DNA of 64,000 nucleotides from Actinomadura viridilutea. GTDB lineage: Bacteria > Actinomycetota > Actinomycetes > Streptosporangiales > Streptosporangiaceae. The DNA lies in NCBI GenBank assembly GCA_003001795.1, contig PVNI01000025.1:1-64000 (forward strand). The letters are read 5' to 3'. This document shows positions 1 to 64,000 of this stretch, piece after piece. Below the pieces are notes generated by a model. That model saw only the letters and a list, made by a program, of their open reading frames with translations, was not told the DNA's origin and did not search any database. A program made the position numbers and the translations under genes. How positions within the stretch are numbered: position 1 is the stretch's first letter; each line of letters begins with the position of its first letter.

Positions 1-1
1 T

Positions 2-94
2 CTCCAGGACCGCGCCCGGCAGGCGATCGAACGCGGCCACGCCGACGACTCCTTCGCCAGCCTCTTCGAAGTGCTCAGCGCCCCGACCGACTGA
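2..94 (+). CDS. C-terminal end of an oxidoreductase-like protein (partial)
   Basis: Only the last 30 codons and the TGA stop are in the window. The tail contains an AIERGHADDSFASLFEVL stretch. It resembles the C-terminus of NAD(P)-dependent 6-phosphogluconate-dehydrogenase/imine-reductase-type proteins, which often end with a GHG-D-F-x-x-x-x-EVL pattern. The family assignment is from memory of that pattern and is weak. The open reading frame and stop are directly visible. Confidence 0.4.
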   Translation, partial: LQDRARQAIERGHADDSFASLFEVLSAPTD

Positions 95-250
95 CGCCTT
101 TCCCGGTGGCCCGGGGGCGTGGCGCTGCAACCCTGCCTGCTCACGGCGGAGTGTCGCCGGCGTCGACCTGTCGGTCCACTGGCCGCTCCATGGCGACTGC
201 GCGCACATGAGGACTCCCCGACAAAGATCTCTTGCTGCGAGAATGACGGC

Positions 251-1051
251 ATGAGCGCGCGTAAGCCGATCGAGTCGTGGCTGTCGGACATGGACGGCGT
301 CCTGGTGCACGAGGGGCAGCCCGTTCCGGGCGCCGACGAGTTCGTCCGGCGGTTGGAGGCCTCCGGCAAACGCTTCCTCATCCTGACCAACAACTCCATC
401 TACACCCGCCGGGACCTGGCGGCGCGGCTGGCCGCCATGGGGCTGCACGTGCCGGCCGAGTCGATCTGGACGTCGGCGCTGGCGACGGCGCGGTTCCTGG
501 ACACCCAGCGCCCGGAGGGGTCGGCGTACGTGATCGGGGAGGCGGGGCTGACCACGGCGCTGCACGAGGTCGGGTACGTGCTGACCGACCTGGACCCGGA
601 CTATGTGGTGCTGGGGGAGACCCGCACCTACAGCTTCTCCCAGATCACCAAGGCGATCCGGCTGATCGAGCGGGGCGCGCGCTTCATCGCCACCAACCCC
701 GATCCGATCGGGCCGTCGTTGGAGGGGGCGCTGCCGGCGTGCGGCGCGGTCGCCGCGATGATCACCGAGGCGACGGGGGTGAAGCCGTACTTCGTCGGCA
801 AGCCGAACCCGCTGATGATGCGCACGGCGCTGAACGTGGTCGGCGGACACAGCGAGACCACGGCGATGATCGGCGACCGGATGGACACCGACATCGTGGC
901 CGGCGTGGAGGCCGGGCTGGAGACGATCCTGGTGCTGACCGGGGTGACGCGCAAGGAGGAGGTGGATCGGTTCCCGTTCCGCCCCTCGCACGTGGTGTCG
1001 TCGATCGCCGACGTGATCGACATGATCGACGGCGGTGCCGCCTCCGACTGA
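251..1051 (+). CDS. HAD-IIA family hydrolase (NagD-like phosphatase)
   Basis: A 266-residue cytosolic phosphatase of the haloacid dehalogenase superfamily, subclass IIA (NagD/phosphoglycolate-phosphatase type). The nucleophile motif DMDGVLVH lies at residues 13-20, with Asp13 and Asp15 as nucleophile and acid/base. Motif II is LTNNS at about residues 47-51. The Mg-binding motif GDRMDTDI comes near residue 210. The length fits the family. An ATG at 251 was chosen because the nucleophile motif normally begins within about 15 residues of the N-terminus; the frame is open upstream to 119 but that extension is Arg-rich and non-conserved. The substrate cannot be told from sequence. It lies upstream of a YigZ gene, about 120 bp away. 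Confidence 0.85.
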
Positions 1052-1171
1052 CCCGCACGGCGCGCCGACCGCAGTGCGCAAACACCGGCCGGGGGGCGTC
1101 CGCCCGCTTCGCTTCGGCCCCGTTCGGCGCGGTGCCGGCGGGTGCGGCGCCGCGTAGACTCGGGGCACACC

Positions 1172-1795
1172 ATGCGCACGATCAGGCAGTCGGGTCGACA
1201 CGAGCTGGAGATCCGCAAATCCCGCTTCATCTGCACGCTGGCCCGGGTGGAGACCGAGGCCGAGGCGGTGGCGTTCATCGCCGAGCACCGGCGGGCGCAC
1301 CGCGACGCCACGCACAACTGCACCGCCTACGTGGTCGGCGAGCACGGTGAGATCACCAAGAGCAGCGACGACGGCGAGCCGTCCGGGACGGCCGGCGTGC
1401 CGATGCTCGAGGTGCTGGTGCGGCGCGGCCTGACCGGGGTCGCGGCGGTGGTCACCCGGTACTTCGGCGGGGTGAAGCTGGGAGCGGGCGGCCTGGTGCG
1501 CGCCTACGCGCAGTCGGTGGCCGAGGCGATCGACGCGGTCGGCGTGGTGGAGCTGCGGCCGGTGGTCACCATGACGGTGTGCGCCGACCACGCGCTGGCG
1601 GGCCGGCTGCTGGGCGACCTGCACGCGCGGGGACACGAACCCGCCGACGTGCGCTACGGGCAGCTGGTGGAGGCGGACGTGCCGGTCGCGGTGACCGAGC
1701 TGGACGACTTCCAGGCGTGGGTGGCGCAGGTCAGCGGGGGCCGCGCTCAGCTGCGGCGCGGCGCCGAAGGCTTCCGCGAAGTCCCGGTCTCCTGA
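1172..1795 (+). CDS. YigZ/IMPACT family protein
   Basis: A 207-residue protein of the YigZ/IMPACT (UPF0029) family. The N-terminal domain carries the family hallmarks: a KSRFI start, DATHNCTAYVVG, then SSDDGEPSGTAG, and a TRYFGGVKLGAGGLVRAY segment. A smaller C-terminal domain of the DUF1949 type follows. The biochemical role of bacterial members is unsettled; they are implicated in nucleic-acid or translation-related regulation. The start is the ATG at 1172, which places the conserved KSRFI motif near residue 15; a GTG 30 bases upstream is possible. The gene appears monocistronic. Confidence 0.88.
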   Translation: MRTIRQSGRHELEIRKSRFICTLARVETEAEAVAFIAEHRRAHRDATHNCTAYVVGEHGEITKSSDDGEPSGTAGVPMLEVLVRRGLTGVAAVVTRYFGGVKLGAGGLVRAYAQSVAEAIDAVGVVELRPVVTMTVCADHALAGRLLGDLHARGHEPADVRYGQLVEADVPVAVTELDDFQAWVAQVSGGRAQLRRGAEGFREVPVS

Positions 1796-1932
1796 CCGGC
1801 GTTCCCGTCCCGACGAGGACACCCGGACGTGGCTCTGGTCACACTAGCCGGACGGTGTGGACGTGACCGGCGCGCCGATCGTCTCACAGGGCGAAGCCGT
1901 ACCGCGTCCCCGTTCCGAGTGAGGAGGCCCAT

Positions 1933-2292
1933 GTGACCGCCGCCGACACCCGCACCGCCATGCACGCCGAGGCCGACCTCGCCGCCGAGAGCACCGGGGA
2001 CGGCGCCGAGGGGAACGGCGGGGCCGTGCCGGCGGCCCGGGCGGTCGGCGCCTCCCGGCGCCGCGCGCCGGCGGTGCGGCTGGCCCGCAAGGCGGCGGTC
2101 GCCGTCGCCGGGGTGGCGCTGATCGTGGCCGGTGTGGCGATGCTGGTGCTGCCGGGCCCGGGGGTGGTGGCGATCCTCGCCGGACTGGGCCTGCTGGGCA
2201 CCGAGTTCCCGGCGGCGCGCCGCGTCAGCCAACGCGTCCACGGCCGCCTTCGCGCCGCCTGGCACACGATCCGCCGCCGCAAGAACGCCTGA
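1933..2292 (+). CDS. PGPGW-domain small membrane protein
   Basis: A 119-residue protein. Residues 1-45 are a hydrophilic, disordered-looking Ala/Gly/Glu-rich tail. Two hydrophobic segments follow around a LPGPGVVAI turn (about residues 71-79), which is the signature of the PGPGW putative transmembrane family. The C-terminus is basic (IRRRKNA), consistent with a cytoplasmic anchor. Function is unknown in this family. The GTG start at 1933 is preceded by a good ribosome binding site (GAGGAGG, 1921-1927). Confidence 0.75.
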   Translation: MTAADTRTAMHAEADLAAESTGDGAEGNGGAVPAARAVGASRRRAPAVRLARKAAVAVAGVALIVAGVAMLVLPGPGVVAILAGLGLLGTEFPAARRVSQRVHGRLRAAWHTIRRRKNA

Positions 2293-2316
2293 CCCGCCGA
2301 CCGGCGCCCGTCCGCG

Positions 2317-2982
2317 TCAGCTGAGCCAGCCGGGGCGGATCAGACCGCTCTCGTAGGCCAGCACGACCAGCTGCGCCCGGTCGCGGGCGCCCAGCTTGGC
2401 CAGGATGCGGCTGACATGGGTCTTGGCGGTGGCGGGGCTGAGCACCAGCCGCTCGGCGATCTCCTCGTTCGACAGCCCCGCGGCGACCAGCTCCAGCACC
2501 TCGCGCTCACGGTCGGTGAGCAGGTTCAGCTCGACGGCGGGCGGAGGCTCGGTGATCCGGGCGGCGAACTCGGCGATCAACCGGCGGGTCACCGCGGGCG
2601 CCAGCAGCGCGTCCCCCCGCGCCACCACCCGCACACCGTGGATCAGCTCGGGCGGCTCGGTGTCCTTGACCAGAAAACCGCTCGCCCCCGCCTTGATCGC
2701 GCCGTAGACGTAGTCGTCCAGGTCGAACGTCGTCAAGATCACCACTTTGACGTCCGACAGGTTCGGGTCGGACACGATCCGCTTGGTGGCCTCCAGACCG
2801 TCCAGGACGGGCATGCGGATGTCCATCAGCACCACGCGGGGACGCAGCCGGGCGGCCAGGTCGACGGCGGTCCGCCCGTCCCCGGCCTCCCCGACGATCT
2901 CGATGTCGTCCTCGCCTTCCAGGATCGAACGGAACCCGGCCCGCACCAGCGTCTGGTCGTCGGCCAGCAGCACGCGAATCAC
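2317..2982 (-). CDS. NarL/LuxR-type response regulator
   Basis: A 221-residue two-component response regulator. The receiver domain spans residues 1-120, with acidic pocket DD at 8-9, phospho-acceptor Asp54 in the LMDIRMP motif, and a conserved Lys near 105. The C-terminal GerE/LuxR HTH domain (about 150-215) contains SNEEIAERL and ATAKTHVSRILAKL. The closest partner is the sensor kinase gene 286 bp away, divergently transcribed. That kinase also has its own downstream regulator, so pairing is uncertain. Target genes cannot be inferred. Confidence 0.9.
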   Translation of the reverse strand: MIRVLLADDQTLVRAGFRSILEGEDDIEIVGEAGDGRTAVDLAARLRPRVVLMDIRMPVLDGLEATKRIVSDPNLSDVKVVILTTFDLDDYVYGAIKAGASGFLVKDTEPPELIHGVRVVARGDALLAPAVTRRLIAEFAARITEPPPAVELNLLTDREREVLELVAAGLSNEEIAERLVLSPATAKTHVSRILAKLGARDRAQLVVLAYESGLIRPGWLS

Positions 2983-3268
2983 GTGAACTCCTTCACATCA
3001 CCGCCCGAAGACGGAGTCGGCACGGCGGGCGCCGCCGGCCGCGCCGGGGCGATCACGGCGACGGCAGCGCACAGACACGCCCACGTTGCCGGCGCCTCCC
3101 CGCACCCAGCCGGGGGAATGCACGGCACAACCGTAGTTCAGCACCGCCCCCAGCGTGATCGTTCCGCACCGCGCACGCCCCCGGGGCGCGCGCAACGCCG
3201 GGGGAGAGGGCAAGACGGTTGACTTTCGTCAGTATCCCCGCACATCACCGGCTTGTAGCGTGAAGGGG

Positions 3269-5065
3269 ATGAACGACCCGACGTCCCCGGCCATGCCACG
3301 GCCCGGCCCCGTCGCCCCCACCGCATCCCCGACGCCGGCGCCCAAGACCGACACGGCAGGGGAGACGCGGCACCGACCCCGCCCCGCACGACCCACACGA
3401 CCGGCGTGGCGGCAGACGGCGGCCCGACTCCTGGCGCGGCCGTCGCGACGCGCGGCATGGCTGGACGCCCTCATGGGAGCGGCCCTCGCATACCCGGTGA
3501 TCGTCGGCAACCTCGTCCCCCCGAGCGTCGACCACCCCCATTGGTGGTCGGAGGCCGCCGGGCTGGCCGCCCTGGCCGCCGCCGTCGCGATCAGCCGCGC
3601 CCTGCCGCTGACGGCACTGGTCACCGCGCTCGCGCTCACCGCCGTCCACGGCAACTTCGCCTTCGCCGTCCCCGTCCTGGCCTACCTGACCGGGCTGCGC
3701 CGCGCCCACGCCCGCCCGGTCCTCTGGGGATTCGCCGGCATCGCCGCCGCCGGCGCCGCCCTCAACCTGGCCCGCGGCATCGACGTCACCGTCTGGTTCC
3801 CGCTGACGATCTGGCTGGTCCTGCTGGGCGTCCTGCCGTGGCTTGTCGGCCGCTACTGGCGCCAATACCGCCAACTCGTGCACGCCGGATGGGAACGCGC
3901 CGAACAACTGGAACGCGAGCAACGCATCGTCGCCGAACGCGAACGGCTCCGCGAACGCGCCCGCATCGCCCAGGACATGCACGACTCCCTCGGCCACGAA
4001 CTGGCCCTGCTGGCGCTGCGCGCCGGCGCCCTGCAGGTCGCGCCCGGCCTCGACGAACGCCACCGCGCCGCCGCCGCCGAACTGCGCGCCGGCGCGGCCG
4101 AGGCCACCGAACGCCTCCGCCAGATCATCGGCGTCCTCCGCGAGGACACCACGCCCGGCGCCGCACCGGGAGACGACCCGCCCGTCCCCGACGCACCGAT
4201 CGACCGCGCCGCGGCGGAACTGGCCGACCGCGCCCGCGCCTCAGGCATGTCCGTCGATCTCGTCCACGACCCGCCCCCGACCGCCGACACGGCAGGGAAG
4301 ACCGCCGAGGATCTGCCGCCGATGGTGCGCCTGGCCGCATACCGCGTGGTGCAGGAAGCCCTCACCAACGCCGCCAAACACGCCCCCGGCGCACCGGTGC
4401 GCATCCAGGTGCGCCACCACCCGGCGGGCGTCACCGTCACCGTGACCAACCAGGCACCGCCCACCGACACGCCGCACCCCCTGCCGACAGGCGGCGGGCA
4501 CGGACTGACCGGCCTGACCGAACGGGTCCGCCTCGCCGGCGGCGTCCTGCACGCCGGCCCCACCCCCGACGGCGGATTCAAGGTGACCGCCGACCTGCCC
4601 GCCACCCCCACACCCCCGACGCACACCGCGACCGACCCGACGACCGCCACCGAGACCGAGTCGGCGCGCCGCCTGGCCGGCCAGCGTCGGCGCCTGCGGC
4701 AGAGCCTCGTCCACGCCATCGCCGTGCCGTCCGCGCTCCTGGCGGCCCTGTCGACCGTGATGGTCGGCTACTACGTCTACCGCACCCTCAACTCGGTCCT
4801 GCCGCCCTCCGACTTCGCCGCCCTGCGCATCGGCGACGACCAAGCCCGCACAGCGCGGAAACTGCCCGGCGAAGAACTCCTCAACGCCGGCGCCTACCTC
4901 GCCCGCTACCCCGAGCCGCCAGGCGCGGACTGCCGCTACTACCGGCCCGACGCCAACCTCCTCGGCCTGCACACCGTGTACCGCCTGTGCTTCACCGACG
5001 GACGCCTGTCGTCCAAGAACATCCTGCACACCCCCGCCCGCCCCGACCCGCCCGACCAACCCTGA
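3269..5065 (+). CDS. Sensor histidine kinase (HisKA_3) with extra C-terminal membrane domain
   Basis: A 598-residue sensor kinase of the NarX/DesK class. A Pro-rich N-terminal tail precedes about five hydrophobic membrane segments (residues ~65-190). A linker leads to the HisKA_3 dimerisation helix with phospho-acceptor His238 in a DMHDSLGHE motif. The HATPase_c domain shows the N box NAAKHAPG (Asn367) and G box GGGHGLTGL near 409. About 125 further residues follow the ATPase fold: a strongly hydrophobic segment at ~482-505, then a short soluble region with two cysteines. That extension is not standard for the family. The ATG at 3269 follows GAAGGGG; the frame is open upstream but non-conserved. 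It is cotranscribed with the regulator at 5172. Confidence 0.88.
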   Translation: MNDPTSPAMPRPGPVAPTASPTPAPKTDTAGETRHRPRPARPTRPAWRQTAARLLARPSRRAAWLDALMGAALAYPVIVGNLVPPSVDHPHWWSEAAGLAALAAAVAISRALPLTALVTALALTAVHGNFAFAVPVLAYLTGLRRAHARPVLWGFAGIAAAGAALNLARGIDVTVWFPLTIWLVLLGVLPWLVGRYWRQYRQLVHAGWERAEQLEREQRIVAERERLRERARIAQDMHDSLGHELALLALRAGALQVAPGLDERHRAAAAELRAGAAEATERLRQIIGVLREDTTPGAAPGDDPPVPDAPIDRAAAELADRARASGMSVDLVHDPPPTADTAGKTAEDLPPMVRLAAYRVVQEALTNAAKHAPGAPVRIQVRHHPAGVTVTVTNQAPPTDTPHPLPTGGGHGLTGLTERVRLAGGVLHAGPTPDGGFKVTADLPATPTPPTHTATDPTTATETESARRLAGQRRRLRQSLVHAIAVPSALLAALSTVMVGYYVYRTLNSVLPPSDFAALRIGDDQARTARKLPGEELLNAGAYLARYPEPPGADCRYYRPDANLLGLHTVYRLCFTDGRLSSKNILHTPARPDPPDQP

Positions 5066-5171
5066 CCGCACCAGCACGGCAGACCGCACGATGCCACGCG
5101 ACCACCGCACCACCGACGCCACGACGACCGGCGCCCCGCGACACCAGCCCACCGCCCGGGAAGGACACCAG

Positions 5172-5846
5172 GTGATCCGCGTACTGCTCGCCGACGACGA
5201 GGTGATGATCCGCGCCGGGGTGCGGGCCATCCTCACCGCCGACCCCGCCACCGACCCCGCCATCGAGGTCGTCGCCGAAGCCGGCGACGGACGCGAAGCG
5301 ATCGAACTGACCCGCAGCCACCGCCCCGACGTCGCCCTCCTGGACATCCGCATGCCCCGCCTCGACGGCCTCGCCGCGGCCGCCGAGCTGCGCCGCGCCG
5401 CACCCGACACCGCCGTGGTGATCCTCACGACGTTCGGGGAGGACGAGTACATCGCCCGCGCCCTGGCCGACGGAGCCAACGGCTTCCTCCTCAAATCCGG
5501 CGACCCGCACGAACTGATCGCCGGGGTGCGGGCCGTCGCCGCCGGAGCCGCCTACCTGTCACCGCAGGTCGCCCACCGCGTCATCACCGAAATGCGCAGC
5601 AACCGCATCGGCCACGGCGCCCACGCCCGCCGCCGCGTCGACACCCTCACCCCCCGGGAACGGCAAGTGCTGACACTGGTCGGCGCAGGCCTGTCCAACG
5701 CCGAAATCGCCTCCCGCCTCAACGTCGTGGAAGGCACCGTCAAGGCGTACGTCAGCGCCATCCTGACCCGCCTGCAGGTCCGCAACCGCGTCCAGGCCGC
5801 CATCCTCGCCTACGAAGCCGGACTCCTCGACGGCACCACCCCCTGA
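5172..5846 (+). CDS. NarL/LuxR-type response regulator, partner of the upstream kinase
   Basis: A 224-residue response regulator. The receiver domain carries DD at 8-9, phospho-acceptor Asp58 in LLDIRMP and a conserved Lys in the LLKSG motif. The C-terminal LuxR-type HTH contains SNAEIASRL and a recognition helix near VKAYVSAIL. The receiver has a short insertion (DPATDPA) near residue 25. The GTG start at 5172 follows AAGGACA and matches the homologous MIRVLLADD start; an in-frame ATG at 5091 would add an unconserved tail. The kinase stop is 106 bases upstream, so the two form a two-component operon. Confidence 0.9.
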   Translation: MIRVLLADDEVMIRAGVRAILTADPATDPAIEVVAEAGDGREAIELTRSHRPDVALLDIRMPRLDGLAAAAELRRAAPDTAVVILTTFGEDEYIARALADGANGFLLKSGDPHELIAGVRAVAAGAAYLSPQVAHRVITEMRSNRIGHGAHARRRVDTLTPRERQVLTLVGAGLSNAEIASRLNVVEGTVKAYVSAILTRLQVRNRVQAAILAYEAGLLDGTTP

Positions 5847-5874
5847 CCCCGCCCCAGCCCCCCGCACAGCACAA

Positions 5875-5905
5875 GGGCCGTCCCCGCCCGTCGCGAGAAC
5901 GGCCC
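5875..5905 (+). terminator. Stem-loop downstream of two-component operon
   Basis: GGGCCGT (5875-5881) pairs with ACGGCCC (5899-5905) around a 17-base loop, between two convergent genes. There is no T-run, as is usual for high-GC actinobacteria. It could serve both the response regulator and the PAP2 gene. Confidence 0.5.
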
Positions 5906-5965
5906 CGCACACCTCAAAGATCACCTGCCGTGCACCGCCCCACCCCGCGGACGGCGCGGCGGCCG

Positions 5966-6688
5966 TCAGCGCGGCGGCTCGACGCGGCGACCGCCCGCCG
6001 CCATCACGTCCGGCAGCGTCGGCGCCGCACCCGGATCACCGACCGGACCGCCCGGCGTCCCCGCCGCCTGCCCGGCCGCCCGCGTAGGGACCCCGGCGCC
6101 CAACAGCACCGCACCCGCCGCCACGCCCCGCAGCGCCGTCACCACCGGCGCCACCAGCCGCACCAACAGCAACGCCACCAGCGGCGCCACCACGACCCCC
6201 AGCACGAACCCCGCGGCCACGTCATGCGGGTAGTGCACCCCCACGAACACCCGCGAGAACGCCATCAGCGCCGCCAACGGCAGCACCACACCCGCCATCG
6301 ACCGCCACGCCACCACGATCACCGCGGCCGACGCCGCCGCGATCGTGGCGTGATTGCTGGGGAACGACCAGTCGCCCGGCGCCGGGCACGCCACGATGTT
6401 CATCGCCCCCGCCACCGCCCGGCAGGGCCGCTCCTCCCGCAGCGCGCTCTTGGACACCTCGCTGACCAGATAGGCCGCCACCACCGCCACCGGCGCCAGC
6501 AGCGCCAGACCCATCGCCCGGGCGTCGCCGGCACGGGCCCGCCACCAGCCCACCACGAACAACACGGCGAACACCAACAGGCCCGCGTCCGTGCCGATCT
6601 CGGCGAACGTGTGCACCCACGACGGCGTCCCATGGGCGAATTCCGTGATCTCGCGGTACAGGTCGGCGCTGAACTCAGGCGCGCGCAT
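5966..6688 (-). CDS. PAP2-family membrane phosphatase (undecaprenyl-diphosphatase-like)
   Basis: About 240 residues with several membrane helices and the three PAP2 signature motifs: KSALREERP (residues 80-88), PSNH (110-113) and SRVFVGVHYPHD (145-156), whose two His residues form the catalytic pair. Such enzymes dephosphorylate lipid pyrophosphates. By analogy with BcrC/YbjG this one may recycle undecaprenyl diphosphate on the outer face of the membrane. The start is taken at ATG 6688; a GTG at 6724 would add 12 residues. A DedA gene lies 128 bases upstream on the same strand. The Ala/Gly-rich C-terminal tail is dispensable-looking. Confidence 0.85.
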   Translation of the reverse strand: MRAPEFSADLYREITEFAHGTPSWVHTFAEIGTDAGLLVFAVLFVVGWWRARAGDARAMGLALLAPVAVVAAYLVSEVSKSALREERPCRAVAGAMNIVACPAPGDWSFPSNHATIAAASAAVIVVAWRSMAGVVLPLAALMAFSRVFVGVHYPHDVAAGFVLGVVVAPLVALLLVRLVAPVVTALRGVAAGAVLLGAGVPTRAAGQAAGTPGGPVGDPGAAPTLPDVMAAGGRRVEPPR

Positions 6689-6816
6689 GTTCTCCCTCAC
6701 GCTTGGAAGCGGCTTGTGTGACACCCCACGTCGAATGACGATCCTGCACCACTCTGCGGAAGTTCACCCGACGTTCATGATTATGTCGAAACATCCACCC
6801 GAAGCAGCCTTGTCGA

Positions 6817-7527
6817 TCAAGGATGTGCTTCGCGCCTCGCGGCCCCCTCCGGCACCTCCGCAGCCCGGGCCGCCACGCCGCCGGCGGCATCCTCGACCGG
6901 CCCGACGGCGGCCTCGCGGAGACCGCGACGCCTCCGCAGGCACCGCGCCGCCTCCGCCACGACGGTGACCGCCACCGCCAACCCCAGCCCCATCGCCACA
7001 CCGCGCACCGGGTCGTCCTCGAACACCGCGCCGCCCACCAACCCCAGCAGCGTGCCGTACACCGCCCAGCTCACCGCCGCCACCCCCGCGAACAGCGAAA
7101 ACAACCGCGCCGGAAAACGCACCGACCCCATCGTCATCGTCACCGCCGTGCGCCCGCCCGGCACGTACCGCGCCACCACGAGGATCAACCCGCCCCGCTC
7201 CGCCAACACCCCACGCGCCCACCCCAGCGCCCTGCGCCGCCGCGACCTCGCCGGCATCCGCCCCACCAACCGCCCGCCCCACACCCGCCCCACCAGGTAC
7301 GACACGTGGTCACCCGCGAACGCGCCCAGCGCCGCCGCCAGCATGACCGCCGCCGGGTCCACCTCGCCCGACGCCGCGAACACCCCCGCCGTGATCACCA
7401 TGCTTTCGCTCGGCACCGCCGGGAAGAACCCGTCGATCATCGCCACCGCGAGCAGCGCCGCATAGAACCACGGCGACGTCACCGCAGCGTGCAGCACCTG
7501 CTCCACCAGGTCCGTCACACCGTCCAT
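6817..7527 (-). CDS. DedA family membrane protein
   Basis: A 236-residue integral membrane protein of the DedA/VTT family. It has the family's re-entrant hairpin region (IDGFFPAVPSES near residue 30) and the conserved Gly/Arg segment VARYVPGGRTAVTMTMG near 118-134. Several DedA proteins are undecaprenyl-phosphate flippases; its position upstream of a PAP2 phosphatase fits a shared role in C55 carrier recycling, which is inference. The C-terminal ~50 residues are charged and probably cytoplasmic. The start is the ATG at 7527; the frame is open to 7830 but the upstream part lacks conservation. Confidence 0.85.
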   Translation of the reverse strand: MDGVTDLVEQVLHAAVTSPWFYAALLAVAMIDGFFPAVPSESMVITAGVFAASGEVDPAAVMLAAALGAFAGDHVSYLVGRVWGGRLVGRMPARSRRRRALGWARGVLAERGGLILVVARYVPGGRTAVTMTMGSVRFPARLFSLFAGVAAVSWAVYGTLLGLVGGAVFEDDPVRGVAMGLGLAVAVTVVAEAARCLRRRRGLREAAVGPVEDAAGGVAARAAEVPEGAARREAHP

Positions 7528-7653
7528 GCGGCCCGACGCTATGAAGCGATCAGCTGCGGCGACATTGGACGAACGCCCGCCATCACCCCCACCTTCGTCA
7601 AGGGGAGTCCCCACCCCGCAGACAGTGGCCGACGGGATCTCCACCGCACAGGA

Positions 7654-7667
7654 CGGTGGCGCCACCG
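7654..7667. repeat. Perfect 14-bp palindrome CGGTGGC/GCCACCG
   Basis: CGGTGGC at 7654-7660 is followed directly by its inverse complement GCCACCG at 7661-7667, about 127 bases upstream of the dedA start. It could be a protein-binding site; in GC-rich DNA such palindromes also occur by chance. Confidence 0.35.
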
Positions 7668-7901
7668 CACTCACCGGCGACGCCCCGTGAGCGCCCCTCG
7701 AACGATCAGCAGGACCGACGAATGGGGCCACCGCGCCGCACCAGGGGAGTGGAAGACCCGTCCGCTCACACGACGGGCCGTCACGCTGACCGGCCACTGC
7801 CCGAGACCCCGCCTCACTGTCCCCGGGCACCCGAGCATCACGCCGTCAGGTCGTGACCGCCGCCTCGTCGTCGACTCGGATCTTCAGCCGTCCTGTCCTA
7901 C

Positions 7902-7926
7902 GCCTGCCTTGACGCCTCAGGCAGGC
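7902..7926 (-). terminator. Hairpin downstream of the recombinase gene
   Basis: GCCTGCC (7902-7908) pairs with GGCAGGC (7920-7926) around an 11-base loop, 14 bases beyond the recombinase stop codon on the minus strand. No T-run. Confidence 0.5.
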
Positions 7927-7939
7927 GGGGGAGGGGGGA

Positions 7940-9016
7940 TCACCGCTCCTGGTCGACGGGACGCCGATCGAGCCGGGCCAGCAGCGGATGCACCCGCATC
8001 GCCGCCTCCAGCTCCCCGGGCAGCTCGTCACGGTAACGCCCCAGCGTCGACAGGTCCGCATGGCCCAGCACACGCCGCACCGCGTCCATGTCGGTCGCGG
8101 CCGCCAGCAGATGCGTCGCCGTGGTGTGCCGCAACCCGTGCGGCGTGACGGCACGGCGCCGCTCCGGATCCACCCGCGCCGCCACCCGGTCGATCACGGC
8201 CTGCACGTCGCCCCGCGCCAGACGCCGCCCCCGCCACGACAACAGCAGCGCCTTGGGCTCGCGACCGCGGTCCAGCAGCGGACGCCCCTCGGTCAGATAC
8301 GCGTCCAAGACCTCGGCCACCGGACGCGGCAACGGCACGTCCCGGGTGCGGCCGCCCTTGCCGAACACCCGCCAGTACCGCACCCCGTCGTTGACGAAGA
8401 AGTCGTCCACATCCGCGCGGACCAGCTCCGACACCCGCGGCCCCACCGCCGCCAGCAGCAGCACGATCAGCCCGTCCCGCAACTGCACCCGCTGGTCACG
8501 GCGCCGCCCCGGCTCGGCGGGCTCCTCGGCCAGCCGCCGCGCCGCCCCCAGCAGCCCTTCGGCCTGCTCGGCGGTGAGCGCGCGCCGCTCGGCGCGCAGC
8601 CCGCCCCGCTGCCGCGGACGCACCGTCGCCGCCGACATCGGGTCCAGATGCACCCACCCGGCGAGCACGGCGTGACGGAACAACGCCGCCACCGACCGGC
8701 GGAACCGCGCCTGCGACGCCGCGCTCTGCGTCGGGGCCGCACCCGCCCGGCGGCCCTCGTCGGGGGAGGGGGAGGAGCGGCGGCGCCCATCGGGCTTGCG
8801 CGCGAACGCAAGGAGCACCTGATCGATGTCCTCGCCGGTCAGGTCGTCCAGCACCCGCTCCGGCCCGGCCAGCTCGGCGAAAGTGTGCACGTCGCGCACG
8901 TACACCTCGGCGCTGCCGGGCGCCAACGCGCCGGTGACCGCCTTGGCGCGGACCATCTCGGCGTACCGGTCGACGGCCTCGGCGACGGTGACACGCTCGA
9001 CATCACGGGGACGCAC
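7940..9016 (-). CDS. Tyrosine recombinase / site-specific integrase
   Basis: A 358-residue phage-integrase-family recombinase. The N-terminal SAM-like/core-binding domain spans residues ~10-140 and includes a charged insertion near 75-100. The catalytic domain carries all active-site residues: Arg194 (VGPRVSEL), Lys220 (FGKGGRTRD), His293 and Arg296 (PHGLRHT), His319 (LGHAD) and nucleophile Tyr328 (STLGRY). It is therefore likely active. The GTG start at 9016 is chosen over a TTG at 9073; both are in frame and neither has a strong ribosome site. There is no adjacent tRNA, so any attachment site is elsewhere. It may be a chromosomal Xer-like or orphan integrase. Confidence 0.85.
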   Translation of the reverse strand: MRPRDVERVTVAEAVDRYAEMVRAKAVTGALAPGSAEVYVRDVHTFAELAGPERVLDDLTGEDIDQVLLAFARKPDGRRRSSPSPDEGRRAGAAPTQSAASQARFRRSVAALFRHAVLAGWVHLDPMSAATVRPRQRGGLRAERRALTAEQAEGLLGAARRLAEEPAEPGRRRDQRVQLRDGLIVLLLAAVGPRVSELVRADVDDFFVNDGVRYWRVFGKGGRTRDVPLPRPVAEVLDAYLTEGRPLLDRGREPKALLLSWRGRRLARGDVQAVIDRVAARVDPERRRAVTPHGLRHTTATHLLAAATDMDAVRRVLGHADLSTLGRYRDELPGELEAAMRVHPLLARLDRRPVDQER

Positions 9017-9208
9017 ATCCCGGCACGGTACCGCCCGCCACGGACAGAACCCCACCACCCGCAAACACGACAAAACGCCACAAACAACACAGAAGTAGGA
9101 TTCTGTTCGGTTTGATCATCCTGTCGGACCCGGATGCCATCATGGACGCCCGCGCCGCGGCCCACCGCCCGGTGGCGCCGCTCACGGACCCGGGGGAGGT
9201 GCGGCGTG

Positions 9209-9678
9209 ATGACCGATTCGATGCTGTTCGACCAGGTCGCCGAGGTGATCAGGGGATCGGCGCCCAGGCCGGCCGGCCCTGGGGCCGGCGAGCTGCGCGT
9301 GCGCGTGCGGCCAGGCGGCGTCAAAGTCTGGTACGGCGACGCCGCGCCGCCCAGGGAGCACTACGAGGCGCAGATCATCGCCGCGGACATCGTCCCCGAC
9401 GCCCGCGTGAGGGCTCTGGAGATCGGCTGGCACGCCGAGCATCCGCGCGAGGCCGACAACCAGGCGCTGCTGGACGGCCTGCGCGCCCGGGAATCGTGTG
9501 GCGGCCCGTCTTGGGCGACGAGGCCGTCGCCGGGGTGTTCCTGGGCCGCACTGCATGGCGGCGCATCTCGGAGACCTGGCTGGACCCTGACCTGGACGGG
9601 CCGGACGTGCCGTTCGACATCGGCGTGCGGCTGGTCGACTACATCCGCGCCCTGCAACCGATCCGCAGCGACGCCTGA
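9209..9678 (+). pseudogene. Frameshifted gene of unknown function
   Basis: The sequence reads as one protein only if the frame changes once. From ATG 9209 (after the ribosome site GGGGGAGG) about 95 codons run in one frame through a YEAQIIAADIVPDARV segment. Near 9490-9505 the plausible coding continues in another frame, through WRPVLGDEAVAGVFLG to a stop at 9678. Joined, the product would be about 155 residues. I do not recognise the family. The break is either a real inactivating indel or a sequencing error. Both halves have the C/G third-position bias expected of coding DNA, whereas the alternative continuations are Arg/Pro-rich. Confidence 0.55.
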
Positions 9679-10134
9679 CACCCGCTCGCACGCACAGCCG
9701 CGCCCGGGGCGCTCGATCCGCCAACAGCCGACGAACCGCGCGTTCCGCCCGATGCGCACCCCTCCCCAGTCGCCTCGCCACATGGTCGATAATGGACATT
9801 ATGTTAAGTAGAACCTTCTCGAGCCGCCCCTGAGGCCGCAGGCGCCCCTCCCCGACGAGCGTGAGGCACCGTCCATGCACGCCCTCGCGTCGACGCTGAT
9901 GGACTACGGCGCCGCCGAAGCCGGGCCGCCGCCTTTCCGAATTTCTTCCGCCGACCGGCTTGGCTTCGGCCCCCGAGCACGGCAGGTGCCGCAACAACAC
10001 TCCCCCTGACGGCTCTGGTGCCGCTGACGGCCTGGAGCCTTATGAGCTCGGGATCGGCTGTCGGCGGAGTGGTGCAGCATCCTCTGGCCACAGGCGGGTA
10101 CGCGGTCTGCTCACGCAGGTTTCTTGGGGGCCGC
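9679..10134. other. Gene-free interval upstream of the multicopper oxidase
   Basis: No supported gene. A 44-codon ORF (9875-10009) lacks a ribosome site. An AT-rich inverted repeat sits at 9789-9802. The remainder shows no clear structure. Confidence 0.5.
9789..9802. promoter_or_regulatory. AT-rich inverted repeat ATAATG-GA-CATTAT
   Basis: Six-base arms ATAATG (9789-9794) and CATTAT (9797-9802) are separated by GA, in an AT-rich island within GC-rich DNA. It lies 333 bases upstream of the multicopper oxidase. The form resembles metal-regulator (Fur/Zur-type) operators, but the match is not diagnostic. Confidence 0.35.
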
Positions 10135-12096
10135 ATGAGTGAGAAGCCGATCAGCAGGCGACGCATGCTGCAGGCCGGCGCGGTGGGAGGGATCAGCGTG
10201 TTGCTGCCCTCCCGCACGGCTCCGCGGAGCGGGATGAGGGCCGGCAGCGGCGGCCGGCTTGATCCTGCTGCGATCAGGAAGTACGCGGCCAGGCTGCCGA
10301 TACCGCCGGTGATGCCGCAGGACCCACGGGACGCGCACACCGACCTGGACTTCTACACGATCGGCGTCCGGCAGTTCAGACAGCAGGTGCTCCCCCCTGG
10401 CAGTCCGGCCACGACCGTGTGGGGGTACGGGTCTGCGCGCCATCCGGGCACCTTCCACTACCCCGCCTTCACCATCGAGGCGAAGGTCGATCGGCCTGTC
10501 CGGGTGAGATGGGTCAACGAACTGCTGGACGCCGAAGGCAGGTACCTTCCGCACCTGCTGCCGGTGGACCCCACGCTGCACTGGGCGAACCCGCCGGGAG
10601 GACGCTTGGGGCGGGACTCACGTCCCGAGTTCACCTCGACGCCCGGGCCGTACACGGGGCCGGTGCCGATCGTGACCCACCTGCACGGAGGGCTGAACAC
10701 TGAGGAAAGCGACGGCTACCCCGAGGCGTGGTACCTGCCCGACGCCCGCGACGTCCCCGCCTCCTACGCGCGGACCGGTTCCTTCTACGACAAGTTCAGA
10801 ATCAAAGCGGAAGCGCTGTCGGATGCGCGCTGGGGCCCCGGGGACGCGGTATTCCAGTACGCCAATGAAGGCCGGGCCTCCACGCTGTGGTACCACGACC
10901 ACTGCCTGGGCATCACGCGCCTCAACGTGTACGCCGGTCTCGCGGGCTTCTACCTCATGCGCGGTGGGCCGTCGGACGTGGAGGGGGACGCGCTTCCCGG
11001 GCCTGCCCCCAGAATGGGAGACCCGCCCGGTGCCCGGTACTACGAGATCCCCGTGGTGATCCAGGACCGGTCGTTCCATGCCGACGGCAGCCTGTTGTAT
11101 CCGGCGAGCCGGGCACGTTTCGACGGATTCAAGGGGCCATACATCCCCGCCAGCGACATACCGCCGATCTGGAACCCGGAGTTCTTCGGCGACACCATGC
11201 TGGCCAACGGCCGCACCTGGCCGGTGCTGCCGGTCGAGCCGCGCCGCTACCGGTTCCGGTTCCTCAACGGCTGCAATTCACGCACCTTGATCCTGAAGGT
11301 CGTCGCCGACCCGCTGGCGCGCAGGCCTGCGTCCCCCGCGCTGACACTGTGGCAGATCGGCAGCGATGGGGGCTTCTTGCAGGCCCCCGTCGAGCTCGGT
11401 CAACTGCTTGTCGCTCCGGCGGAACGCGTCGACGTCGTCGTCGACTTCACGGGGCTGCCGACCGGTGCCGAGCTGTATCTGATCAACGAGGGGCCCGACG
11501 ATCCGTTCCAGGGCGGCAGGGTGGGCGCCGATTTCTCGCCGGCGGATCCGAAGACCACTGGTCAGGTCATGAAATTCGTGGTGAGGCCGTTGACCGCGCC
11601 AGACCGGTCCACTCCCCCGTCCCAGCTCACGCTGCCCTCGTTCAAGCCCTTGGGCGGGGCGTTCCGCGCGCGGCGGTTGTCCCTCAACGAGGCGGACTCC
11701 CTCCGCCTGCCGGGTGTCGGCCCTCGCGTCACGCTCCTGGGCACCGTGGAGTCCGTCGGCAGGCCGGATCCGTTGGGATGGGACGCGCCCGTCACGGAAA
11801 ATCCCACGCTCGAATCGACCGAGATATGGGAGCTGTGGAACTTCACGGTGGACGCCCATCCGATTCACGTCCACGAGGTCCAGTTCCAGGTCGTCGACCG
11901 CAGGCGTTTCGGGGAGTTGCCTCGTCCGCCGGAGGTGTGGGAGCGCGGCTTCAAGGACACGGTGCTGGTGTATCCGAAGGCGATCACTCGTGTGAAGGTG
12001 CGATTCAGTCATGCGGGCCAGTACGTGTGGCACTGCCACATGTTGGAACACGAGGACAACGAGATGATGCGGCCGTTCACTGTCAGTCCGCGGTGA
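10135..12096 (+). CDS. Multicopper oxidase (bilirubin oxidase/CotA-like), Tat-exported
   Basis: A 653-residue secreted copper oxidase. The N-terminus has a twin-arginine signal (SRRRMLQAGAVGG) directing folded export. Copper ligand motifs occur in order: HLHGG at about residue 182, WYHDH at about 252, HPIHVH near 575, and HCHMLEHEDNEMM near 633, whose Cys-His couple forms the type 1/type 3 site. All four motifs are intact, so an active three-cupredoxin oxidase is expected, oxidising phenols, bilirubin-like compounds or metals with O2 as acceptor. The ATG at 10135 follows CTTGGGGG and leads directly into the Tat motif; the frame is open to 10018. The gene is monocistronic and is followed by a transposase remnant. 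Confidence 0.92.
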   Translation: MSEKPISRRRMLQAGAVGGISVLLPSRTAPRSGMRAGSGGRLDPAAIRKYAARLPIPPVMPQDPRDAHTDLDFYTIGVRQFRQQVLPPGSPATTVWGYGSARHPGTFHYPAFTIEAKVDRPVRVRWVNELLDAEGRYLPHLLPVDPTLHWANPPGGRLGRDSRPEFTSTPGPYTGPVPIVTHLHGGLNTEESDGYPEAWYLPDARDVPASYARTGSFYDKFRIKAEALSDARWGPGDAVFQYANEGRASTLWYHDHCLGITRLNVYAGLAGFYLMRGGPSDVEGDALPGPAPRMGDPPGARYYEIPVVIQDRSFHADGSLLYPASRARFDGFKGPYIPASDIPPIWNPEFFGDTMLANGRTWPVLPVEPRRYRFRFLNGCNSRTLILKVVADPLARRPASPALTLWQIGSDGGFLQAPVELGQLLVAPAERVDVVVDFTGLPTGAELYLINEGPDDPFQGGRVGADFSPADPKTTGQVMKFVVRPLTAPDRSTPPSQLTLPSFKPLGGAFRARRLSLNEADSLRLPGVGPRVTLLGTVESVGRPDPLGWDAPVTENPTLESTEIWELWNFTVDAHPIHVHEVQFQVVDRRRFGELPRPPEVWERGFKDTVLVYPKAITRVKVRFSHAGQYVWHCHMLEHEDNEMMRPFTVSPR

Positions 12097-12252
12097 ATCA
12101 GCAGGCCGATGGCCCCAGCAGCCGCAGGCGGATCCGCACACCTGTGAACGTGCCGGCTGGGGTATGACTCGCCGTTGCCGCTCGGCCGTTGACTTGCGTC
12201 TCCGTGGGCTCACCCGCAATCCGACGACGGGCCGGGACGTCCCCGAATCGCC

Positions 12253-12540
12253 GCGGCCCGGTCGCGGTTGGAGGAGTTCGCCGCTGAGGTGTTCGCGGGT
12301 GTGCCGCGGTCGGACGAGCACGCTACGGGCGAGCTGTAGGTGCGGGGGCTGCTGCTGGACGGGCGGCGCACGTCGATGCAGCCGATGGCCGAGCGGCTGG
12401 GCATCGATCACCGCGGGTTGCAGCGGTTCATGACGTCCTCGCCTTGGGATGTGGCGGCGGCCTCGGCTGGCGCAGATGGTCGATCAGCCGGCCGTCCGGG
12501 CGCGGCGCGTGGGAGCGCCGCTGCGGCTTCGACGGCGGCC
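12253..12540 (+). pseudogene. IS701-family transposase remnant (N-terminal part)
   Basis: In the frame of position 12241 the DNA reads EEFAAEVFAGVPRSDEHATGEL, then a TAG stop, then VRGLLLDGRRTSMQPMAERL and LQRFMTSSPWDV. This closely follows the N-terminus of IS701-type transposases, where a Tyr codon (TAC) normally stands in place of the stop. Just after SSPWDV the reading frame shifts, and the following RRRLAQMVDQ-like stretch is in the next frame. The DDE catalytic part is missing. It is therefore a nonsense-, frameshift- and truncation-damaged insertion-sequence fragment. Family recognition is from memory of the conserved N-terminal block. Confidence 0.7.
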
Positions 12541-12968
12541 GGCACTCCCCCGGCATTCGGCGAGTCGGTCGTTCGCACTGCTTGTTGCCCTCGAGCGGGG
12601 CCGTGGCTGTCTTGATCGGTGCTGGTCGAGGTGACCCTGAGGTGTGCTCAGGGTTCCCCTGAGGGGCTGGCGGTCTGGGCGGCGGGTGCCGTCGGCCTGC
12701 GGTGATGGCGTGTGGAGCTGGGGTGTTGCGCTTCGGGCGCGCGCCTTGGCGTCTGTTGATGCGGCGGTGGGGTCGGGGTGGAGCGCCGTCCGCGGGTCGT
12801 GCGTGGTGGGGAGGGCGGGGCGCTGGTCGTACATCTCCGGATGTATGCCGCTGTAGGCGGATGCGCGAAAGGTGCAGGCAGGGTGTCGGCTCTGGCCGGA
12901 TTCGCCGGGTGGGCCAGGCCGTCGATCATCTGGGGCGTGTTGTTCGGGTGTGCGGTGGAGGGCCTGCG
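12541..12968. other. Gene-free interval upstream of cydA
   Basis: No supported gene on either strand; this is probably leftover insertion-sequence DNA plus the cyd promoter. I looked for a Rex-type operator (TTGTGA-n6-TCACAA) and found none. A hairpin lies at 12635-12653. Confidence 0.5.
12635..12653. terminator. Hairpin CCCTGAG/CTCAGGG
   Basis: CCCTGAG (12635-12641) pairs with CTCAGGG (12647-12653) around a 5-base loop, and a second short palindrome CCCCTGAGGGG follows at 12656-12666. It is placed after the transposase remnant and before cydA, so it may insulate the cyd promoter. Confidence 0.35.
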
Positions 12969-14216
12969 GTGGACGATCCGTTGATGCTGGCGCGCGTGCA
13001 GTTCGCGTTGACGGCCGGCACGCATTTCCTGTTCGTGGCGTTGACGTTGGGGCTGGCGACGCTGGTGGCGTTGACGCAGACGCGGGCGACGCTGTCGGGC
13101 AGCGCGGTGGCCGAGCGGATGACGCGGTTCTGGGGCCAGCTGTATGTGATCAACTACGCGGTGGGGATCGTCACGGGGCTGGTGATGGAGTTCCAGTTCG
13201 GGTTGAACTGGAGCGGCATGTCGCGGGTCGTCGGCGAGGTGATCGGGGCGCCGCTGGCGATGGAGACCGTGGTGGCGTTCTTCGTCGAGTCGACGTTCCT
13301 GGGTCTGTGGATCTTCGGGTGGGACCGGTTGAACCGGTGGGTCCACCTGGGGTTGATCTGGGTGGTGGCGGCCACGGCGTACTTCTCGGCGTACTTCATC
13401 TTGGTGGCCAACGGGTTCCTGCAGCGGCCGGTGGGCTTCACGATGGTGGACGGGCAGGCGCGGCTGACGGACCTGGGGGCGTTGCTGACGAATCCGACGG
13501 CGCTGCTGGCGTTCGGGCATGTGGTGTTCGGCGGGCTGCTGACGGCGGGGTTCTTCATGGCGGCGGTCAGCGGCTATCACCTGTTCCGCCGGACGGCGGA
13601 GGCGGACCTGTTCCGCCGGTCGATGCGCACCGGGCTTGTGGCGGTGGTCGTGTCGGTGATGCCGGTGGCGGCGTTCGGGGGGATGCAGTACGCCTACATT
13701 CAGCCGACCAAGCATCCGGGGGCGCAGGAGTCGGCGGCGCAGGTGGCGCAGTTCGAGGCGCGGTTCGGTCCGGGTGATTACACGCCGCCGGGGCTGGCGA
13801 CGGCGGGCGAGGTCCTGATGGAGGTGGCGTGGTCGCTGATGTTCTTCCTGGCGTTCGCGATGTTGGTGAAGCTGCCGTTCGGTCGGTGGTTGGAGCGGGG
13901 CCGGGTGTTCCACGTGCTGATGATGGCGGCGTTGCCGCTCCCCTACGTGGCGATGATCTCGGGGTGGGTGTTCCGCGAGGTCGGCCGGCAGCCGTGGATG
14001 GTGTACGGGGTGCTGAAGACCGAGGACGCGTTGTCGGATGTGGGCGCGGGCGCGGTGGCGGTGTCGTTCACGGTGTTCACGGTGCTGTTCGCGGCCCTGG
14101 TGGTGGTGAACGTGTGGCTGTTGGCGCGGTTCGCGCGGCGGGGGCCGGAGGCGGTGCGGCTGGGGGCGCCGGGCGCGCCTGAGCCGGAGCGGCCGGCGCT
14201 GACGCCGACGTTTTGA
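12969..14216 (+). CDS. cydA: Cytochrome bd oxidase subunit I
   Basis: A 415-residue integral membrane subunit carrying the hemes and the quinol site. Visible hallmarks are the heme-ligand His in GTHFLFV near the N-terminus, the GLVMEFQFGLNW segment with the two conserved glutamates, GYHLF with the second heme His, and the GRQPW motif of the quinol loop (GWVFREVGRQPWMVYG). It is short compared with E. coli CydA, so it has a short Q-loop. The GTG at 12969 is chosen because GGTGGAGGG lies 7 bases upstream; an ATG 15 bases later is the alternative. First gene of cydABDC. The enzyme reduces O2 to water with high affinity using menaquinol. Confidence 0.93.
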   Translation: MDDPLMLARVQFALTAGTHFLFVALTLGLATLVALTQTRATLSGSAVAERMTRFWGQLYVINYAVGIVTGLVMEFQFGLNWSGMSRVVGEVIGAPLAMETVVAFFVESTFLGLWIFGWDRLNRWVHLGLIWVVAATAYFSAYFILVANGFLQRPVGFTMVDGQARLTDLGALLTNPTALLAFGHVVFGGLLTAGFFMAAVSGYHLFRRTAEADLFRRSMRTGLVAVVVSVMPVAAFGGMQYAYIQPTKHPGAQESAAQVAQFEARFGPGDYTPPGLATAGEVLMEVAWSLMFFLAFAMLVKLPFGRWLERGRVFHVLMMAALPLPYVAMISGWVFREVGRQPWMVYGVLKTEDALSDVGAGAVAVSFTVFTVLFAALVVVNVWLLARFARRGPEAVRLGAPGAPEPERPALTPTF

Positions 14217-14355
14217 GCCCGGCGTCTGCGGTGCGGCTGGGATCGGGTGGGGTGCGGCGCAGTCGGCTGCTGGAGGGGCGGCGCCGTTCGGGTGGTGGCC
14301 GGTGCCGGATGAGCGAGGTTCCCCGGTCGGTGGGCCGGTGGGGTGAGGAGTGCGA

Positions 14356-15114
14356 ATGCAGACGTTGGCGTTGGTGGTGCTGGCGGTGTTGACCGCCGGT
14401 TATCTGGTGTTGGCGGGGGCGGACATCGGCATGGGGATGCTGCTGCCGGTGCTGGGGCGTGACGGGCGGGAGCGGCGCCTGGTGATCGCGGCGTTCGCGC
14501 CGTTCTTCCTGGCGAACGAGGTGTGGCTGGTGGCGGTCGCCGGTGTGGTGGCGGGTGCGTTTCCGGGGTTGGAGCATGCGCTGCTGAGCGGTTTGTTCCC
14601 GGTGTTCGTGGCGTTGGTGGCCGGGTGGGTCGTGCGGGACGCCGGGTTGTGGCTGCGGGGCCGTGTGGACGCGGCGGCGTGGCGTGCGGTGTGTGACGGC
14701 GCGATCGTGGCGGGCAGTTGGGCGCTGGCGTTGTCGTGGGGGGCGGTGCTCGGCACGGTGCTGGTCGGCGGGAGCCGGGTGGAGGACGGGGTGAACGCCG
14801 GGACGGTGCTGGGGCTGCCGTTGGCGTTGGTGTTCGCGGCGCATGGGGCCGGGTTCGCGCGGTGGCGGCTGGCGAGCGGCTTGGCGGAGCGGGCGCGGCG
14901 GGTGCCGGGACGGTACTGGGTGTCGGGTGCGGCGCTGGCGGCGCTGCCGGTGGCGGCGGGGGCGCGGTTGCCGTGGTCGCAGGTCGTGTCGTCGCCGGAG
15001 GCGTTGGCGGTGACGGCGGTGATGTGCGTGCTGATGGTGCCGCTGCTGGCGGCGGCGCAGGCGCTGGTGTGGTGGACGTTCCGGGGCCGGGCCGAGTCCC
15101 CCGGCTACCTGTGA
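14356..15114 (+). CDS. cydB: Cytochrome bd oxidase subunit II, compact form
   Basis: A 252-residue membrane protein matching CydB over its first part: GYLVLAGADIGMGMLLPVLGRD, then ANEVWLVAVAG and an LFPVFVALVAGWVVRD helix. Typical CydB proteins are about 330-340 residues, so this one lacks roughly the last quarter, or has a strongly shortened C-terminus. The end is a clean stop overlapping the next gene's GTG, so there is no sign of a frameshift. The ATG at 14356 follows GGTGAGGAG; a GTG two codons earlier is the alternative. It lies 139 bases after cydA. Confidence 0.85.
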   Translation: MQTLALVVLAVLTAGYLVLAGADIGMGMLLPVLGRDGRERRLVIAAFAPFFLANEVWLVAVAGVVAGAFPGLEHALLSGLFPVFVALVAGWVVRDAGLWLRGRVDAAAWRAVCDGAIVAGSWALALSWGAVLGTVLVGGSRVEDGVNAGTVLGLPLALVFAAHGAGFARWRLASGLAERARRVPGRYWVSGAALAALPVAAGARLPWSQVVSSPEALAVTAVMCVLMVPLLAAAQALVWWTFRGRAESPGYL

Positions 15115-16841
15115 CGCCGGTCGGGGGTGCCGGGGTGAAGGCGGTGGAGCGGCGTCTGGTGCGGTGGTTGCCGCGGCGGGTGCTGGTGCTGCTGGTCGCG
15201 GTGGCGTTGGCGCAGGCGGTGCTGGTGGTGGTGCAGGCGGATGCGTTGGCGCGTGCGGTGGCGGGGTTGGATGCGCGGCTGCTGCCGGTGGTGGCGGCGG
15301 CCGTTGCGGGGCGTGCGGTGCTGGCGTGGGCGGGGTCGGGTGTGGCGGGGCGGGCCGCGGCAGGGGTGAAGGCGCGGCTGCGGGAGGCGGTGCTGGCTCG
15401 GGCCGGCGCTCCCGGGGCCGCTGGTGGCGGGTCGGCCGGTGGGTCCGGTGGAGGCCGCGTGACGCTGCTGACCCGGGGTTTGGACGCGGTCGATCCGTTC
15501 TTCGCCGGATATGTGCCGCAGTTGGTGGCGGCGTGCGTGGTTCCTCCGGTGGTGTTGGCGGGGCTGGTGGCGGCCGATTGGGCGTCGGCCGTGGTGGTGG
15601 CGGTGACGGTGCCGCTGGTGCCGGTGTTCGGGGCGCTGGTCGGGTTGCGCACCGCGGAGTGGACGGGCCGGCAGTGGGAGCTGTTGCGCCGGTTGGGCGG
15701 GCATTTCCGCGACGTGGTGGCGGGGCTGGCGACGTTGCGGGCGTTCGGGCGGACGGGCCACCAGTCGGCGGTGGTGCGGCGGCTGGCCGACGAGCATCGG
15801 CGGGCGACGGTGGGCGCGTTGCGGGTGGCGTTCCTGTCGTCGCTGGTGGTGGAGCTGGTGTGCGCGCTGTCGGTCGCGTTGGTGGCGGTGCCGGTGGGGT
15901 TGCGGCTGCTGGACGGCCGGATGGAGTTGGCGGCGGGGCTGCTGGTGCTGCTGCTCGCGCCGGAGGTGTACGCGCCGTTGCGGGCGTTGGGGTCGCGGTT
16001 CCACGCCAGTGCGGAGGGCGTCGCGGTGGCCGGCGAGGTGTTCGCGGTGCTGGACTCCCCCGCCGCGCCGACGGGCGGCGGCCGGGTCGTCGCCGCCGAG
16101 GGGCCTCCGGAGATCGTGCTGGAGGACGTGACGGTGCGGTATCCGGGGGCGGACCGTCCGGCGCTGGAGAAGGTGTCGTTGCGGGTGGCGCCGGGTGAGC
16201 GGGTCGCGGTGACGGGACCGTCGGGTGCGGGCAAGTCCACGCTGCTGCTGGTGCTGGCCGGGCTGGTGACGCCGGAGTCGGGTCGCGTCCTGGTGGACGG
16301 TGTGGAGCTGGGCGAGCTGGACATGGCCGCGTGGCGGGCGCGGCTGGGGTGGGTGCCGCAGCGTCCGCACCTGTTCGCCGCGTCGGTGGCCGACAACATC
16401 CGCCTGGGCGCGCCGGACGCCGGGGACGAGCGGGTCCGGCAGGCGGCGCGCGCGGCGGCGGCCGAGGAGTTCATCGAGGAGCTGCCGGACGGGTACGCAA
16501 CGGTGCTGGGTGACGGCGGTGCGGGGCTGTCGGCGGGGCAGCGGCAGCGGCTGGCGATCGCGCGGGCGTATGCGACGGATGCGCCGGTGATGCTGCTGGA
16601 CGAGCCGACGGCCCGGTTGGACGTGCGCAGTGAACGGCTGCTGGTGGATGCGGCGCGGCGGCTGCTGGAGGGGCGGTCGGCCGTGGTGGTGGCGCACCGT
16701 CCGGCGTTGCTGTCGGTGGCGGACCGGGTGGTGCGGCTGGTGGACGGCCGTCTGGTCCCCGGCGACGGGACGGGCGCCCGTCCGAGCGGAAGCTTTGACG
16801 AGAGCCCTGGAGGCCGGTGCGGCGGCGGGGTGGCGGCATGA
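15111..16841 (+). CDS. cydD: ABC transporter CydD (cytochrome bd assembly)
   Basis: A 576-residue fused permease/ATPase. About six membrane helices occupy residues 1-310. The nucleotide-binding domain follows, with Walker A GPSGAGKST, signature LSAGQRQRL and Walker B VMLLDEPTARLD. CydDC exports cysteine/glutathione-type reductant (and has been linked to heme) and is required for bd oxidase assembly. Its GTG start overlaps the cydB stop (GTGA); a GTG at 15135 is possible. Its stop overlaps cydC (ATGA), indicating translational coupling. The permease half has a Gly-rich insertion (GGGSAGGSGGG) near residue 105. Confidence 0.9.
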   Translation: MTPVGGAGVKAVERRLVRWLPRRVLVLLVAVALAQAVLVVVQADALARAVAGLDARLLPVVAAAVAGRAVLAWAGSGVAGRAAAGVKARLREAVLARAGAPGAAGGGSAGGSGGGRVTLLTRGLDAVDPFFAGYVPQLVAACVVPPVVLAGLVAADWASAVVVAVTVPLVPVFGALVGLRTAEWTGRQWELLRRLGGHFRDVVAGLATLRAFGRTGHQSAVVRRLADEHRRATVGALRVAFLSSLVVELVCALSVALVAVPVGLRLLDGRMELAAGLLVLLLAPEVYAPLRALGSRFHASAEGVAVAGEVFAVLDSPAAPTGGGRVVAAEGPPEIVLEDVTVRYPGADRPALEKVSLRVAPGERVAVTGPSGAGKSTLLLVLAGLVTPESGRVLVDGVELGELDMAAWRARLGWVPQRPHLFAASVADNIRLGAPDAGDERVRQAARAAAAEEFIEELPDGYATVLGDGGAGLSAGQRQRLAIARAYATDAPVMLLDEPTARLDVRSERLLVDAARRLLEGRSAVVVAHRPALLSVADRVVRLVDGRLVPGDGTGARPSGSFDESPGGRCGGGVAA

Positions 16842-18655
16842 CCGTCCTGGCGCGGCGGGGCCCGACAGTGCTGGGCGGGTTGTGGGGCGCGGTGCGCCCC
16901 CACGCGGTCCGGCTCGTGCTGGCGGGCACGGCCGGGGTTGCGGCGGAGCTGTGCGGGCTGGGGCTGGTCGCGGCGGCGGCCTGGCTGATCGCGCGGGCGG
17001 CGCAGCAGCCGACGATGGCGGCGCTGTCCCTGGCGATCGTGGCGGTGCGGGGGTTCGCGCTGGCCAAGGGGGTGCTGCGGTATCTGGAGCGGCTGGCCGG
17101 TCATGACGTGGCGCTGCGGGCGTTGGCGGAACTGCGCGGCAGGGTGTTCGACGCGTTGGCCGCGCGCGGCCCGGCGGCCCGCGGCCGGACCGGGGGCGCG
17201 GCCGGGTTGCGCGGCGGGGACGCGTTGACGCGGCTGGTCGCCGATGTGGAGGCGGTGCAGGACCTGCTGCTGCGGTGCGTGCTGCCCGCGGTGGCCGCCG
17301 TGGTCTGCGCGGTCGCCGGCGTGGCGGTGTGCGCGGCGGCGGTGCCGTCGTCGGCGCCGGTGCTGGCGGCGGGTCTGGCCGTGGCGGGCGGGGTGTTGCC
17401 GTGGGTTGCGTGGACGGCGGGCGCGCGTGCGGCCGCGGCGGTGGCGGCGCAGCGGCGTGAGCTGGCGGTGCGGGCTTTGGACGTGCTGGACGGCGCCGGG
17501 GAGCTGGCGGTGTTCGGGGCCGCGGACCGTTTCGGTGCGCGGGCGGTGCGGGCGGCGCGGCGCCTGGAGCGGGCCGAGCGCGCCGGCACGCGCGTGGCGG
17601 GGGCGGTGGCCGCGGCGGGGCTGGCGGTGCAGGGGGCGACGGCCGTCGGGGTGGCCTGGCAGGCGACGCGTTCGGGCGCCGACCAGGTGCAGGTGGCGGT
17701 GGTGGCGCTCACGGCGCTGGTGGCGGTGGAGGCGGTGCTGCCGTTGCCCACGGCGGCACAGCGGTTGCGCGAGGTGCTGGCCGCGGCGCGTCGGGTGGCG
17801 GCGGTGCTGGCCGCTCCCCCGCCGTCCCCGCGCGCGACCGCGGCGGCGAAGGTGCCGCCGGGGCCGTTGAGCGTGGAGCTGCTGGGGGTGACGGTGGCGT
17901 TCGATCCCCTGGCCGGCGCGCCGGACACCGAGCCGGCGGGTGCCGCGGGCCTGGACGGCGCGGCCGGTGGCGGGGTGGCGCTGGACGGCGTGGACGTGCG
18001 GGTGGAGCGAGGCCGTCGCGTCGCGATCGTGGGGGCCAGCGGAGCGGGCAAGAGCACGCTGCTGGCGGCGGTGACCGGGGACGTGACACCGGTGGCCGGG
18101 ACCGTGCAGCTGGCAGGCCGCGACCTCGCCGCCCACGCCGAGCAGGACGTGCGGGCGGCGGTGCGAGGCCTCACCCAGGACGCGCACGTGTTCGCCGGGA
18201 CGGTGCGCGCCAACCTGCTGATGGCGCGTCCGGACGCCACGATGCGGCAGCTGGAGGCGGCCGCGCGGCGCGCCCGGTTTCTGGAGGTGGTGCGGGAGCT
18301 GCCGGACGGGTGGGACACGCGGGTCGGTGAGGGCGGCGTCGGCTTGTCGGGCGGGCAGCGGCAGCGGCTGCTGCTGGCGCGGGCGCTGCTGGCCGACCCG
18401 CCGGTGCTGGTGCTCGACGAGCCGACCGAAGGCCTCGACCCGGTGACCGCCGACGCGATCACCCGGGACCTGCTGACCTGGCCGGGCGGCGGGACCTTGC
18501 TGCTGGTGACGCACCGGCTGGCGGCGCTGGGCGACGCCGACGAGGTGCTCGTTCTGGACCGTGGGCGGGTGGTGCAGCGCGGCCGTCACGACGACCTGCT
18601 GACGCGCCCGGGCCCGTACCGGGACATGTGGGACGCCGAACGTCTCACGACCTGA
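16838..18655 (+). CDS. cydC: ABC transporter CydC (cytochrome bd assembly)
   Basis: A 605-residue permease/ATPase, the partner of CydD. A membrane domain (residues ~15-310) includes the CydC-like LARAAQQPTMAALSLAIVAVRGFAL region. The ATPase domain has Walker A GASGAGKST, signature LSGGQRQRL and Walker B VLVLDEPTEGLD. The ATG at 16838 overlaps the cydD stop by 4 bases. Last gene of the tetracistronic cydABDC operon. Third codon positions across the whole operon favour G, in contrast with the C-favouring neighbouring genes. Confidence 0.9.
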   Translation: MTVLARRGPTVLGGLWGAVRPHAVRLVLAGTAGVAAELCGLGLVAAAAWLIARAAQQPTMAALSLAIVAVRGFALAKGVLRYLERLAGHDVALRALAELRGRVFDALAARGPAARGRTGGAAGLRGGDALTRLVADVEAVQDLLLRCVLPAVAAVVCAVAGVAVCAAAVPSSAPVLAAGLAVAGGVLPWVAWTAGARAAAAVAAQRRELAVRALDVLDGAGELAVFGAADRFGARAVRAARRLERAERAGTRVAGAVAAAGLAVQGATAVGVAWQATRSGADQVQVAVVALTALVAVEAVLPLPTAAQRLREVLAAARRVAAVLAAPPPSPRATAAAKVPPGPLSVELLGVTVAFDPLAGAPDTEPAGAAGLDGAAGGGVALDGVDVRVERGRRVAIVGASGAGKSTLLAAVTGDVTPVAGTVQLAGRDLAAHAEQDVRAAVRGLTQDAHVFAGTVRANLLMARPDATMRQLEAAARRARFLEVVRELPDGWDTRVGEGGVGLSGGQRQRLLLARALLADPPVLVLDEPTEGLDPVTADAITRDLLTWPGGGTLLLVTHRLAALGDADEVLVLDRGRVVQRGRHDDLLTRPGPYRDMWDAERLTT

Positions 18656-18889
18656 CTCCCAAGCCGTCCGCGCGTCCTCTCTACGCATCAGGCCGTTCCA
18701 CCGGCCGCCGCGGCCGTTTCGTCGCGTCACCGCCGTTGCCCGCCACGAGAACGCCGCCCCGGCGGCGCCGACACCTGGGGGGGCTGTTGCTTGGACCGGC
18801 CCGGCCGCCGTGTCGCGCGGCCAGGCGCATGGACGGCGGTGCGCAGGGTAGAGGGGGCATCAGTCGATCTCGAGAGGGGGCGGACTGTG

Positions 18890-19483
18890 ATGCCCGGGAT
18901 TCCGGGACTGCGGGAGGTGCGTTCGGCCGTGTCGCACACGCCCGAGGCGGCCCGTGACATGTGGTCGCGGGCGCGCGCGTCGGCCCGGCGCCGTCACGGC
19001 GGCCAGGCCGGGCCGCATCAGGTGGCGTGGACGCTCGTGGTCCAGCAGGTCGGCCGGGTGGGGCGGCTGCTGCAGGGAGTCGGCGGCCGTACCGACAACG
19101 CACCCGTGCGCTCGCCTCGCCGCGCACGCGCCGCCAAGCCCGCGACCAGGCCCGCGGGCAGGACCGTCAGGTCGCGCGCGGGTTCCAGGCGCGGCGGGAC
19201 GCTCGGAGCGGCCGACGTGGGGCGCCAGGAGCTGTATGCGATGGCTCGGGACCTGGGAATTCCCGGGCGGTCGAGGATGAGCAAGCGCGAGCTGGCCGAG
19301 GCGGTGCGCCGCGCGACCGGCGGCGCCGTCAGGGGAACCGCGTCCGCCCGCTCCCGCCCGTCGCGGTCCGCGGCATCTCGCAGATCGTCCTCTCGGTCCT
19401 CCCGCGGATCGTCGGGCGCCGTGTCCAAGGCCTCGTCGCGGCGGTCGTCCGGCGGTTCGGGTTCTGGACGCGGGCGGCGGTAG
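18890..19483 (+). CDS. Basic protein with Rho_N-like domain, next to the gas-vesicle cluster
   Basis: A 197-residue strongly basic protein. Residues ~1-65 contain amphipathic helices, followed by an Arg/Ala/Pro-rich linker. A domain at ~105-140 (LYAMARDLGIPGRSRMSKRELAEAVRR) looks like the SAP/Rho N-terminal helix-extended-helix fold that binds nucleic acid. The last 50 residues are a Ser/Arg-rich low-complexity tail. It is convergent with gvpK, 54 bases away. Rho_N-like proteins occur in several actinobacterial gas-vesicle regions, but a role in vesicle formation is not established. The ATG at 18890 follows GAGAGGGGG. Confidence 0.65.
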   Translation: MPGIPGLREVRSAVSHTPEAARDMWSRARASARRRHGGQAGPHQVAWTLVVQQVGRVGRLLQGVGGRTDNAPVRSPRRARAAKPATRPAGRTVRSRAGSRRGGTLGAADVGRQELYAMARDLGIPGRSRMSKRELAEAVRRATGGAVRGTASARSRPSRSAASRRSSSRSSRGSSGAVSKASSRRSSGGSGSGRGRR

Positions 19484-19537
19484 GGCCGCTTGGCCGCGGG
19501 GCGGCGCTGCCCCGACCCGCCCGGGCAGCAGTCCGCC

Positions 19538-20002
19538 TCAGTCCCAGTCGTCGGGAAGCAGGGGCCCGAGGGGGCCGAGGTCGAGGTTGAGGTCCTTGTC
19601 CTCCAGGTCGAAGTGGTCCTTGAGGCGCTCCATGGCCTCTTCCAGGCGCATGAGGGCCAGTCCGAGCCGTTCGATCTGGTCGTCGGTGAGGGTGCCGGAG
19701 TCGACGCGACGCAGCGCCTGGCGCTCCATGAGCTGGCGGATGAGTTCCACCAGGGTGAGCACGAGCTTGACCAGGTCGCGTTCCACCTGTTCGGCGTCGG
19801 TTTCCAGGCGCTGCCGCACACGGGACGACGCGGGCGTGGACCGTATCGGCGTCGCCCGCATCGGTGAGGCGTTCGCGCGGGTGTCCCGGCGGGCGGCCGT
19901 GTCGCGGCGGCCGGCGGATTTCTCGCGGGTGTCGGGGAACAGGCCGCCGGGGGCGGGGTCGTGGACGTGGACGTCCCCGGTGAACGGTTCGCGGCGGGTC
20001 AC
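19538..20002 (-). CDS. gvpK: Gas vesicle protein GvpK
   Basis: A 154-residue protein. The N-terminal ~60 residues are variable. The conserved GvpK domain follows, with VERDLVKLVLTLVELIRQLM, QALRRVDSGTLTDDQIERLG, LMRLEEAM and the acidic LNLDLGPLGPLLP end. GvpK is an accessory protein needed for vesicle assembly. Its GTG start overlaps the preceding stop (GTGA). It is the last gene of the operon. Confidence 0.92.
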   Translation of the reverse strand: MTRREPFTGDVHVHDPAPGGLFPDTREKSAGRRDTAARRDTRANASPMRATPIRSTPASSRVRQRLETDAEQVERDLVKLVLTLVELIRQLMERQALRRVDSGTLTDDQIERLGLALMRLEEAMERLKDHFDLEDKDLNLDLGPLGPLLPDDWD

Positions 20003-20229
20003 GGCTGCTCCTCCCCCGCGGCGACGCCCGCGCCGTGCGGGGCGAGCTCGTCGCGGACGGTGGTGATCAAAGCGCGCAGGGACACCTCGACCAGGTCGAT
20101 CTCGGCGATGGAGATGACCAGGTCGCCGGTGAGGACGACCCCGCCGGCCAGCAGCCGGTCCAGCAGGTCGACCAAGGAGACGCGTTCCATCGGCGGCCCG
20201 GACGGCCCGGTGTCGACGGCGACGGTCAT
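19999..20229 (-). CDS. gvpS: Gas vesicle protein, GvpA/J/S-type
   Basis: A 76-residue member of the GvpA superfamily with the core VSLVDLLDRLLAGGVVLTGD and ISIAEIDLVEVSLRALI. The amphipathic alpha-beta-beta-alpha core is shared by GvpA, GvpJ, GvpM and GvpS. The short length and the position between gvpL and gvpK match gvpS of actinobacterial clusters, so that symbol is used; the choice among J/M/S is by context. ATGA overlap with gvpL and GTGA overlap with gvpK. Confidence 0.8.
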   Translation of the reverse strand: MTVAVDTGPSGPPMERVSLVDLLDRLLAGGVVLTGDLVISIAEIDLVEVSLRALITTVRDELAPHGAGVAAGEEQP

Positions 20230-21137
20230 CTCCCCTCCCCCTCGCGGCGCCCGCCGCCCGTCCCGCCGGTGGTGTCGGTGGTGTCGATGAAGGAGTAGGG
20301 CGGCCAGGGACCGGTGACCTCGACGTCGACGCCCGTCAGCTCGGCGTCGGCGCGGCGCGCGGTGTCGAGGAACTCCTTGGTGTGCTCGTCGTCGAGCAGG
20401 TAGGCCATGTTCAGCACGGGCACACCGGTGTGGCCGGACAGCCGCTGGTCCTGCGGGGGGTGCCGGCGTGAGGCACGGGCGTACCGGGTGAGCCGTTCAT
20501 GGACCGACTGGGCGTAGTCGCTGATGCGGCGGTCGGCCTCCTGGCGGCTGCGCCGCTGGGCCTGCCGCCGGCGCAGGTAGGAGGCGCCCGGCCCGCCGCT
20601 GCCGCGCGCGGCCGCGGGCTGCGGCTCGGGCAAGGCCGCGCCGGCGTCGAACGCCTCGGGGTGCACGTAGATCTTCACGCCCCATTCGGTGCGGCCGCTG
20701 ATCAGGTCGAGGACGCGGGTGAACTCGCCATGCTGGTCCGCCAGCACCTGCCGGACCCGGTCGTCGTCGCGGTAGAGGGTGGCGATGCGGACCGGGGCGG
20801 TGGGGGCGGCCTGCGCGGCGCGGTCGACGACCTCGTGGTGGGCGCGCGCGGCGGCCTCCAGCCACGCCAGGTCTTCCAGGTGGTCGCGCAGGGCGTCCTC
20901 ACCGAAGTCGGCCAGGTCCACGGTGCTGACCAGGGCGATCAGATCCCCTTCCGGGACGGCGCGCACGGGCGCCGAGGTCACGCCGGTGACGCCGCCGAGC
21001 ACGGCGGTGTCCAGGCCGCGCGCCACGCCGTACAGGTAGACGGCGGTGCCCGCCTGCGATCCGGGTGTCTGCTCGCCGCGTACGGGCGGCTGCCGGGTCT
21101 GCGGCTGACGGTCGCGGTCGCTCATGGGATGGTTCAT
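20226..21137 (-). CDS. gvpL: Gas vesicle protein GvpL/GvpF family
   Basis: A 303-residue GvpL/F-family protein. It starts with YLYGVARG, characteristic of the family, and has VRIATLYRDDDRVRQVL and WGVKIYV in the middle. It ends with a LTGVDVEVTGPWPPYSFID segment. GvpL/F proteins bind GvpA and act in nucleation or vesicle growth. A polar, Arg/Gln-rich stretch near 195-240 is probably disordered. The ATG at 21137 follows GGAGGAGG and overlaps the preceding gene's stop; an ATG 12 bases later is the alternative. Confidence 0.9.
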   Translation of the reverse strand: MNHPMSDRDRQPQTRQPPVRGEQTPGSQAGTAVYLYGVARGLDTAVLGGVTGVTSAPVRAVPEGDLIALVSTVDLADFGEDALRDHLEDLAWLEAAARAHHEVVDRAAQAAPTAPVRIATLYRDDDRVRQVLADQHGEFTRVLDLISGRTEWGVKIYVHPEAFDAGAALPEPQPAAARGSGGPGASYLRRRQAQRRSRQEADRRISDYAQSVHERLTRYARASRRHPPQDQRLSGHTGVPVLNMAYLLDDEHTKEFLDTARRADAELTGVDVEVTGPWPPYSFIDTTDTTGGTGGGRREGEGR

Positions 21138-21652
21138 CGCCCCTCCTCCCCGTCGTGGTCTGCGGCGCCGGCGGCGTCGTCGGAGTGTCGGGTGTCGGGG
21201 TTGGACCCCGTGGAGGCGTCCATGCGTGCGGCGGGGCGTCCGGCGGCCTCGGGGTGGGCTTGGGAGGCGATCTGGTGGGCGGGCGGCGAGACCGCGGCTT
21301 CCAGCGCCGCCAGACGTTCGCGCAGCATGCGGTTCTCTTCGGCGAGCCGGTCCTGTTCCTCGCGGTCGGACTGCTCGGCGGCGGCGACCTCGGCGCGGGC
21401 GCGCGAGGACAGCGACGGGTCGTGCTCCCACCAGTCGATGCCCATCTCCTTGGCGCGGTCCACGGACGCGACCAGCAGCCGCAGCTTGATGGTGAGCAGC
21501 TCGATGTCCAGCAGGTTGACCTGGATGTCCCCGACGATCACGATGCCCTTGTCGAGGATCCGCTCCAGCAGGTCGGCCAGGCTGGTGCCGGACCGCTCCC
21601 CCGTCGCGCGGGCGGGCGCGCGGGCCGTGCCGGTGTAGGGAATCTCAGTCAA
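21134..21652 (-). CDS. gvpJ: Gas vesicle protein, GvpJ-type with long C-terminal tail
   Basis: A 172-residue protein. Residues ~23-70 form the GvpA-superfamily core (SLADLLERILDKGIVIVGDI, VNLLDIELLTIKLRLLV). A GIDWWEHDP motif and a coiled-coil-like, Glu/Arg-rich stretch (~85-115) follow, then a polar tail. It is a minor structural component, probably at vesicle tips, by analogy with GvpJ/GvpS. Translation appears to start at TTG 21652, preceded by AAGGAC; no better ATG/GTG lies upstream of the core. Confidence 0.8.
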   Translation of the reverse strand: MTEIPYTGTARAPARATGERSGTSLADLLERILDKGIVIVGDIQVNLLDIELLTIKLRLLVASVDRAKEMGIDWWEHDPSLSSRARAEVAAAEQSDREEQDRLAEENRMLRERLAALEAAVSPPAHQIASQAHPEAAGRPAARMDASTGSNPDTRHSDDAAGAADHDGEEGR

Positions 21653-21685
21653 CGGATCGTCCTTCGTGGCGGTCGAGTTCGCGGG

Positions 21686-21970
21686 TCATGGCCGGTCGAC
21701 GTGGCCGCGGGTGTAGCGGCGGGTGCGGTGGAACGCCACCAACTGCCCGTCGGCGTCCAGATCGGCCTGGTAGGCGGCGAGGATGTCGGCCGAATCGGGG
21801 ATGCGGTGGATCTCCACGACCTCCACGGTGACGCTCCAGCCCCCGTCCTCGCGGCGCTGCACGCCGACCACGCCTTCGGCGTCGCGGCCGGTCATGTCGG
21901 CGACATGGCCGACCGCGCTGCGTGCGGCCCGGCGCGCGGCCGTGCAGTCGGCGGGCGACCGGCGCGTCAT
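21686..21970 (-). CDS. gvpO: Gas vesicle protein GvpO
   Basis: A 94-residue protein. Its second half carries the GvpO pattern: GWSVTVEVVEIHRIPDSADILA followed by YQADLDADGQLVAFHRTRRY. GvpO is an accessory protein needed for vesicle formation. It is at the short end of the family and lacks the long charged N-terminal extension seen in some homologues. It begins 4 bases after the gvpG stop. Confidence 0.85.
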   Translation of the reverse strand: MTRRSPADCTAARRAARSAVGHVADMTGRDAEGVVGVQRREDGGWSVTVEVVEIHRIPDSADILAAYQADLDADGQLVAFHRTRRYTRGHVDRP

Positions 21971-21973
21971 CGC

Positions 21974-22339
21974 TCACCCCCGCGACGCCTCATCCGGCGG
22001 CCCGCCGGACGCCGCCCCACCGCTCGCTCCGTCGTCGTACGGGCCGACCGGATCGTCGACCACGGGCCCCGCCGCGGCATCGGCGGACGGGCCGGCCTGG
22101 GGCTCCGCCGACGGGCCGGTGCGCGGCAGCCGGTCCAGCAGCTCCTCCTCGCGGGCGGCGGCCTCGTCCTCGTCGATCTCCCCGGCGGCCAGCCGGTCGG
22201 CGATCTCCTGCATCTCGGCGGCGATGCGCGCCGGATCGTACAGCTGCGCCTCGGCGTGTTCGGTGAGGACCTCGGCGACCCAGATGACGCCGCGCACCGG
22301 CGCCAGCGGCAGCGTCACCAGTCCGCTGAACAAACCCAT
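21974..22339 (-). CDS. gvpG: Gas vesicle protein GvpG
   Basis: A 121-residue protein beginning with MGLFSGLVTLPLAPVRGVIW, the typical hydrophobic GvpG start. A Glu-rich helix (ARIAAEMQEIADRLAAGEID) follows, then an Ala/Pro/Gly-rich tail. GvpG is an essential accessory protein of vesicle assembly. The ATG at 22339 is preferred to the GTG directly before it; AGGGGGA lies upstream. Confidence 0.88.
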   Translation of the reverse strand: MGLFSGLVTLPLAPVRGVIWVAEVLTEHAEAQLYDPARIAAEMQEIADRLAAGEIDEDEAAAREEELLDRLPRTGPSAEPQAGPSADAAAGPVVDDPVGPYDDGASGGAASGGPPDEASRG

Positions 22340-22351
22340 CACGTCCCCCTG

Positions 22352-23140
22352 TCAGCTGTCCGGAACGAAGTCGTAGGGCGGCAGCGGTCCGACCAGCCGC
22401 AGGCGGATGCGGTCGGCGTATTCGGCGCCGAGGCGTTCCACCGCCTCCTCGAAGTCGCCGCGCCGGTCGCGGCCGACCAGGAACGCCGCGTCGACGACGT
22501 CCTCGTCACGTGCGGGCGTCTTCGGCACGACGCGTTCGGCGGCCGGCGCCACGCGCTCCAGCAGGACGCGGGCGTCGTGCTCGCGGCGGCGCTGCAACGC
22601 CTGCGAGATCAGCTCGCCGAGGCGGACGCGGTCGTAGTACAGGGCGTCGGCGGCGTCGGCGGGAGCCTGGCGCAACCGTTGCGCCAGGGCGGCCACCTCA
22701 GGGTCGTCCGACATGACCTCGCGCAGCACCGTGTCCTCCACGTAGGTGCCCTTCAGCCGCAGCTCCAGGCGCCCGTCCACGCCGTCCAGCGCCCGGGCGA
22801 ACCGATCGGCGTTGGCGGCCAGCAGTTCCTTGGCCACCGCCTCCTGCCCGGTCATGGCGGCGCCGAACCGGAACGGCAGCACGGCCAGATCCGCTTCGAC
22901 CAGCGCGGTCAGCACCCGCTGGTGCCTCATCAAGTCGGCGCGTCGCCCCAGCGGCCGGTCCTGCGGCAGCGGGCTGACGGCCGCGGCGCAGCCGCCGTCG
23001 GTGACCAGGGTCACCGGATGGTCGTCCAACCCGAGCAGCCCCTGCGGCAGGGTCGCGTCGCGGCGCGTGACACCGTAGATGTACAGCGGGGTGCCGGTCG
23101 CGGCGGTGCCGGTGTCGGCGGCGAGGTCGGGTCGGGTCAT
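22352..23140 (-). CDS. gvpF: Gas vesicle protein GvpF
   Basis: A 262-residue GvpF/L-family protein with YIYGVTRRD at the start, LPFRFGAAM (a conserved family block), LELRLKGTY and the end LVGPLPPYDFVPDS. GvpF interacts with GvpA and helps nucleate the shell. It immediately follows gvpA (TGATG overlap), the same order as in Streptomyces clusters (A-F-G). The start is the ATG at 23140 after AAGGAGG. Confidence 0.92.
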   Translation of the reverse strand: MTRPDLAADTGTAATGTPLYIYGVTRRDATLPQGLLGLDDHPVTLVTDGGCAAAVSPLPQDRPLGRRADLMRHQRVLTALVEADLAVLPFRFGAAMTGQEAVAKELLAANADRFARALDGVDGRLELRLKGTYVEDTVLREVMSDDPEVAALAQRLRQAPADAADALYYDRVRLGELISQALQRRREHDARVLLERVAPAAERVVPKTPARDEDVVDAAFLVGRDRRGDFEEAVERLGAEYADRIRLRLVGPLPPYDFVPDS

Positions 23141-23565
23141 CACTCCTCCTTCCCGGAGGCGCGGCCGCGGACGGGTTCGGGTTCGGCGGCCTCGTCCTGC
23201 GACGCGGTGTCGCCGGCCCCCAAGCTCTCGCGGAGCCGTTCCTGGGCGCCCTGCAGGGCGCCCTTGGTCTTCTTCTTGGCGCCGGACTGCTGCATGTCGC
23301 CGACCATCTGCGGGATGCCCTTGGCGGTGCCGTCGTGGGCGATGTCCAGACGGTTGACGGCCTCGGCGAACCGCAGATAGGTGTCGACGCTGGCGACGAC
23401 GATCCGCACGTCCACGGTGAGGATCTCGATGCCGACCAGCGACACGCGCGCGTAGACGTCGATGACCAGTCCCTTTTCCAGAATCAGGTCGACGACGTCG
23501 GCGAGGCCGCTGGAGCCGCCGCGCTGGACGGTGCCCGCAGTCTGCTGGGCGATCGGCCCAGTCAT
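23140..23565 (-). CDS. gvpA: Major gas vesicle structural protein GvpA
   Basis: A 141-residue shell protein. The GvpA core occupies residues ~18-65 ([39 protein letters not shown]), followed by [15 protein letters not shown]. The C-terminal ~70 residues form a charged extension of the kind usual in actinobacterial GvpA but absent from cyanobacterial/haloarchaeal GvpA. The ATG at 23565 is preceded by GAGGAG. First gene of the eight-gene operon, with a SigB/F-like promoter at 23611-23634. Confidence 0.93.
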
Positions 23566-23901
23566 ATCATCCACTCCTCGCGGGGATGTCAGAAGGTGCA
23601 AAACACGTACCTACCCGCGCTTATCGGGCTAAACGGGCGTTTTTGATTGCGTTGCGCCACGGTTTCGCGCCCACCCCGACCGCAAGGTCAAACCCACGAC
23701 CGCACCGCAAAATCATTTCTCTTCCAGCCGCGCTTCACCGCGTCCACGAGAACCCCCGCGCCCGATCACTCGACGATCAGGCCGCCACCACACCCGGATG
23801 ACCACGTGTCGTCCGCACCGTGCCCACTGCGGGCGACCGCACGGAGAGACAGCACAAGAAGCGGTCCCCCGACGAAGGGGCCGCGCAGCAGCGCCGCAGA
23901 G
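23566..23901. other. gvp promoter interval
   Basis: No gene. It contains the candidate stress-sigma promoter for gvpA and a relatively AT-rich patch around 23620-23650. Confidence 0.6.
23611..23634 (-). promoter_or_regulatory. SigB/SigF-type promoter for the gvp operon
   Basis: On the minus strand GTTT (23634-23631) is followed after exactly 14 bases by GGGTAG (23616-23611). This matches the actinobacterial stress/sporulation sigma consensus GTTT-n14/16-GGGTAt. The predicted transcription start is about 40 bases upstream of the gvpA ATG. No competing TTGACA/TANNNT promoter is evident. Confidence 0.6.
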
Positions 23902-24333
23902 TCAGCGTTTACGGATCAGACGGCGTCCGATCACGATCGCGACACCGGCCGCGATCACGACGGGCGCGGCGCGCAGCAAGCGCTGCAGCGACACCAGCTT
24001 GGCCAGCCTGCCCGGCAGCGCCGCCACATCGTGGGCGGCGCGTTCGGTGGCGCGCGCGACCTGCCTGCCCGCCCGACGTGCGGTGCCCGCCGCGGTGCCG
24101 GCCGCACCGGCCGCGACCCTGGCGGTGGTCCGCGCGCTGTCCCGCACCGTCCCATGTGCGGACTCTTGGACGGTCGTTTGCGTCGCCGTGGTGGTTTCGC
24201 GTGCGGTGCCGGCCGCCTGCCCTGTAGGGGCCGCAGTGTCCCGGGCGGTGCCCTTGATCTTGTCCGCCGCCTTCCCGGCCGTGCCTCCGACAGGGGCGCC
24301 AGGGCCGCCGCCGGGAGTCGAGGGGGTGTTCAT
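23902..24333 (-). CDS. Unknown Ala/Thr-rich protein with C-terminal membrane anchor
   Basis: A 143-residue protein. After a Gly/Pro-rich start it is an Ala/Thr/Arg-rich helix with repeated ARxTAxGTAR-like units (residues ~35-95). It ends in one hydrophobic helix (LLRAAPVVIAAGVAIVIG) and a basic tail, as in tail-anchored membrane proteins. I do not recognise the family. It is on the same strand as, and 336 bases upstream of, gvpA, so it may belong to the gas-vesicle locus. The ATG at 24333 has GAGGAG 7 bases upstream. Confidence 0.6.
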   Translation of the reverse strand: MNTPSTPGGGPGAPVGGTAGKAADKIKGTARDTAAPTGQAAGTARETTTATQTTVQESAHGTVRDSARTTARVAAGAAGTAAGTARRAGRQVARATERAAHDVAALPGRLAKLVSLQRLLRAAPVVIAAGVAIVIGRRLIRKR

Positions 24334-24370
24334 GAAAGCGCTCCTCATCGAGTCGCCGGACGACGATCGT

Positions 24371-24388
24371 GTCGACCCAGTTGTCGAC
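24371..24388. promoter_or_regulatory. Inverted repeat GTCGAC-n6-GTCGAC
   Basis: Two self-complementary GTCGAC sites (24371-24376 and 24383-24388) are centred 12 bases apart, 38-55 bases upstream of the 23902-24333 gene. They could be an operator; chance occurrence in GC-rich DNA is possible. Confidence 0.3.
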
Positions 24389-24573
24389 CGAGTTCGCCGA
24401 CCGGATTCTTGTCCGGAGATTGGTGACCGGATGGCATCGGCACTACCCGCCAGCGGACATGCCATGCCTCTCATCTGCCGCGATCCACCGTGCTGGGCGC
24501 CGGCAGCCCGTTCAGGCCACGCTCCGGCGGCAACGCCCTCCCCTCCCCCGCCGCGCAGGTAGGCTCCACCCGC

Positions 24574-25152
24574 GTGAGCAGCGCACCGGAACTGACCACC
24601 CCACGGCTGCGGCTGCGACGCTGGCGCGACAGCGACCGCCCCGCCTTCGCGGACCTCAACGCCGATCCGCAGGTCATGCGGTACTTCCCCGCCGCTCTGA
24701 CCCGAGCCGAGAGCGACGCCCTCATCGACCGCATCGAAACCCACTTCGACCGGCACGGCTTCGGCCTGTGGGCGATCGAGCACACCGCCACCGGCGCGTT
24801 CCTCGGCTTCACCGGCCTGTCGACGGCCGACTTCCACGCCCACTTCACCCCAGCCGTCGAGATCGGCTGGCGGCTGGCCCGCCACGCCTGGGGCCGCGGC
24901 TACGCCACCGAGGCCGCCCGGAGCGCCCTCGCCCACGGCTTCACCGCCGCCGGCCTGAGCGAGATCGTGTCGTTCACCGCCGTCCCCAACCAGCGCTCCC
25001 AAGCCGTCATGCGCCGCCTCGGCATGACCCGCGACCCCCGCGACGACTTCGACCACCCCGCCCTGCCCGCCGGGCACCCGCTGCGCCGCCACGTCCTGTA
25101 CCGCCTCACCGCCCGCCAATGGGCGACCTGCGCAGGCACCCAAGGCATATGA
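24574..25152 (+). CDS. GNAT family N-acetyltransferase (RimJ/RimL type)
   Basis: A 192-residue acetyltransferase. It opens with LTTPRLRLRRW, typical of the RimJ/RimL subfamily. The acetyl-CoA site is seen in RLARHAWGRGYATEAARSAL (R-x-x-G-x-G/A motif, ~100-120), and NQRSQAVMRRLGM matches the NxxSxxVxxKLGF motif. The substrate is unknown; candidates are protein N-termini or small amines. The GTG start at 24574 puts the family motif at residue 8; the frame is open to 24490. Confidence 0.85.
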   Translation: MSSAPELTTPRLRLRRWRDSDRPAFADLNADPQVMRYFPAALTRAESDALIDRIETHFDRHGFGLWAIEHTATGAFLGFTGLSTADFHAHFTPAVEIGWRLARHAWGRGYATEAARSALAHGFTAAGLSEIVSFTAVPNQRSQAVMRRLGMTRDPRDDFDHPALPAGHPLRRHVLYRLTARQWATCAGTQGI

Positions 25153-25171
25153 CCTGCCCCAGCCGCGTACG

Positions 25172-25819
25172 GTGAAGGCCATGGACGCGTTGATCCCGCG
25201 CCCTCGGACCGAACCCGCCCCCGGCGTGGTGCACCTGCCCGGCTGGCTCGACACCGCGCAGCAGCGGGAACTGGTCGAGGCCTGCCGCCAGTGGGCGCGT
25301 CCCCCGGCCGGGATGCGGCGCATCCGCATGCCCGGCGGCGGCGTCATGTCGGTGCGGACGGTGTGCCTGGGATGGCACTGGGAGCCGTACCGCTACGTGC
25401 GCCATGTCGACGGCGAACGGGTCAAGCCGTTCCCCGACTGGCTGGCCGACCTCGGCCGCCGCGCCGTCGCCGACGCCTACGGCGACCACGGCGGGTACCG
25501 GCCCGACGTGGCGCTGGTCAACTTCTACGACGCGGCGGCCTCGATGGGGCTGCACCAGGACCGCGACGAACGCAGCCCCGCCCCCGTGGTCTCGCTGAGC
25601 CTGGGCGACACCGGAATCTTCCGCCTCGGCAACACCCGCGGCCGCGGCCGCCCCTGGCAGGACCTGCCGTTGGAATCCGGTGACCTGCTGGTGTTCGGCG
25701 GACCCTCCCGCATGGTCTACCACGGCATCACCAAGATCCTCCCCGGGACGGGGCCGAGCGACATAGGTCTCACCCACGGTCGCCTCAACATCACACTCCG
25801 CGAAAGCGGCCTGCCCTAG
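25172..25819 (+). CDS. alkB: Alpha-ketoglutarate-dependent dioxygenase AlkB
   Basis: A 215-residue Fe(II)/2-oxoglutarate dioxygenase that repairs alkylated bases (1-methyladenine, 3-methylcytosine) by oxidative demethylation. Iron ligands are His128 and Asp130 (GLHQDRDE) and His184 (MVYHGI). 2-Oxoglutarate contacts are NFYD near 117-120 and Arg204/Arg210 (GRLNITLR). The N-terminus matches actinobacterial AlkB (DALIPRPRTE). An ATG at 25181 is an equally possible start. It sits 19 bases after the acetyltransferase stop and is likely cotranscribed. Confidence 0.9.
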   Translation: MKAMDALIPRPRTEPAPGVVHLPGWLDTAQQRELVEACRQWARPPAGMRRIRMPGGGVMSVRTVCLGWHWEPYRYVRHVDGERVKPFPDWLADLGRRAVADAYGDHGGYRPDVALVNFYDAAASMGLHQDRDERSPAPVVSLSLGDTGIFRLGNTRGRGRPWQDLPLESGDLLVFGGPSRMVYHGITKILPGTGPSDIGLTHGRLNITLRESGLP

Positions 25820-25883
25820 CGGCTGTGTTGTTGGTGTAGTGGTCGGTAGGAGGTGTTTGAGTGTGGGTGCCTCTTACCCCGCA

Positions 25884-25899
25884 CCTTGACAATGTAAGG
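25884..25899. promoter_or_regulatory. Palindrome copy A, CCTTGAC-AAT-GTAAGG
   Basis: An imperfect inverted repeat with a 3-base centre, located between convergent alkB and erm and ending directly before the erm stop codon. It is one of four copies of CCTTkACnnnGTAAGG in the window. Confidence 0.5.
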
Positions 25900-25900
25900 T

Positions 25901-26788
25901 TCAGGTGGAGCGGGTAGCGGCGGAAGCGCCGTCCCCGTCGCGGACGGGCGGCAGCCCGTGCAGCACGCGGAACAGGCGGACCCACTGGTCCGGGTGCACG
26001 AACGCCACCACCGTGTGCCGCTCCACCCCTGCAGCGCGCAACGCCGCGTCCACCCTCCCCCGCGGATGCTCGCGCTGCAGCGAGGCCCGCAGCGTGCCGC
26101 CCACCCCCGAGAAGCCGAGTGCCACGCACCGCCGGTAGTCGGCTAGCGCCGACGCCGGCAGCAGCGGCCGCGCGCGGCGCTCCAACCGCAGGATCGCCGA
26201 GTCGACCCGCGGCACCGGGCGGAACAGCTCGCGGCCGAACCGCTCCCCCAGCCGCCACTCGAACAGCGGCCACGACTGCACGGTCACCAGGCTCCAGCGG
26301 CCGTAGTCACCCGTGCGCTTGCGCGCGTACTCCAGCTGGGTCAGCAGCGTCGCCGATGTCAGGCCCGGTGCGCGCAGACACCACCGGACGATCGGAGATG
26401 TCACCGAATACGGGATGTTGCCCGCCACGGCGAACGGGCCGCGCGGTGGACGCGCCCGCAGGAAGTCGCCGCGCACGCACCGCACGTTGGGCAGGTCGGC
26501 GCACCGTTCACGCAGCCGTCCGGCCAGCACCGGGTCGATCTCGTAGGCGATGACATGGGTCCCGCACGCGGCCAGCGCGGCGGTCAGCCGCCCGTCCCCC
26601 GCGCCGACCTCGACCACCAGGTCACGGGGACGGGCGCCCACGGCTCGCACAAGCCGGTCGATGGCGTGCGGGTGGGCCAGGAAGTTCTGGCCCAGAATGC
26701 GGCGGGCGCGGTCGCGTGCGGTCCGCGGTCCCTGGCGGCGCGGACCCGCCGAGTCGGCAGAGGCGCGTGGCGTGGAGTCTCGGTTCAT
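25901..26788 (-). CDS. erm: 23S rRNA (adenine-N6)-methyltransferase, Erm family
   Basis: A 295-residue Rossmann-fold methyltransferase. It has the substrate-entry LGQNFL (32-37), SAM motif I EVGAGDGRLT (60-69) and catalytic NIPYSVTSPI (124-133). The LEYARKRTGDYGRWSLVTVQSWPLFEW block distinguishes Erm from the housekeeping KsgA. It would methylate A2058 of 23S rRNA, giving macrolide-lincosamide-streptogramin resistance. The ATG at 26788 follows CGGAGGA; the frame is open farther upstream. It is preceded by a 311-base leader region with a possible leader ORF and hairpin. Confidence 0.9.
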   Translation of the reverse strand: MNRDSTPRASADSAGPRRQGPRTARDRARRILGQNFLAHPHAIDRLVRAVGARPRDLVVEVGAGDGRLTAALAACGTHVIAYEIDPVLAGRLRERCADLPNVRCVRGDFLRARPPRGPFAVAGNIPYSVTSPIVRWCLRAPGLTSATLLTQLEYARKRTGDYGRWSLVTVQSWPLFEWRLGERFGRELFRPVPRVDSAILRLERRARPLLPASALADYRRCVALGFSGVGGTLRASLQREHPRGRVDAALRAAGVERHTVVAFVHPDQWVRLFRVLHGLPPVRDGDGASAATRST

Positions 26789-27099
26789 CGTGGATGTCCT
26801 CCGCGGCCGGACACGCCGCAGCCAGGCCGCGCAGGACGCCGTCACCGACGGCGCGAACGCGAGGGCGGGGCGCGACCGGCCAGACGGGACGGGCGCACAG
26901 GCCCGTCCGGATGGGTCGACAACAGGCCGGTCCCGGCCCTGGACATCCGGACACCACGAAGAAACGCGCAGGCGCGGAGACACCACGGTGCGGCACCGCA
27001 CGTAGAGCCAGTCGCGCGGCACGCGACGGCATCAGAACACACGGTGCGGCGCGCCGCCGAGAACGCGGATCGGCGCGCGGAAGAGAATCAGGTGTCAGA
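26789..27099 (-). other. erm 5' leader region
   Basis: No conserved protein is seen here. On the minus strand it is the transcribed leader between the small leader ORF and erm, with a strong hairpin at 26887-26908 and other GC-rich pairing potential. Confidence 0.45.
26887..26908 (-). promoter_or_regulatory. Hairpin in erm leader
   Basis: GGACGGGC (26887-26894) pairs perfectly with GCCCGTCC (26901-26908) around a 6-base loop, about 100 bases before the erm ATG. It is a candidate attenuator stem. There is no T-run. Confidence 0.45.
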
Positions 27100-27213
27100 T
27101 CAAGCGGCGGCGCGACGGCCCGGCAGGTCCAGAGCCGGACGCCCCTCACGCGGCCGCCAGTACATGACGGCGCCGCGGACAAGGGCGCCGTCGAAGCAGG
27201 TCATAGCTGCCAT
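27100..27213 (-). CDS. Putative leaderless leader peptide upstream of erm
   Basis: A 37-codon ORF, MAAMTCFDGALVRGAV followed by a YWRPREGRP-type end. Its ATG (27213) lies 7 bases after a TAGGAT -10 element, so transcription should begin at or next to the ATG and translation would be leaderless. Leader peptides that sense macrolide-stalled ribosomes are known for actinomycete erm genes. Here the role is inferred from position and promoter, not from conserved sequence. Confidence 0.4.
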   Translation of the reverse strand: MAAMTCFDGALVRGAVMYWRPREGRPALDLPGRRAAA

Positions 27214-27220
27214 GCCGGCG

Positions 27221-27258
27221 ATCCTAGGGGACACGGCGCCACCCGCCCAACAGAATTT
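27221..27258 (-). promoter_or_regulatory. WhiB7-like promoter for the erm leader
   Basis: Minus strand: TTGGGC (27250-27245), 18-base spacer, TAGGAT (27226-27221), with an AT-rich patch AAATT (27258-27254) just upstream of the -35. An AT patch immediately upstream of the -35 is the recognised feature of WhiB7-dependent resistance promoters. Confidence 0.5.
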
Positions 27259-27402
27259 CCGCCCGGGTACTTCTCTCCCGAAGCAAAGAAAGCTGCAGGT
27301 CACACGCTGATCCCCGCGGCGCACGGAGGATTCGAGACACGGTGAGAGAGCTCCACGTCATCTGGAGAAGGAGCGCCTTGTTGGTGGCGCGCCGGCCGGG
27401 CC

Positions 27403-29067
27403 TTACAGCAGGTCGAGGACCGCCTTGTGCGCGGCCTTGCGCATCGCGGCGTGCAACGCGGCGTTGGCGTCCCGGTCGGTGCGGGCCTCCACGATCCGCA
27501 GCCCGTCGCCCGCGATCGCCTTCGGCAGGTCGGCCGCCGCCTCCAGCAGCCGGTACGGAACCCCGTGCGCCGCCGCAACATGCTCCAGGTCCACGCCGTG
27601 CGGGGTGCCGAACACCCGCTCGAACGGCCCGTCCAGCGACGCCTGCGGAAGCAGCGAGAAGATGCCCCCGCCGCGGTTGTTCACCACCACGATCGCCAGG
27701 TCGGGACGACGCTCGTCCGGCCCCAGGATCAGCCCGTTCTGGTCGTGCAGGAACGCCAGATCCCCCAGCAGCGCGTACGAGCGGCCGCTGTGCGCCAACG
27801 CCGCGCCCATCGCCGTCGACACCAGTCCGTCGATGCCGCTGGCGCCCCGGTTGGACAGCACGCGGACGCCGCGGCGCGGCCGCATCACCTGGTCCAGATC
27901 CCGGATCGGCATGCTCGCCGAGCTGAACAGCAGCGACCCGCTCGGCAGCGCCGCCACCAGGTCCCGCGCCAGCCGCGGCTCGGTCACCTGCGGCGAGTCG
28001 TCCAGCACCGCGTCCACGGCCGCCGCGGCCGCCCGGTCGGCCCGCCGCCACGACCGCAGCCACCCGTCGTCCCCCGACAGCACCGGGATCTCCACGTCCT
28101 GCGCCACCTGCGTGGCCGACCGCACCGGGTCCGGCCACCGCGACAGGTCCGGCGCCAGCACGATGTGCTCCTCGGCGCGGCGCAGCAGCGACAGCAGCGG
28201 ACGCGACAGGCTCGGCTTGCCCAGCGTCACCACCACGTCCGGGCGGTGCCGCTCCACGAACTCCGGCACCCCGAGCAGGAAGTGGTGCGCCGACATCGCG
28301 TTGTCACCGTAGCGGGCGTTGCCGCTGGGCTCCGACAGCACCGGCCACCCCGCCATGGACGCGGCCGCCACGTACCGTTTGACGTTCACCGCGCCGTCGC
28401 CGACCACCAGCACGCCGCGCCGCGTCGGCGGCACGTGCAGCACCGAGCCCGGCGTGGACGCGCGCACCTTCGTCCACGCCCCGGTGGCGTCGCCGTCCAG
28501 CGGCTCGCACCACGAGTCGTCGCCGTCGGGGATCAGCGGCTCGCGGAACGCCACGTTCACGTGCACCGGGCCCGGGTGCGGCGCCTGCGCCAGGCCCCAC
28601 GCCCGGCTGGTCACCGACCGCCAGTACGCCACCATCCCGGGGCGGTTCTCCGGCACGCCCAGCTCGAAGCTCCACCGGGCGGCCGTCCCGTACAGCTTGA
28701 TCTGGTCGATGGTCTGGTTGGCGCCGGTGTCGCGCAGCTCCGGCGGACGGTCGGCGGTCAGCACGATCATCGGCACGCCCGCCTGGTGCGCCTCGATGAC
28801 CGCCGGGTGGAAGTTGGCCGCGGCCGTCCCGGACGTGCACACCACGGCCGCCGGACGCCCCGATCTTTTGGCCAGTCCCAGCGCCAGGAACGACGCCGAC
28901 CGCTCGTCGATCCGCACGTGCAGCCGCAGGCGGCCCGCCACCGCCGCCTCGTGCAACGCCAGCGCCAGCGGCGCCGACCGCGACCCCGGCGCCAGCACCG
29001 CGTCGGTCATGCCGCACCGCACCAGCTCGTCGACCAGCACCGTGGCCAGCGCGGTCGCCGGATTCAT
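27403..29067 (-). CDS. menD: 2-succinyl-5-enolpyruvyl-6-hydroxy-3-cyclohexene-1-carboxylate synthase
   Basis: A 554-residue thiamine-diphosphate enzyme that joins isochorismate and 2-oxoglutarate in menaquinone synthesis. Visible motifs are APGSRSAPLALAL near the N-terminus and the catalytic Glu region RIDERSASFLALGLAK. VCTSGTAAANFHPAVIEA and LTADRPPELRDTGANQTIDQ are MenD signatures. The C-terminal ThDP/Mg site is GDLAFLHDQNGL with NNRGGGIFSLLPQ. The ATG at 29067 overlaps the menC stop by one base (TGATG). It is the third gene of menB-menC-menD. Confidence 0.95.
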   Translation of the reverse strand: MNPATALATVLVDELVRCGMTDAVLAPGSRSAPLALALHEAAVAGRLRLHVRIDERSASFLALGLAKRSGRPAAVVCTSGTAAANFHPAVIEAHQAGVPMIVLTADRPPELRDTGANQTIDQIKLYGTAARWSFELGVPENRPGMVAYWRSVTSRAWGLAQAPHPGPVHVNVAFREPLIPDGDDSWCEPLDGDATGAWTKVRASTPGSVLHVPPTRRGVLVVGDGAVNVKRYVAAASMAGWPVLSEPSGNARYGDNAMSAHHFLLGVPEFVERHRPDVVVTLGKPSLSRPLLSLLRRAEEHIVLAPDLSRWPDPVRSATQVAQDVEIPVLSGDDGWLRSWRRADRAAAAAVDAVLDDSPQVTEPRLARDLVAALPSGSLLFSSASMPIRDLDQVMRPRRGVRVLSNRGASGIDGLVSTAMGAALAHSGRSYALLGDLAFLHDQNGLILGPDERRPDLAIVVVNNRGGGIFSLLPQASLDGPFERVFGTPHGVDLEHVAAAHGVPYRLLEAAADLPKAIAGDGLRIVEARTDRDANAALHAAMRKAAHKAVLDLL

Positions 29068-30026
29068 CAGCGCACCACCCCGATCGCCGGGTCCCCGCCC
29101 AGCACCTCCTGCGCCTCGGCGGCCCGCGCACGCCAGCGGTCCGCCGTCGCGGCGTCGGCCTCGTAGCGTGCCAGCGCCGCCTCCCGCACGCGCGGACGCC
29201 GCACGTCGATCGCGCCGTCCACCGGCGTCAACGGCTCGTCCACCACATCGCCTTCCAGCAGCGACAGCGTCGCCAGCCCGCACGCGTACGGAAGCTCCGG
29301 CAGCGCCGCCGCCAACGCCACGCCCGCGGCCAGGCCGACCGACGTCTCCACCGCGCTGGACACCACCACCGGCAGGCCGCACGCCTCCGCCACCCGCAGC
29401 GCCGCGCGGACCCCGCCCAGCGGCTGCACCTTCAGCACCGCCACGTCCGCCGCCTCGGCGGCGCGGACCTTGAGCGGGTCCTCGGCCCGGCGGATCGACT
29501 CGTCGGCCGCCACCGGCACGTCCACCAATCGCCGTACTCGCGCCAGCTCCTCCAGCGTCGCGCACGGCTGCTCGACGTACTCCAGGTCGAACCGGTCCAG
29601 CCGCCGGATCATCCGCGCCGCGGTGTCGACGTCCCACGCGCCGTTGACGTCCACCCGCACCCGTCCGGACGGGCCCAGCGCGTCGCGCACCGCCTCCACA
29701 CGGGCCAGGTCGTCGTCTTCGCTCTGGCCCGGCTCGGCCACCTTCACCTTCGCCGTCCGGCACCCGGACGCGCGGACGATCTCATGCGCCCGCCCCGGCT
29801 CCACCGCGGGAACCGTCACGTTCACCGGGATCCGGTCGCGCACCGGCGCCGGCCATCCTTCGAACGCCGCCTCCCGCGCCGCCGCGAGCCAACGGGCGCA
29901 CTCGGTCGGACCGTACTCGGCGAACGGTGAGAACTCGCCCCACCCGGCCGGACCCTCGACGAGCACGCCCTCCCGCCGCGTAATGCCGCGAAACCGCGTG
30001 CGCATCGGGATGGCATACACTCGCAC
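29067..30026 (-). CDS. menC: o-Succinylbenzoate synthase
   Basis: A 319-residue enolase-superfamily enzyme that dehydrates SHCHC to o-succinylbenzoate. It has the N-terminal MRTRFRGITRREG and GWGEFSPFAEY, catalytic Lys in the KVKVAE motif, metal ligands in VRVDVNGAWD, EQP and AADES, and a Lys in VLKVQPLGG. The start is taken at GTG 30026 (VRVYAIPM), as in other actinobacterial MenC proteins. It lies 34 bases downstream of menB. Confidence 0.93.
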   Translation of the reverse strand: MRVYAIPMRTRFRGITRREGVLVEGPAGWGEFSPFAEYGPTECARWLAAAREAAFEGWPAPVRDRIPVNVTVPAVEPGRAHEIVRASGCRTAKVKVAEPGQSEDDDLARVEAVRDALGPSGRVRVDVNGAWDVDTAARMIRRLDRFDLEYVEQPCATLEELARVRRLVDVPVAADESIRRAEDPLKVRAAEAADVAVLKVQPLGGVRAALRVAEACGLPVVVSSAVETSVGLAAGVALAAALPELPYACGLATLSLLEGDVVDEPLTPVDGAIDVRRPRVREAALARYEADAATADRWRARAAEAQEVLGGDPAIGVVR

Positions 30027-30060
30027 CGAAATCCGACCCCCTGCCCTACAGCTGGAGCCT

Positions 30061-30975
30061 TTAGTAGTACCACGGGAAACGCGACCAATCGGGGGTGCGC
30101 TTCTCAAGGAACGCGTCGCGGCCCTCGACCGCCTCCTCGGTACCGTAGGCCAGGCGCGTCGCCTCCCCGGCGAACAGCTGCTGCCCCACCAGCCCGTCGT
30201 CGATCAGGTTGAAGGCGTACTTGAGCATCCGCTGAGCCGTCGGGCTCTTGCCGTTGACCTTCCGCGCCCACTCCAGCGCCGTCTTCTCCAGCTCGGCGTG
30301 CGGCACCACCGCGTTCACCATGCCCATCCGGTGCGCGGTCTCGGCGTCGTAGGTCTCGCCCAGGAAGAAGATCTCGCGGGCGAACTTCTGCCCCACCTGC
30401 CGCGCCAGGTACGCCGATCCGAAGCCGCCGTCGAAGCTGGCGACATCGGCGTCGGTCTGCTTGAACCGGGCGTGCTCGCGGCTGGCCAGGGTCAGGTCGC
30501 ACACCACGTGCAGGCTGTGCCCGCCGCCGGCCGCCCAGCCCGGCACCACGCAGATCACCACCTTGGGCATGAACCGGATCAGCCGCTGGCATTCGAGGAT
30601 GTGCAGCCGCCCGGCGCGGGCCGGGTCGATCGTGTCGGCGGTCTCCCCCGACGCGTACCGGTAGCCGTCGCGGCCGCGGATGCGCTGGTCGCCGCCGGAG
30701 CAGAACGCCCAGCCGCCGTCGCGCGGCGACGGGCCGTTGCCGGTCAGCAGCACGCACCCCACGTCGCTGGACATGCGGGCGTGGTCCAGCGCCCGGTACA
30801 GCTCGTCGACGGTGTGCGGGCGGAACGCGTTGCGCACCTCGGGACGGTTGAACGCGATCCGCACCGTCCCCTGGTCGACGGCCCGGTGGTAGGTGATGTC
30901 GGTGAAATCGAAGCCCTCCACCGGCTTCCAGGCGTCCGGGTCGAACAGCTCGGATACCTTGCCAGCCTCTGGCAT
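30061..30975 (-). CDS. menB: 1,4-Dihydroxy-2-naphthoyl-CoA synthase
   Basis: A 304-residue crotonase-family enzyme closing the naphthoquinone ring. Family marks are VRIAFNRPEVRNAFRPHTVDEL, CSGGDQRIRGRDGY (oxyanion hole and active site), VPGWAAGGGHSLHVVCDLTLAS and QTDADVASFDGGFGSAYLARQVG. The end KRTPDWSRFPWYY is the diagnostic MenB C-terminus. First gene of the menB-C-D unit, divergent from menE with about 100 bases between them. Confidence 0.96.
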   Translation of the reverse strand: MPEAGKVSELFDPDAWKPVEGFDFTDITYHRAVDQGTVRIAFNRPEVRNAFRPHTVDELYRALDHARMSSDVGCVLLTGNGPSPRDGGWAFCSGGDQRIRGRDGYRYASGETADTIDPARAGRLHILECQRLIRFMPKVVICVVPGWAAGGGHSLHVVCDLTLASREHARFKQTDADVASFDGGFGSAYLARQVGQKFAREIFFLGETYDAETAHRMGMVNAVVPHAELEKTALEWARKVNGKSPTAQRMLKYAFNLIDDGLVGQQLFAGEATRLAYGTEEAVEGRDAFLEKRTPDWSRFPWYY

Positions 30976-31074
30976 GTGCCCTCTTCCTCATCGGCGTGCG
31001 GATGCGTTGCGCCCCCATTCAACCGCCCCGCCGATTCGAACGTGTTCAGCGGGGTGCTCTAGGCTGGCCGCGTC

Positions 31075-32304
31075 ATGGACAGCACACCGCCCGCCCCGCC
31101 CGTCCCCGCAGGTGACCGCGCCGGTGAGCGGCCGGTGCACGCGGTGCTGCTCCCGCCGGGCGAGCGGCTGTTCCAGGCGTTGGCCGCGGCGCTGGACGGC
31201 ACCGGCCCGGCGATCTGCCCGCTGTCGCCCGACCTTCCGGCCCCCGCGCTGCGCACACTGCTGGACGCGCTGGCCCCGCACGCCGTCGAGACCGCCGACG
31301 GGCTGCGTCCGCGCCGCGGCGAGCACCCGGCGCCGGTCCCGGTCGCCGACGGCACCGCCGTGCTGATCGCCACGTCGGGGTCCACGGGCACCCCCAAGAT
31401 CGTCGAATTGTCCGCGGCGGCGCTGCGGCACTCGGCCGCCGCCTCCCTGGCCCGCATCGGCGCCCGCCCCGGCGACCGCTGGCTGTGCTGCCTGCCCACC
31501 AGCCACATCGCCGGCGTCCAAGTGCTGGTGCGGTCCCTGGTCGCCGGAACCGAACCGGTCATCCTGCCGGGCTTCGACACGGCCGCGTTCGACGCCGCCC
31601 TGGCCGGCGGACGGGCGCGACACACCGCGCTGGTCCCCACCCAGCTGCGGCGCCTGCTGGACGCCGGGGTCGACCTGGCGCGGCTCGGCGTGATCGTGCT
31701 GGGCGGCGCGGCCGCCTCCCCCGCCCTGCTCGACGAGGCCCGCGCGCACGGCGCGCGGATCGTCACCACCTACGGGATGAGCGAGACCTGCGGCGGGTGC
31801 GTCTACGACGGCGTTCCCCTCGACGGCGTCCGCGTCGCGGTCGGCGACGACGGGCGCATCCGCCTGGCCGGGCCGGTGCTGTTCACCGGTTACCGGCTGC
31901 GCCCCGACCTGACCGCGGCGGCCCGCGACGGCGAGTGGTTCGTCGCGCCCGACCTGGGCGTCGTGGAGCCGGACGGGCGGCTGCGCGTGCGCGGCCGCGC
32001 CGACGACGTGATCAACACCGGCGGGGAGAAGGTCGTGGCCGGCGAGGTCGCCGCCGTGCTGGCCCGCCACCCGGCCGTGCGCGACGTGGTCGTGGTGGGC
32101 CGTCCCGACCCGGAGTGGGGCGAGCGCGTCACCGCGGTCGTGGTGCCCGCCGGGCCGCCGCCCACCCTGGACGACCTGCGCGCCTGGGTCCGCGCCGCGA
32201 TGCCCGCCCCCGCCGCGCCGCGCGAGCTGGAGCTGGTGGAGGCGATCCCGCTGCTGCCGTCCGGCAAGCCCGACCGCCAGGCCCTCCGCGGCGCCGTCTC
32301 CTGA
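31075..32304 (+). CDS. menE: o-Succinylbenzoate-CoA ligase
   Basis: A 409-residue AMP-forming ligase that activates o-succinylbenzoate with CoA. It has the P-loop-like LIATSGSTGTPKIVELSA, the adenylate motif TTYGMSETCGGCVYDG, and DLGVVEPDGRLRVRGRADDVINTGGEKV. The C-terminal catalytic Lys is in LLPSGKPDRQAL. It is short for the superfamily because the N-terminal domain is reduced, as is usual for actinobacterial MenE. Divergent from menB; together they supply MenB, C, D and E, while menF and menA/G are not in the window. Confidence 0.93.
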   Translation: MDSTPPAPPVPAGDRAGERPVHAVLLPPGERLFQALAAALDGTGPAICPLSPDLPAPALRTLLDALAPHAVETADGLRPRRGEHPAPVPVADGTAVLIATSGSTGTPKIVELSAAALRHSAAASLARIGARPGDRWLCCLPTSHIAGVQVLVRSLVAGTEPVILPGFDTAAFDAALAGGRARHTALVPTQLRRLLDAGVDLARLGVIVLGGAAASPALLDEARAHGARIVTTYGMSETCGGCVYDGVPLDGVRVAVGDDGRIRLAGPVLFTGYRLRPDLTAAARDGEWFVAPDLGVVEPDGRLRVRGRADDVINTGGEKVVAGEVAAVLARHPAVRDVVVVGRPDPEWGERVTAVVVPAGPPPTLDDLRAWVRAAMPAPAAPRELELVEAIPLLPSGKPDRQALRGAVS

Positions 32305-32629
32305 CCCGCGAGGCGGCCGCGGGGGCGATGCCCGTCGGTGCGTCTCGGTGGTCGGTGGTGGGTGAACTGGCTGGTGAGAGGAGTGTCACAACCCGGCGCC
32401 TTTACGTTGTAAGGTTCGGCTTGGCGGCGAGGGGCGGTCCGGGGCCGGACCCGCCTGCGACGTGGGCGTCCGCGGCCGCGCCGCACCGGTGCCCGCGGCC
32501 GCGGCGGGACGCCTGATCTCGGCCGACGGGAACAGACGGCGCCCCCGCGGCGTTCCGTCTATTGCGCGCGTGCAGCCGCAAGTGCATCTGAGCGTCGCAC
32601 CACACCACGGAAGGGAGGGGGGTGTCCCC
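32305..32629. other. Interval between menE and the sigma factor gene
   Basis: No gene. It holds palindrome copy B (32399-32414), about 215 bases upstream of the sigma factor start, and the sigma gene ribosome site AAGGGAGGGG at about 32611. Confidence 0.55.
32399..32414. promoter_or_regulatory. Palindrome copy B, CCTTTAC-GTT-GTAAGG
   Basis: An inverted repeat with 3-base centre in the sigma factor upstream region. It contains a TAAGGT -10-like hexamer. Second of four copies of the motif. Confidence 0.5.
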
Positions 32630-34105
32630 ATGCCACGAACCGCCGCAGAGACCCCGCTCGTGGAGTCGGCGAGCCCAGCGCTCGACGACCTGATCGAGCG
32701 CGGCCGCGCTCACGGGCGCCTCTCGCTGGACGAGGTGCGCCGTGCCTTCGCGGCGGCGGGCATCAGCCCCGCACAGGGCCGTTCCATCCTGCGCGAGCTG
32801 TCCGAGGAGGGCATCGGCCTGGCCACCGACGACGATGCCGCCCCGGCCAAGGCCCGCGCCCGCGCGCCGCGCGCGCGCCGCGCCGACACCCCGCCGTCCC
32901 GGGCCGCGGGCACCGCGCACGCCGCCCCCGGCGACGCCGACACCGCGGCCTCCGACGCCGGCAGCGCCGAGACCGCAAAGGCCAAGGCCGCCAAGCCCGC
33001 GAAGAAGGCGCGCAAGCGCGCCTCGACCGCGGCGGCCGACCCCGTCGACCCGGCCGCCCCCGTCGATCCGGTCGACGCCCTGGCGGTCGCGGCCGACGCC
33101 GCCGACAACGACGACGCCGACGACGAGGCGTTCGAGGTCACCGAGGTCGAGGTGGACGGCGAGGACACCGCCGCCGACCTGGACGACCAGTCCACCTCCA
33201 TGGGCGACTCGGTGCACACCTACCTCAAGGCGATCGGACGGCGCCAGCTGCTGACCGCCGAGCAGGAGGTGGAGCTGGCCAAGCGCATCGAGGCCGGGCT
33301 GTACGCCGAGCACAAGCTGGCCACCGAGACCATCGACGACCCGCAGCTGCGCGCCGACCTGGAGTGGATCGCCGAGGACGGACGGCGCGCCAAGGCCCAC
33401 ATGCTCGAGGCCAACCTGCGGCTGGTGGTGTCGGTCGCCAAGAAGTACACCGACCGCGGCCTGTCGCTGCTGGACGTGGTGCAGGAGGGCAACCTCGGCC
33501 TGATCCGCGCCGTGGAGAAGTTCGACTACACCAAGGGCTACAAGTTCTCCACCTACGCCATGTGGTGGATCCGGCAGGCCATCCAGCGCGGCTTCGCCGA
33601 CTCGGCCCGCACCATCCGCCTGCCGGTGCACGTGCTGGAGATGCTCAGCAAGCTCAGCCGCGTGGAACGCGACATGCACCAGCGGCTCGGCCGCGAGCCC
33701 ACCCCCGAGGAACTGGCGGTGGAGCTGGACAAGAGCCCCGAGCAGGTGCTGGAGCTGCTGCGCACCAGCCGCCAGCCGATCAGCCTGGACTCCACCATCG
33801 GCGAGGACGGCGAGACCCGCATCGGCGACCTGATCGAGGACGCCGACACGCCCGAGGCGTCCGAGCTGGTCGACCGGCAGCTCATGGCCGACCAGCTGCG
33901 CCGCACCCTGGACGTGCTGTCCCCCCGCGAAGCCAAGATCATGGCGATGCGGTTCGGGCTGTACGACGGCACGCCCCGCACCCTCGACGAGATCGGCAAG
34001 GCGCTCGGGCTGACCCGCGAGCGGATCCGGCAGCTGGAGAAGGAGTCGCTGTCGAAACTGCGGCACCCCAGCAACGCCTACCCGCTGCTGGACTTCGCCA
34101 GCTGA
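32630..34105 (+). CDS. RNA polymerase sigma-70 factor, primary type (RpoD/HrdB-like)
   Basis: A 491-residue group 1 sigma factor. Region 1.1 ([20 protein letters not shown], residues ~14-60) is followed by a Lys/Ala/Asp-rich linker. Region 1.2 is [12 protein letters not shown]. Region 2 includes [27 protein letters not shown] and [14 protein letters not shown]. Region 3 follows, then region 4 with the [18 protein letters not shown] helix-turn-helix. Presence of region 1.1 argues for the principal sigma factor or a close paralogue. The C-terminus [13 protein letters not shown] differs from the usual HrdB ending. The ATG at 32630 has a strong ribosome site. It ends before a strong terminator. 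Confidence 0.92.
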
Positions 34106-34144
34106 CCCGCGCCGCTCCCTTCGGACGCGCCTTCCCGGCACGAC

Positions 34145-34181
34145 GGGGCCCGCCGGACCGCTCACGAGTCCGGCGGGCCCC
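34145..34181. terminator. Strong hairpin between sigma factor and ABC permease
   Basis: GGGGCCCGCCGGAC (34145-34158) pairs perfectly with GTCCGGCGGGCCCC (34168-34181) around 9 bases. It is symmetrical, so it can terminate both convergent transcripts. Confidence 0.8.
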
Positions 34182-34197
34182 GCTTCGCGTCCGCAGG

Positions 34198-35073
34198 TCA
34201 GTCGCCCCGGCGGAACTGGACGATCGCCCCGGTCATCAGGACCACGCCGATCAGCACGATCAGCACGACCTCCAACCACACCGGCACCAGCCACCCGTTC
34301 CAGGTGACCCCGGGATCGAACACCCGCCGCAGCTCCGGCGACACGTCCAGGTGGGAGAACACCGCGTGGCGCAGCGGGTCCACCGCATAGGTCAGCGGGT
34401 TGAACCGGGTCAGCACGCTCAGCCACGCCGGCAGGCCGTTCAGCGGGTACAGCGCGCCCGACAGGAACATCAGCGGCATGATGCCCACCTGCATGATCCC
34501 GAAGAAGGAGTGCACGCTGGTGATCCGCGCCGCCAGCAGCAGTCCGAACGCCGTCAAGGAGAACGCCGTCAGGAACATCAGCCCCAGCAGCTCGGCCAGC
34601 AGGACCGGGTCGTAGGGCACCCCCACCAACCCGGCCAGCGCCAGGATCAGCACGCTCTGCACGGTGGCGACCACGGAGCCGCCCAGGCACTTGCCGACCA
34701 CGATGGCGGTCCGGCTGACCGGTGCGACCAGCATCTCCCGCAGGAACCCGAACTCGCGGTCCCACACGATCGACCCGGCCGAGAACATCGCGGTGAACAT
34801 CACCGAGGTGGCGCACACGCCGGGGAAGATGAACGTCTTCAGGTCCACCTCGCCCGCCGGGCCCGGCCCGGACGTCATCAGCGTGGACAGGCCCGTGCCC
34901 ATGACCAGCAGCCACAGCAGCGGCTGCAGCAGATTGGCCACCAACCGCATCCGGTCCCGCCAGAACCAGATGAGCTCCCGGTGCAGGACGATCTTCACCG
35001 CCCGCAGGTCGTGCCGGACGCTGCGTTCGGGCACCCGCACCGCCTGAGGCGCCAGCGCGACGTCCATCGTCAT
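34198..35073 (-). CDS. ABC-2 type transporter permease (drug/daunorubicin resistance type)
   Basis: A 291-residue permease with six membrane helices and the ABC2 family core IVWDREFGFLREMLVAPVSR and FLSGALYPLNGLPAWLSVLTRFNPLTYAVDPLR. It pairs with the ATPase encoded just upstream, whose stop it overlaps by 4 bases (ATGA). DrrB-like exporters of this type extrude hydrophobic drugs or lipids. An ATG 6 bases downstream has better ribosome-site spacing and may be the actual start. Confidence 0.88.
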   Translation of the reverse strand: MTMDVALAPQAVRVPERSVRHDLRAVKIVLHRELIWFWRDRMRLVANLLQPLLWLLVMGTGLSTLMTSGPGPAGEVDLKTFIFPGVCATSVMFTAMFSAGSIVWDREFGFLREMLVAPVSRTAIVVGKCLGGSVVATVQSVLILALAGLVGVPYDPVLLAELLGLMFLTAFSLTAFGLLLAARITSVHSFFGIMQVGIMPLMFLSGALYPLNGLPAWLSVLTRFNPLTYAVDPLRHAVFSHLDVSPELRRVFDPGVTWNGWLVPVWLEVVLIVLIGVVLMTGAIVQFRRGD

Positions 35074-36050
35074 CTCCTCCCCCGCGCGACCAAGCGCATC
35101 CAGTCGGCCCCGGACGCCTCGGCGTCGCGGATCGTCTTCCCGGTGAACGACATGAACACATCGTCCAGCGACGGCCGCGACACGCTCACCGAGCGGATCG
35201 GCACGCCCAGCTCGGCGAACAGCCGCGGCACGAACTCCTCCCCCGCCGCCACCGCGAACGTCACCGCGCCTTCGGCGACCACCGCCTCCACGTCGAACCG
35301 CTCCTTCAGCGCCGTGATCGCCGCCCCGTCGTCGTCGGTGTGGATCTGCACCCGGTCCTTGCCCACGCCCGCTTTGAGCGCTTCGGGCGTGTCCAGCGCC
35401 ACGATCCGCCCCGCATCCATGATCGCGATGCGGTCGCAGTACTCCGCCTCGTCCATGTAGTGGGTCGTCAAGAAGATCGTGATCTGCTCGGCGTCGCGCA
35501 GCCGGCGGATGTAGTCCCAGATCGACGAGCGGGTCTGCGGATCCAGTCCGACCGTCGGCTCGTCGAGGAACAGCACCCGCGGCGAGTGCAGCAGTCCGCG
35601 GGCGATCTCCAGGCGGCGTTTCATGCCGCCCGAGTACGTCTGCGCCAGGTCGCCGCGCCGGTCCCACAGCCCGACCATCTCCAGCACCTGCCGCATCCGC
35701 TCGCGCGCCGCCGCGCGCGGCACCCCGTACAGCTCGGCGTGGAAGCGCAGGTTCTGCTCGCCGCTCAGATATCCGTCCAGGGTCGGGTCCTGGAAGACCA
35801 GCCCGATGTTGCGGCGCACCTGGTCGCGCTCGGCCACCACGTCGAACCCGGCGACCCGCGCCGTGCCCGCGGTGGGACGCAGGAGGGTGCACAGCATGTT
35901 GATCGTCGTGGACTTGCCGGCGCCGTTCGGGCCGAGGAACCCGAAGATCTCGCCGGGCCGGACGGCGAACTCGATCCCCCGTACGGCCTCGACGTCACCG
36001 AACCGCTTGACCAAGCCGTCGACCTCGACGGCCGACTCCCCGCTCGGCAT
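35070..36050 (-). CDS. ABC transporter ATP-binding protein (DrrA-type)
   Basis: A 326-residue ATPase with Walker A GPNGAGKST, a VFQDPTLDGYLSGEQNL Q-loop, signature YSGGMKRRLEIARGL, Walker B VLFLDEPTVGLD and H-loop LTTHYMDEAEYCDR. The DrrA-type C-terminal domain ends in RPSLDDVFMSFTGKTIRD. The ATG at 36050 follows GGGAGGC. It is divergent from a MarR gene, with a shared inverted repeat between them, suggesting MarR-controlled drug efflux. Confidence 0.92.
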   Translation of the reverse strand: MPSGESAVEVDGLVKRFGDVEAVRGIEFAVRPGEIFGFLGPNGAGKSTTINMLCTLLRPTAGTARVAGFDVVAERDQVRRNIGLVFQDPTLDGYLSGEQNLRFHAELYGVPRAAARERMRQVLEMVGLWDRRGDLAQTYSGGMKRRLEIARGLLHSPRVLFLDEPTVGLDPQTRSSIWDYIRRLRDAEQITIFLTTHYMDEAEYCDRIAIMDAGRIVALDTPEALKAGVGKDRVQIHTDDDGAAITALKERFDVEAVVAEGAVTFAVAAGEEFVPRLFAELGVPIRSVSVSRPSLDDVFMSFTGKTIRDAEASGADWMRLVARGRR

Positions 36051-36073
36051 GCGGGCCTCCCTTGACTCAATCG

Positions 36074-36104
36074 ATGGGACTGCCCAACCATAGGGATGTC
36101 CCAT
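36074..36104. promoter_or_regulatory. Inverted repeat ATGGGAC...GTCCCAT, likely MarR operator
   Basis: Seven-base arms (36074-36080 and 36098-36104) separated by 17 bases lie in the 97-base gap between the divergent efflux ATPase and MarR genes. The spacing suits a MarR dimer covering about 30 bp. Confidence 0.5.
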
Positions 36105-36147
36105 TTTTCCGTCAAGAGATTATCGGACACGCCGAAGGAGCCTTGCC

Positions 36148-36699
36148 GTGGCGCATCCACGACCAGCGGAGCGACGGAACTGCGCGTACGTCGGCCCCGC
36201 GCCCACGCCGCCCGAGCCCCTGCTGCGCAACCCCGCCTATCTGGTCACCGAGCTGATGAAGCTGATCCGCCGCGAATCGGCCAACGCTCCGTCCGCCGGG
36301 GAGCCCGCCGAGCGCCTGCCCGTCCCGGCCGCCCTGGTGCTGGCGTGCGTGGCCTCCGACGGTCCCCTGTCGCAGCGGCAGGTCAGCGAGCGCCTGCGCA
36401 TGGACCCCGCCGACGTGGTCGGCCTCGTCGACACGCTGGAAGAACGCGGATACGTCGAACGCCGCCGCGACCCCGAGGACCGCCGCCGCTACGCCTTGGA
36501 CGTCACCGAGGACGGACGGCTGTTCCTGGGCCGCTGCTGCGAGGCCGGGCTGCGCCTCAACCAGCGGCTGTTCGCCCCGCTCTCGGCGGAGGAACTGCAC
36601 CAGTTCACCGACATGATCGTGCGGGTCCTCGCCCACCACGACCCCCGATTCGCCGATCTCGGCGGCGCGGCCCGCTCTCCCCGCCCTGACCCCGTCTGA
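36148..36699 (+). CDS. MarR family transcriptional regulator
   Basis: A 183-residue regulator. The winged helix is visible as LSQRQVSERLRMDPADVVGLVDTLEERGYVERRRDPEDRRRYALDVTEDG, whose D-R-R wing is the MarR signature. Flanking helices serve dimerisation. The GTG start at 36148 follows GAAGGAG. Divergent transcription from the ABC exporter implies it represses that operon and itself; the ligand is unknown. Confidence 0.9.
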   Translation: MAHPRPAERRNCAYVGPAPTPPEPLLRNPAYLVTELMKLIRRESANAPSAGEPAERLPVPAALVLACVASDGPLSQRQVSERLRMDPADVVGLVDTLEERGYVERRRDPEDRRRYALDVTEDGRLFLGRCCEAGLRLNQRLFAPLSAEELHQFTDMIVRVLAHHDPRFADLGGAARSPRPDPV

Positions 36700-36856
36700 G
36701 CACGAGAAGCCGGCTACGTCCCCGAGCACCCGCCGACGACGACCGCCCCAGGTTGCCGACCGCCGGAGTCCAGGAAGCCGATGAGCACCTTCAGGTGGGC
36801 GCAGGCCCCCGATAACTTCGGAGTGCCTGCTCCTGCCAGAGGTGACGCCCTCGTGC

Positions 36857-37856
36857 CTGACACCCTCGTCTCGGCAACGCCCCGGCACCCCTTCATGCGG
36901 ATCTTCATGCGGACATCGCCATGGTCGGCGCGGTCGTCGACGCCCCGGACTCCTGGATCGACCGGACCGCCGACCCCGACCGCTGGTGGCAGGCCGTCAA
37001 CGACGACCGGGCGATCGTCGCCCGGCTCCATGACGGTGCGGTCGATCTGGCCGACGAGACCGGCGCCGACCCGGCTGCCCTGCCCGCGTGCTCCTGCTCA
37101 GCCCCCGGCCTCGTCCACCACATGCTGGAACCGCTGCAGGCACACAGCAAGCACAAGGTGCTGGAGTTCGACGCCGGATGGACCGACGAGCCGCTGACCG
37201 CCCTCGGAACCAACGTCGTCACTATCGAGATCGACGCCGCCTGGCCGCCCAGGCACGCGCCGACCTCGCCTCCGCCGAACTGTCGCCGACAGTGCGCGTT
37301 GGAGACCGCGCCGACGACTGGAAGCCCACCGCCCCCTACGACCGGGGGCGCATCACCTGCGGCGTGACCGCCTTCCCCGACACCTGGGCGGAGCAGACCC
37401 GCGCCAGCGGCGTCATCGCCGCCGGGACCGCGTCCGGCCCGACCGGCGACCGGCGCGCCTTGATGCCGATGCGCGACCAGGCCCCGGCAGCAGCGCAGCC
37501 CACCGCACAGCCACGCGAAACGCGGACCTCCCTCGAGCCGCGCAAGCTCGCGGCGGGGCAGGACGGCCTGGCCGTGGCGATCGCTGAGCTGCTGCGGCGC
37601 GTCTCAGGCGGCTCCACCAACACAGACGGCATCTACCGGCTGGAGGCGCACAAGGACGCCTCATATGCCCCCAGCGTCGCCCGGCCGCCCCCCGGAGGGG
37701 CGAAGGTCAGCCGGAGCGGACCACACAACCTGCGGCACGAAAACACAACGGCCCACCACCGATGGATGGGCGTGAAGAGACCCGAACAAAGCCCACTTCG
37801 GCCTGTCGGTGACCCGCGCGGCACGCATGTGCGGTCCGACCGTCCCATCCATCGCT
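36857..37856 (+). pseudogene. Decayed PCMT-like methyltransferase
   Basis: Fragments of one protein-L-isoaspartate-methyltransferase-like protein are spread over three frames. They are VSATPRHPFM near 36867, then DRTADPDRWWQAVNDDRAIVARLHDGAVDLAD (36960-37060) and MLEPLQAHSKHKVLEFDAGWT (37120-37185). RADLASAELSPTVRVGD and VTAFPDTWAEQTR follow near 37260-37400, then SGPHNLRHENTTAHHRWMGVKRPEQS up to about 37800. The SAM motif (expected LEIGTGTG) is destroyed and several indels are needed to restore a frame. Order and spacing match the intact paralogue at 43814-44983. Confidence 0.7.
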
Positions 37857-37914
37857 GGTCTCTGCGGCGTCACACCTCCCGGTGCATCACCCGAGCTTGA
37901 GAGAAGGGACCAAG

Positions 37915-38746
37915 ATGAGCAGCCCCACCTCTGCCGACAGTTTCGTCAGCGTCCCTGAACCCGCGAGCGTCGCCCGCATGTACGACTACTACCTGGGCGG
38001 CAAGGACAACTACGAGGTCGACCGCGAAGCCGCTGAACGGATCCTGGCCAAAGCTTCCTGGCTCCGGCCGATCGCCCGGCACAACCGTTGGTTTCTGGCA
38101 CGGGCCGTCCGCCACTGTCTGAAGTCGGGGATCCGGCAGGTCGTCGATATCGGCACCGGATTCCCCACCTCCCCCAGCCCGTGGGAGGTCGCACGGGACA
38201 TCGCCCCGGAGACCCGCGTCATCGGCGTCGACAACGACGAGACGGTCCTCGCCCACGCCCGCACCCGCCAGGTCGAGATCATCAAAGGGGACCTGCGCGA
38301 CCCGAACGCCATCCTTGACCGCCTCGACGGACTGGTCGACTGGTCCCGGCCCGTCGCGCTCACCTTGGCCGCCGTCCTGCACTTTCTCACCGAGGACGAC
38401 GACCCCGCCGGGTGCGTGCGCGCGTTCCGCAACACGATGGCCCCGGGAAGCCGATTGGTGATCTCCCATATCAGCCGGGACGGCACCCCCGGCCGACGTC
38501 ATCGAAGCGATCGAACAGGAGTACAGCGCCAACGCCGCCGCCCCGCTCGTGTTCCGCACCAACCAGGAAATCCTGAACTTGTTCGACGGGTTCACCCTGG
38601 AGGAACCCGGCCTGGTACCAGTCGAGGACTGGCGTCCCGATCCCCGGTTCGCCCCGGACTTGTCCACCATCGGCGGCGACACTGCGACGCTGGTGCAGGG
38701 CGTGGGAGCAGTAGGCGTACTGCAGGCGGCATCGGAGACGGGGTGA
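37915..38746 (+). pseudogene. SAM-dependent methyltransferase (SAV2177/DUF574 type), frameshifted
   Basis: The first ~190 codons encode a typical SAV2177-like methyltransferase: SVARMYDYYLGGKDNYEVDREAAE, then VVDIGTGFPTSPSPWEVAR and VDNDETVLAHAR, and LAAVLHFL. After SHISRDGTP the frame breaks at a run of five Cs (about 38485-38489). Removing one C restores ADVIEAIEQEYSANA, then LFDGFTLEEPGLVPVEDWRPD and the natural stop at 38746. So it is a single +1 indel in an otherwise conserved 277-residue protein: a recent mutation or a sequencing error. ATG 37915 follows AGAAGGGA. Confidence 0.8.
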
Positions 38747-38825
38747 TCTCCGACCTGCTCACCGAGAACGGGGCCATCATCGATTCGACGTAGCGACAGT
38801 TGGTCGAGGCCGTCCCGAGGCACGA

Positions 38826-39677
38826 TTGCGCGCCTCGGGACGCCGCCCCGCTTGGAGCTCACCGCTCATCACCCCCGCCGACTGGAACTGGCCTGTCCAC
38901 GACGGCATGAACGTGCTGGAGATCGGCACCGGCACCGGGTACACCGCCGCGCCGCTGTGCGAACGGCTCGGCTCGCAGCACGTCAGCACCGTCGACATCG
39001 ACCCGGAGCTGACCGAGGCCGCCCGGCGCCGCCTCGCCGACGCCGGCTACCGGCCCGCCGTCATCACCGGCGACGGGCTGCTCGGGGACCCCGCCCACGC
39101 CCCGTTCGACCGGGTTCTGGCGACCGTGGCGACCGAACGCGTGCCGTATGCGTGGGTGGAGCAGACCCGCGTGGGCGGGGTGATCCTGGCCGACGTCCGG
39201 CCCCGCGGCATGACCTGGGCCGGGGCGCTCGCCCGCCTCACCGTCACCGGGGACGGGACCGCCGGCGGGCCGTTGATCCCGGCGACGTGGGGGTTCATGT
39301 CGACGCGCCGGGAGGTGGACCGGCCCGGCATTCCCGAGGCCGCGCCCATCGACACGTCGGTCGTGCGCACCCGCACCAGCCCGGTCGGCGGCGCCGCCCT
39401 GCGCACCCCCGGCCTGTCCCTGCTGATCTGGCAGCGCCTGCCCGGCATCACCGTGTTCCCCCGCCCGGACGGCGCCCAGATCGTCACCCCGGACGCCTCC
39501 TGGGCCACCGTCACCACCACAGCCCCCGCCACGGTCGAGCACGGCGGCCCGACCGACCTCTGGCAGCAGGTCGAAGAAGCCCACGCATGGTGGACTGCAC
39601 ACAACGCCCCAGGCGGAGAGGCCTTGCCTGCGCTGACCCAGCGACTTCACCACCAGACACCAGACGGGAAGCCCTGA
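38826..39677 (+). pseudogene. N-terminally truncated PCMT-like methyltransferase
   Basis: The frame carries a clear PCMT Rossmann core: MNVLEIGTGTGYTAAPL, VSTVDIDPELTEAARRRL, ITGDGLLGDP and FDRVLATVATERVPYAWVEQTRVGGVIL. A long C-terminal domain like that of the 43814-44983 protein follows. It lacks the ~100-residue N-terminal part that holds the substrate-binding S-x-S-Q-P segment; the 25 codons before MNVLEIG are not conserved. If expressed, translation would start at ATG 38907 (256 residues). Probably non-functional. Confidence 0.65.
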
Positions 39678-39831
39678 GCTGGATGCCGCGGCCCAACACA
39701 CGAAGCGAAAGGGAGAACCCGAAAGAATCCCGTGAAGGCCATGCATGATCGTGGGGACGCTCGCGCGTCTGCTGCTGGTCTGAGCCTGCGTCAGTGGGAA
39801 GGGGCGATCGACCGTCGGGCATTCTGGTGGC

Positions 39832-40257
39832 GTGTCTGTGTCGCTGGTCCCCTGGGTCGTCTCGCTCGGGCTGCTGCTGGTGGGTGTGTTGACGGCCACA
39901 TGGGCCGTGCGAGAGCTGGGACAGATCCTCCGCGATCTGCGCCGTTTCCATCGCGCGGAGGGCGAGGTCGTGGACGTGCGCCAGGACTGGTACGGCGACG
40001 GGAGCAGCTACCACCCCGTCGTCCGGTTCCGCACGTCGAACGGCACGAGCGTGCAGGCACCCAGCCGTCATGGCGACAGATCTCCCGGTGCGCACCCCGG
40101 ACAACGCGTCACCGTCTGCTACAACCCCGCGAACCCGCAGGATGTCTTCCTGGCGGGCTGGTGGCGCAGCGGCATGGGAGCGTGGACGCTGTGCTTCGTG
40201 GCCGGCACAGCATTCGCCGCCTTCGCAACATACGGGCTGACCGTACTACTCAGATGA
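39832..40257 (+). CDS. DUF3592-like membrane protein
   Basis: A 141-residue protein with an N-terminal membrane helix (VPWVVSLGLLLVGVLTATWAV). A soluble beta-rich segment contains EGEVVDVRQDW, YHPVVRFRTSNGT and GQRVTVCYNPANPQDVFL. A second membrane helix closes the C-terminus. This organisation matches DUF3592 proteins, whose function is unknown. The start is GTG 39832, giving a membrane helix directly at the N-terminus. Confidence 0.7.
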   Translation: MSVSLVPWVVSLGLLLVGVLTATWAVRELGQILRDLRRFHRAEGEVVDVRQDWYGDGSSYHPVVRFRTSNGTSVQAPSRHGDRSPGAHPGQRVTVCYNPANPQDVFLAGWWRSGMGAWTLCFVAGTAFAAFATYGLTVLLR

Positions 40258-40676
40258 GGCATCTCACTATAGACGCATTCGCGCCGCCATGCTGGACATG
40301 CAAGCTGGACGGAGCCAATCGACACAGACAGTACACCAATGACCGGAACCTTACGGAACCTCACCACGATCGCGGAGTGGCACGGCGAAGTGTAGGGGGA
40401 ACAGACCGACACTGCGCTACGAGCACGAAAGTTCTCTGGAGGATTTTTCTGCGGTGAAATAATTTCACCATACCGCAACCGAGAAGTTGGCACAATCGAT
40501 GAAGCCAGAGAAACCGATTGTCACCTTGTCGCGTCATCTCGACCGGTCACGGATACCCATTCTTGCGGAGACTGCAGCTCAGGTCTCGGACTAGTACAAG
40601 CCAGCACTGCGGAACCCAAACTTCCGCTGACCTGCTCCACGTTGAGCATTCGTCCATACCGCTATGGACATTGCGA
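40258..40676. other. Interval between DUF3592 gene and first pentapeptide gene
   Basis: No supported gene. It has lower GC than the surroundings. It contains the palindrome at 40453-40469, and from about 40607 it repeats the flank found at 42190-42257. Confidence 0.55.
40453..40469. promoter_or_regulatory. AT-rich palindrome GGTGAAAT-A-ATTTCACC
   Basis: Eight-base arms (40453-40460, 40462-40469) are separated by a single A in an AT-rich patch. GCGGT/ACCGC outer arms flank it at 40451-40455 and 40472-40476. No recognised regulator; it may be an operator or a terminator stem downstream of convergent genes. Confidence 0.4.
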
Positions 40677-41921
40677 TTATTGTTCACCCTCTACCTGTTT
40701 GATACGTTCGACTACCCGAGGGTCAGACGCAACTTCTGATGGCAACTTGGTTGTCACACCTGGCCGCGCCGCTACTACTTGCTTTACCGTAAGCCAACGC
40801 ACTCGACTCAGGTCCGCATCCTTGAGGTTTGCGCCTGTCAGGTCCGTATCTTCCAGCGAGGAACTGCGCAAGTTCGCACCTTTCAGGTTGGCGTGGCGCA
40901 GACATGCGCTCTCCAGCCAGGATTCACGCAAGTCTACGTTTTGGAGATTGGCATTACTCAAGTCCGCAAATTCCATAAAGGCGTTACTCAGGTCCGCACC
41001 ACGCAGATTAGCGCCACACAGCTTGGCACGTGCCAGCATGGCGCCACCCAGGATTGCGTTCATTAGTTTGGCGTTACGCAGGTCTGCACTTATCAGCCTG
41101 GCCTCAATCAGGATCGCTTCCACCAGTACGGCGTTACTCAGATTCACCCCTAGCAGAACAGCGTCAATCAGGTTCGCGCCTTCCAAATCGGCACCACTCA
41201 GGTCCGCGTCGTCCAGAGTGGCGTCACGGAGGTCTGCATACCACAGACTTGCGCCACTCAGCTTGGCGCCTTCCAAAACGGCGTCACGCATGTCAGCGTT
41301 GTCAAGTCTGGCGCCGGCCAGATACCTATAGCTCAGGTCTAGGGGCGCCGCAATGCGGTCGACGTGTCGACGCGAGGCGGTTCGGGTGAGTGCGGTGAGC
41401 GCAGCCTGCACGTCGGCTTCCGGCTCGTCTGACAGAGACTGGCGACGTTCACGGGAGGCCTCGTCAGAACTGCGGCAATCCGGGGCGCGATCCCGGACGA
41501 ACGCGACGAGAACTTGGGTGGCGTGGGTGGCCTGGTCGGGCGCATCCTGCACAATCTGCTCAAGGGCTAGGACCCCACCATAGCGAACATACATCTCCGA
41601 CGATCCCAAGCGCTCCAGGGCTTTGATAAACCGGTCCGTAACCTGACCTCGACGGGAGAGCCGATAGTTGCGCCAGGTGAACCAGAGCGCGACCACGCCA
41701 CCCAACCCGAGCAGGAGCTGGGTGACGGCATGGCGAAAACTGGCGATCAGCGGCCCAACCGTCGACTGGTTGTCGACCCCCTTGAGATACTTGCCGTCAA
41801 ACCACCAGGGGCCCCGCCATAGCAGCAGAACCACCCCGGTGCCAACGAGTAGCACGAGAACCACAAACGTCATGTTCGACAGCCATCCCCGCAGGGAACG
41901 GCCAGACTTCATGTTCGGCAT
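40677..41921 (-). CDS. Pentapeptide-repeat membrane protein, copy 1
   Basis: A 414-residue protein. Two membrane helices occupy the N-terminal part (FVVLVLLVGTGVVLLLW, ~18-34, and LLLGLGGVVALWFTW, ~70-84). A cytoplasmic helical region follows, with RFIKALERLGSSEMYVRYGGVLALEQI. About 34 pentapeptide repeats of A(D/N)LxX type run from ~195 to 365, as in ADLSGADLEGANL and SNANLQNVDL, and should form a right-handed quadrilateral beta-helix. The C-terminal tail is charged. Function is unknown; some pentapeptide proteins mimic DNA or bind gyrase, but membrane-anchored actinobacterial ones are uncharacterised. The start is ATG 41921; an ATG three codons on is possible. Confidence 0.85.
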   Translation of the reverse strand: MPNMKSGRSLRGWLSNMTFVVLVLLVGTGVVLLLWRGPWWFDGKYLKGVDNQSTVGPLIASFRHAVTQLLLGLGGVVALWFTWRNYRLSRRGQVTDRFIKALERLGSSEMYVRYGGVLALEQIVQDAPDQATHATQVLVAFVRDRAPDCRSSDEASRERRQSLSDEPEADVQAALTALTRTASRRHVDRIAAPLDLSYRYLAGARLDNADMRDAVLEGAKLSGASLWYADLRDATLDDADLSGADLEGANLIDAVLLGVNLSNAVLVEAILIEARLISADLRNAKLMNAILGGAMLARAKLCGANLRGADLSNAFMEFADLSNANLQNVDLRESWLESACLRHANLKGANLRSSSLEDTDLTGANLKDADLSRVRWLTVKQVVAARPGVTTKLPSEVASDPRVVERIKQVEGEQ

Positions 41922-42257
41922 ATTCGCTTCACAACGCAGTCCGCGACATTACACGCAGCCTGCTGCGCGACCGGGGCCGGCATATCGGACCAACCACCGT
42001 GAGCGTGTGGGGTTGTCGAATGCAGGCCATGCGACAGGTGGACAGGCTGGTACGCGCCCCCGACCAAATCCCTCTAGGCGATACACAATTGGAAAGACAT
42101 ACAAGTACAATAAAGCGATACGGGACAGTCCTTACGTCCCACAGCTTGGTTGGCAGTCGACAGAAGCTGGACCAATACGGGAAGGCTCTGCGGAGCCCAA
42201 ACTTCCGCTTGACTACTCCACGTTGAGTATTCGTCAATGCCGTCATCGCTATTGCGC
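41922..42257. other. Spacer between duplicated pentapeptide genes
   Basis: No supported gene. The part next to each gene is shared between duplication units. A TAATGT -10-like hexamer lies on the minus strand about 50 bases upstream of copy 1. Confidence 0.5.
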
Positions 42258-43460
42258 TTATTTTTCACCTTCTACCTGTTTTATACGTTCGACCACCCGA
42301 GGGTCAGACGCAACTTCTGATGGCAACTTGGTCGTCACCCCTGGCCGTGCCGCTACTACTTGTTCTACCGTGAGCCAACGCACCCGACTCAAGTCCGCAT
42401 CCTTGATTTTCGCGCCAGCCAGATTCGCATCTTTCAGATTGGCGTCACGCAAATCTGCGCACATCAGATTGGCGTCACGCAAATCTGCGCACATCAGGTC
42501 AGCGCCATACAAGTCCGCGTGTATCAAATTGGCACCCGACAGCCTTGCACCACGCAGCTTGGCACCACCCACTGCAGCCATGACCATAATCGCGTCTACT
42601 AGGACGGCTTTACGCAGATCTGCGCCTATCAGACTGGCCTCAATCAGGACCGCTTCTGGGAGTGCAGCGTTACTCAGGTTTGCACATCGCAAATTTCCCT
42701 TATACAAGAGCGCACCATTTAGACGAGCGTAACTCAGGTCCGCGTCTTTCAGAATAGCCTCACGCAAGTCTGCGTACCATAGAGTGGCGCCACTGAGGTT
42801 TGCGCCTTCCAAAATGGCGTCACGCACGTCGGCGCCACGCAGACTAGCGCCCGCCAGATGCCTATAGCTGAGATCTAGGGGCGCCGCAGTGCGGTCGACG
42901 TGTCGACGCGAGGCGGTTCGGGTGAGTGCGGTGAGCGCAGCCTGCACGTCGGCTTCCGGCTCGTACGGCAGGGGCGGGCGGCGCTCAAGAGAGGGCTCCT
43001 GGTCGGGGCGGCGGCAATTGGGGGCGCGGTCCCGGACGAACACGACGAGGACCTGGGTGGCGTGGGTGGCCTGGTCGGGCGCATCCTGCACAATCTGCTC
43101 AAGGGCTAGGACCCCACCATAGCGAACATACATCTCCGACGATCCCAAGCGCTCCAGGGCTTTGATAAACCGGTCCGTAACCTGACCTCGACGGGAGAGC
43201 CGATAGTTGCGCCAGGTGAACCAGAGCGCGACCACGCCACCCAACCCGAGCAGGAGCTGAGTTACAGAGGCGCGGAAGCTGCTGATCATATGCCCGGCCG
43301 CAGACTTGTAGTCAGCTCCTTCGAGGTATTTGCCGTCAAACCACCATGGCCCCCGCCATAGCAGCAGAACCACCCCGCTGCCAACCAGCAGCATGAGAAC
43401 CGCGAACACCATGTTCGGCAGCCACCGCCGGGAGGGCTGGTTCGACTTCGGTTTCCGCAT
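42258..43460 (-). CDS. Pentapeptide-repeat membrane protein, copy 2
   Basis: A 400-residue paralogue of the neighbouring gene. It has the same two N-terminal membrane helices, an identical RNYRLSRRGQVTDRFIKAL linker and near-identical last 50 residues (SRVRWLTVEQVVAARPGV). The pentapeptide core has diverged and includes an exact internal duplication (DLMCADLRDAN twice, near residues 325-345). It is 14 residues shorter than copy 1. The ATG at 43460 aligns with the copy 1 start; the frame is open farther upstream. Function unknown. Confidence 0.85.
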   Translation of the reverse strand: MRKPKSNQPSRRWLPNMVFAVLMLLVGSGVVLLLWRGPWWFDGKYLEGADYKSAAGHMISSFRASVTQLLLGLGGVVALWFTWRNYRLSRRGQVTDRFIKALERLGSSEMYVRYGGVLALEQIVQDAPDQATHATQVLVVFVRDRAPNCRRPDQEPSLERRPPLPYEPEADVQAALTALTRTASRRHVDRTAAPLDLSYRHLAGASLRGADVRDAILEGANLSGATLWYADLREAILKDADLSYARLNGALLYKGNLRCANLSNAALPEAVLIEASLIGADLRKAVLVDAIMVMAAVGGAKLRGARLSGANLIHADLYGADLMCADLRDANLMCADLRDANLKDANLAGAKIKDADLSRVRWLTVEQVVAARPGVTTKLPSEVASDPRVVERIKQVEGEK

Positions 43461-43813
43461 GTTTGCATCACAGCGCAATCCGCTACGTTGCGGTACTGAT
43501 GGGCGCAGTGTGCATGTCCGGAACTGGCATATCGGATCGACCGCGTGGGGGCAGCTCGGTAGGTGCGGACAGGTCTCTACAATTCCCGCCCACAATCCGG
43601 TTGGCGGTCAACGGTGTATCTCTGCAGGCCAGAGGCGAGTTGCCTGGCTGCAGAACTGGACGGCCAACTGCACGATCGGGCGGATCAGCCTTGCTTACGT
43701 TGTTGGCGGTGCGAGGCGGACACACACCCGGTGGGCAACTGTTGGACAAACGTGTAAGGTGACGGTACCGATCGTGACAACAAATGGCTCGGTTGCGGGC
43801 GGTAGAAGAAGGG
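43461..43813. other. Interval upstream of pentapeptide copy 2
   Basis: No supported gene on either strand; the first ~85 bases repeat the upstream flank of copy 1. Confidence 0.5.
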
Positions 43814-44983
43814 TCAGGCGGGCAGCGGTCGGCACGGTCCTGAGGGCGTGTCCAGCCACACGGTGTGCCGCCCGTCCGCATGGACGGTGACCCCGTGACG
43901 GGTGAAGGCGGGGCGGCCCAGACGTGTCCACTCCTCGTACGCGGCTGCGACCTCGTCGAACAGGCGCCGCGGCCCGAACTGTTCGACATGGTGGACGGTG
44001 CCGCCCTCATAGTCGACCGACGCCCACGATCGTTCCGCGGCGTCGGCGTCGACGTGCACGAGCCAGACGGTGAACTCCTCTGACCCGTCGGGTGCGTCGA
44101 AACGGTGCCAGGACACTCCCGGCACCCGTATGGCGACCGCGAAGTCGACGTCCGGCTGCCCGAACATGTCGCGCGGGTCGACGCGGGTGGTGGACGTGTC
44201 GGGGATGTCGCCGGTATGGACGTAGTCGCGCAGCGTGCCGAGCAGCACCCGGTCGTGACGGAGCCACATGAACGGGGCGCGGCCAGTGAACGGTCCTGTG
44301 GCGGTTCCGTCGCCGTTCACCGTGAGGCGCAGCAGGGCGTCGTTGTGGTAGGCGTTGCCCCAAGGCGTGAGGATGACGCCGCCCGGCCGGGTCTGCTCGA
44401 TCCAGGCGCGGGGGATCCGTCGCGTGGCCGCGGTGGCGATGATCCGGTCGTAGGGGGCGTGCGGCGGGTACCCGGCGGTGCCGTCGCCGGTGATGACCGG
44501 CACCGGACGTCCCACGCGAACCAGCGCCTCACGAGCGCGGCCCGCGAGCTGCGGGTCGACCTCTACGGTGGTGACGTTGTCGACACCGAGCCGCGCCGCG
44601 AGGAGCGCGGCGTTGTAGCCGGTTCCGGTGCCGATCTCCAGCACGCGCATGCCGGGTTCGACCTGCAGTTGGTCGAGCATGGCCAGCACGAGGCTGGGTT
44701 GGCTGGCGCTGCTGGTGGAGTATTCGCCGTGGTCCGGGTCAGCGGGGTGACCGTCATCGACCTGCGTCACGACGTATCCGTCGGCGTTGACGAGCCGTGA
44801 CCAGGTGTCGGGGTCGGCGGTCCGGGACAGGCGCCGCCAGCCGCCGGCGGTCTCCACCCAGATGTCGTCGGGGATGAACGCGTGCCGCGGCGTGTCGTGG
44901 AACGCGTCCCGCCACGCCGGAGGCAGCGCACCGGCCGCGTCGAGTCGGGCGAACAGGTCGCCGAGGGCCGGTTGGACGGTCAC
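43814..44983 (-). CDS. PCMT-like O-methyltransferase with C-terminal extension (candidate RiPP-modifying enzyme)
   Basis: A 389-residue relative of protein-L-isoaspartate O-methyltransferase. The N-terminus has FHDTPRHAFIPDDIW (28-42). A TSSASQPSLV segment at 90-99 corresponds to the PCMT active-site loop. SAM motif I is VLEIGTGTGYN (114-124), followed by TTVEVDPQLAGRAREAL and ITGDG. PYDRIIATAATRRIPRAWIEQTRPGGVIL is typical of the family. The C-terminal ~170 residues form an extra domain absent from housekeeping PCMT. The GTG start follows AAGGAG, which lies inside the tail of the 34-codon peptide gene; only 3 bases separate the two. Arrangement and extension resemble enzymes that form aspartimide in actinobacterial peptides. 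Confidence 0.88.
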   Translation of the reverse strand: MTVQPALGDLFARLDAAGALPPAWRDAFHDTPRHAFIPDDIWVETAGGWRRLSRTADPDTWSRLVNADGYVVTQVDDGHPADPDHGEYSTSSASQPSLVLAMLDQLQVEPGMRVLEIGTGTGYNAALLAARLGVDNVTTVEVDPQLAGRAREALVRVGRPVPVITGDGTAGYPPHAPYDRIIATAATRRIPRAWIEQTRPGGVILTPWGNAYHNDALLRLTVNGDGTATGPFTGRAPFMWLRHDRVLLGTLRDYVHTGDIPDTSTTRVDPRDMFGQPDVDFAVAIRVPGVSWHRFDAPDGSEEFTVWLVHVDADAAERSWASVDYEGGTVHHVEQFGPRRLFDEVAAAYEEWTRLGRPAFTRHGVTVHADGRHTVWLDTPSGPCRPLPA

Positions 44984-44986
44984 GCT

Positions 44987-45091
44987 TCACTTCTCCTTGC
45001 CGGATCCGTGTTGGGAGCCGGACGTGCCGTCCGACTGCTGCTTGGTCAACTTCCCGTCCTTCGGGTTGGCCGAGTCGCCGTGCTTCCCCAT
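44987..45091 (-). CDS. 34-residue peptide, putative RiPP precursor for the adjacent PCMT
   Basis: A complete small ORF with a strong ribosome site (GGAGGTGAG, ATG 45091) and a TGA 3 bases before the methyltransferase start. It encodes MGKHGDSANPKDGK followed by LTKQQSDGTSG and a Gly/Ser/His/Lys-rich tail. It is hydrophilic, has no Cys or aromatic residue, and contains two Asp-Gly pairs, the sequence most prone to aspartimide formation after Asp methylation. No signal peptide. Function as a substrate is inferred from linkage and composition. Confidence 0.65.
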   Translation of the reverse strand: MGKHGDSANPKDGKLTKQQSDGTSGSQHGSGKEK

Positions 45092-45827
45092 ATCTCACCT
45101 CCGTGCACGGAAAGCTACCCACGGTTGAAGATCGTTGGTGTGCGGTGCGGTGAATGAGGGGGTTGCGGGCAGGGCAGCCCGACCTCACAGTTGCGTCGCC
45201 GTCTCTCCTGCCCGAGACGACTTTCGAACGCCGATGTGCATCGGCGTACCGGCCCCGCGGTTCCACATGGCTTCCGTGCCGACAACCGTGACGATGACGG
45301 CCCTTCAAGGTCTCTCTCGGACTTCAGTCCGTCGTCAGCTGCAGGCGTCGGGCAGCCAAGTCGATGACCTGCAGCAGTCGGCAAGGCGGGTGAGCGCGAC
45401 GTCGGCCAGCACCCGGAGCACGGCCAGGCAGGCGGCGCATGTCGATGGTTTCCCTGGGAAAGGAGTTCGACCAGTTCGCCGTTCTCTGTGCGTCCGAATG
45501 GACGCCTGTGTTCTACGTGCTCCTTCAAGCCACTGGACCGCCCGCATGCTTTGAACGCCATCGAGGCGGACGGCTGTTGCACGTCGATGCCGCGAGGCCG
45601 ACGGGCGGCCTCTAATCAACCGGTATCGGCTCCACTACCGCTCGACTGCGTAGGTACACCGCGGCTTCGGCGCCGGACCCTCTTGGGGCGCCGGTCCGGC
45701 GTCGCGCTGCGGCCCCGCGTCGGCACGGTCCCCGATCGCGTGCCGCGAAGATGGGCCTTGAGAACGGGACGACGGCACGCTTGGGGGAGCGTAGCCCGGT
45801 GGGCGGGCGTGGACGTTGGTGGGCGGG
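45092..45827. other. 736-bp interval without an intact gene
   Basis: No intact gene is supported. The upstream end holds the promoter of the peptide-PCMT pair; a decayed coding remnant lies at 45324-45440. The rest shows no clear structure. Confidence 0.5.
45324..45440 (-). pseudogene. Decayed C-terminal coding remnant
   Basis: On the minus strand STCAACLAVLRVLADVALTRLAD reads in one frame. One frameshift later the DNA reads LQVIDLAARRLQLTTD and a stop at 45324. Together they look like the tail of a small helical protein. I do not recognise the family; the evidence is residue pattern only. Confidence 0.25.
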
Positions 45828-46538
45828 TCAGGCTACGGGGACGGCTCCGGAGAGGCGTAGGCGGGCCTCGTCGTAGCGGCGGAGGACCAGGCGTGCCACG
45901 GCGTCGTGGGCGCCGAGTGGCGGGGACACCTGGTCGGCGCCTGAGGCCGTCATGCGGTCGTAGAAGAACCCTGGTGCCAGGAGGTATGACGCCACCGTTA
46001 CGCGAGCGGCGCCCTGGGCGCGTTGCTCGGCCACCACGTCGGCTAGGACGGGGCCGCCTGCGGCGACGAAGCCGTAGGGCACCGGTCTGCGCAATCGCCG
46101 CGACAGCAGGCGGGCGGCCGCGCGTACGTCGCTCACGCCCGCCGGGTCGGACGAGCCCGCGGCGCCCAGCACTACGGCGTGATCCCGGCCCGGCATCGTA
46201 TCGGTGCCCAGGCGGGCCGCCAGCGCGGACGCGAGCATGCCGTGCGGGCCCAAGGGGGCGGCCATGATCGCGTCCCCGAGGACGCGCTCCACCCGGCCGG
46301 GGACGTCGATCAGGGCGTGGTAGCCGCGGGCCAGCATCAGCGGCACCACCACGGCCGGCCCTTCCAAGGTGCGGGCGGTGTCCTCCAGCACCGGGTCGGC
46401 GATCTCGGCGTAGGCCTCGGCGAGCGGCAGCCACGGGCGCAGTGCTCGCACTCGCTGCAGCAGCGCCCGAATCGTTCGCGGGCCGGCCGGGTCGCGCGTG
46501 CCGTGCGCCACCGCCAGCAGTGTCGGCACATCGCGCAT
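45828..46538 (-). CDS. Sirohydrochlorin chelatase (CbiX/SirB-type)
   Basis: A 236-residue chelatase that inserts Fe2+ (or Co2+) into sirohydrochlorin. The active-site His is in LLAVAHGTRDPAG at the N-terminus. PLMLARGYHALIDVPGRV holds the second conserved His, and a duplicated half follows with VVLGAAGSSDP and VASYLLAPGFFYDRM. It overlaps the upstream HemD-like gene by one base (TGATG). Location in a nitrate/nitrite assimilation block indicates siroheme supply for NirB. Confidence 0.88.
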   Translation of the reverse strand: MRDVPTLLAVAHGTRDPAGPRTIRALLQRVRALRPWLPLAEAYAEIADPVLEDTARTLEGPAVVVPLMLARGYHALIDVPGRVERVLGDAIMAAPLGPHGMLASALAARLGTDTMPGRDHAVVLGAAGSSDPAGVSDVRAAARLLSRRLRRPVPYGFVAAGGPVLADVVAEQRAQGAARVTVASYLLAPGFFYDRMTASGADQVSPPLGAHDAVARLVLRRYDEARLRLSGAVPVA

Positions 46539-47713
46539 CAGCCGCTCATCTCCACGCGGACCGGGTCGCACGCCAGCCGATAGCCGCGCTTGACCACGGT
46601 CTCCACGATGCCCGAGCGGCCCAGACCCCGCCGCAGGCGAGCGACGGCCATCTCCACCGCGTGCTCGTCGGCCTGGGGACGCGCCTCCCGTCCGTTGCCC
46701 GACACCCCCATGACCAGGCGGCCCGGCAGCACGCCGCTCAGTTCTGCCCGGGAGACCACGTGGCCGGGGCGTCGCGCCAGCGCCCGCAGGATCGCCATCG
46801 GCGCCGGCGCGATCGGACGCAGCTGGCCGTCCAGCACCACCGCGTGTCCCCGCAGTTCCAGCGTGCAGCCGCGCACGTGGATGAGGCGCGCGCGTCGCCG
46901 CGGCAGGTCCGTCACCAGCGCCCGCACCAGGGCGCCGATGCGGGCGCGTTCCGGCTGCACGGTCGGCACCCCGCGCTCGGTGAGCTGCTGCGCGGTCACC
47001 GGTCCCACGCACGCGGCCACCACGTCGGCGCGCAGCGCCTCCAGGAGCGGTTCCTCCAGGCCGTCCTCGGCAGCCACGGCCAGGGTCGCCGAGACCGCCG
47101 GGGCGCTGGTGAAGGTGATCGCGTCGACGGTGCCGGCCACCGCCTGGCCCACCAGCCGGCGCAGCGGCGTCGGGTCGTCGATGCGCGACCAGCGGTACAC
47201 CGGGATCTCGATCACCTCGGCCCCGGCGGCGCGCAGCGCGGCGGAGAACTCCGGCAGCTCCTCCCCGTACAGCTGCACCGCCACCCGCTTGCCGACGAGG
47301 TCTTCGCGCAGCAGGTACTTCAGCACCTCCGCGCAGCTCTCCGACTCCGGGGACCACGATTCTTGCAGGCCTGCCGAACGGATCGCGCCGCGCGCCTTGG
47401 GGCCGCGCGCCAGGATGGCCGCCGGGGCGAGCCGCTCGATGAGGGCGTCGCGCATCCCCCACCCGTCGGCCGCCTCCAGCCAGGCGCGGAAGCCGATCCC
47501 GGTGGTGACCACGGCGTAGTCGACGGGCGCCTTGACGCAGTCGCCGGTGGCCTCCAGCAGCCGCGCGTCGTCCGACAGCGGGATCAGGCGGATCGCCGGG
47601 GCGTGCACCACGCGCGCGCCGCGCCGCTCCAGCAGCGTGGCCAGCTCCTCGTGGCGCCGGGCGGCCGTCACCCCGACGGCGAAACCCGCCAGCGGCTCAC
47701 TGTCGGTGCTCAT
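46538..47713 (-). CDS. Uroporphyrinogen-III synthase/winged-helix fusion regulator
   Basis: A 391-residue two-domain protein. Residues 1-260 are HemD-like (GFAVGVTAARRHEELATLLERRGA, VTTGIGFRAWLEAA, AITFTSAPAVSA). Residues ~285-385 form an OmpR/PhoB-type winged helix (ILRALARRPGHVVSRAELSGVLPG, HAVEMAVARLRRGLG, VKRGYRLA). Such fusions sit beside nitrite-reductase genes in actinobacteria (the Rv0260c type) and are thought to act as regulators or siroheme-pathway enzymes. It overlaps the nirD 3' end by 17 bases. Whether the HemD half is catalytic is unknown. Confidence 0.88.
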   Translation of the reverse strand: MSTDSEPLAGFAVGVTAARRHEELATLLERRGARVVHAPAIRLIPLSDDARLLEATGDCVKAPVDYAVVTTGIGFRAWLEAADGWGMRDALIERLAPAAILARGPKARGAIRSAGLQESWSPESESCAEVLKYLLREDLVGKRVAVQLYGEELPEFSAALRAAGAEVIEIPVYRWSRIDDPTPLRRLVGQAVAGTVDAITFTSAPAVSATLAVAAEDGLEEPLLEALRADVVAACVGPVTAQQLTERGVPTVQPERARIGALVRALVTDLPRRRARLIHVRGCTLELRGHAVVLDGQLRPIAPAPMAILRALARRPGHVVSRAELSGVLPGRLVMGVSGNGREARPQADEHAVEMAVARLRRGLGRSGIVETVVKRGYRLACDPVRVEMSG

Positions 47714-48092
47714 GAGTCAGGGCCACCTCCACGAGGCCGGTCGCCGGATCCCGGCGGATCGGGAAGGTGGGCAGCGCCACCTGGGGGTCGTCCAAGCACG
47801 TGCCGGTGCGCAGGTCGAAGACCTCCTTGTACATGGGGGACGCCACGGTCGGCACGCCGCCGCGGGTGCCGAGGATGCCGCGGGAGATGACGTGCGCGCC
47901 GGAGAAGGGGTCCAGGTTGGACAGCGCGTACAGCTCTCCGTCGAACGTGCGGAAGATCGCCACCTGGACGCCGTCGATGAGCGCGCACGCGCCGCGTTCG
48001 GGGATCAGGTCGTCGTAGGGGCACACCGGGTGCCAGCGGGCGCCGCCGTCGCGGGGGGCGGGTCCGGTGGGGCGGAGGGTCGTCGTGGTCAT
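47697..48092 (-). CDS. nirD: Nitrite reductase small subunit
   Basis: A 131-residue Rieske-fold protein (NirD type, without the iron-sulfur ligands). It has WHPVCPYDDLIPERGACALIDG, VAIFRTFDGELYALSNLDPFSGAHVISRGILG and ASPMYKEVFDLRTGTCLDDP. It is the small subunit of NADH-dependent assimilatory nitrite reductase. The ATG overlaps the nirB stop (ATGA), so expression is coupled. Confidence 0.93.
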   Translation of the reverse strand: MTTTTLRPTGPAPRDGGARWHPVCPYDDLIPERGACALIDGVQVAIFRTFDGELYALSNLDPFSGAHVISRGILGTRGGVPTVASPMYKEVFDLRTGTCLDDPQVALPTFPIRRDPATGLVEVALTHEHRQ

Positions 48093-50644
48093 CGTCTCGC
48101 CACCTCCAGTCGCGGGCCGGCCACGAGGACCGGTTTGATCTGGTCGCGTTCGGACTCGAAGACGATGCTGGGGTCGGGGACGTCGGGCGCGTTGACGAAG
48201 GACACGAACCGGCGGAGCTTGTCGGGGTCCTCCAGGGTCGCCCGCCACTCGTCGGTGTAGGAGCCGACGTGGCGCTCCATCGCCGCCTCCAGCTCGGCGC
48301 AGATGCCGAGCCGGTCGTCGACGATGACTTCGCGCAGGTAGTCCAGGCCGCCGTCCAGGGCCTCGAGCCAGCTCGCGGTGCGCTGCAGCCGGTCGGCGGT
48401 GCGGATGTAGAACATCAGGAACCGGTCGATGAGCCGGACCAGTCGTTCGTCGTCCAGGTCGGACGCGAGCAGGTCGGCGTGCCGGGGCCGCATCCCGCCG
48501 TTGCCGCACACGTACAGGTTCCAGCCTTTGTCGGTGGCGATGACGCCGAAGTCCTTGCTCTGCGCTTCGGCGCACTCGCGCGCGCAGCCCGAGACCGCCG
48601 CCTTGAGCTTGTGCGGGGCGCGCAGGCCGCGGTAGCGCAGTTCCAGCCGGATCGCCATGCCGACCGAGTCGCGCACGCCGTAGCGGCACCAGGTCGATCC
48701 GACGCACGATTTGACGGTGCGCAGCGCCTTGCCGTAGGCGTGCCCGGATTCGAAGCCGGCGTCGACCAGCCGCTTCCAGATGCGCGGGAGCTGCTCCACC
48801 CGGGCGCCGAACAGGTCGATCCGCTGCCCTCCGGTGATCTTGGTGTAGAGGCCGAAGTCGCGGGCGACCTCGCCGATGACGATGAGCTTCTCGGGGGTGA
48901 TCTCCCCGCCGGGGATCCGCGGGACCACCGAGTAGGTGCCGTTCTTCTGCAGGTTGGCCAGGAAGTGGTCGTTGGTGTCCTGCAGCGCGGCCTGCTCGCC
49001 GTCCAGGATGTGCCCGCGGCCGAGGCTGGCCAGGATGGACGCCACCGCCGGCTTGCAGATGTCGCAGCCGCGGCCCCGCCCGTGCTCGGTGATCAGTTCG
49101 GTGAACGTGGTGATGCCGCGGACCCGCACGATGTCGAACAGCTCGGCGCGGCTGTGGTCGAAGTGCTCGCACAGCGCCTTGCCGACCTCGATGCCGGCGG
49201 CGGCGAGCTCGGCGTCCAGGATCTTCTTGACCAGGGGGACGCAGCTGCCGCAGGTCGCGCCGGCCTTGGTGCGGCGCTTGACCTCCGCCAGGTCGGTCAG
49301 TCCGTCGTCGCGGATCGCGCAGCGGAGCGCGTCGGCGGTGACGTTGTTGCAGTTGCAGATCCGGGTGGCGCCGGGCAGGTCGCCGTCCGGCGCCGCGGTG
49401 CCGCCGAACAGCGCCTGCTCGGGCGTGCCGGGCAGTTCGGCGCCGACGCGGGCGCGCAGCGCGGGATAGGCGGACGCGTCGCCGACCAGCACCCCGCCGA
49501 GCAGGGTCCGCGCGTCGTCGCTGACGACGAGCCTCTTGTAGATCCCGGCGACCGGGTCGGTGTAGGTGACGTCCAGGGCGCCCTGATCGGGGCCGGCGAA
49601 CGGGTCGCCGAAGCTGGCCACGTCGACGCCCATGAGCTTGAGCTGGGTGGACAGGTCGGCGCCGGTGAACCGGGCCGGGCTGTCGTGTCCCGCGGCGGCG
49701 GCCAGCAGGTGGTCGGCGGCCACCTCGGCCATGCTGAAGCACGGTGCGACCAGACCGTAGACCTGGCCGTTCACCAGGGCGCACTCGCCGATCGCCCAGA
49801 TCGCGGGGTCCTCGGTGCGGCAGGTGTCGTCCACGACGATGCCGCCGCGCTCGCCGACCGGCAGACCGCAGCCGCGGGCGAGCTCGTCGCGCGGGCGGAT
49901 CCCGGCGGAGAACACCACCACTCCGGCGTCGATGCCGGTCCCGTCCGCCAGGACGACGCGTGCGACGCCGCCGTCCTCCCCCGCCTCCAGGCGCGTCAGG
50001 GGCGTCCCGGCGTGCACCGTGATGCCGAGCGCCTCGATGTGGCGGCGCAGCATCGCCCCGCCGCCTTCGTCGAGCTGGCGCGGCATCAGCCAGGGGGCGA
50101 CCTCGACCACGTGCGTGTCGACGCCGAGGCCCTGCAGCGCGCGGGCCGCTTCCAGGCCGAGCAGGCCACCGCCGACGACGATGCCTCCGACCTGCGGCCT
50201 TGACGTTGTAAGGTCAGTACAGTGGGCGCGGAGCGCGTCCAGGTCGTCGATGGTGCGGTAGACGAAGACGCCCGGCAGGTCGCGGCCGTCCACCGGCGGC
50301 ACGAACGGCGCCGACCCGGTGGCCAGCACCAGCGCGTCGTAGGGGACGTCGCGCCCGGCGGCGGTGCGCACCGTGCGCGCGCGCCGGTCGATCGCGACGA
50401 CCGGGTCTCCGGTCAGCAGCGTCACGCCGTCGTCGTGGGCGGGGTAGGCGAGGTCGGCGTCCTCCGTCAGGTAGGAGGTCAGCGCGACCCGGTCGTACGC
50501 GGGCCGCCTCTCCTCGCCGATCACCGTGATCCGCCAGGCGCCCGCGCGGTCGCGTTCGCGGAGCGCCTCGACCAGCCGGTGCCCGCTGGGCCCGTGCCCG
50601 ACGACGACCAACCTCTTGTGCCCGTCTTCTCCTGCGCCGGTCAT
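48089..50644 (-). CDS. nirB: Assimilatory nitrite reductase large subunit
   Basis: An 851-residue flavin/siroheme enzyme reducing nitrite to ammonium with NAD(P)H. In order: the FAD domain (LVVVGHGPSGHRLVEAL), the NAD domain (GGIVVGGGLLGLEAARAL), and a BFD-type [2Fe-2S] domain (ICNCNNVTADALRCAI with CGSC). The sulfite/nitrite reductase halves carry the siroheme-[4Fe-4S] cysteines in SGCARECAEAQ and YVCGNGGMRP. Just before the NAD-binding loop the protein has about five residues (CTDLTTSRPQV region) more than Streptomyces NirB as I recall it, and this DNA carries palindrome copy C. ATG 50644. A GlnR-like operator is upstream. Confidence 0.95.
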   Translation of the reverse strand: MTGAGEDGHKRLVVVGHGPSGHRLVEALRERDRAGAWRITVIGEERRPAYDRVALTSYLTEDADLAYPAHDDGVTLLTGDPVVAIDRRARTVRTAAGRDVPYDALVLATGSAPFVPPVDGRDLPGVFVYRTIDDLDALRAHCTDLTTSRPQVGGIVVGGGLLGLEAARALQGLGVDTHVVEVAPWLMPRQLDEGGGAMLRRHIEALGITVHAGTPLTRLEAGEDGGVARVVLADGTGIDAGVVVFSAGIRPRDELARGCGLPVGERGGIVVDDTCRTEDPAIWAIGECALVNGQVYGLVAPCFSMAEVAADHLLAAAAGHDSPARFTGADLSTQLKLMGVDVASFGDPFAGPDQGALDVTYTDPVAGIYKRLVVSDDARTLLGGVLVGDASAYPALRARVGAELPGTPEQALFGGTAAPDGDLPGATRICNCNNVTADALRCAIRDDGLTDLAEVKRRTKAGATCGSCVPLVKKILDAELAAAGIEVGKALCEHFDHSRAELFDIVRVRGITTFTELITEHGRGRGCDICKPAVASILASLGRGHILDGEQAALQDTNDHFLANLQKNGTYSVVPRIPGGEITPEKLIVIGEVARDFGLYTKITGGQRIDLFGARVEQLPRIWKRLVDAGFESGHAYGKALRTVKSCVGSTWCRYGVRDSVGMAIRLELRYRGLRAPHKLKAAVSGCARECAEAQSKDFGVIATDKGWNLYVCGNGGMRPRHADLLASDLDDERLVRLIDRFLMFYIRTADRLQRTASWLEALDGGLDYLREVIVDDRLGICAELEAAMERHVGSYTDEWRATLEDPDKLRRFVSFVNAPDVPDPSIVFESERDQIKPVLVAGPRLEVARR
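50198..50213. promoter_or_regulatory. Palindrome copy C inside nirB, CCTTGAC-GTT-GTAAGG
   Basis: The same inverted repeat as at 25884, 32399 and 58843, here within the nirB coding sequence in a non-conserved loop ahead of the NAD-binding motif. Whether it is functional or inserted is not known. Confidence 0.45.
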
Positions 50645-50667
50645 GCTGCTGATCCTCAGCAGGGGTC

Positions 50668-50705
50668 GTTTCGCGGTTGCGTCCCGTCTGTCACCGGCGT
50701 GTTAA
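50668..50705 (-). promoter_or_regulatory. GlnR-like phased operator upstream of nirB
   Basis: Minus strand reads TTAAC-n6-GTGAC-n6-GACGC-n6-GAAAC, boxes exactly 11 bases apart, 24-61 bases upstream of the nirB ATG. The same layout and mostly the same bases occur before nasA. GlnR sites have alternating gTnAC and GaAAC boxes with 6-base spacers. Confidence 0.6.
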
Positions 50706-50871
50706 AAGACGCTCACGCCGAAATCGAATGGAGGTCATCTCGCAATGGTCGGCGGAGGAATTTCCGTGGAGGTCGCGAAAACGCGAAATCCCGCCGTCGC
50801 CGCGGCGGGATTTCGCTCCGTTCGCCCTCGGCGGCGTCCGTCCCGGCCCCCTGGGGACGGACGCGGCGGGG

Positions 50872-52371
50872 TCATCCGACGGTCACCGAGTCCTGCTCGT
50901 CCAGCCAGGCCACAAGGCCCTCCAGGGCGTCGCGGCAGCCGCCGCATCCGGTGCTCGCGCGGGTCCGCCGCGCGACCTCGTCGGCGGTGCGCGCGCCATT
51001 CTCCCAGCACACGCGGATTTGCCGTTTGGAGACGTTGTTGCAGTGGCATACCGTCGCCGCGTCCGGCATGCGCACCGGCGAGTCCGCGGCCTGCGCCCCG
51101 CCCATACCGGGGAACAACAGGCTCAGCCGGTCCGACGGCAGCGGGCCCGACCGGTCGTACAGCTGGGTGAGCGTGCCCGCGGTGCCGGTCTCCCCCAGCA
51201 GGATCGCGCCGACGAGGCGGCCGTCGCGGATCGCGACCTTCTTGTAGGTTCCGCGGCTGGCGTCGGCGAACCGCATCACCTCCACCTGGGGGTCGTCGTC
51301 GCCGTGGTGCGTCTCCCCCATCGCCACCAGGTCCACGCCGGCGGCCTTGAGCCGGGTGATCTGCCGCGCGCCGGTGAACCGCGCGGCGGCGTCGGCGCCG
51401 GTGAGCAGGTCGGCCAGCACCGTCGCCTGCTCCCACGCCGGCGCCACCAGCCCGTACACGGTGTCGCCGTACTGCGAGCACTCCCCGATCGCGCGGACGT
51501 CCGGGTCGGTCACCGACCGCAGCGTCTCGTCCACGACGACGCCCCGGTCCACCTTCAGGCCCGCCGCGCGCGCCAGCCGTACTTCAGGTCGGACCCCGCA
51601 CGCCAGCACCACCACGTCGGCCGGCAGCCGTTCGCCCGTCTCCAGCTCGACCGCCGTCACGCGCCTGGCGTCCCCGGCGCCGGTGCCGGTGCGCAGTGCC
51701 TTGGCGCTCGTGCCCAGGAGGGTGCGGATGCCGAGGCGGCCGAGGGTGCGCGCCAGGACGGCGCCGGCTCCCTGGTCCAGTTGGCGTTCCATCAGGTGCC
51801 CGGCCAGATGCACCACCGTGACGTGCAGGCCGCGCCCGGCCAGCCCGCGCGCGGCCTCGATGCCCAGCAGCCCGCCGCCGACGACCACCGCGTGGCGGGC
51901 GCCGTCGGCCGCGGCGAGGATCGCCCGGCAGTCCTCCAGGGTGCGGAACGCCACCACCCCGCCGGGCAGCCCGTGCTCGGTGCCCGGGATCGGCGGGACG
52001 AACGCCGTGCTCCCCGTCGCGAGCACCAGCGTGTCGTAGGGGGTGACGGTTCCGTCGGAGGCGTGCACCCGCTTGGCGTCCCGGTCGACGCGTACCACCT
52101 CCACGCCCAGCCGGGCGTCGACGTCGTTGGCGTCGTACCAGGCCGGGTCTACCAGCCCGATCTGGTCGGGCCCGGTCGCCCCGGCCAGCACGTCGGACAG
52201 CAGCACCCGGTTGTAGGGCTGCTGCGGCTCGGCGCCGAACACCGTCAGCGCCACCCGCCGGTCCCGCGCCCGGATCTCGCTGACCAGCCGCGCCCCGGCC
52301 ATCCCGTTGCCGACGACCACGATGCCCGCGGCCGCCGCGCGCTCCCCGCCGTCGGTGGAGGATCGGCTCAT
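50872..52371 (-). CDS. nasB: FAD/NAD-dependent nitrate reductase electron-transfer subunit (NasB-like)
   Basis: A 499-residue pyridine-nucleotide-disulfide-type flavoprotein: FAD site IVVVGNGMAGARLVSEI, LATGSTAFVPPIPG and NAD site AVVVGGGLLGIEAARGL. A C-terminal BFD-like [2Fe-2S] domain follows, with cysteines in VCHCNNVSKRQI and STGCGGCRDAL. It resembles the N-terminal half of NirB without the siroheme domains. It directly follows the molybdenum nitrate reductase gene with ATGA overlap, so it most likely passes NAD(P)H electrons to it. Ends near 50872, 167 bases from the nirB operator. Confidence 0.87.
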   Translation of the reverse strand: MSRSSTDGGERAAAAGIVVVGNGMAGARLVSEIRARDRRVALTVFGAEPQQPYNRVLLSDVLAGATGPDQIGLVDPAWYDANDVDARLGVEVVRVDRDAKRVHASDGTVTPYDTLVLATGSTAFVPPIPGTEHGLPGGVVAFRTLEDCRAILAAADGARHAVVVGGGLLGIEAARGLAGRGLHVTVVHLAGHLMERQLDQGAGAVLARTLGRLGIRTLLGTSAKALRTGTGAGDARRVTAVELETGERLPADVVVLACGVRPEVRLARAAGLKVDRGVVVDETLRSVTDPDVRAIGECSQYGDTVYGLVAPAWEQATVLADLLTGADAAARFTGARQITRLKAAGVDLVAMGETHHGDDDPQVEVMRFADASRGTYKKVAIRDGRLVGAILLGETGTAGTLTQLYDRSGPLPSDRLSLLFPGMGGAQAADSPVRMPDAATVCHCNNVSKRQIRVCWENGARTADEVARRTRASTGCGGCRDALEGLVAWLDEQDSVTVG

Positions 52372-54578
52372 CTGCTCGCTCCGCTCGGTTCCCGGGCCGC
52401 GCCCGGCTCGTCGATCACGCTCGCGCGGTCCGCGTCCGGCCCGGCCGCCGCGCCGTCCCCGGGCGGCCGTCCGGACGCGGCCACCGGTTCCAGCCGCACC
52501 GCGCACACCTTGAACTCCGGCATCCGGGACACGGGGTCCAGGGCCGGATTGGTCAGCAGGTTCGCCCGCCCCTCCCCCGCCCAGTGGAACGGCATGAACA
52601 CCGTGTCGTGCCGGATCTCGTCGGTCAGCCGCGCCCGCACGGTCGCGGCGCCGCGCCGGCTGGTGACCCGCACGTCCGCGCCGTCGTCGATGCCCAGCCG
52701 GCCCGCCAGGTCGGGGTGGATCTCCACGAACGGTTCGGGCGCCGCCTCGGCCAGCGGCCGCACCCGCCGCGTCTGCGCGCCGCTCTGGTACTGGGCCAGC
52801 ACCCGGCCCGTCGTCAGGCGGACGGGGTACTCGGCGTCGACGTCCTCCGCCGCGCCCGTGTGCTCGACTGGGATGAAGCGGGCACGGCCGTCCGGGGTGG
52901 CGAAGCGGTCCAGGAACGGACGCGGCGTTCCCGGGTGGTCCGGCGACGGGCACGGCCAGAACACCCCGCCCTCCCGCTCGATGCGCTCGTAGGTGATGCC
53001 CGAGTAGTCGGCGGGGCCGCCCGCGCTGGCGGCGCGCAGCTCGTCGAACACCTCGGCGGGATCGGCGCTCCACGCGCCCGGGGCGTCCAGCCGCCGGGCC
53101 AGCGCCGCGATGATCTCCAGGTCGGTGCGCACGCCGGGAGGCGGCGGCACGGCCCGGCGGCGCCGCAGCACCCGGCCCTCCAGGTTGGTCATCGTGCCCG
53201 ACTCCTCGGCCCACTGCGCCGTCGGCAGCACCACGTCGGCGCGGGCCGCGGTCTCCGACAGCACGAAGTCGGCCGCGACCAGGAAGTCCAGGGCGTCCAG
53301 CCGCTCCTCCACCGCTGCCGACCGCGGCGCCGACACCACCGGATTGGACCCGAACAGCAGCAGCATCTTCGGCCCGTCCGCGGCGCCCAGCGCCGACAGC
53401 AGCTCGTAGGCCGACCGTCCCGGCCCCGGCAGCACGGCGGGGTCGACGCCCCACACCCCGGCGACGTGCGCGCGGGCGGCGGGGTCGTCGATTCCGCGGT
53501 AGCCGGGCAGCTGGTCGGCCTTCTGCCCGTGCTCGCGTCCGCCCTGCCCGTTGCCCTGCCCGGTCAGGCAGCCGTAGCCGGCCCCTTCGCGTCCGGGCAG
53601 GCCGAGGGCCAGCGCGAGGTTGATGAACGCGGTGACCGTGTCCACGCCGCGGGCGTGCTGCTCGGCGCCGCGCGCCGTCAGCACGTAGGACCTGCGGCCG
53701 CGGGCCAGCAGCCGCACCGCCTCGCGCATGTGCGGCACCGGGACGCCGGTGATGCGCTCGACCCGGGCGGGCCAGTAGGCGTTGACGACGGTGCGCACCG
53801 CGGCGAACCCGCTGGTGCGGGCGGCGATGTACTCCTCGTCGACCAGGCCCTCGGTGAGCGCCAGGTGGAGCATGCCGTTGGCCAGGGCCAGGTCGGTGCC
53901 GGGCGCGGGCTGCAGGTGCAGGTCGGCCTGCCGGGCGGTCGCGGTGCGGCGCGGGTCGACCACGACGAACGCGCCGCCCGCGCTGCGCATCGCGGAGACG
54001 TGCCGCATGAACGGCGGCATCGTCTCGGCCACGTTGCCGCCCGCCAGCAGGATCGCGTCGGCCCGCGCCAGGTCGGTGATCGGGCCCGGCAGGCCGCGGT
54101 CCAGGCCGAACGCCCGGCCGACGGCGGCCGCCGCCGACGACATGCAGAACCGGCCGTTGTAGTCGATCTGGGAGGTGCGCAGCGCGATCCTGGCGAACTT
54201 CCCCACCTGGTAGGCCTTCTCGTTGGTCAGGCCGCCGCCCCCGAAGACCGCGACGGCGTCGTGGCCGTGCGCGTCCCGCAGCCGCCGCACCTCGGCGGCG
54301 ATCCGGTCCAGGGCCCGGTCCCAGGCGCACGGCTCCAGCGGCGCGCCGCGACGGGCGCGCATCAGCGGGGTGGTCAGCCGGTCCGGCACCGTCAGCAGTT
54401 CGGCTGACGTCCAGCCCTTCTGGCACAGGCCGCCCTGGTTGGCCGGGACGTCCTCGCGCGGCGTCACCCGCAGCGCCGGCCTGCGGCGGCGGCCCGGGCC
54501 CGGGGCGGCCGAGGCGCCGCCCAGGGTCATGCCGCACTGCAGCGCGCAGTAAGGGCAGTGGGTGGGGGTGTCGGTCAT
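52368..54578 (-). CDS. nasA: Assimilatory nitrate reductase catalytic subunit
   Basis: A 736-residue molybdopterin oxidoreductase. The N-terminal [4Fe-4S] ligands are Cys8, Cys11, Cys15 and Cys52 (HCPYCALQCG, GLCQKG). Mo-bis-MGD domains contain YQVGKFARIAL, DYNGRFCMSSAAAAVGRAFG, GGNVAETMPPFM and GCLTGQGNGQGGREHGQKADQLPGYR. The C-terminal molydop-binding domain includes RLTTGRVLAQYQSGAQTRRV. The enzyme is cytoplasmic (no Tat signal) and reduces nitrate to nitrite. It lacks the C-terminal [2Fe-2S] domain of some NasA proteins; that role falls to the downstream flavoprotein. Preceded by a GlnR-like operator. Confidence 0.94.
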   Translation of the reverse strand: MTDTPTHCPYCALQCGMTLGGASAAPGPGRRRRPALRVTPREDVPANQGGLCQKGWTSAELLTVPDRLTTPLMRARRGAPLEPCAWDRALDRIAAEVRRLRDAHGHDAVAVFGGGGLTNEKAYQVGKFARIALRTSQIDYNGRFCMSSAAAAVGRAFGLDRGLPGPITDLARADAILLAGGNVAETMPPFMRHVSAMRSAGGAFVVVDPRRTATARQADLHLQPAPGTDLALANGMLHLALTEGLVDEEYIAARTSGFAAVRTVVNAYWPARVERITGVPVPHMREAVRLLARGRRSYVLTARGAEQHARGVDTVTAFINLALALGLPGREGAGYGCLTGQGNGQGGREHGQKADQLPGYRGIDDPAARAHVAGVWGVDPAVLPGPGRSAYELLSALGAADGPKMLLLFGSNPVVSAPRSAAVEERLDALDFLVAADFVLSETAARADVVLPTAQWAEESGTMTNLEGRVLRRRRAVPPPPGVRTDLEIIAALARRLDAPGAWSADPAEVFDELRAASAGGPADYSGITYERIEREGGVFWPCPSPDHPGTPRPFLDRFATPDGRARFIPVEHTGAAEDVDAEYPVRLTTGRVLAQYQSGAQTRRVRPLAEAAPEPFVEIHPDLAGRLGIDDGADVRVTSRRGAATVRARLTDEIRHDTVFMPFHWAGEGRANLLTNPALDPVSRMPEFKVCAVRLEPVAASGRPPGDGAAAGPDADRASVIDEPGAAREPSGASR

Positions 54579-54601
54579 GTGTCCGAGGCTGTTCGGGCCC
54601 G

Positions 54602-54639
54602 GTTTCGCGGCGGCGTCCCGCGTGTGACCCCGCTGTTAA
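54602..54639 (-). promoter_or_regulatory. GlnR-like phased operator upstream of nasA
   Basis: Minus strand reads TTAAC-n6-GTCAC-n6-GACGC-n6-GAAAC, 24-61 bases upstream of the nasA ATG: the same distance, spacing and nearly the same boxes as before nirB. Flanking bases (TTTTAAC, GTGAGC) are also shared. Confidence 0.62.
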
Positions 54640-54875
54640 AAGGGGCTCACCCACCGTGGATCATCGACGTCAGAACGCGTACGGCCGGGCCGCCGCACGG
54701 ACGGTCTCCGACGCACACATGTCAAGCGTTGTCAGAGGCGAGTTGAGGCTCTTTCGTCGCCGACGGCGCGGCCGTCGCACGGATCGGCGGCGCCGCGCCG
54801 CCTCCGCGGCAGGAACCGTCCCCGCCCGCCGGGCCGACCCGATCACGTCGCGGCGGACGCGCCTAACCTCGGAGC

Positions 54876-55397
54876 ATGCCCGACCTTGCGTATTACGCCT
54901 CCCTGCCGCGCACCCGCGGCGCCGCCGCCGCATTGCTGCTCGACGACCTCGGGCGGGTGCTGCTGGTCAAGCCCACCTACAAGGAGGGTTGGTTCCTGCC
55001 CGGCGGAGTGATCGAGGCGGGCGAGTCGCCCCTGGCCGCGTGCGTGCGCGAGTGCGAGGAGGAGCTGGGCCTGGTCCCGCGGCTGGACGGCCTGGTCTGC
55101 GTGGACTGGGGGCCGCCCCGCGACGGCGTGGACGCGGTCAACGTCTTCGTGTTCGCCGGGTCGCTGACCGCCGCCGAGATCGCCGCGATCCGGCTGCCCC
55201 CCGACGAGCTGTCCGACCACGTGCTGGTGGCGCCGGAGAAGGTGCCCGAACTCGCCCCGCCGCACGTCTCCCGCCGCATGGAGCCCAGCCTGCGCGGTCT
55301 CGTCGAGCACCGCGCCGTCTACCTGGAGGACGGCCGCGAGCCCGGCTACGGCTCCGCTCCCCTGGCCTCCGCCCCCCGCCCCGGCGGGCCGGGATAG
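54876..55397 (+). CDS. NUDIX hydrolase
   Basis: A 173-residue NUDIX protein. The Nudix box reads GGVIEAGESPLAACVRECEEELGL (residues ~44-67), with the REcEEELG metal-binding core intact. It hydrolyses nucleoside-diphosphate-linked substrates; the exact one is unknown. The ATG at 54876 follows a GGAG. It faces the nitrate reductase gene divergently and is followed by a small zinc-ribbon gene. A Pro/Gly-rich tail ends the protein. Confidence 0.9.
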   Translation: MPDLAYYASLPRTRGAAAALLLDDLGRVLLVKPTYKEGWFLPGGVIEAGESPLAACVRECEEELGLVPRLDGLVCVDWGPPRDGVDAVNVFVFAGSLTAAEIAAIRLPPDELSDHVLVAPEKVPELAPPHVSRRMEPSLRGLVEHRAVYLEDGREPGYGSAPLASAPRPGGPG

Positions 55398-55454
55398 AAG
55401 CGCCCGCGACCGGGTAGGTGGCAGGCGACCGACCAGAGATCGGGGGGAGCGCCG

Positions 55455-55697
55455 ATGGCAGCCTGCGAAGTGTGCGGGAACGACTACGCGCTGAGTTTCG
55501 AGGTGCACGCCCAGGGCGCCGTGCACGTCTTCGACTCGTTCGAATGCGCGATCACCAAGATGGCGCCGATCTGCGAGCACTGCCAGTGCCGCATCCTCGG
55601 CCACGGCGTCGAGGTCGGCCGACGCTGGTACTGCTGCGCGCACTGCGCCCGCTCCGCCGACCCGAGCAGCGCCGAACTGGTCGCCGACCACGCCTGA
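55455..55697 (+). CDS. Small Cys-rich zinc-ribbon protein
   Basis: An 80-residue protein with cysteine pairs CEVCGN (4-9), Cys31, CEHCQCRILGHG (~40-51) and WYCCAHC (~58-64), sufficient for one or two zinc sites. The sequence AQGAVHVFDSFECAI is strongly reminiscent of a conserved actinobacterial family of unknown function. The ATG at 55455 has GGGGGGAG upstream. It may be cotranscribed with the NUDIX gene, 57 bases earlier. Confidence 0.75.
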   Translation: MAACEVCGNDYALSFEVHAQGAVHVFDSFECAITKMAPICEHCQCRILGHGVEVGRRWYCCAHCARSADPSSAELVADHA

Positions 55698-55814
55698 CCC
55701 GCCCGGTCCCGACGCGGAAGGCGACGCGCCGCAGTGCGTGCGTCACACGCACTGCGGCCGCCGCGCGTGCAGGCCGGCCGCCGCCCCCGCACGGACGGCG
55801 ACCGACCCGCCCCC

Positions 55815-57206
55815 TCACACGCCGGCCTCCGCCAGGCTCATCCGGACCTGCCCCACCCGCACCTTCCGCAGGTAGCAGAACCAGGTCAGCGCGACGCACA
55901 CCCCGTAGAACGCGGCCAGGCTCACCAGCGCCGGCGCGATCCCCCGGGTCTGCTCGATGGAGATCCGGAAGGTCTGCTGGATCAGCACGCCGCCGACGGC
56001 GCCCACCGCCGAGATGAGGCCGATGGCGGCCGCCGAGGCGCGCCGGGCGCGGGCGAGCGCCCGCTCGGCGGCCGCGGAGTCGCCGCGGTCCGCCTCGGCC
56101 AGCTCCCGCACCCGGAAGATCGCCGGGATCATCCGGTAGGTGGAGCCGTTGCCGACGCCGGTGGCGACGAACACGAACAGGAACGCCGCCAGGAACGTCG
56201 GCCAGCTCCCCGCCCGCACCGCCGCGGCCACCGCCGCGACGCCCAGCCCCATCAGCAGGAAGTCGACCATGGTGACCCGGGCCCCGCCGAACCGGTCCGC
56301 CAGCCAGCCGCCGAGGGGGCGCGCCAGCGACCCGGCGAAGGCGCCCAGCCAGACGAAGCGGGACGCGGCGACGTCGGGGAACGAGTTCTCGATCAGCACC
56401 CCGAAGCTGAACGAGTAGCCGATGAACGACCCGAAGGTGCCGATGTACAGCACCGACATGACGATCGTCTGCCCGTCCCTGGCGCCGGCGGCCATCTCGC
56501 GCGGCGTGTACGGCGAGGACGCCCGGGTCAGGTTGTCCATGAAGAAGTAGGCGCACGCGGCGGCCAGCAGGATGAACGGCATCCACACCCAGCCCACCGC
56601 GGCCAGCCCGAACGCGACGATCAGCGGGGGCATGGCGAGCTGGGTCACGCTGGTGCCCAGGTTGCCGCCGGCGGCGTTCAGGCCGAGCGGCAGGCCCTGC
56701 CGCCGGGCCGGGTAGAAGTGGGTGATGTTGGCCATGGAGGAGGCGAAGTTGCCGCCTCCCAGGCCGGTGGTCGCCGCGATCAGCAGCAGCGCCCAGAACG
56801 GCAGGTCGGGGTTCTCGATCGCGTAGACGAACAGCCCGCACGGGACGAGCAGCAGCAGCGCGCTGACCACCGTCCAGTTGCGGCCGCCGAAACGCGCCGG
56901 GGCGAAGGTGTAGGGGATGCGCATCGCGGCCCCCACCAGGTTGGGCAGCGTCGTCAGCCACAGGGCCTGGCCCACCGACAGGCGCACCCCGTTGTCGGCG
57001 AGGTGGAGCACGGCGATGCTCCACAGCAGCCACACGCAGAAGCCCAGATGCTCGGTGAAGATCGAGAACACCAGGTTGCGGGCCGCCACCCGGCGCCCGG
57101 TCGCGGCCCAGAACCGGTCGTCGTCGGGGTCCCAGTGGTCGATCCAGCGACCGCCCCGGGGCCTGGCCCCCGCCCGCGGGGCTGCGTCGTCGGTCAGCGC
57201 CGTCAT
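55815..57206 (-). CDS. narK: Nitrate/nitrite transporter, MFS (NarK family)
   Basis: A 463-residue major facilitator with 12 membrane helices. NarK-type features are AMRIPYTFAPARFGGRNWT in the first half, with the nitrate-binding Arg. The nitrate signatures are GLGGGNFASSMANITHFYP and FVFVATGVGNGSTYRMIPAIF, two Gly-rich helices. A short hydrophilic loop (ELAEADRGDSAAAERAL) lies between late helices. It imports nitrate and/or exports nitrite. The ATG at 57206 follows AAGGAG. It lies near the nitrate-reduction genes on the same strand. Confidence 0.93.
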   Translation of the reverse strand: MTALTDDAAPRAGARPRGGRWIDHWDPDDDRFWAATGRRVAARNLVFSIFTEHLGFCVWLLWSIAVLHLADNGVRLSVGQALWLTTLPNLVGAAMRIPYTFAPARFGGRNWTVVSALLLLVPCGLFVYAIENPDLPFWALLLIAATTGLGGGNFASSMANITHFYPARRQGLPLGLNAAGGNLGTSVTQLAMPPLIVAFGLAAVGWVWMPFILLAAACAYFFMDNLTRASSPYTPREMAAGARDGQTIVMSVLYIGTFGSFIGYSFSFGVLIENSFPDVAASRFVWLGAFAGSLARPLGGWLADRFGGARVTMVDFLLMGLGVAAVAAAVRAGSWPTFLAAFLFVFVATGVGNGSTYRMIPAIFRVRELAEADRGDSAAAERALARARRASAAAIGLISAVGAVGGVLIQQTFRISIEQTRGIAPALVSLAAFYGVCVALTWFCYLRKVRVGQVRMSLAEAGV

Positions 57207-57397
57207 GGCGTCTCCTTCGGTGTCATGGCGGCCGGCGGCGATGCCGGGCGTTCCTGCGGACACCGCGACGTTAGGGACGGCGGGTTACGCGGGACGGCGC
57301 GTCATGTGCCCGTGGTGCTACATCCGGCGCACACGCACGGCGCCGCCGTGTGAGAGAAGGGGCGCGCCCCTCGCCGGTGAAACGCCTGCTCAGCGGC

Positions 57398-58027
57398 TCA
57401 CGCGTCGGTGTCGGGCCACGACGGCGAACGCCCCGACGAGCGCAGCACCGACTCCCACGCGTCGCCGGAGGACAGCGGCAGGTGCGGCACGCCCCAGTGC
57501 CAGGCCGACACCAGCAGCTCGGGGTCGCGCGGCCGGTAGTCGACCCCGATCGCGCGGGCCAGGTCCCAGGCGTGCAGGTGCCATTCCACGCACGCGACGC
57601 CCGCGTGGTCGCCCACGGTGTACTTGGTGCCCCGGTAGACCAGGTGGGTGCGGTCCCACATGTCGGGCATCAGGTCGGCGTACGCCCCGGCCGACACGGT
57701 GAACGCCATGATCCGGTCCGGGCCGGGCTCGGGCGGCAGCGCGGCCAGCTCCGCGGCGTTCTGGCGGGCCAGCTGGCGGATCAGCACCGGGGCCGCCGCG
57801 TCCCGGGCGAACAGCTTGGCCAGCCGGCTGTCCGGGGAATCCTGCAGGTACTCCAGATAGTTCTCGGCCACGCAGCGCAGATGGCCGGCCAGGTCGATGA
57901 TCTGCCACTCGGTGCACGGGGTGGGGGCGGTCCAGTCCTCCACCCGCTCGGCCAGCGCGCGGATCGCCTGGACCCCGTCCCGGTAGGACTCCAGGACGCG
58001 CTGACGGTCAGGCGGCGTGCGCTCCAC
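57398..58027 (-). CDS. Maleylpyruvate isomerase/DinB-type (mycothiol-dependent) protein
   Basis: A 209-residue protein with an N-terminal four-helix DinB/MDMPI domain: TPCTEWQIIDLAGHLRCVAENYLEYL with the metal-binding His, and a later VEWHLHAWDLARAIG with further His ligands. Proteins of this family in actinobacteria are often mycothiol-dependent metalloenzymes; substrate unknown. The GTG at 58027 follows GGGGGAAG. Monocistronic. Confidence 0.8.
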   Translation of the reverse strand: MERTPPDRQRVLESYRDGVQAIRALAERVEDWTAPTPCTEWQIIDLAGHLRCVAENYLEYLQDSPDSRLAKLFARDAAAPVLIRQLARQNAAELAALPPEPGPDRIMAFTVSAGAYADLMPDMWDRTHLVYRGTKYTVGDHAGVACVEWHLHAWDLARAIGVDYRPRDPELLVSAWHWGVPHLPLSSGDAWESVLRSSGRSPSWPDTDA

Positions 58028-58276
58028 GTGACTTCCCCCCGTGGTCGAAGCACCTTCGCTGGTCGGCCGATGCGCCGAACCGGTGTGCTGCCCGTGCGTG
58101 CGAACCCCTCGCCGGGACGCGTCGCCGGCGCCCCCGCGGCGCGGGGGCGCGGAGCGTCCCGGAACTCTTCGAGGGGCTACGTTCTCAGAACTCGGGCGGC
58201 CGGTGCCAACTCGGCGGCGCCGTGTCGTCCGCCCCGTCAGCCCTCCGCCCCGGTGCCCGGCCTCCCCGGGCCCGCG

Positions 58277-58693
58277 TCAGGCCGCCACGCCGGGCCGGGT
58301 GCGAAACCCGAGCCGGTGCGCCTCGCGCGCCGTGCGCAGCCGGTCGACCTCGTCGGTCCAGGGCCGCACGGCCGGCTTGGCCTTGGCCTCGCGGCGCGCG
58401 ATCTCGGCGGCGCGGCGGGCCTTGGCGTCCGCGCCGTCGGACACGTACACCCGGGGGCCCATGGCGACCCGCTCGGCGGCCTCGGCGGCCAGCAGCACCT
58501 CGGTGAGCGCCTTGTCGAACTTCACCGACAGGGCCCGCAGCTCCTCGGCGGGGCGCCCCTCGGTCTCCGCGGCGCGCAGCGCGCTCTCGGCCTCGGCGGC
58601 GGCCGCCAACCGCTCCCGGTAGGTCGCGGCCAGCCGCTCGTCGGCGGCGTACCGCTCGGCGACGTCCTTGCTCACCCGGCGACCCAAGGCCAT
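58277..58693 (-). CDS. Hypothetical coiled-coil protein
   Basis: A 138-residue, highly charged Ala/Glu/Arg-rich helical protein with no Cys, signal or membrane segment. Long heptad-like stretches (ERLAAAAEAESALRAAETEG, ARRAAEIARREAKAK) suggest a coiled coil. The ATG at 58693 has GAAGGAGG upstream. I do not recognise the family. Confidence 0.65.
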   Translation of the reverse strand: MALGRRVSKDVAERYAADERLAATYRERLAAAAEAESALRAAETEGRPAEELRALSVKFDKALTEVLLAAEAAERVAMGPRVYVSDGADAKARRAAEIARREAKAKPAVRPWTDEVDRLRTAREAHRLGFRTRPGVAA

Positions 58694-58842
58694 GGCGGTC
58701 CCCTCCTTCGTCCGCGGCCGTGACCGGCCGTGCTCGACTCTACCCGGCCGTGACGGCCGTCCGTCGCACGTGATCGAGGTGTGATCGGGGTAAGCGTACG
58801 CCCGTCGCCGGCGTGTCGTGACAGCGGACACCCCGCCCGCGC

Positions 58843-58858
58843 CCTTTACGTAGTAAGG
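58843..58858. promoter_or_regulatory. Palindrome copy D upstream of tetR, CCTTTAC-GTA-GTAAGG
   Basis: An inverted repeat ending 12 bases before the TetR ATG and overlapping a TAAGGT -10-like hexamer, the place expected for an autorepressor operator. Fourth copy of the motif. Confidence 0.6.
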
Positions 58859-58870
58859 TCAGTGCTCGTC

Positions 58871-59464
58871 ATGGTTCGGCAACCGAGCATCAACGCCCAG
58901 CACCGCCCGCCGCTGACCATCGAGCGGATCATCGAGGCGGCGCTGCGGATCGTCGACGGCCAGGGCCTGGGGCGGCTGACCATGCGCCGCCTCGGCGACG
59001 CCCTCGAGGTGGAGGCCATGGCCATCTACCACCACCTGCCCCGCGGCAAGGAGCAGCTGCTGGACGGCCTGGTGGCGCACGTGGCCGACGCGCCCGCCCC
59101 GGTCGACGACTCCGCCGATTGGCGGGACGCGCTGCGCCGCTGGGCCGCCGCCTACCGCGAGCGCCTGCTGGAGCACGCCGGAGTGCTGCCGCTGCTGGTC
59201 ACCCGGCGCAACCCCGCCGCGCTGGCCCCCACCGCCGCCTCGCTGCGCGAGCTGATGCGCCGGGGCGGCCTGCCGGACGACGCCGCGCACGCGGCCGCCC
59301 ACACGCTGCTGGCGTTCGTCATCGGGCATGTCGCGCTGGAGGTGCGCGGCACCACCGACGACGGCGCCACCGCACCGGCCGCCGCCGGCCCCGACGGCCC
59401 GGTCGACTGGCCGGCCCGCTTCGCCGCAGCGTTCGACCAGATTCTCACCGCCGTCGCTCCCTGA
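58871..59464 (+). CDS. TetR family transcriptional regulator
   Basis: A 197-residue regulator. The N-terminal HTH reads TIERIIEAALRIVDGQGLGRLTMRRLGDALEVEAMAIYHHL. The C-terminal ligand domain resembles the TetR_C (tetracycline repressor) class, with LLVTRRNPAALAP and ALEVRGTT. The ATG at 58871 is used; a GTG at 58862 is in frame. Palindrome copy D lies directly before it, consistent with autoregulation. Convergent with lutCBA. The ligand is unknown. Confidence 0.88.
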   Translation: MVRQPSINAQHRPPLTIERIIEAALRIVDGQGLGRLTMRRLGDALEVEAMAIYHHLPRGKEQLLDGLVAHVADAPAPVDDSADWRDALRRWAAAYRERLLEHAGVLPLLVTRRNPAALAPTAASLRELMRRGGLPDDAAHAAAHTLLAFVIGHVALEVRGTTDDGATAPAAAGPDGPVDWPARFAAAFDQILTAVAP

Positions 59465-59493
59465 CCCGTCCGCGGCGCGTCCGCGCGGCGCCG

Positions 59494-59532
59494 TCAGTCC
59501 TCGCGGTCAGTCCTCGCGGTCAGTCCTCGACG
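59494..59532. repeat. 13-bp tandem repeat duplicating the lutC stop region
   Basis: TCAGTCCTCGCGG occurs at 59494 and 59507, and a variant TCAGTCCTCGACG at 59520. The third unit contains the lutC stop and final Glu-Asp codons, so the other two are downstream copies of the gene end. Confidence 0.8.
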
Positions 59533-60161
59533 ACGAGGACCTCCAGGGCGCGCGGCCCCTGGCCGCCCTCCACCCGCCGCGCCTCGGGACCGCCGGCCGC
59601 GCACGGGCCGCTGATCCAGGTCAGCGGGCGGTCCGGCCGCAGCCGCGCGACCGCCTCGGGCACGGTGCCGACGATCTGGTCGGCGTGCACCACGCACAGG
59701 TGGTAGTCGGGGACCAGGGACAGCAGCCGCCGCCCCTGCGCCCGGCCGCCGTCCAGCACGATCGTGCCGGTCCGCGCGATCGCCACGGCGCAGCCGGTCA
59801 CCACGCCGTCCACCGCGGCCAGGGTGTCCAGGTCGGTCAGGCCGGTGTCGGCCACGGCCTGCACGCCGTCCAGCTCGGCCAGCCAGCCGAACGGCAGGTC
59901 GGCCGGGGCGACGACGCGCCGGGCCTCGCGCGCCCACAGCGCGGCCGCGATCGAGGTGGCCAGGTCGTCCGCGCCGGTGTGCCGGACGGTCGCGCGGTGG
60001 TCGGCGACCCGCTCGGTGAACAGCGCGATCACGTCGGCGCGGGTGGCGGCCTCGGCGGCGGTCAGCCGGCGCCGGTACCGGCGGGGGACGTCGACGCTCG
60101 TGCCGCGCTCCTCGCCGAGCGCCTCGCGCACGCGCCGCAGAATCCGCTCCCGCGAGCTCAT
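59520..60161 (-). CDS. lutC: Lactate utilization protein LutC (LUD domain)
   Basis: A 213-residue LUD-domain protein. It starts RERILRRVREAL, typical of LutC/YkgG, and carries DGVVTGCAVAIARTGTIVLDGG and PDYHLCVVHADQIVGTVPEAV near the C-terminus. With LutA and LutB it forms the iron-sulfur L-lactate dehydrogenase complex. Its ATG overlaps the lutB stop (ATGA). Third gene of lutABC. Confidence 0.92.
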   Translation of the reverse strand: MSSRERILRRVREALGEERGTSVDVPRRYRRRLTAAEAATRADVIALFTERVADHRATVRHTGADDLATSIAAALWAREARRVVAPADLPFGWLAELDGVQAVADTGLTDLDTLAAVDGVVTGCAVAIARTGTIVLDGGRAQGRRLLSLVPDYHLCVVHADQIVGTVPEAVARLRPDRPLTWISGPCAAGGPEARRVEGGQGPRALEVLVVED

Positions 60162-61645
60162 CGGTCACCCCCATGGCGCGGCCGCGCCCGCCACCAGGCG
60201 CGGAAGCTGTGCACCGGCGGGGCGGGCAGGTCCCGGGCGTCGGTCCACTTGCCCAGCAGGCCCGGCAGCCGCCGGATGCGGCCGCCGCGCGACAGCAGCC
60301 GCGCCCAGCGCGCGCCCGAGCGCAGCGCCGCCTCGTAGCGGCCGCGGTCGGCCATCGTCCAGGCCGCGCTGCGCATCATCAGCAGCTCGGGCGTGGGCAC
60401 CGGGCGGCGCCGCCGCGACTCCACCACCCTGCCCCGCAGGCGGACCAGCAGGTCCGGAATGTCGATCTTGACGGGGCACACGTCGGCGCAGGCGCCGCAC
60501 AGCGTGGACGCGTACGGCAGGGAGGCGCGCGCCGCGTCCTCCACGCCCTCGACCAGCGGGGTGAGGACGGCGCCGATCGGTCCGCCGCCGCGCGGGCCGT
60601 AGGGCTCGCCTCCGGTGCGCTCGTACACGGGGCACACGTGCGCGCACGCCGAGCAGCGCACGCAGCGCAGCGCGGCCCGTCCGGCCTCGTCGGCCAGCGC
60701 CGCGGAGCGGCCGTTGTCGAGCAGCACCAGGTGCAGCTCGCTCGGGCCGTCGCCGGGCGTGACGCCCGTCCAGGTCGACACGCAGGGGCTCATCCGGTCC
60801 CCGGTCGCCGAGCGCGGCAGCAGCTGCAGCAGCACCTCCAGGTCGTCCCAGGTGGGGACGACGGCGTCGATGCCCGCCACGCAGATCAGCGTCCCGGGCA
60901 GGGTGACGGCGGCGCGTCCGTTGCCCTCGGACTCCAGCAGCACCAGCGTGCCGGTGTCGGCCACCATGAAGTCGGCGCCGCACACCGCGACGCGCGCCGA
61001 CAGCAGCCGCCGCCGCAGGTGGGCGCGGGCCGCGGCGGCGAGCGCCGCCGGGTCGTCGGGCAGGTCGGGCGGCGCGTCCGGCAGCGCGCGCACGAACAGC
61101 TCGCGCAGCCGCGCCCGGTCGCGGTGGAACGCCGGGGGCGCGGGATCGGCGGGGGCCGGGCCGCCGTCCAGCCGGGCGACCAGCTCGGCCAGGTCGGTGG
61201 GATGCGCGGTCACCCCCGCCTCGGCCAGGGCCTCGTACAGGCCGATCTCGCGGGCGGCGGGCACGGCCGCCGTCACCGCCTCGCCGTGCCCGGTCGCCGT
61301 GACCAGGCCGGTGACCAGCCGGGCGGCCTCGGCGGCGTCGGCGGCCCAGTGCACGGTGCCGCCCGCCTCGGTGACCGACTTCTCCAGCCGCTCCAGGTGG
61401 GCGTCGAGGTTGAGCAGGGTCTCGTCGCGGATGGCGCGTCCGGCCTCGCGCAGCTCCTCCCAGTCGCCCAGCTCGCCCACGGCGGCCTCGCGGCGCCGGC
61501 GCAGCTCCCCCGTGACGGCCCGCAGGTCGCGGCGCAGCGCCGTGTCGGCCAGCGCGCCGCGCGCCGCCACGGCGAACTTGGGCATGGGCGCGGGCGCCGC
61601 CCCCGAGGAGGAGGCCCTCCCCCCGACGGACGAGTCGCCGCTCAT
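60158..61645 (-). CDS. lutB: Lactate utilization iron-sulfur protein LutB
   Basis: A 495-residue protein combining an N-terminal LUD domain (GADFMVADTGTLVLLESEGNGRA) with two [4Fe-4S] clusters (CVRCSACAHVCPVY and CGACADVCPVKIDIP). The C-terminal DUF3390-like segment contains VHSFRAWWRARPRHGG. Electron-transfer subunit of the LutABC lactate dehydrogenase. ATGA overlap with lutA upstream and lutC downstream, so the three are tightly coupled. A Gly/Ser-rich N-terminal ~20 residues precede the conserved part. Confidence 0.93.
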   Translation of the reverse strand: MSGDSSVGGRASSSGAAPAPMPKFAVAARGALADTALRRDLRAVTGELRRRREAAVGELGDWEELREAGRAIRDETLLNLDAHLERLEKSVTEAGGTVHWAADAAEAARLVTGLVTATGHGEAVTAAVPAAREIGLYEALAEAGVTAHPTDLAELVARLDGGPAPADPAPPAFHRDRARLRELFVRALPDAPPDLPDDPAALAAAARAHLRRRLLSARVAVCGADFMVADTGTLVLLESEGNGRAAVTLPGTLICVAGIDAVVPTWDDLEVLLQLLPRSATGDRMSPCVSTWTGVTPGDGPSELHLVLLDNGRSAALADEAGRAALRCVRCSACAHVCPVYERTGGEPYGPRGGGPIGAVLTPLVEGVEDAARASLPYASTLCGACADVCPVKIDIPDLLVRLRGRVVESRRRRPVPTPELLMMRSAAWTMADRGRYEAALRSGARWARLLSRGGRIRRLPGLLGKWTDARDLPAPPVHSFRAWWRARPRHGGDR

Positions 61646-62388
61646 GCCCGCACCGCCGCGGCCGGGGAGCCGGTGGCGGCCAGGATCTCGGCCAGATGCA
61701 TGACGCGGACGCCGCCGCGCAGCCGCGACAGCGCCCCGCCGATGTGGGCCAGGCAGGCGTTGTCGGCGGCGCACAGCACGTCGGCGCCGGTGGAGCGGAC
61801 GTGCCGGACCTTGTCGGCCACCATCGCCACCGACACGTCGGCGTTCTTCATCGCGAACGTCCCGCCGAACCCGCAGCACTCCTCCGCCGCGGGCATGTCG
61901 ACCAGCTCCAGCCCCTTCACCGCCCGCAGCAGCCGCAGCGGACGGTCGCCCAGCTCCAGCGTCCGCAGCGAGTGGCAGGTCGGGTGGTAGGCCACGCGAT
62001 GGGGGAAGTAGGCGCCGACGTCGGTGACGCCCAGCACGTCCACCAGGAACTCCGACAGCTCGTGCACGGCCAGCCCCTCGGCGGCGCGCGCCAGGTCGTC
62101 GTCGCCGTCGGCGCGGGCGATGCGGGCGTAGGAGGCGCGCACCGTGGCGGCGCAGGACGCCGCCGGAGTGACCACCGCGTCGTAGTCTCGGAAGACCCGG
62201 GCGAACCGGCGCGCCAGATCGGCGGCTTCGCGGCGGTACCCGGTGGTCCAGTGCATCTGGCCGCAGCAGGTCTGGTCCGGCGGGAAGACCACCTCGTGGC
62301 CCAAGCGCTCCAGCAGGGCGGTCACGGCCCGGCCGGTGCCGGGGAACAGCGCGTCGTTGAAACACGCGACGAACAACGCGACGCGCAT
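61642..62388 (-). CDS. lutA: Lactate utilization protein LutA (CCG domains)
   Basis: A 248-residue protein of the LutA/YkgE family with two cysteine-rich CCG modules, QTCCGQMHWTTGY (~60) and EECCGFGGTFAMKN (~180), and CHSLRTL. These bind an Fe-S cluster or support heterodisulfide-type chemistry. The ATG at 62388 gives the family start RVALFVACFNDALFPGTG; upstream in-frame sequence to 62454 is not conserved. First gene of lutABC, which oxidises L-lactate to pyruvate. Confidence 0.93.
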   Translation of the reverse strand: MRVALFVACFNDALFPGTGRAVTALLERLGHEVVFPPDQTCCGQMHWTTGYRREAADLARRFARVFRDYDAVVTPAASCAATVRASYARIARADGDDDLARAAEGLAVHELSEFLVDVLGVTDVGAYFPHRVAYHPTCHSLRTLELGDRPLRLLRAVKGLELVDMPAAEECCGFGGTFAMKNADVSVAMVADKVRHVRSTGADVLCAADNACLAHIGGALSRLRGGVRVMHLAEILAATGSPAAAVRA

Positions 62389-62658
62389 CTGCGGCCTCAC
62401 CTCCCCCTGGCCCCCGGGCCATCGTAAGGGCCGCGGCGGCTCCGTTCGGGGCAAAGTCGCCGCTCGCCTGGTGGCCGATGGGGGCCGCGGGGGAAGACCG
62501 GCACGATCGAGTGAGTCCCATCACACCCCAGACCGTCCTCGGGTACCACTCGACAATCGTCCCTTCGGGCTATGGCCCGGGCCGGTCGAACCGTTCCACA
62601 CTGGGTGACGTCAAACACAAGCAAACCCACATCAGTCGTCGAGACCGGAGGCACGCAG

Positions 62659-62877
62659 ATGTGCCCGCACCAGCCGCCCTGTCCGTCCGCCGACGCCCCT
62701 GACCGCGAAGCGGCCCGGGCGATCGTCCATCACCCCGAGCAGGGGTGGAGCCTGCTGTGCAACGGCGTCGTGCTCTTCGAGGACACCGGCGAGCTGCTGC
62801 CCGACGGGGGTGTCATCGCACCGCACAGGCCGACGGACGTCCCGGCGCGCCCCGCGCCCGCGCCGTCCGCCGCCTGA
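62659..62877 (+). CDS. DUF5999 family small protein
   Basis: A 72-residue protein: MCPHQPPCPSADAPDREAA, then VHHPEQGWSLLCNGVVLFED and TGELLPDGGVIAPHRP. This is a near-textbook DUF5999 sequence of actinomycetes; function unknown. The N-terminal Cys/His cluster could bind metal. The ATG at 62659 follows CCGGAGG. Confidence 0.88.
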   Translation: MCPHQPPCPSADAPDREAARAIVHHPEQGWSLLCNGVVLFEDTGELLPDGGVIAPHRPTDVPARPAPAPSAA

Positions 62878-63028
62878 CCGGTCGCCACGGGGGAAGGCTC
62901 TCCACGAGGGGACCAGCACCGACGGGGTGATCACTTTCGGGGGCGGCGCCCGCCGCGCCGACGTCCGCTCCACCCGGCCGTTCCCGGCCCCGCACGGCCC
63001 GTCCCGGGCCGGGGGCCGGCCGCTGTGA

Positions 63029-63652
63029 TCAGCGCGCGCCGCCGCCCGGCGCGGGGGCGCGCGCCGTCCAGCGGCGCAGCCACGGCTCCACGGCCGCGCC
63101 GACGGCCGCCGGGTTCCTGTCCAGGTCGTGCCGCTCCCCCGGCAGGACGACGACCTCGGTCGCGTCCGCCCGGTCCGGCACGCCGAACGGGTCCCGGTCG
63201 CCGTTGACGACCAGCACCTCCACCCCGGCCGAGCGCAGCTCGTCCGCCCGCGACCGGTCGGGCCTGCCCGGCGGGACCAGCGGGAACGCCAGCGCCACCA
63301 CGCCGACCGCGCCCGCCGCCCGCGCGGTGCGGCAGGCCACGCGGGCGCCGTTGCTGCGTCCGCCCTGGACGAGCGGCACGTCCCCGAAGCGGTCCCGCAG
63401 CGCCGCGATCACCTCCAGCCAGGCGGCGTCCTGGCGGACCGGCGAGCCCGGCGCGCGCCGTCCCGCGGCCCGGAACGGCTGCAGCACCCGCGCGACCGCC
63501 CCGCCGAAGCCCAGCGCGGCCTCGCGGACGGCCAGCAGGTCGGCGGCGTCCACGCCGCCGTTGGAGCCGTGCGTCAGCACCAGCAGGAACGCGGGGTCGT
63601 CGACGTCGTCGACGGCGACCTCCGCCGGGCCCTGCGCCGTGTCGATCCGCAT
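63029..63652 (-). CDS. Alpha/beta hydrolase (KANL3/Tex30-type)
   Basis: A 207-residue hydrolase with LVLTHGSNGGVDAADL (oxyanion-hole region) near residue 26. The nucleophile elbow is QGGRSNGARVACRTA (Ser near 100), LALAFPLVPPGRPDR follows, and the acid/His end is VVNGDRDPFG and GERHDLDR. The G-R-S-N-G elbow and length fit the KANL3/Tex30 small-hydrolase group. The ATG at 63652 is close to, and divergent from, the next gene. Substrate unknown. Confidence 0.82.
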   Translation of the reverse strand: MRIDTAQGPAEVAVDDVDDPAFLLVLTHGSNGGVDAADLLAVREAALGFGGAVARVLQPFRAAGRRAPGSPVRQDAAWLEVIAALRDRFGDVPLVQGGRSNGARVACRTARAAGAVGVVALAFPLVPPGRPDRSRADELRSAGVEVLVVNGDRDPFGVPDRADATEVVVLPGERHDLDRNPAAVGAAVEPWLRRWTARAPAPGGGAR

Positions 63653-63695
63653 GCGCCCACGGTAGCGGGCCCGTCCTCCGGGGAAGGGTGGGGCC

Positions 63696-64000
63696 ATGGC
63701 GAAGATGAGCGACAGCGAATGGCGCGCGTTCGTGTCGGAGGGCACCCGCACGGGCAAGGTCGCGGTGGTCCGGCAGGACGGCGCGCCCCATGTGACGCCG
63801 ATCTGGTTCGTCCTGGACGGCGACGACCTGGTGTTCACCACCGGCGGCGAGAGCCTCAAGGCCCGCGCCCTGCGCCGCGACCCGCGCGTGTCCGTCTGCG
63901 TGGACGACCAGACCCCGCCGTACTCGTTCGTGCTCATACGAGGCGAGGCCGCGTTGTCGGAGGACCCGGCCGAGCTGCGCCGCTGGGCCACCGTGATCGG
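63696..64000 (+). CDS. PPOX-class F420/FMN-binding protein (partial)
   Basis: The N-terminal ~101 residues are in the window; the gene runs off the end. It starts MAKMSDSEWRAFVSEGTRTGKVAVV, then HVTPIWFVLDGDDLVFTTG, LKARALRRDPRVSVCVDDQ and PPYSFVLIRGEAAL. This is the split beta-barrel of PPOX-class F420-dependent oxidoreductases (Rv1155-like). The ATG at 63696 is preceded by GGGAAGGGTGG. The cofactor (F420 or FMN) is not decidable from this part. Confidence 0.85.
   Translation, partial: MAKMSDSEWRAFVSEGTRTGKVAVVRQDGAPHVTPIWFVLDGDDLVFTTGGESLKARALRRDPRVSVCVDDQTPPYSFVLIRGEAALSEDPAELRRWATVI

Follow-up and report, generated by a model that had tools for sequence, protein, structure and literature searches.

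A two-gene locus of Actinomadura viridilutea pairing a conserved Asp-Gly peptide with a long-form PCMT homologue: a probable imiditide system

In a 64,000-nucleotide stretch of Actinomadura viridilutea DNA (the window), an open reading frame of 34 codons lies immediately upstream of a gene for a PCMT-family methyltransferase, and this raises the question of whether the small frame is a gene and, if so, whether its product is the substrate of the adjoining enzyme and at which residue. An earlier note on this DNA had read the pair as a candidate aspartimide RiPP locus with the two-gene organization of imiditides. Imiditides and pamtides, described as first reported in 2023, are defined in published accounts by a precursor together with a PIMT homologue (PMC13001092, PMC10787088). 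We conclude that the locus is very probably a two-gene imiditide (type I pamtide) system, in which the two genes would be translationally coupled and Asp21 of the peptide methylated and converted to an aspartimide. The assignment is made because the precursor is conserved, the enzyme is a long-form PCMT with a C-terminal domain of the RiPP-associated type, no other RiPP enzyme was found in the ORFs examined around it, and the enzyme takes a fitting place in the tree of its family.

The peptide gene and its conservation

The features of the locus are collected in Table 1. The product of the small gene, MGKHGDSANPKDGKLTKQQSDGTSGSQHGSGKEK, has 34 residues, is free of Cys and contains two Asp-Gly pairs; its composition is 20.6% Gly, 8.8% Asp and 2.9% Pro (one Pro in 34 residues), and it matches no family in NCBIfam or Pfam. 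Only AGC separates the stop codon TGA (44989-44987) from the GTG start of the enzyme gene (44983-44981), and in the nearest relative within the genus, Actinomadura sp. NBRC 104425 (G027), peptide stop and enzyme start overlap as GTGA. From this tight spacing and the ribosome site internal to the peptide gene, the enzyme gene is probably translationally coupled to the peptide gene. The earlier note had described a tiny gene with a strong ribosome site of its own, ending three bases short of the GTG start of an intact PCMT relative whose ribosome site falls in the last peptide codons, and a Cys-free product with two Asp-Gly pairs; all of this reads the same here, the 389-aa enzyme ORF being uninterrupted.

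Table 1. Features of the two-gene locus in window coordinates.
Feature	Position	Strand	Basis
Precursor peptide gene, ATG to TGA, LTKQQSDG subfamily	44987..45091	-	ORF, orthologues, selection, ORF-internal conservation
Shine-Dalgarno GGAGG of the peptide gene, 6 nt 5' of ATG	45098..45102	-	Sequence
AAGGAG within the last peptide codons, 9 nt 5' of the enzyme GTG	44993..44998	-	Sequence
Codons of Asp21-Gly22, predicted aspartimide site	45026..45031	-	Alignment of 17 precursors; G348, left out, has Asn
Codons of conserved C-terminal HGSGKEK, predicted enzyme-recognition end	44990..45010	-	Alignment; analogy with SpaA
389-aa PCMT-family methyltransferase with C-terminal domain and WTRLGRP; predicted peptide L-aspartyl O-methyltransferase	43814..44983	-	Pfam, NCBIfam, model, tree

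Comparison among genomes indicates that the 34-codon ORF is a real gene, since its profile matches in the order all stand upstream of methyltransferase homologues, its dN/dS lies between 0.21 and 0.53, and it is more conserved than the sequence upstream of it. In NBRC 104425, where the enzyme is 66-67% identical, a 34-aa peptide occupies the same position and is 79% identical to that of the window. A search with the single peptide matched two of 65 genomes of the genus, and a profile of two rows (the window and nearest-relative peptides), run against 345 genomes of the order, matched six with E values no higher than 0.01, all six directly upstream of a methyltransferase homologue; the pairing in the window and its nearest relative was known before the profile search, and the other four matches adjoin methyltransferase homologues of 46-66% identity. 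Nucleotide identity to three relatives is 0.82, 0.75 and 0.71 inside the ORF. Over the 100 nt preceding it the values are, in the same order, 0.58, 0.57 and 0.54, and over the 100 nt following it 0.72, 0.55 and 0.60. Peptide dN/dS ranges from 0.21 to 0.53 over six pairs, values that are rough for sequences so short, and the reading frame, for which a lack of conservation had been named as evidence against the proposal, is conserved. Among 394 sampled genomes of the class the profile gave, besides the window, only two weak matches (L197, L198), which we rejected as chance matches, both having in-frame stops and no methyltransferase homologue in the surrounding stretch.

The methyltransferase, its neighbors and its relatives

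The enzyme matches PF01135 (PCMT) at 7.2e-32, and among NCBIfam models TIGR04188 (ATP-grasp peptide maturase system methyltransferase) scores best, with 335.8 bits, below the cut-off of 380; the scores for canonical PIMT models also lie under their cut-offs, with 102.7 bits for TIGR00080 against a curated equivalog cut-off of 159.05. An AlphaFold model (mean pLDDT 94.5) comprises a PIMT domain and a C-terminal domain. With a peptide-enzyme fusion model as query, the top Foldseek match is the Thermotoga maritima PIMT (PDB 1DL5; E 6.8e-20), and VIA-align superimposes on it 310 residues of the fusion model, within the range 42-415 (Z 26.2, rmsd 6.8, 21-22% identity), the longest alignment obtained, others listed covering at most 221 residues. 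The two-domain arrangement is thus shared with the T. maritima enzyme, and the additional C-terminal domain, of more than 100 residues, accords with the long form that had been assigned to this PCMT relative. The C-terminal WTRLGRP at 352-358 fits WXXXGXP, a motif that a 2026 review attributes to the enzymes of lassimiditides, graspimiditides and imiditides and describes as common to most RiPP-associated enzymes, the extra domain likewise being common to these and absent from E. coli Pcm (PMC13001092). In 48 sequences W352 and P358 are invariant, and the Gly is present in fewer than 90%.

Of 23 neighboring ORFs examined at 27.4-57.3 kb (with Pfam, and some also with NCBIfam), a subset of the ORFs there of which some overlap and some are not real genes, none matched an ATP-grasp, LanB/C or lasso enzyme, and no exporter, protease or other RiPP enzyme tied to the pair was found in them. 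With the Cys-free precursor, this agrees with the lack of lanthipeptide and graspetide features remarked on earlier, and leaves a short precursor beside a PIMT homologue as the sole RiPP components recognized among the ORFs examined. A DrrA-type ABC ATPase is encoded at 35070-36104 and an MFS transporter at 55815-57263. When the window ORFs at 34-56 kb were compared with stretches of 11-19.5 kb from four relatives, PCMT-type homologues were in common, and the sole further matches were to S-adenosyl methyltransferase (PF04672), in two of the four relatives and at differing distances; with shared neighbors so sparse, we claim no larger conserved cluster.

Other features of the window lie close to the pair. 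At 38826-39677 (+) is a methyltransferase remnant of the same family without roughly its first 90-100 residues (TIGR04188, 233.7 bits), and at 37088-37900 (+) a short fragment of that family (55.2 bits); both look like decayed copies. Pentapeptide-repeat proteins adjoin the locus at 42258-43595 (-) and 40677-41921 (-), and the first of them has, as judged by eye, a membrane-spanning-looking stretch before the repeats. Elsewhere in the same genome, two methyltransferase copies that closely resemble each other (L086 and L087, contigs C18 and C45) lie near contig ends, with no precursor seen.

At E up to 1e-80, methyltransferases were found in 78 of the 345 genomes, at 114 loci. Five of these enzymes are 61-100% identical to that of the window, the next best being at 53-54%, and each of the five has a QQS(D/N)G-type peptide upstream. 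A fixed rule identified a candidate precursor at the expected place in 88 of the 114 loci, against 107 of 2280 triplet-shuffled controls; an earlier rule gave 35 of 74 loci, from which 5 partial loci and 11 duplicates had been dropped beforehand, against 60 of 1480 controls. Both rules were set after examples had been viewed, and the counts include spurious matches (such as L061 among the 35; L109, L112, L157 and L190 among the 88) and miss precursors visible by eye (for example L015, L016, L102 and L123). Among the 26 loci without a candidate by rule there are accordingly cases in which a precursor can be recognized by eye and cases in which there is none. Methyltransferase homologues without a visible small ORF, which the earlier note had reckoned would speak against the pairing, occur at identities of about 47% and lower, but there are none among the closest five; the pamtide paper itself counts 3653 of 9408 enzymes as without any precursor clue (PMC10787088).

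The closest five are not all in the same state. In G348, whose methyltransferase is 67% identical to that of the window, the precursor reads QQSNG and has no recognizable start codon; the remnant (L194, about 10380-10485) retains HGSGKEK and lacks a recognizable MGKH end. The G027 enzyme leaves frame near its C-terminus and then returns (L031, about 5965-6100), which would mean a disrupted gene or else a fault in the assembly. Three of the five closest pairs are therefore plainly intact. A pattern search found no clear ribosome site for the G117 peptide.

In a quick tree of 66 methyltransferases, picked by us from those fetched and with precursor types labeled by eye, the five enzymes with QQS(D/N)G peptides fall into a single clade (SH-aLRT 99), and the clades around it have precursors of the MGKH...DGxW, MGKH...DGHKP, poly-Pro...PDG and Cys types. 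Precursor types change 12 times on this tree against a minimum of 10, and none of 200 shuffles was as low. Its position makes the window locus one branch of a large precursor-linked methyltransferase family such as the pamtide paper and the review describe (PMC10787088, PMC13001092), and, together with the six-of-six pairing of precursor and PCMT homologue, bears out the proposed two-gene imiditide organization. Small ORFs of Cys type (CxxCxG-like, and so resembling cysimiditides) precede related methyltransferases in Actinomadura and beyond it (L020, L022, L023, L040, L053).

Three other explanations of the pair have to be weighed. The small ORF might be a regulatory upstream ORF that sets the translation of a repair methyltransferase, its own product being functionless, as the tight spacing and the enzyme ribosome site inside the last peptide codons would allow; we hold this to be highly improbable, given the conservation at the amino-acid level expressed in the dN/dS values, the retention of the Asp-Gly core and the C-terminus even though the junctions differ (TGA-AGC-GTG in the window, GTGA in G027), and the way in which precursor types track enzyme clades. 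It is extremely unlikely that the enzyme is a canonical isoaspartyl repair methyltransferase with the peptide as an unrelated neighbor. Its catalytic domain is indeed a plain PIMT fold, but it has an extra domain that E. coli Pcm lacks and a WXXXGXP motif typical of RiPP-associated enzymes (PMC13001092), all six peptide matches lie beside the enzyme, and up to 28 enzyme matches occur per genome in the genus. Since the T. maritima PIMT also has an extra domain and WXXXG, domain and motif alone are no proof.

There is equally a very slight chance that the enzyme serves for tailoring in a graspetide or lanthipeptide locus whose cyclase is found elsewhere. Its best NCBIfam match is to the methyltransferase of an ATP-grasp peptide maturase system, but the score lies under the cut-off of that model, the precursor is Cys-free, and the 23 ORFs examined at 27.4-57.3 kb include no cyclase. 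The two-gene imiditide reading is therefore the one that we carry forward.

The predicted aspartimide site and proposed mechanism

Which Asp would be modified was judged from an alignment of 17 precursors, consisting of the window branch and the HGGGGEK branch and leaving out the G348 remnant, in which G2, D12, D21, H28 and G29 are invariant as aligned. The residue after D21 is Gly in 14 and Ser in three, whereas D12 is followed by Gly in only three of the 17; in the closest relatives the first Asp-Gly (KDGK) reads EDGK, KDDK, SDDR or TTGK. The second Asp-Gly alone is thus largely conserved as such, and D21, in QQSDG, is the predicted aspartimide site, in agreement with the conserved Asp close to a conserved Gly or Pro of type I precursors. 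Both Asp-Gly pairs had originally been offered as aspartimide contexts, and of these QQSDG is favored over PKDGK.

It is unlikely that within the same system Asp12 is modified instead of Asp21, or that both are. Asp12 is as invariant as Asp21 in the alignment and in the window precedes Gly, but a Gly or Ser follows D21 in all 17 precursors, and the longest invariant block of the four closest, LTKQQSDG, contains D21. The G348 remnant has no Asp at aligned position 12, yet it has Asn at 21 and the copy looks decayed. With D21 as the preferred site, D12 is predicted to be a recognition residue or a structural leftover.

The HGSGK end may serve in enzyme recognition, as it corresponds in place to the C-terminal residues of SpaA; alanine replacement of the last five SpaA residues is reported to have abolished modification (PMC13001092), and is elsewhere termed 'deleterious' (PMC10787088). 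In an AlphaFold model of an in-frame read-through fusion of peptide and enzyme, the peptide stays disordered (pLDDT below 50 over residues 1-36), and a docked Asp was not placed.

By analogy with NmaM and SpaM as regards the post-translational steps, the system would operate as follows. The precursor would be translated first and the coupled enzyme gene thereafter, and the SAM-dependent methyltransferase would bind the linear, cationic peptide through its C-terminal domain and methylate the side-chain carboxylate of Asp21, as characterized homologues suggest. The amide nitrogen of Gly22 would then attack the ester with departure of methanol, to give an aspartimide with a net change of -18 Da that may persist or slowly hydrolyze to isoAsp and Asp.

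Comparison with known systems and Asn-Gly relatives

The locus resembles the imiditides or type I pamtides NmaA-NmaM of Nonomuraea maritima and SpaA-SpaM of Streptomyces sparsogenes in consisting of two genes only, in having a short, Cys-free precursor rich in Gly, Lys and Asp with a conserved Asp and a charged C-terminus, and in its long-form PIMT homologue with WXXXGXP. Unlike NmaA and SpaA, its subfamily has its own core, LTKQQSDG, and end, HGSGK, and the predicted site is Asp-Gly rather than the Asp-His described for NmaA. The peptide is also shorter than type I precursors, at 34 residues against about 45, and poorer in Pro, at 2.9% against about 16.8%, the published type I values (Gly 17.3%, Pro 16.8%, Asp 10.2%) being averages and no entry rule (PMC10787088); its Gly and Asp contents agree with these averages. 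Counting against the type I assignment are the low Pro content, the TIGR04188 score under its cut-off, the defects of the G348 and G027 pairs, the G117 peptide with no clear ribosome site, the peptide left unplaced in the AlphaFold fusion and the 26 loci without a candidate precursor. The locus looks like a member of a proline-poor subfamily (LTKQQSDG...HGSGK) of a known class and not of a new class, which corrects the earlier suggestion of a new precursor type.

With the cysimiditides or type II pamtides (FcaA, TceA*, NalA) the locus shares a precursor and PIMT homologue, and its predicted Asp21 has the Ser-Asp-Gly context of the modified Asp of FcaA (ITVTSDGK; PMC10787088). The tetracysteine zinc motif of those peptides, with its two CXXCXGXG motifs, is absent, and the two Cys-type loci in the tree form a clade separate from that of the window. 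Graspetide-associated PAMTs (TIGR04188; AmdM, SsfM) are homologous and are expected to catalyze the same reaction, but are distinguished by scores above the family cut-off and an ATP-grasp enzyme in the locus, neither of which is seen among the examined neighbors or for the window enzyme. Canonical PIMTs differ in scoring above their own cut-offs without a C-terminal extension, and the T. maritima PIMT, whose motif is WXXXG (PMC13001092), does not have the full WXXXGXP of the window enzyme. The locus is, on this well-supported reading, a fairly ordinary imiditide or type I pamtide subfamily with a corrected site prediction. The subfamily that it adds is compact, with a core that hardly varies and a candidate site narrowed to one residue, and is suited to tests of how the enzyme reads a linear, proline-poor substrate.

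A search of the 345 genomes with a single related precursor as query gave 41 matches in 38 genomes, of which 30 were fetched as loci and 23 were readable by pattern. Eleven of the 23 (L199-L209, at about 1501 from one end), all of the genus Actinomadura, follow the pattern [MV]G[KR]H.DPA.KNGHKPD.P.PPP...GKRGK, with Asn-Gly in EKNGHKPD or GKNGHKPD, and each of the eleven precedes a methyltransferase homologue; in the remaining 12 that position is Asp (such as SDGHKP, GDSHQP or GDAHRP). Deamidation of Asn-Gly yields the same succinimide without methylation. Deamidation is also covered in the introduction of the review, which calls linking aspartimidylated RiPPs to biological function the bigger challenge (PMC13001092).

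These eleven precursors, with the QQSNG of the decayed-looking G348 copy, are the grounds for a speculative and rather doubtful reading in which the physiological state is a succinimide/isoAsp equilibrium, entered either by Asp-Gly methylation or by Asn-Gly deamidation. If so, some of the methyltransferases would sustain the cycling of a ring that already exists instead of initiating it, and the peptides would act as chemical timers within the cell and not as antibiotics for export. The Asn that a related group naturally carries in place of Asp gives a genetic means of asking which of the two, ring or methylation, is decisive. As a further lead, the modified residue of the Asn-Gly clade may alternatively be the Asp of PDKP.
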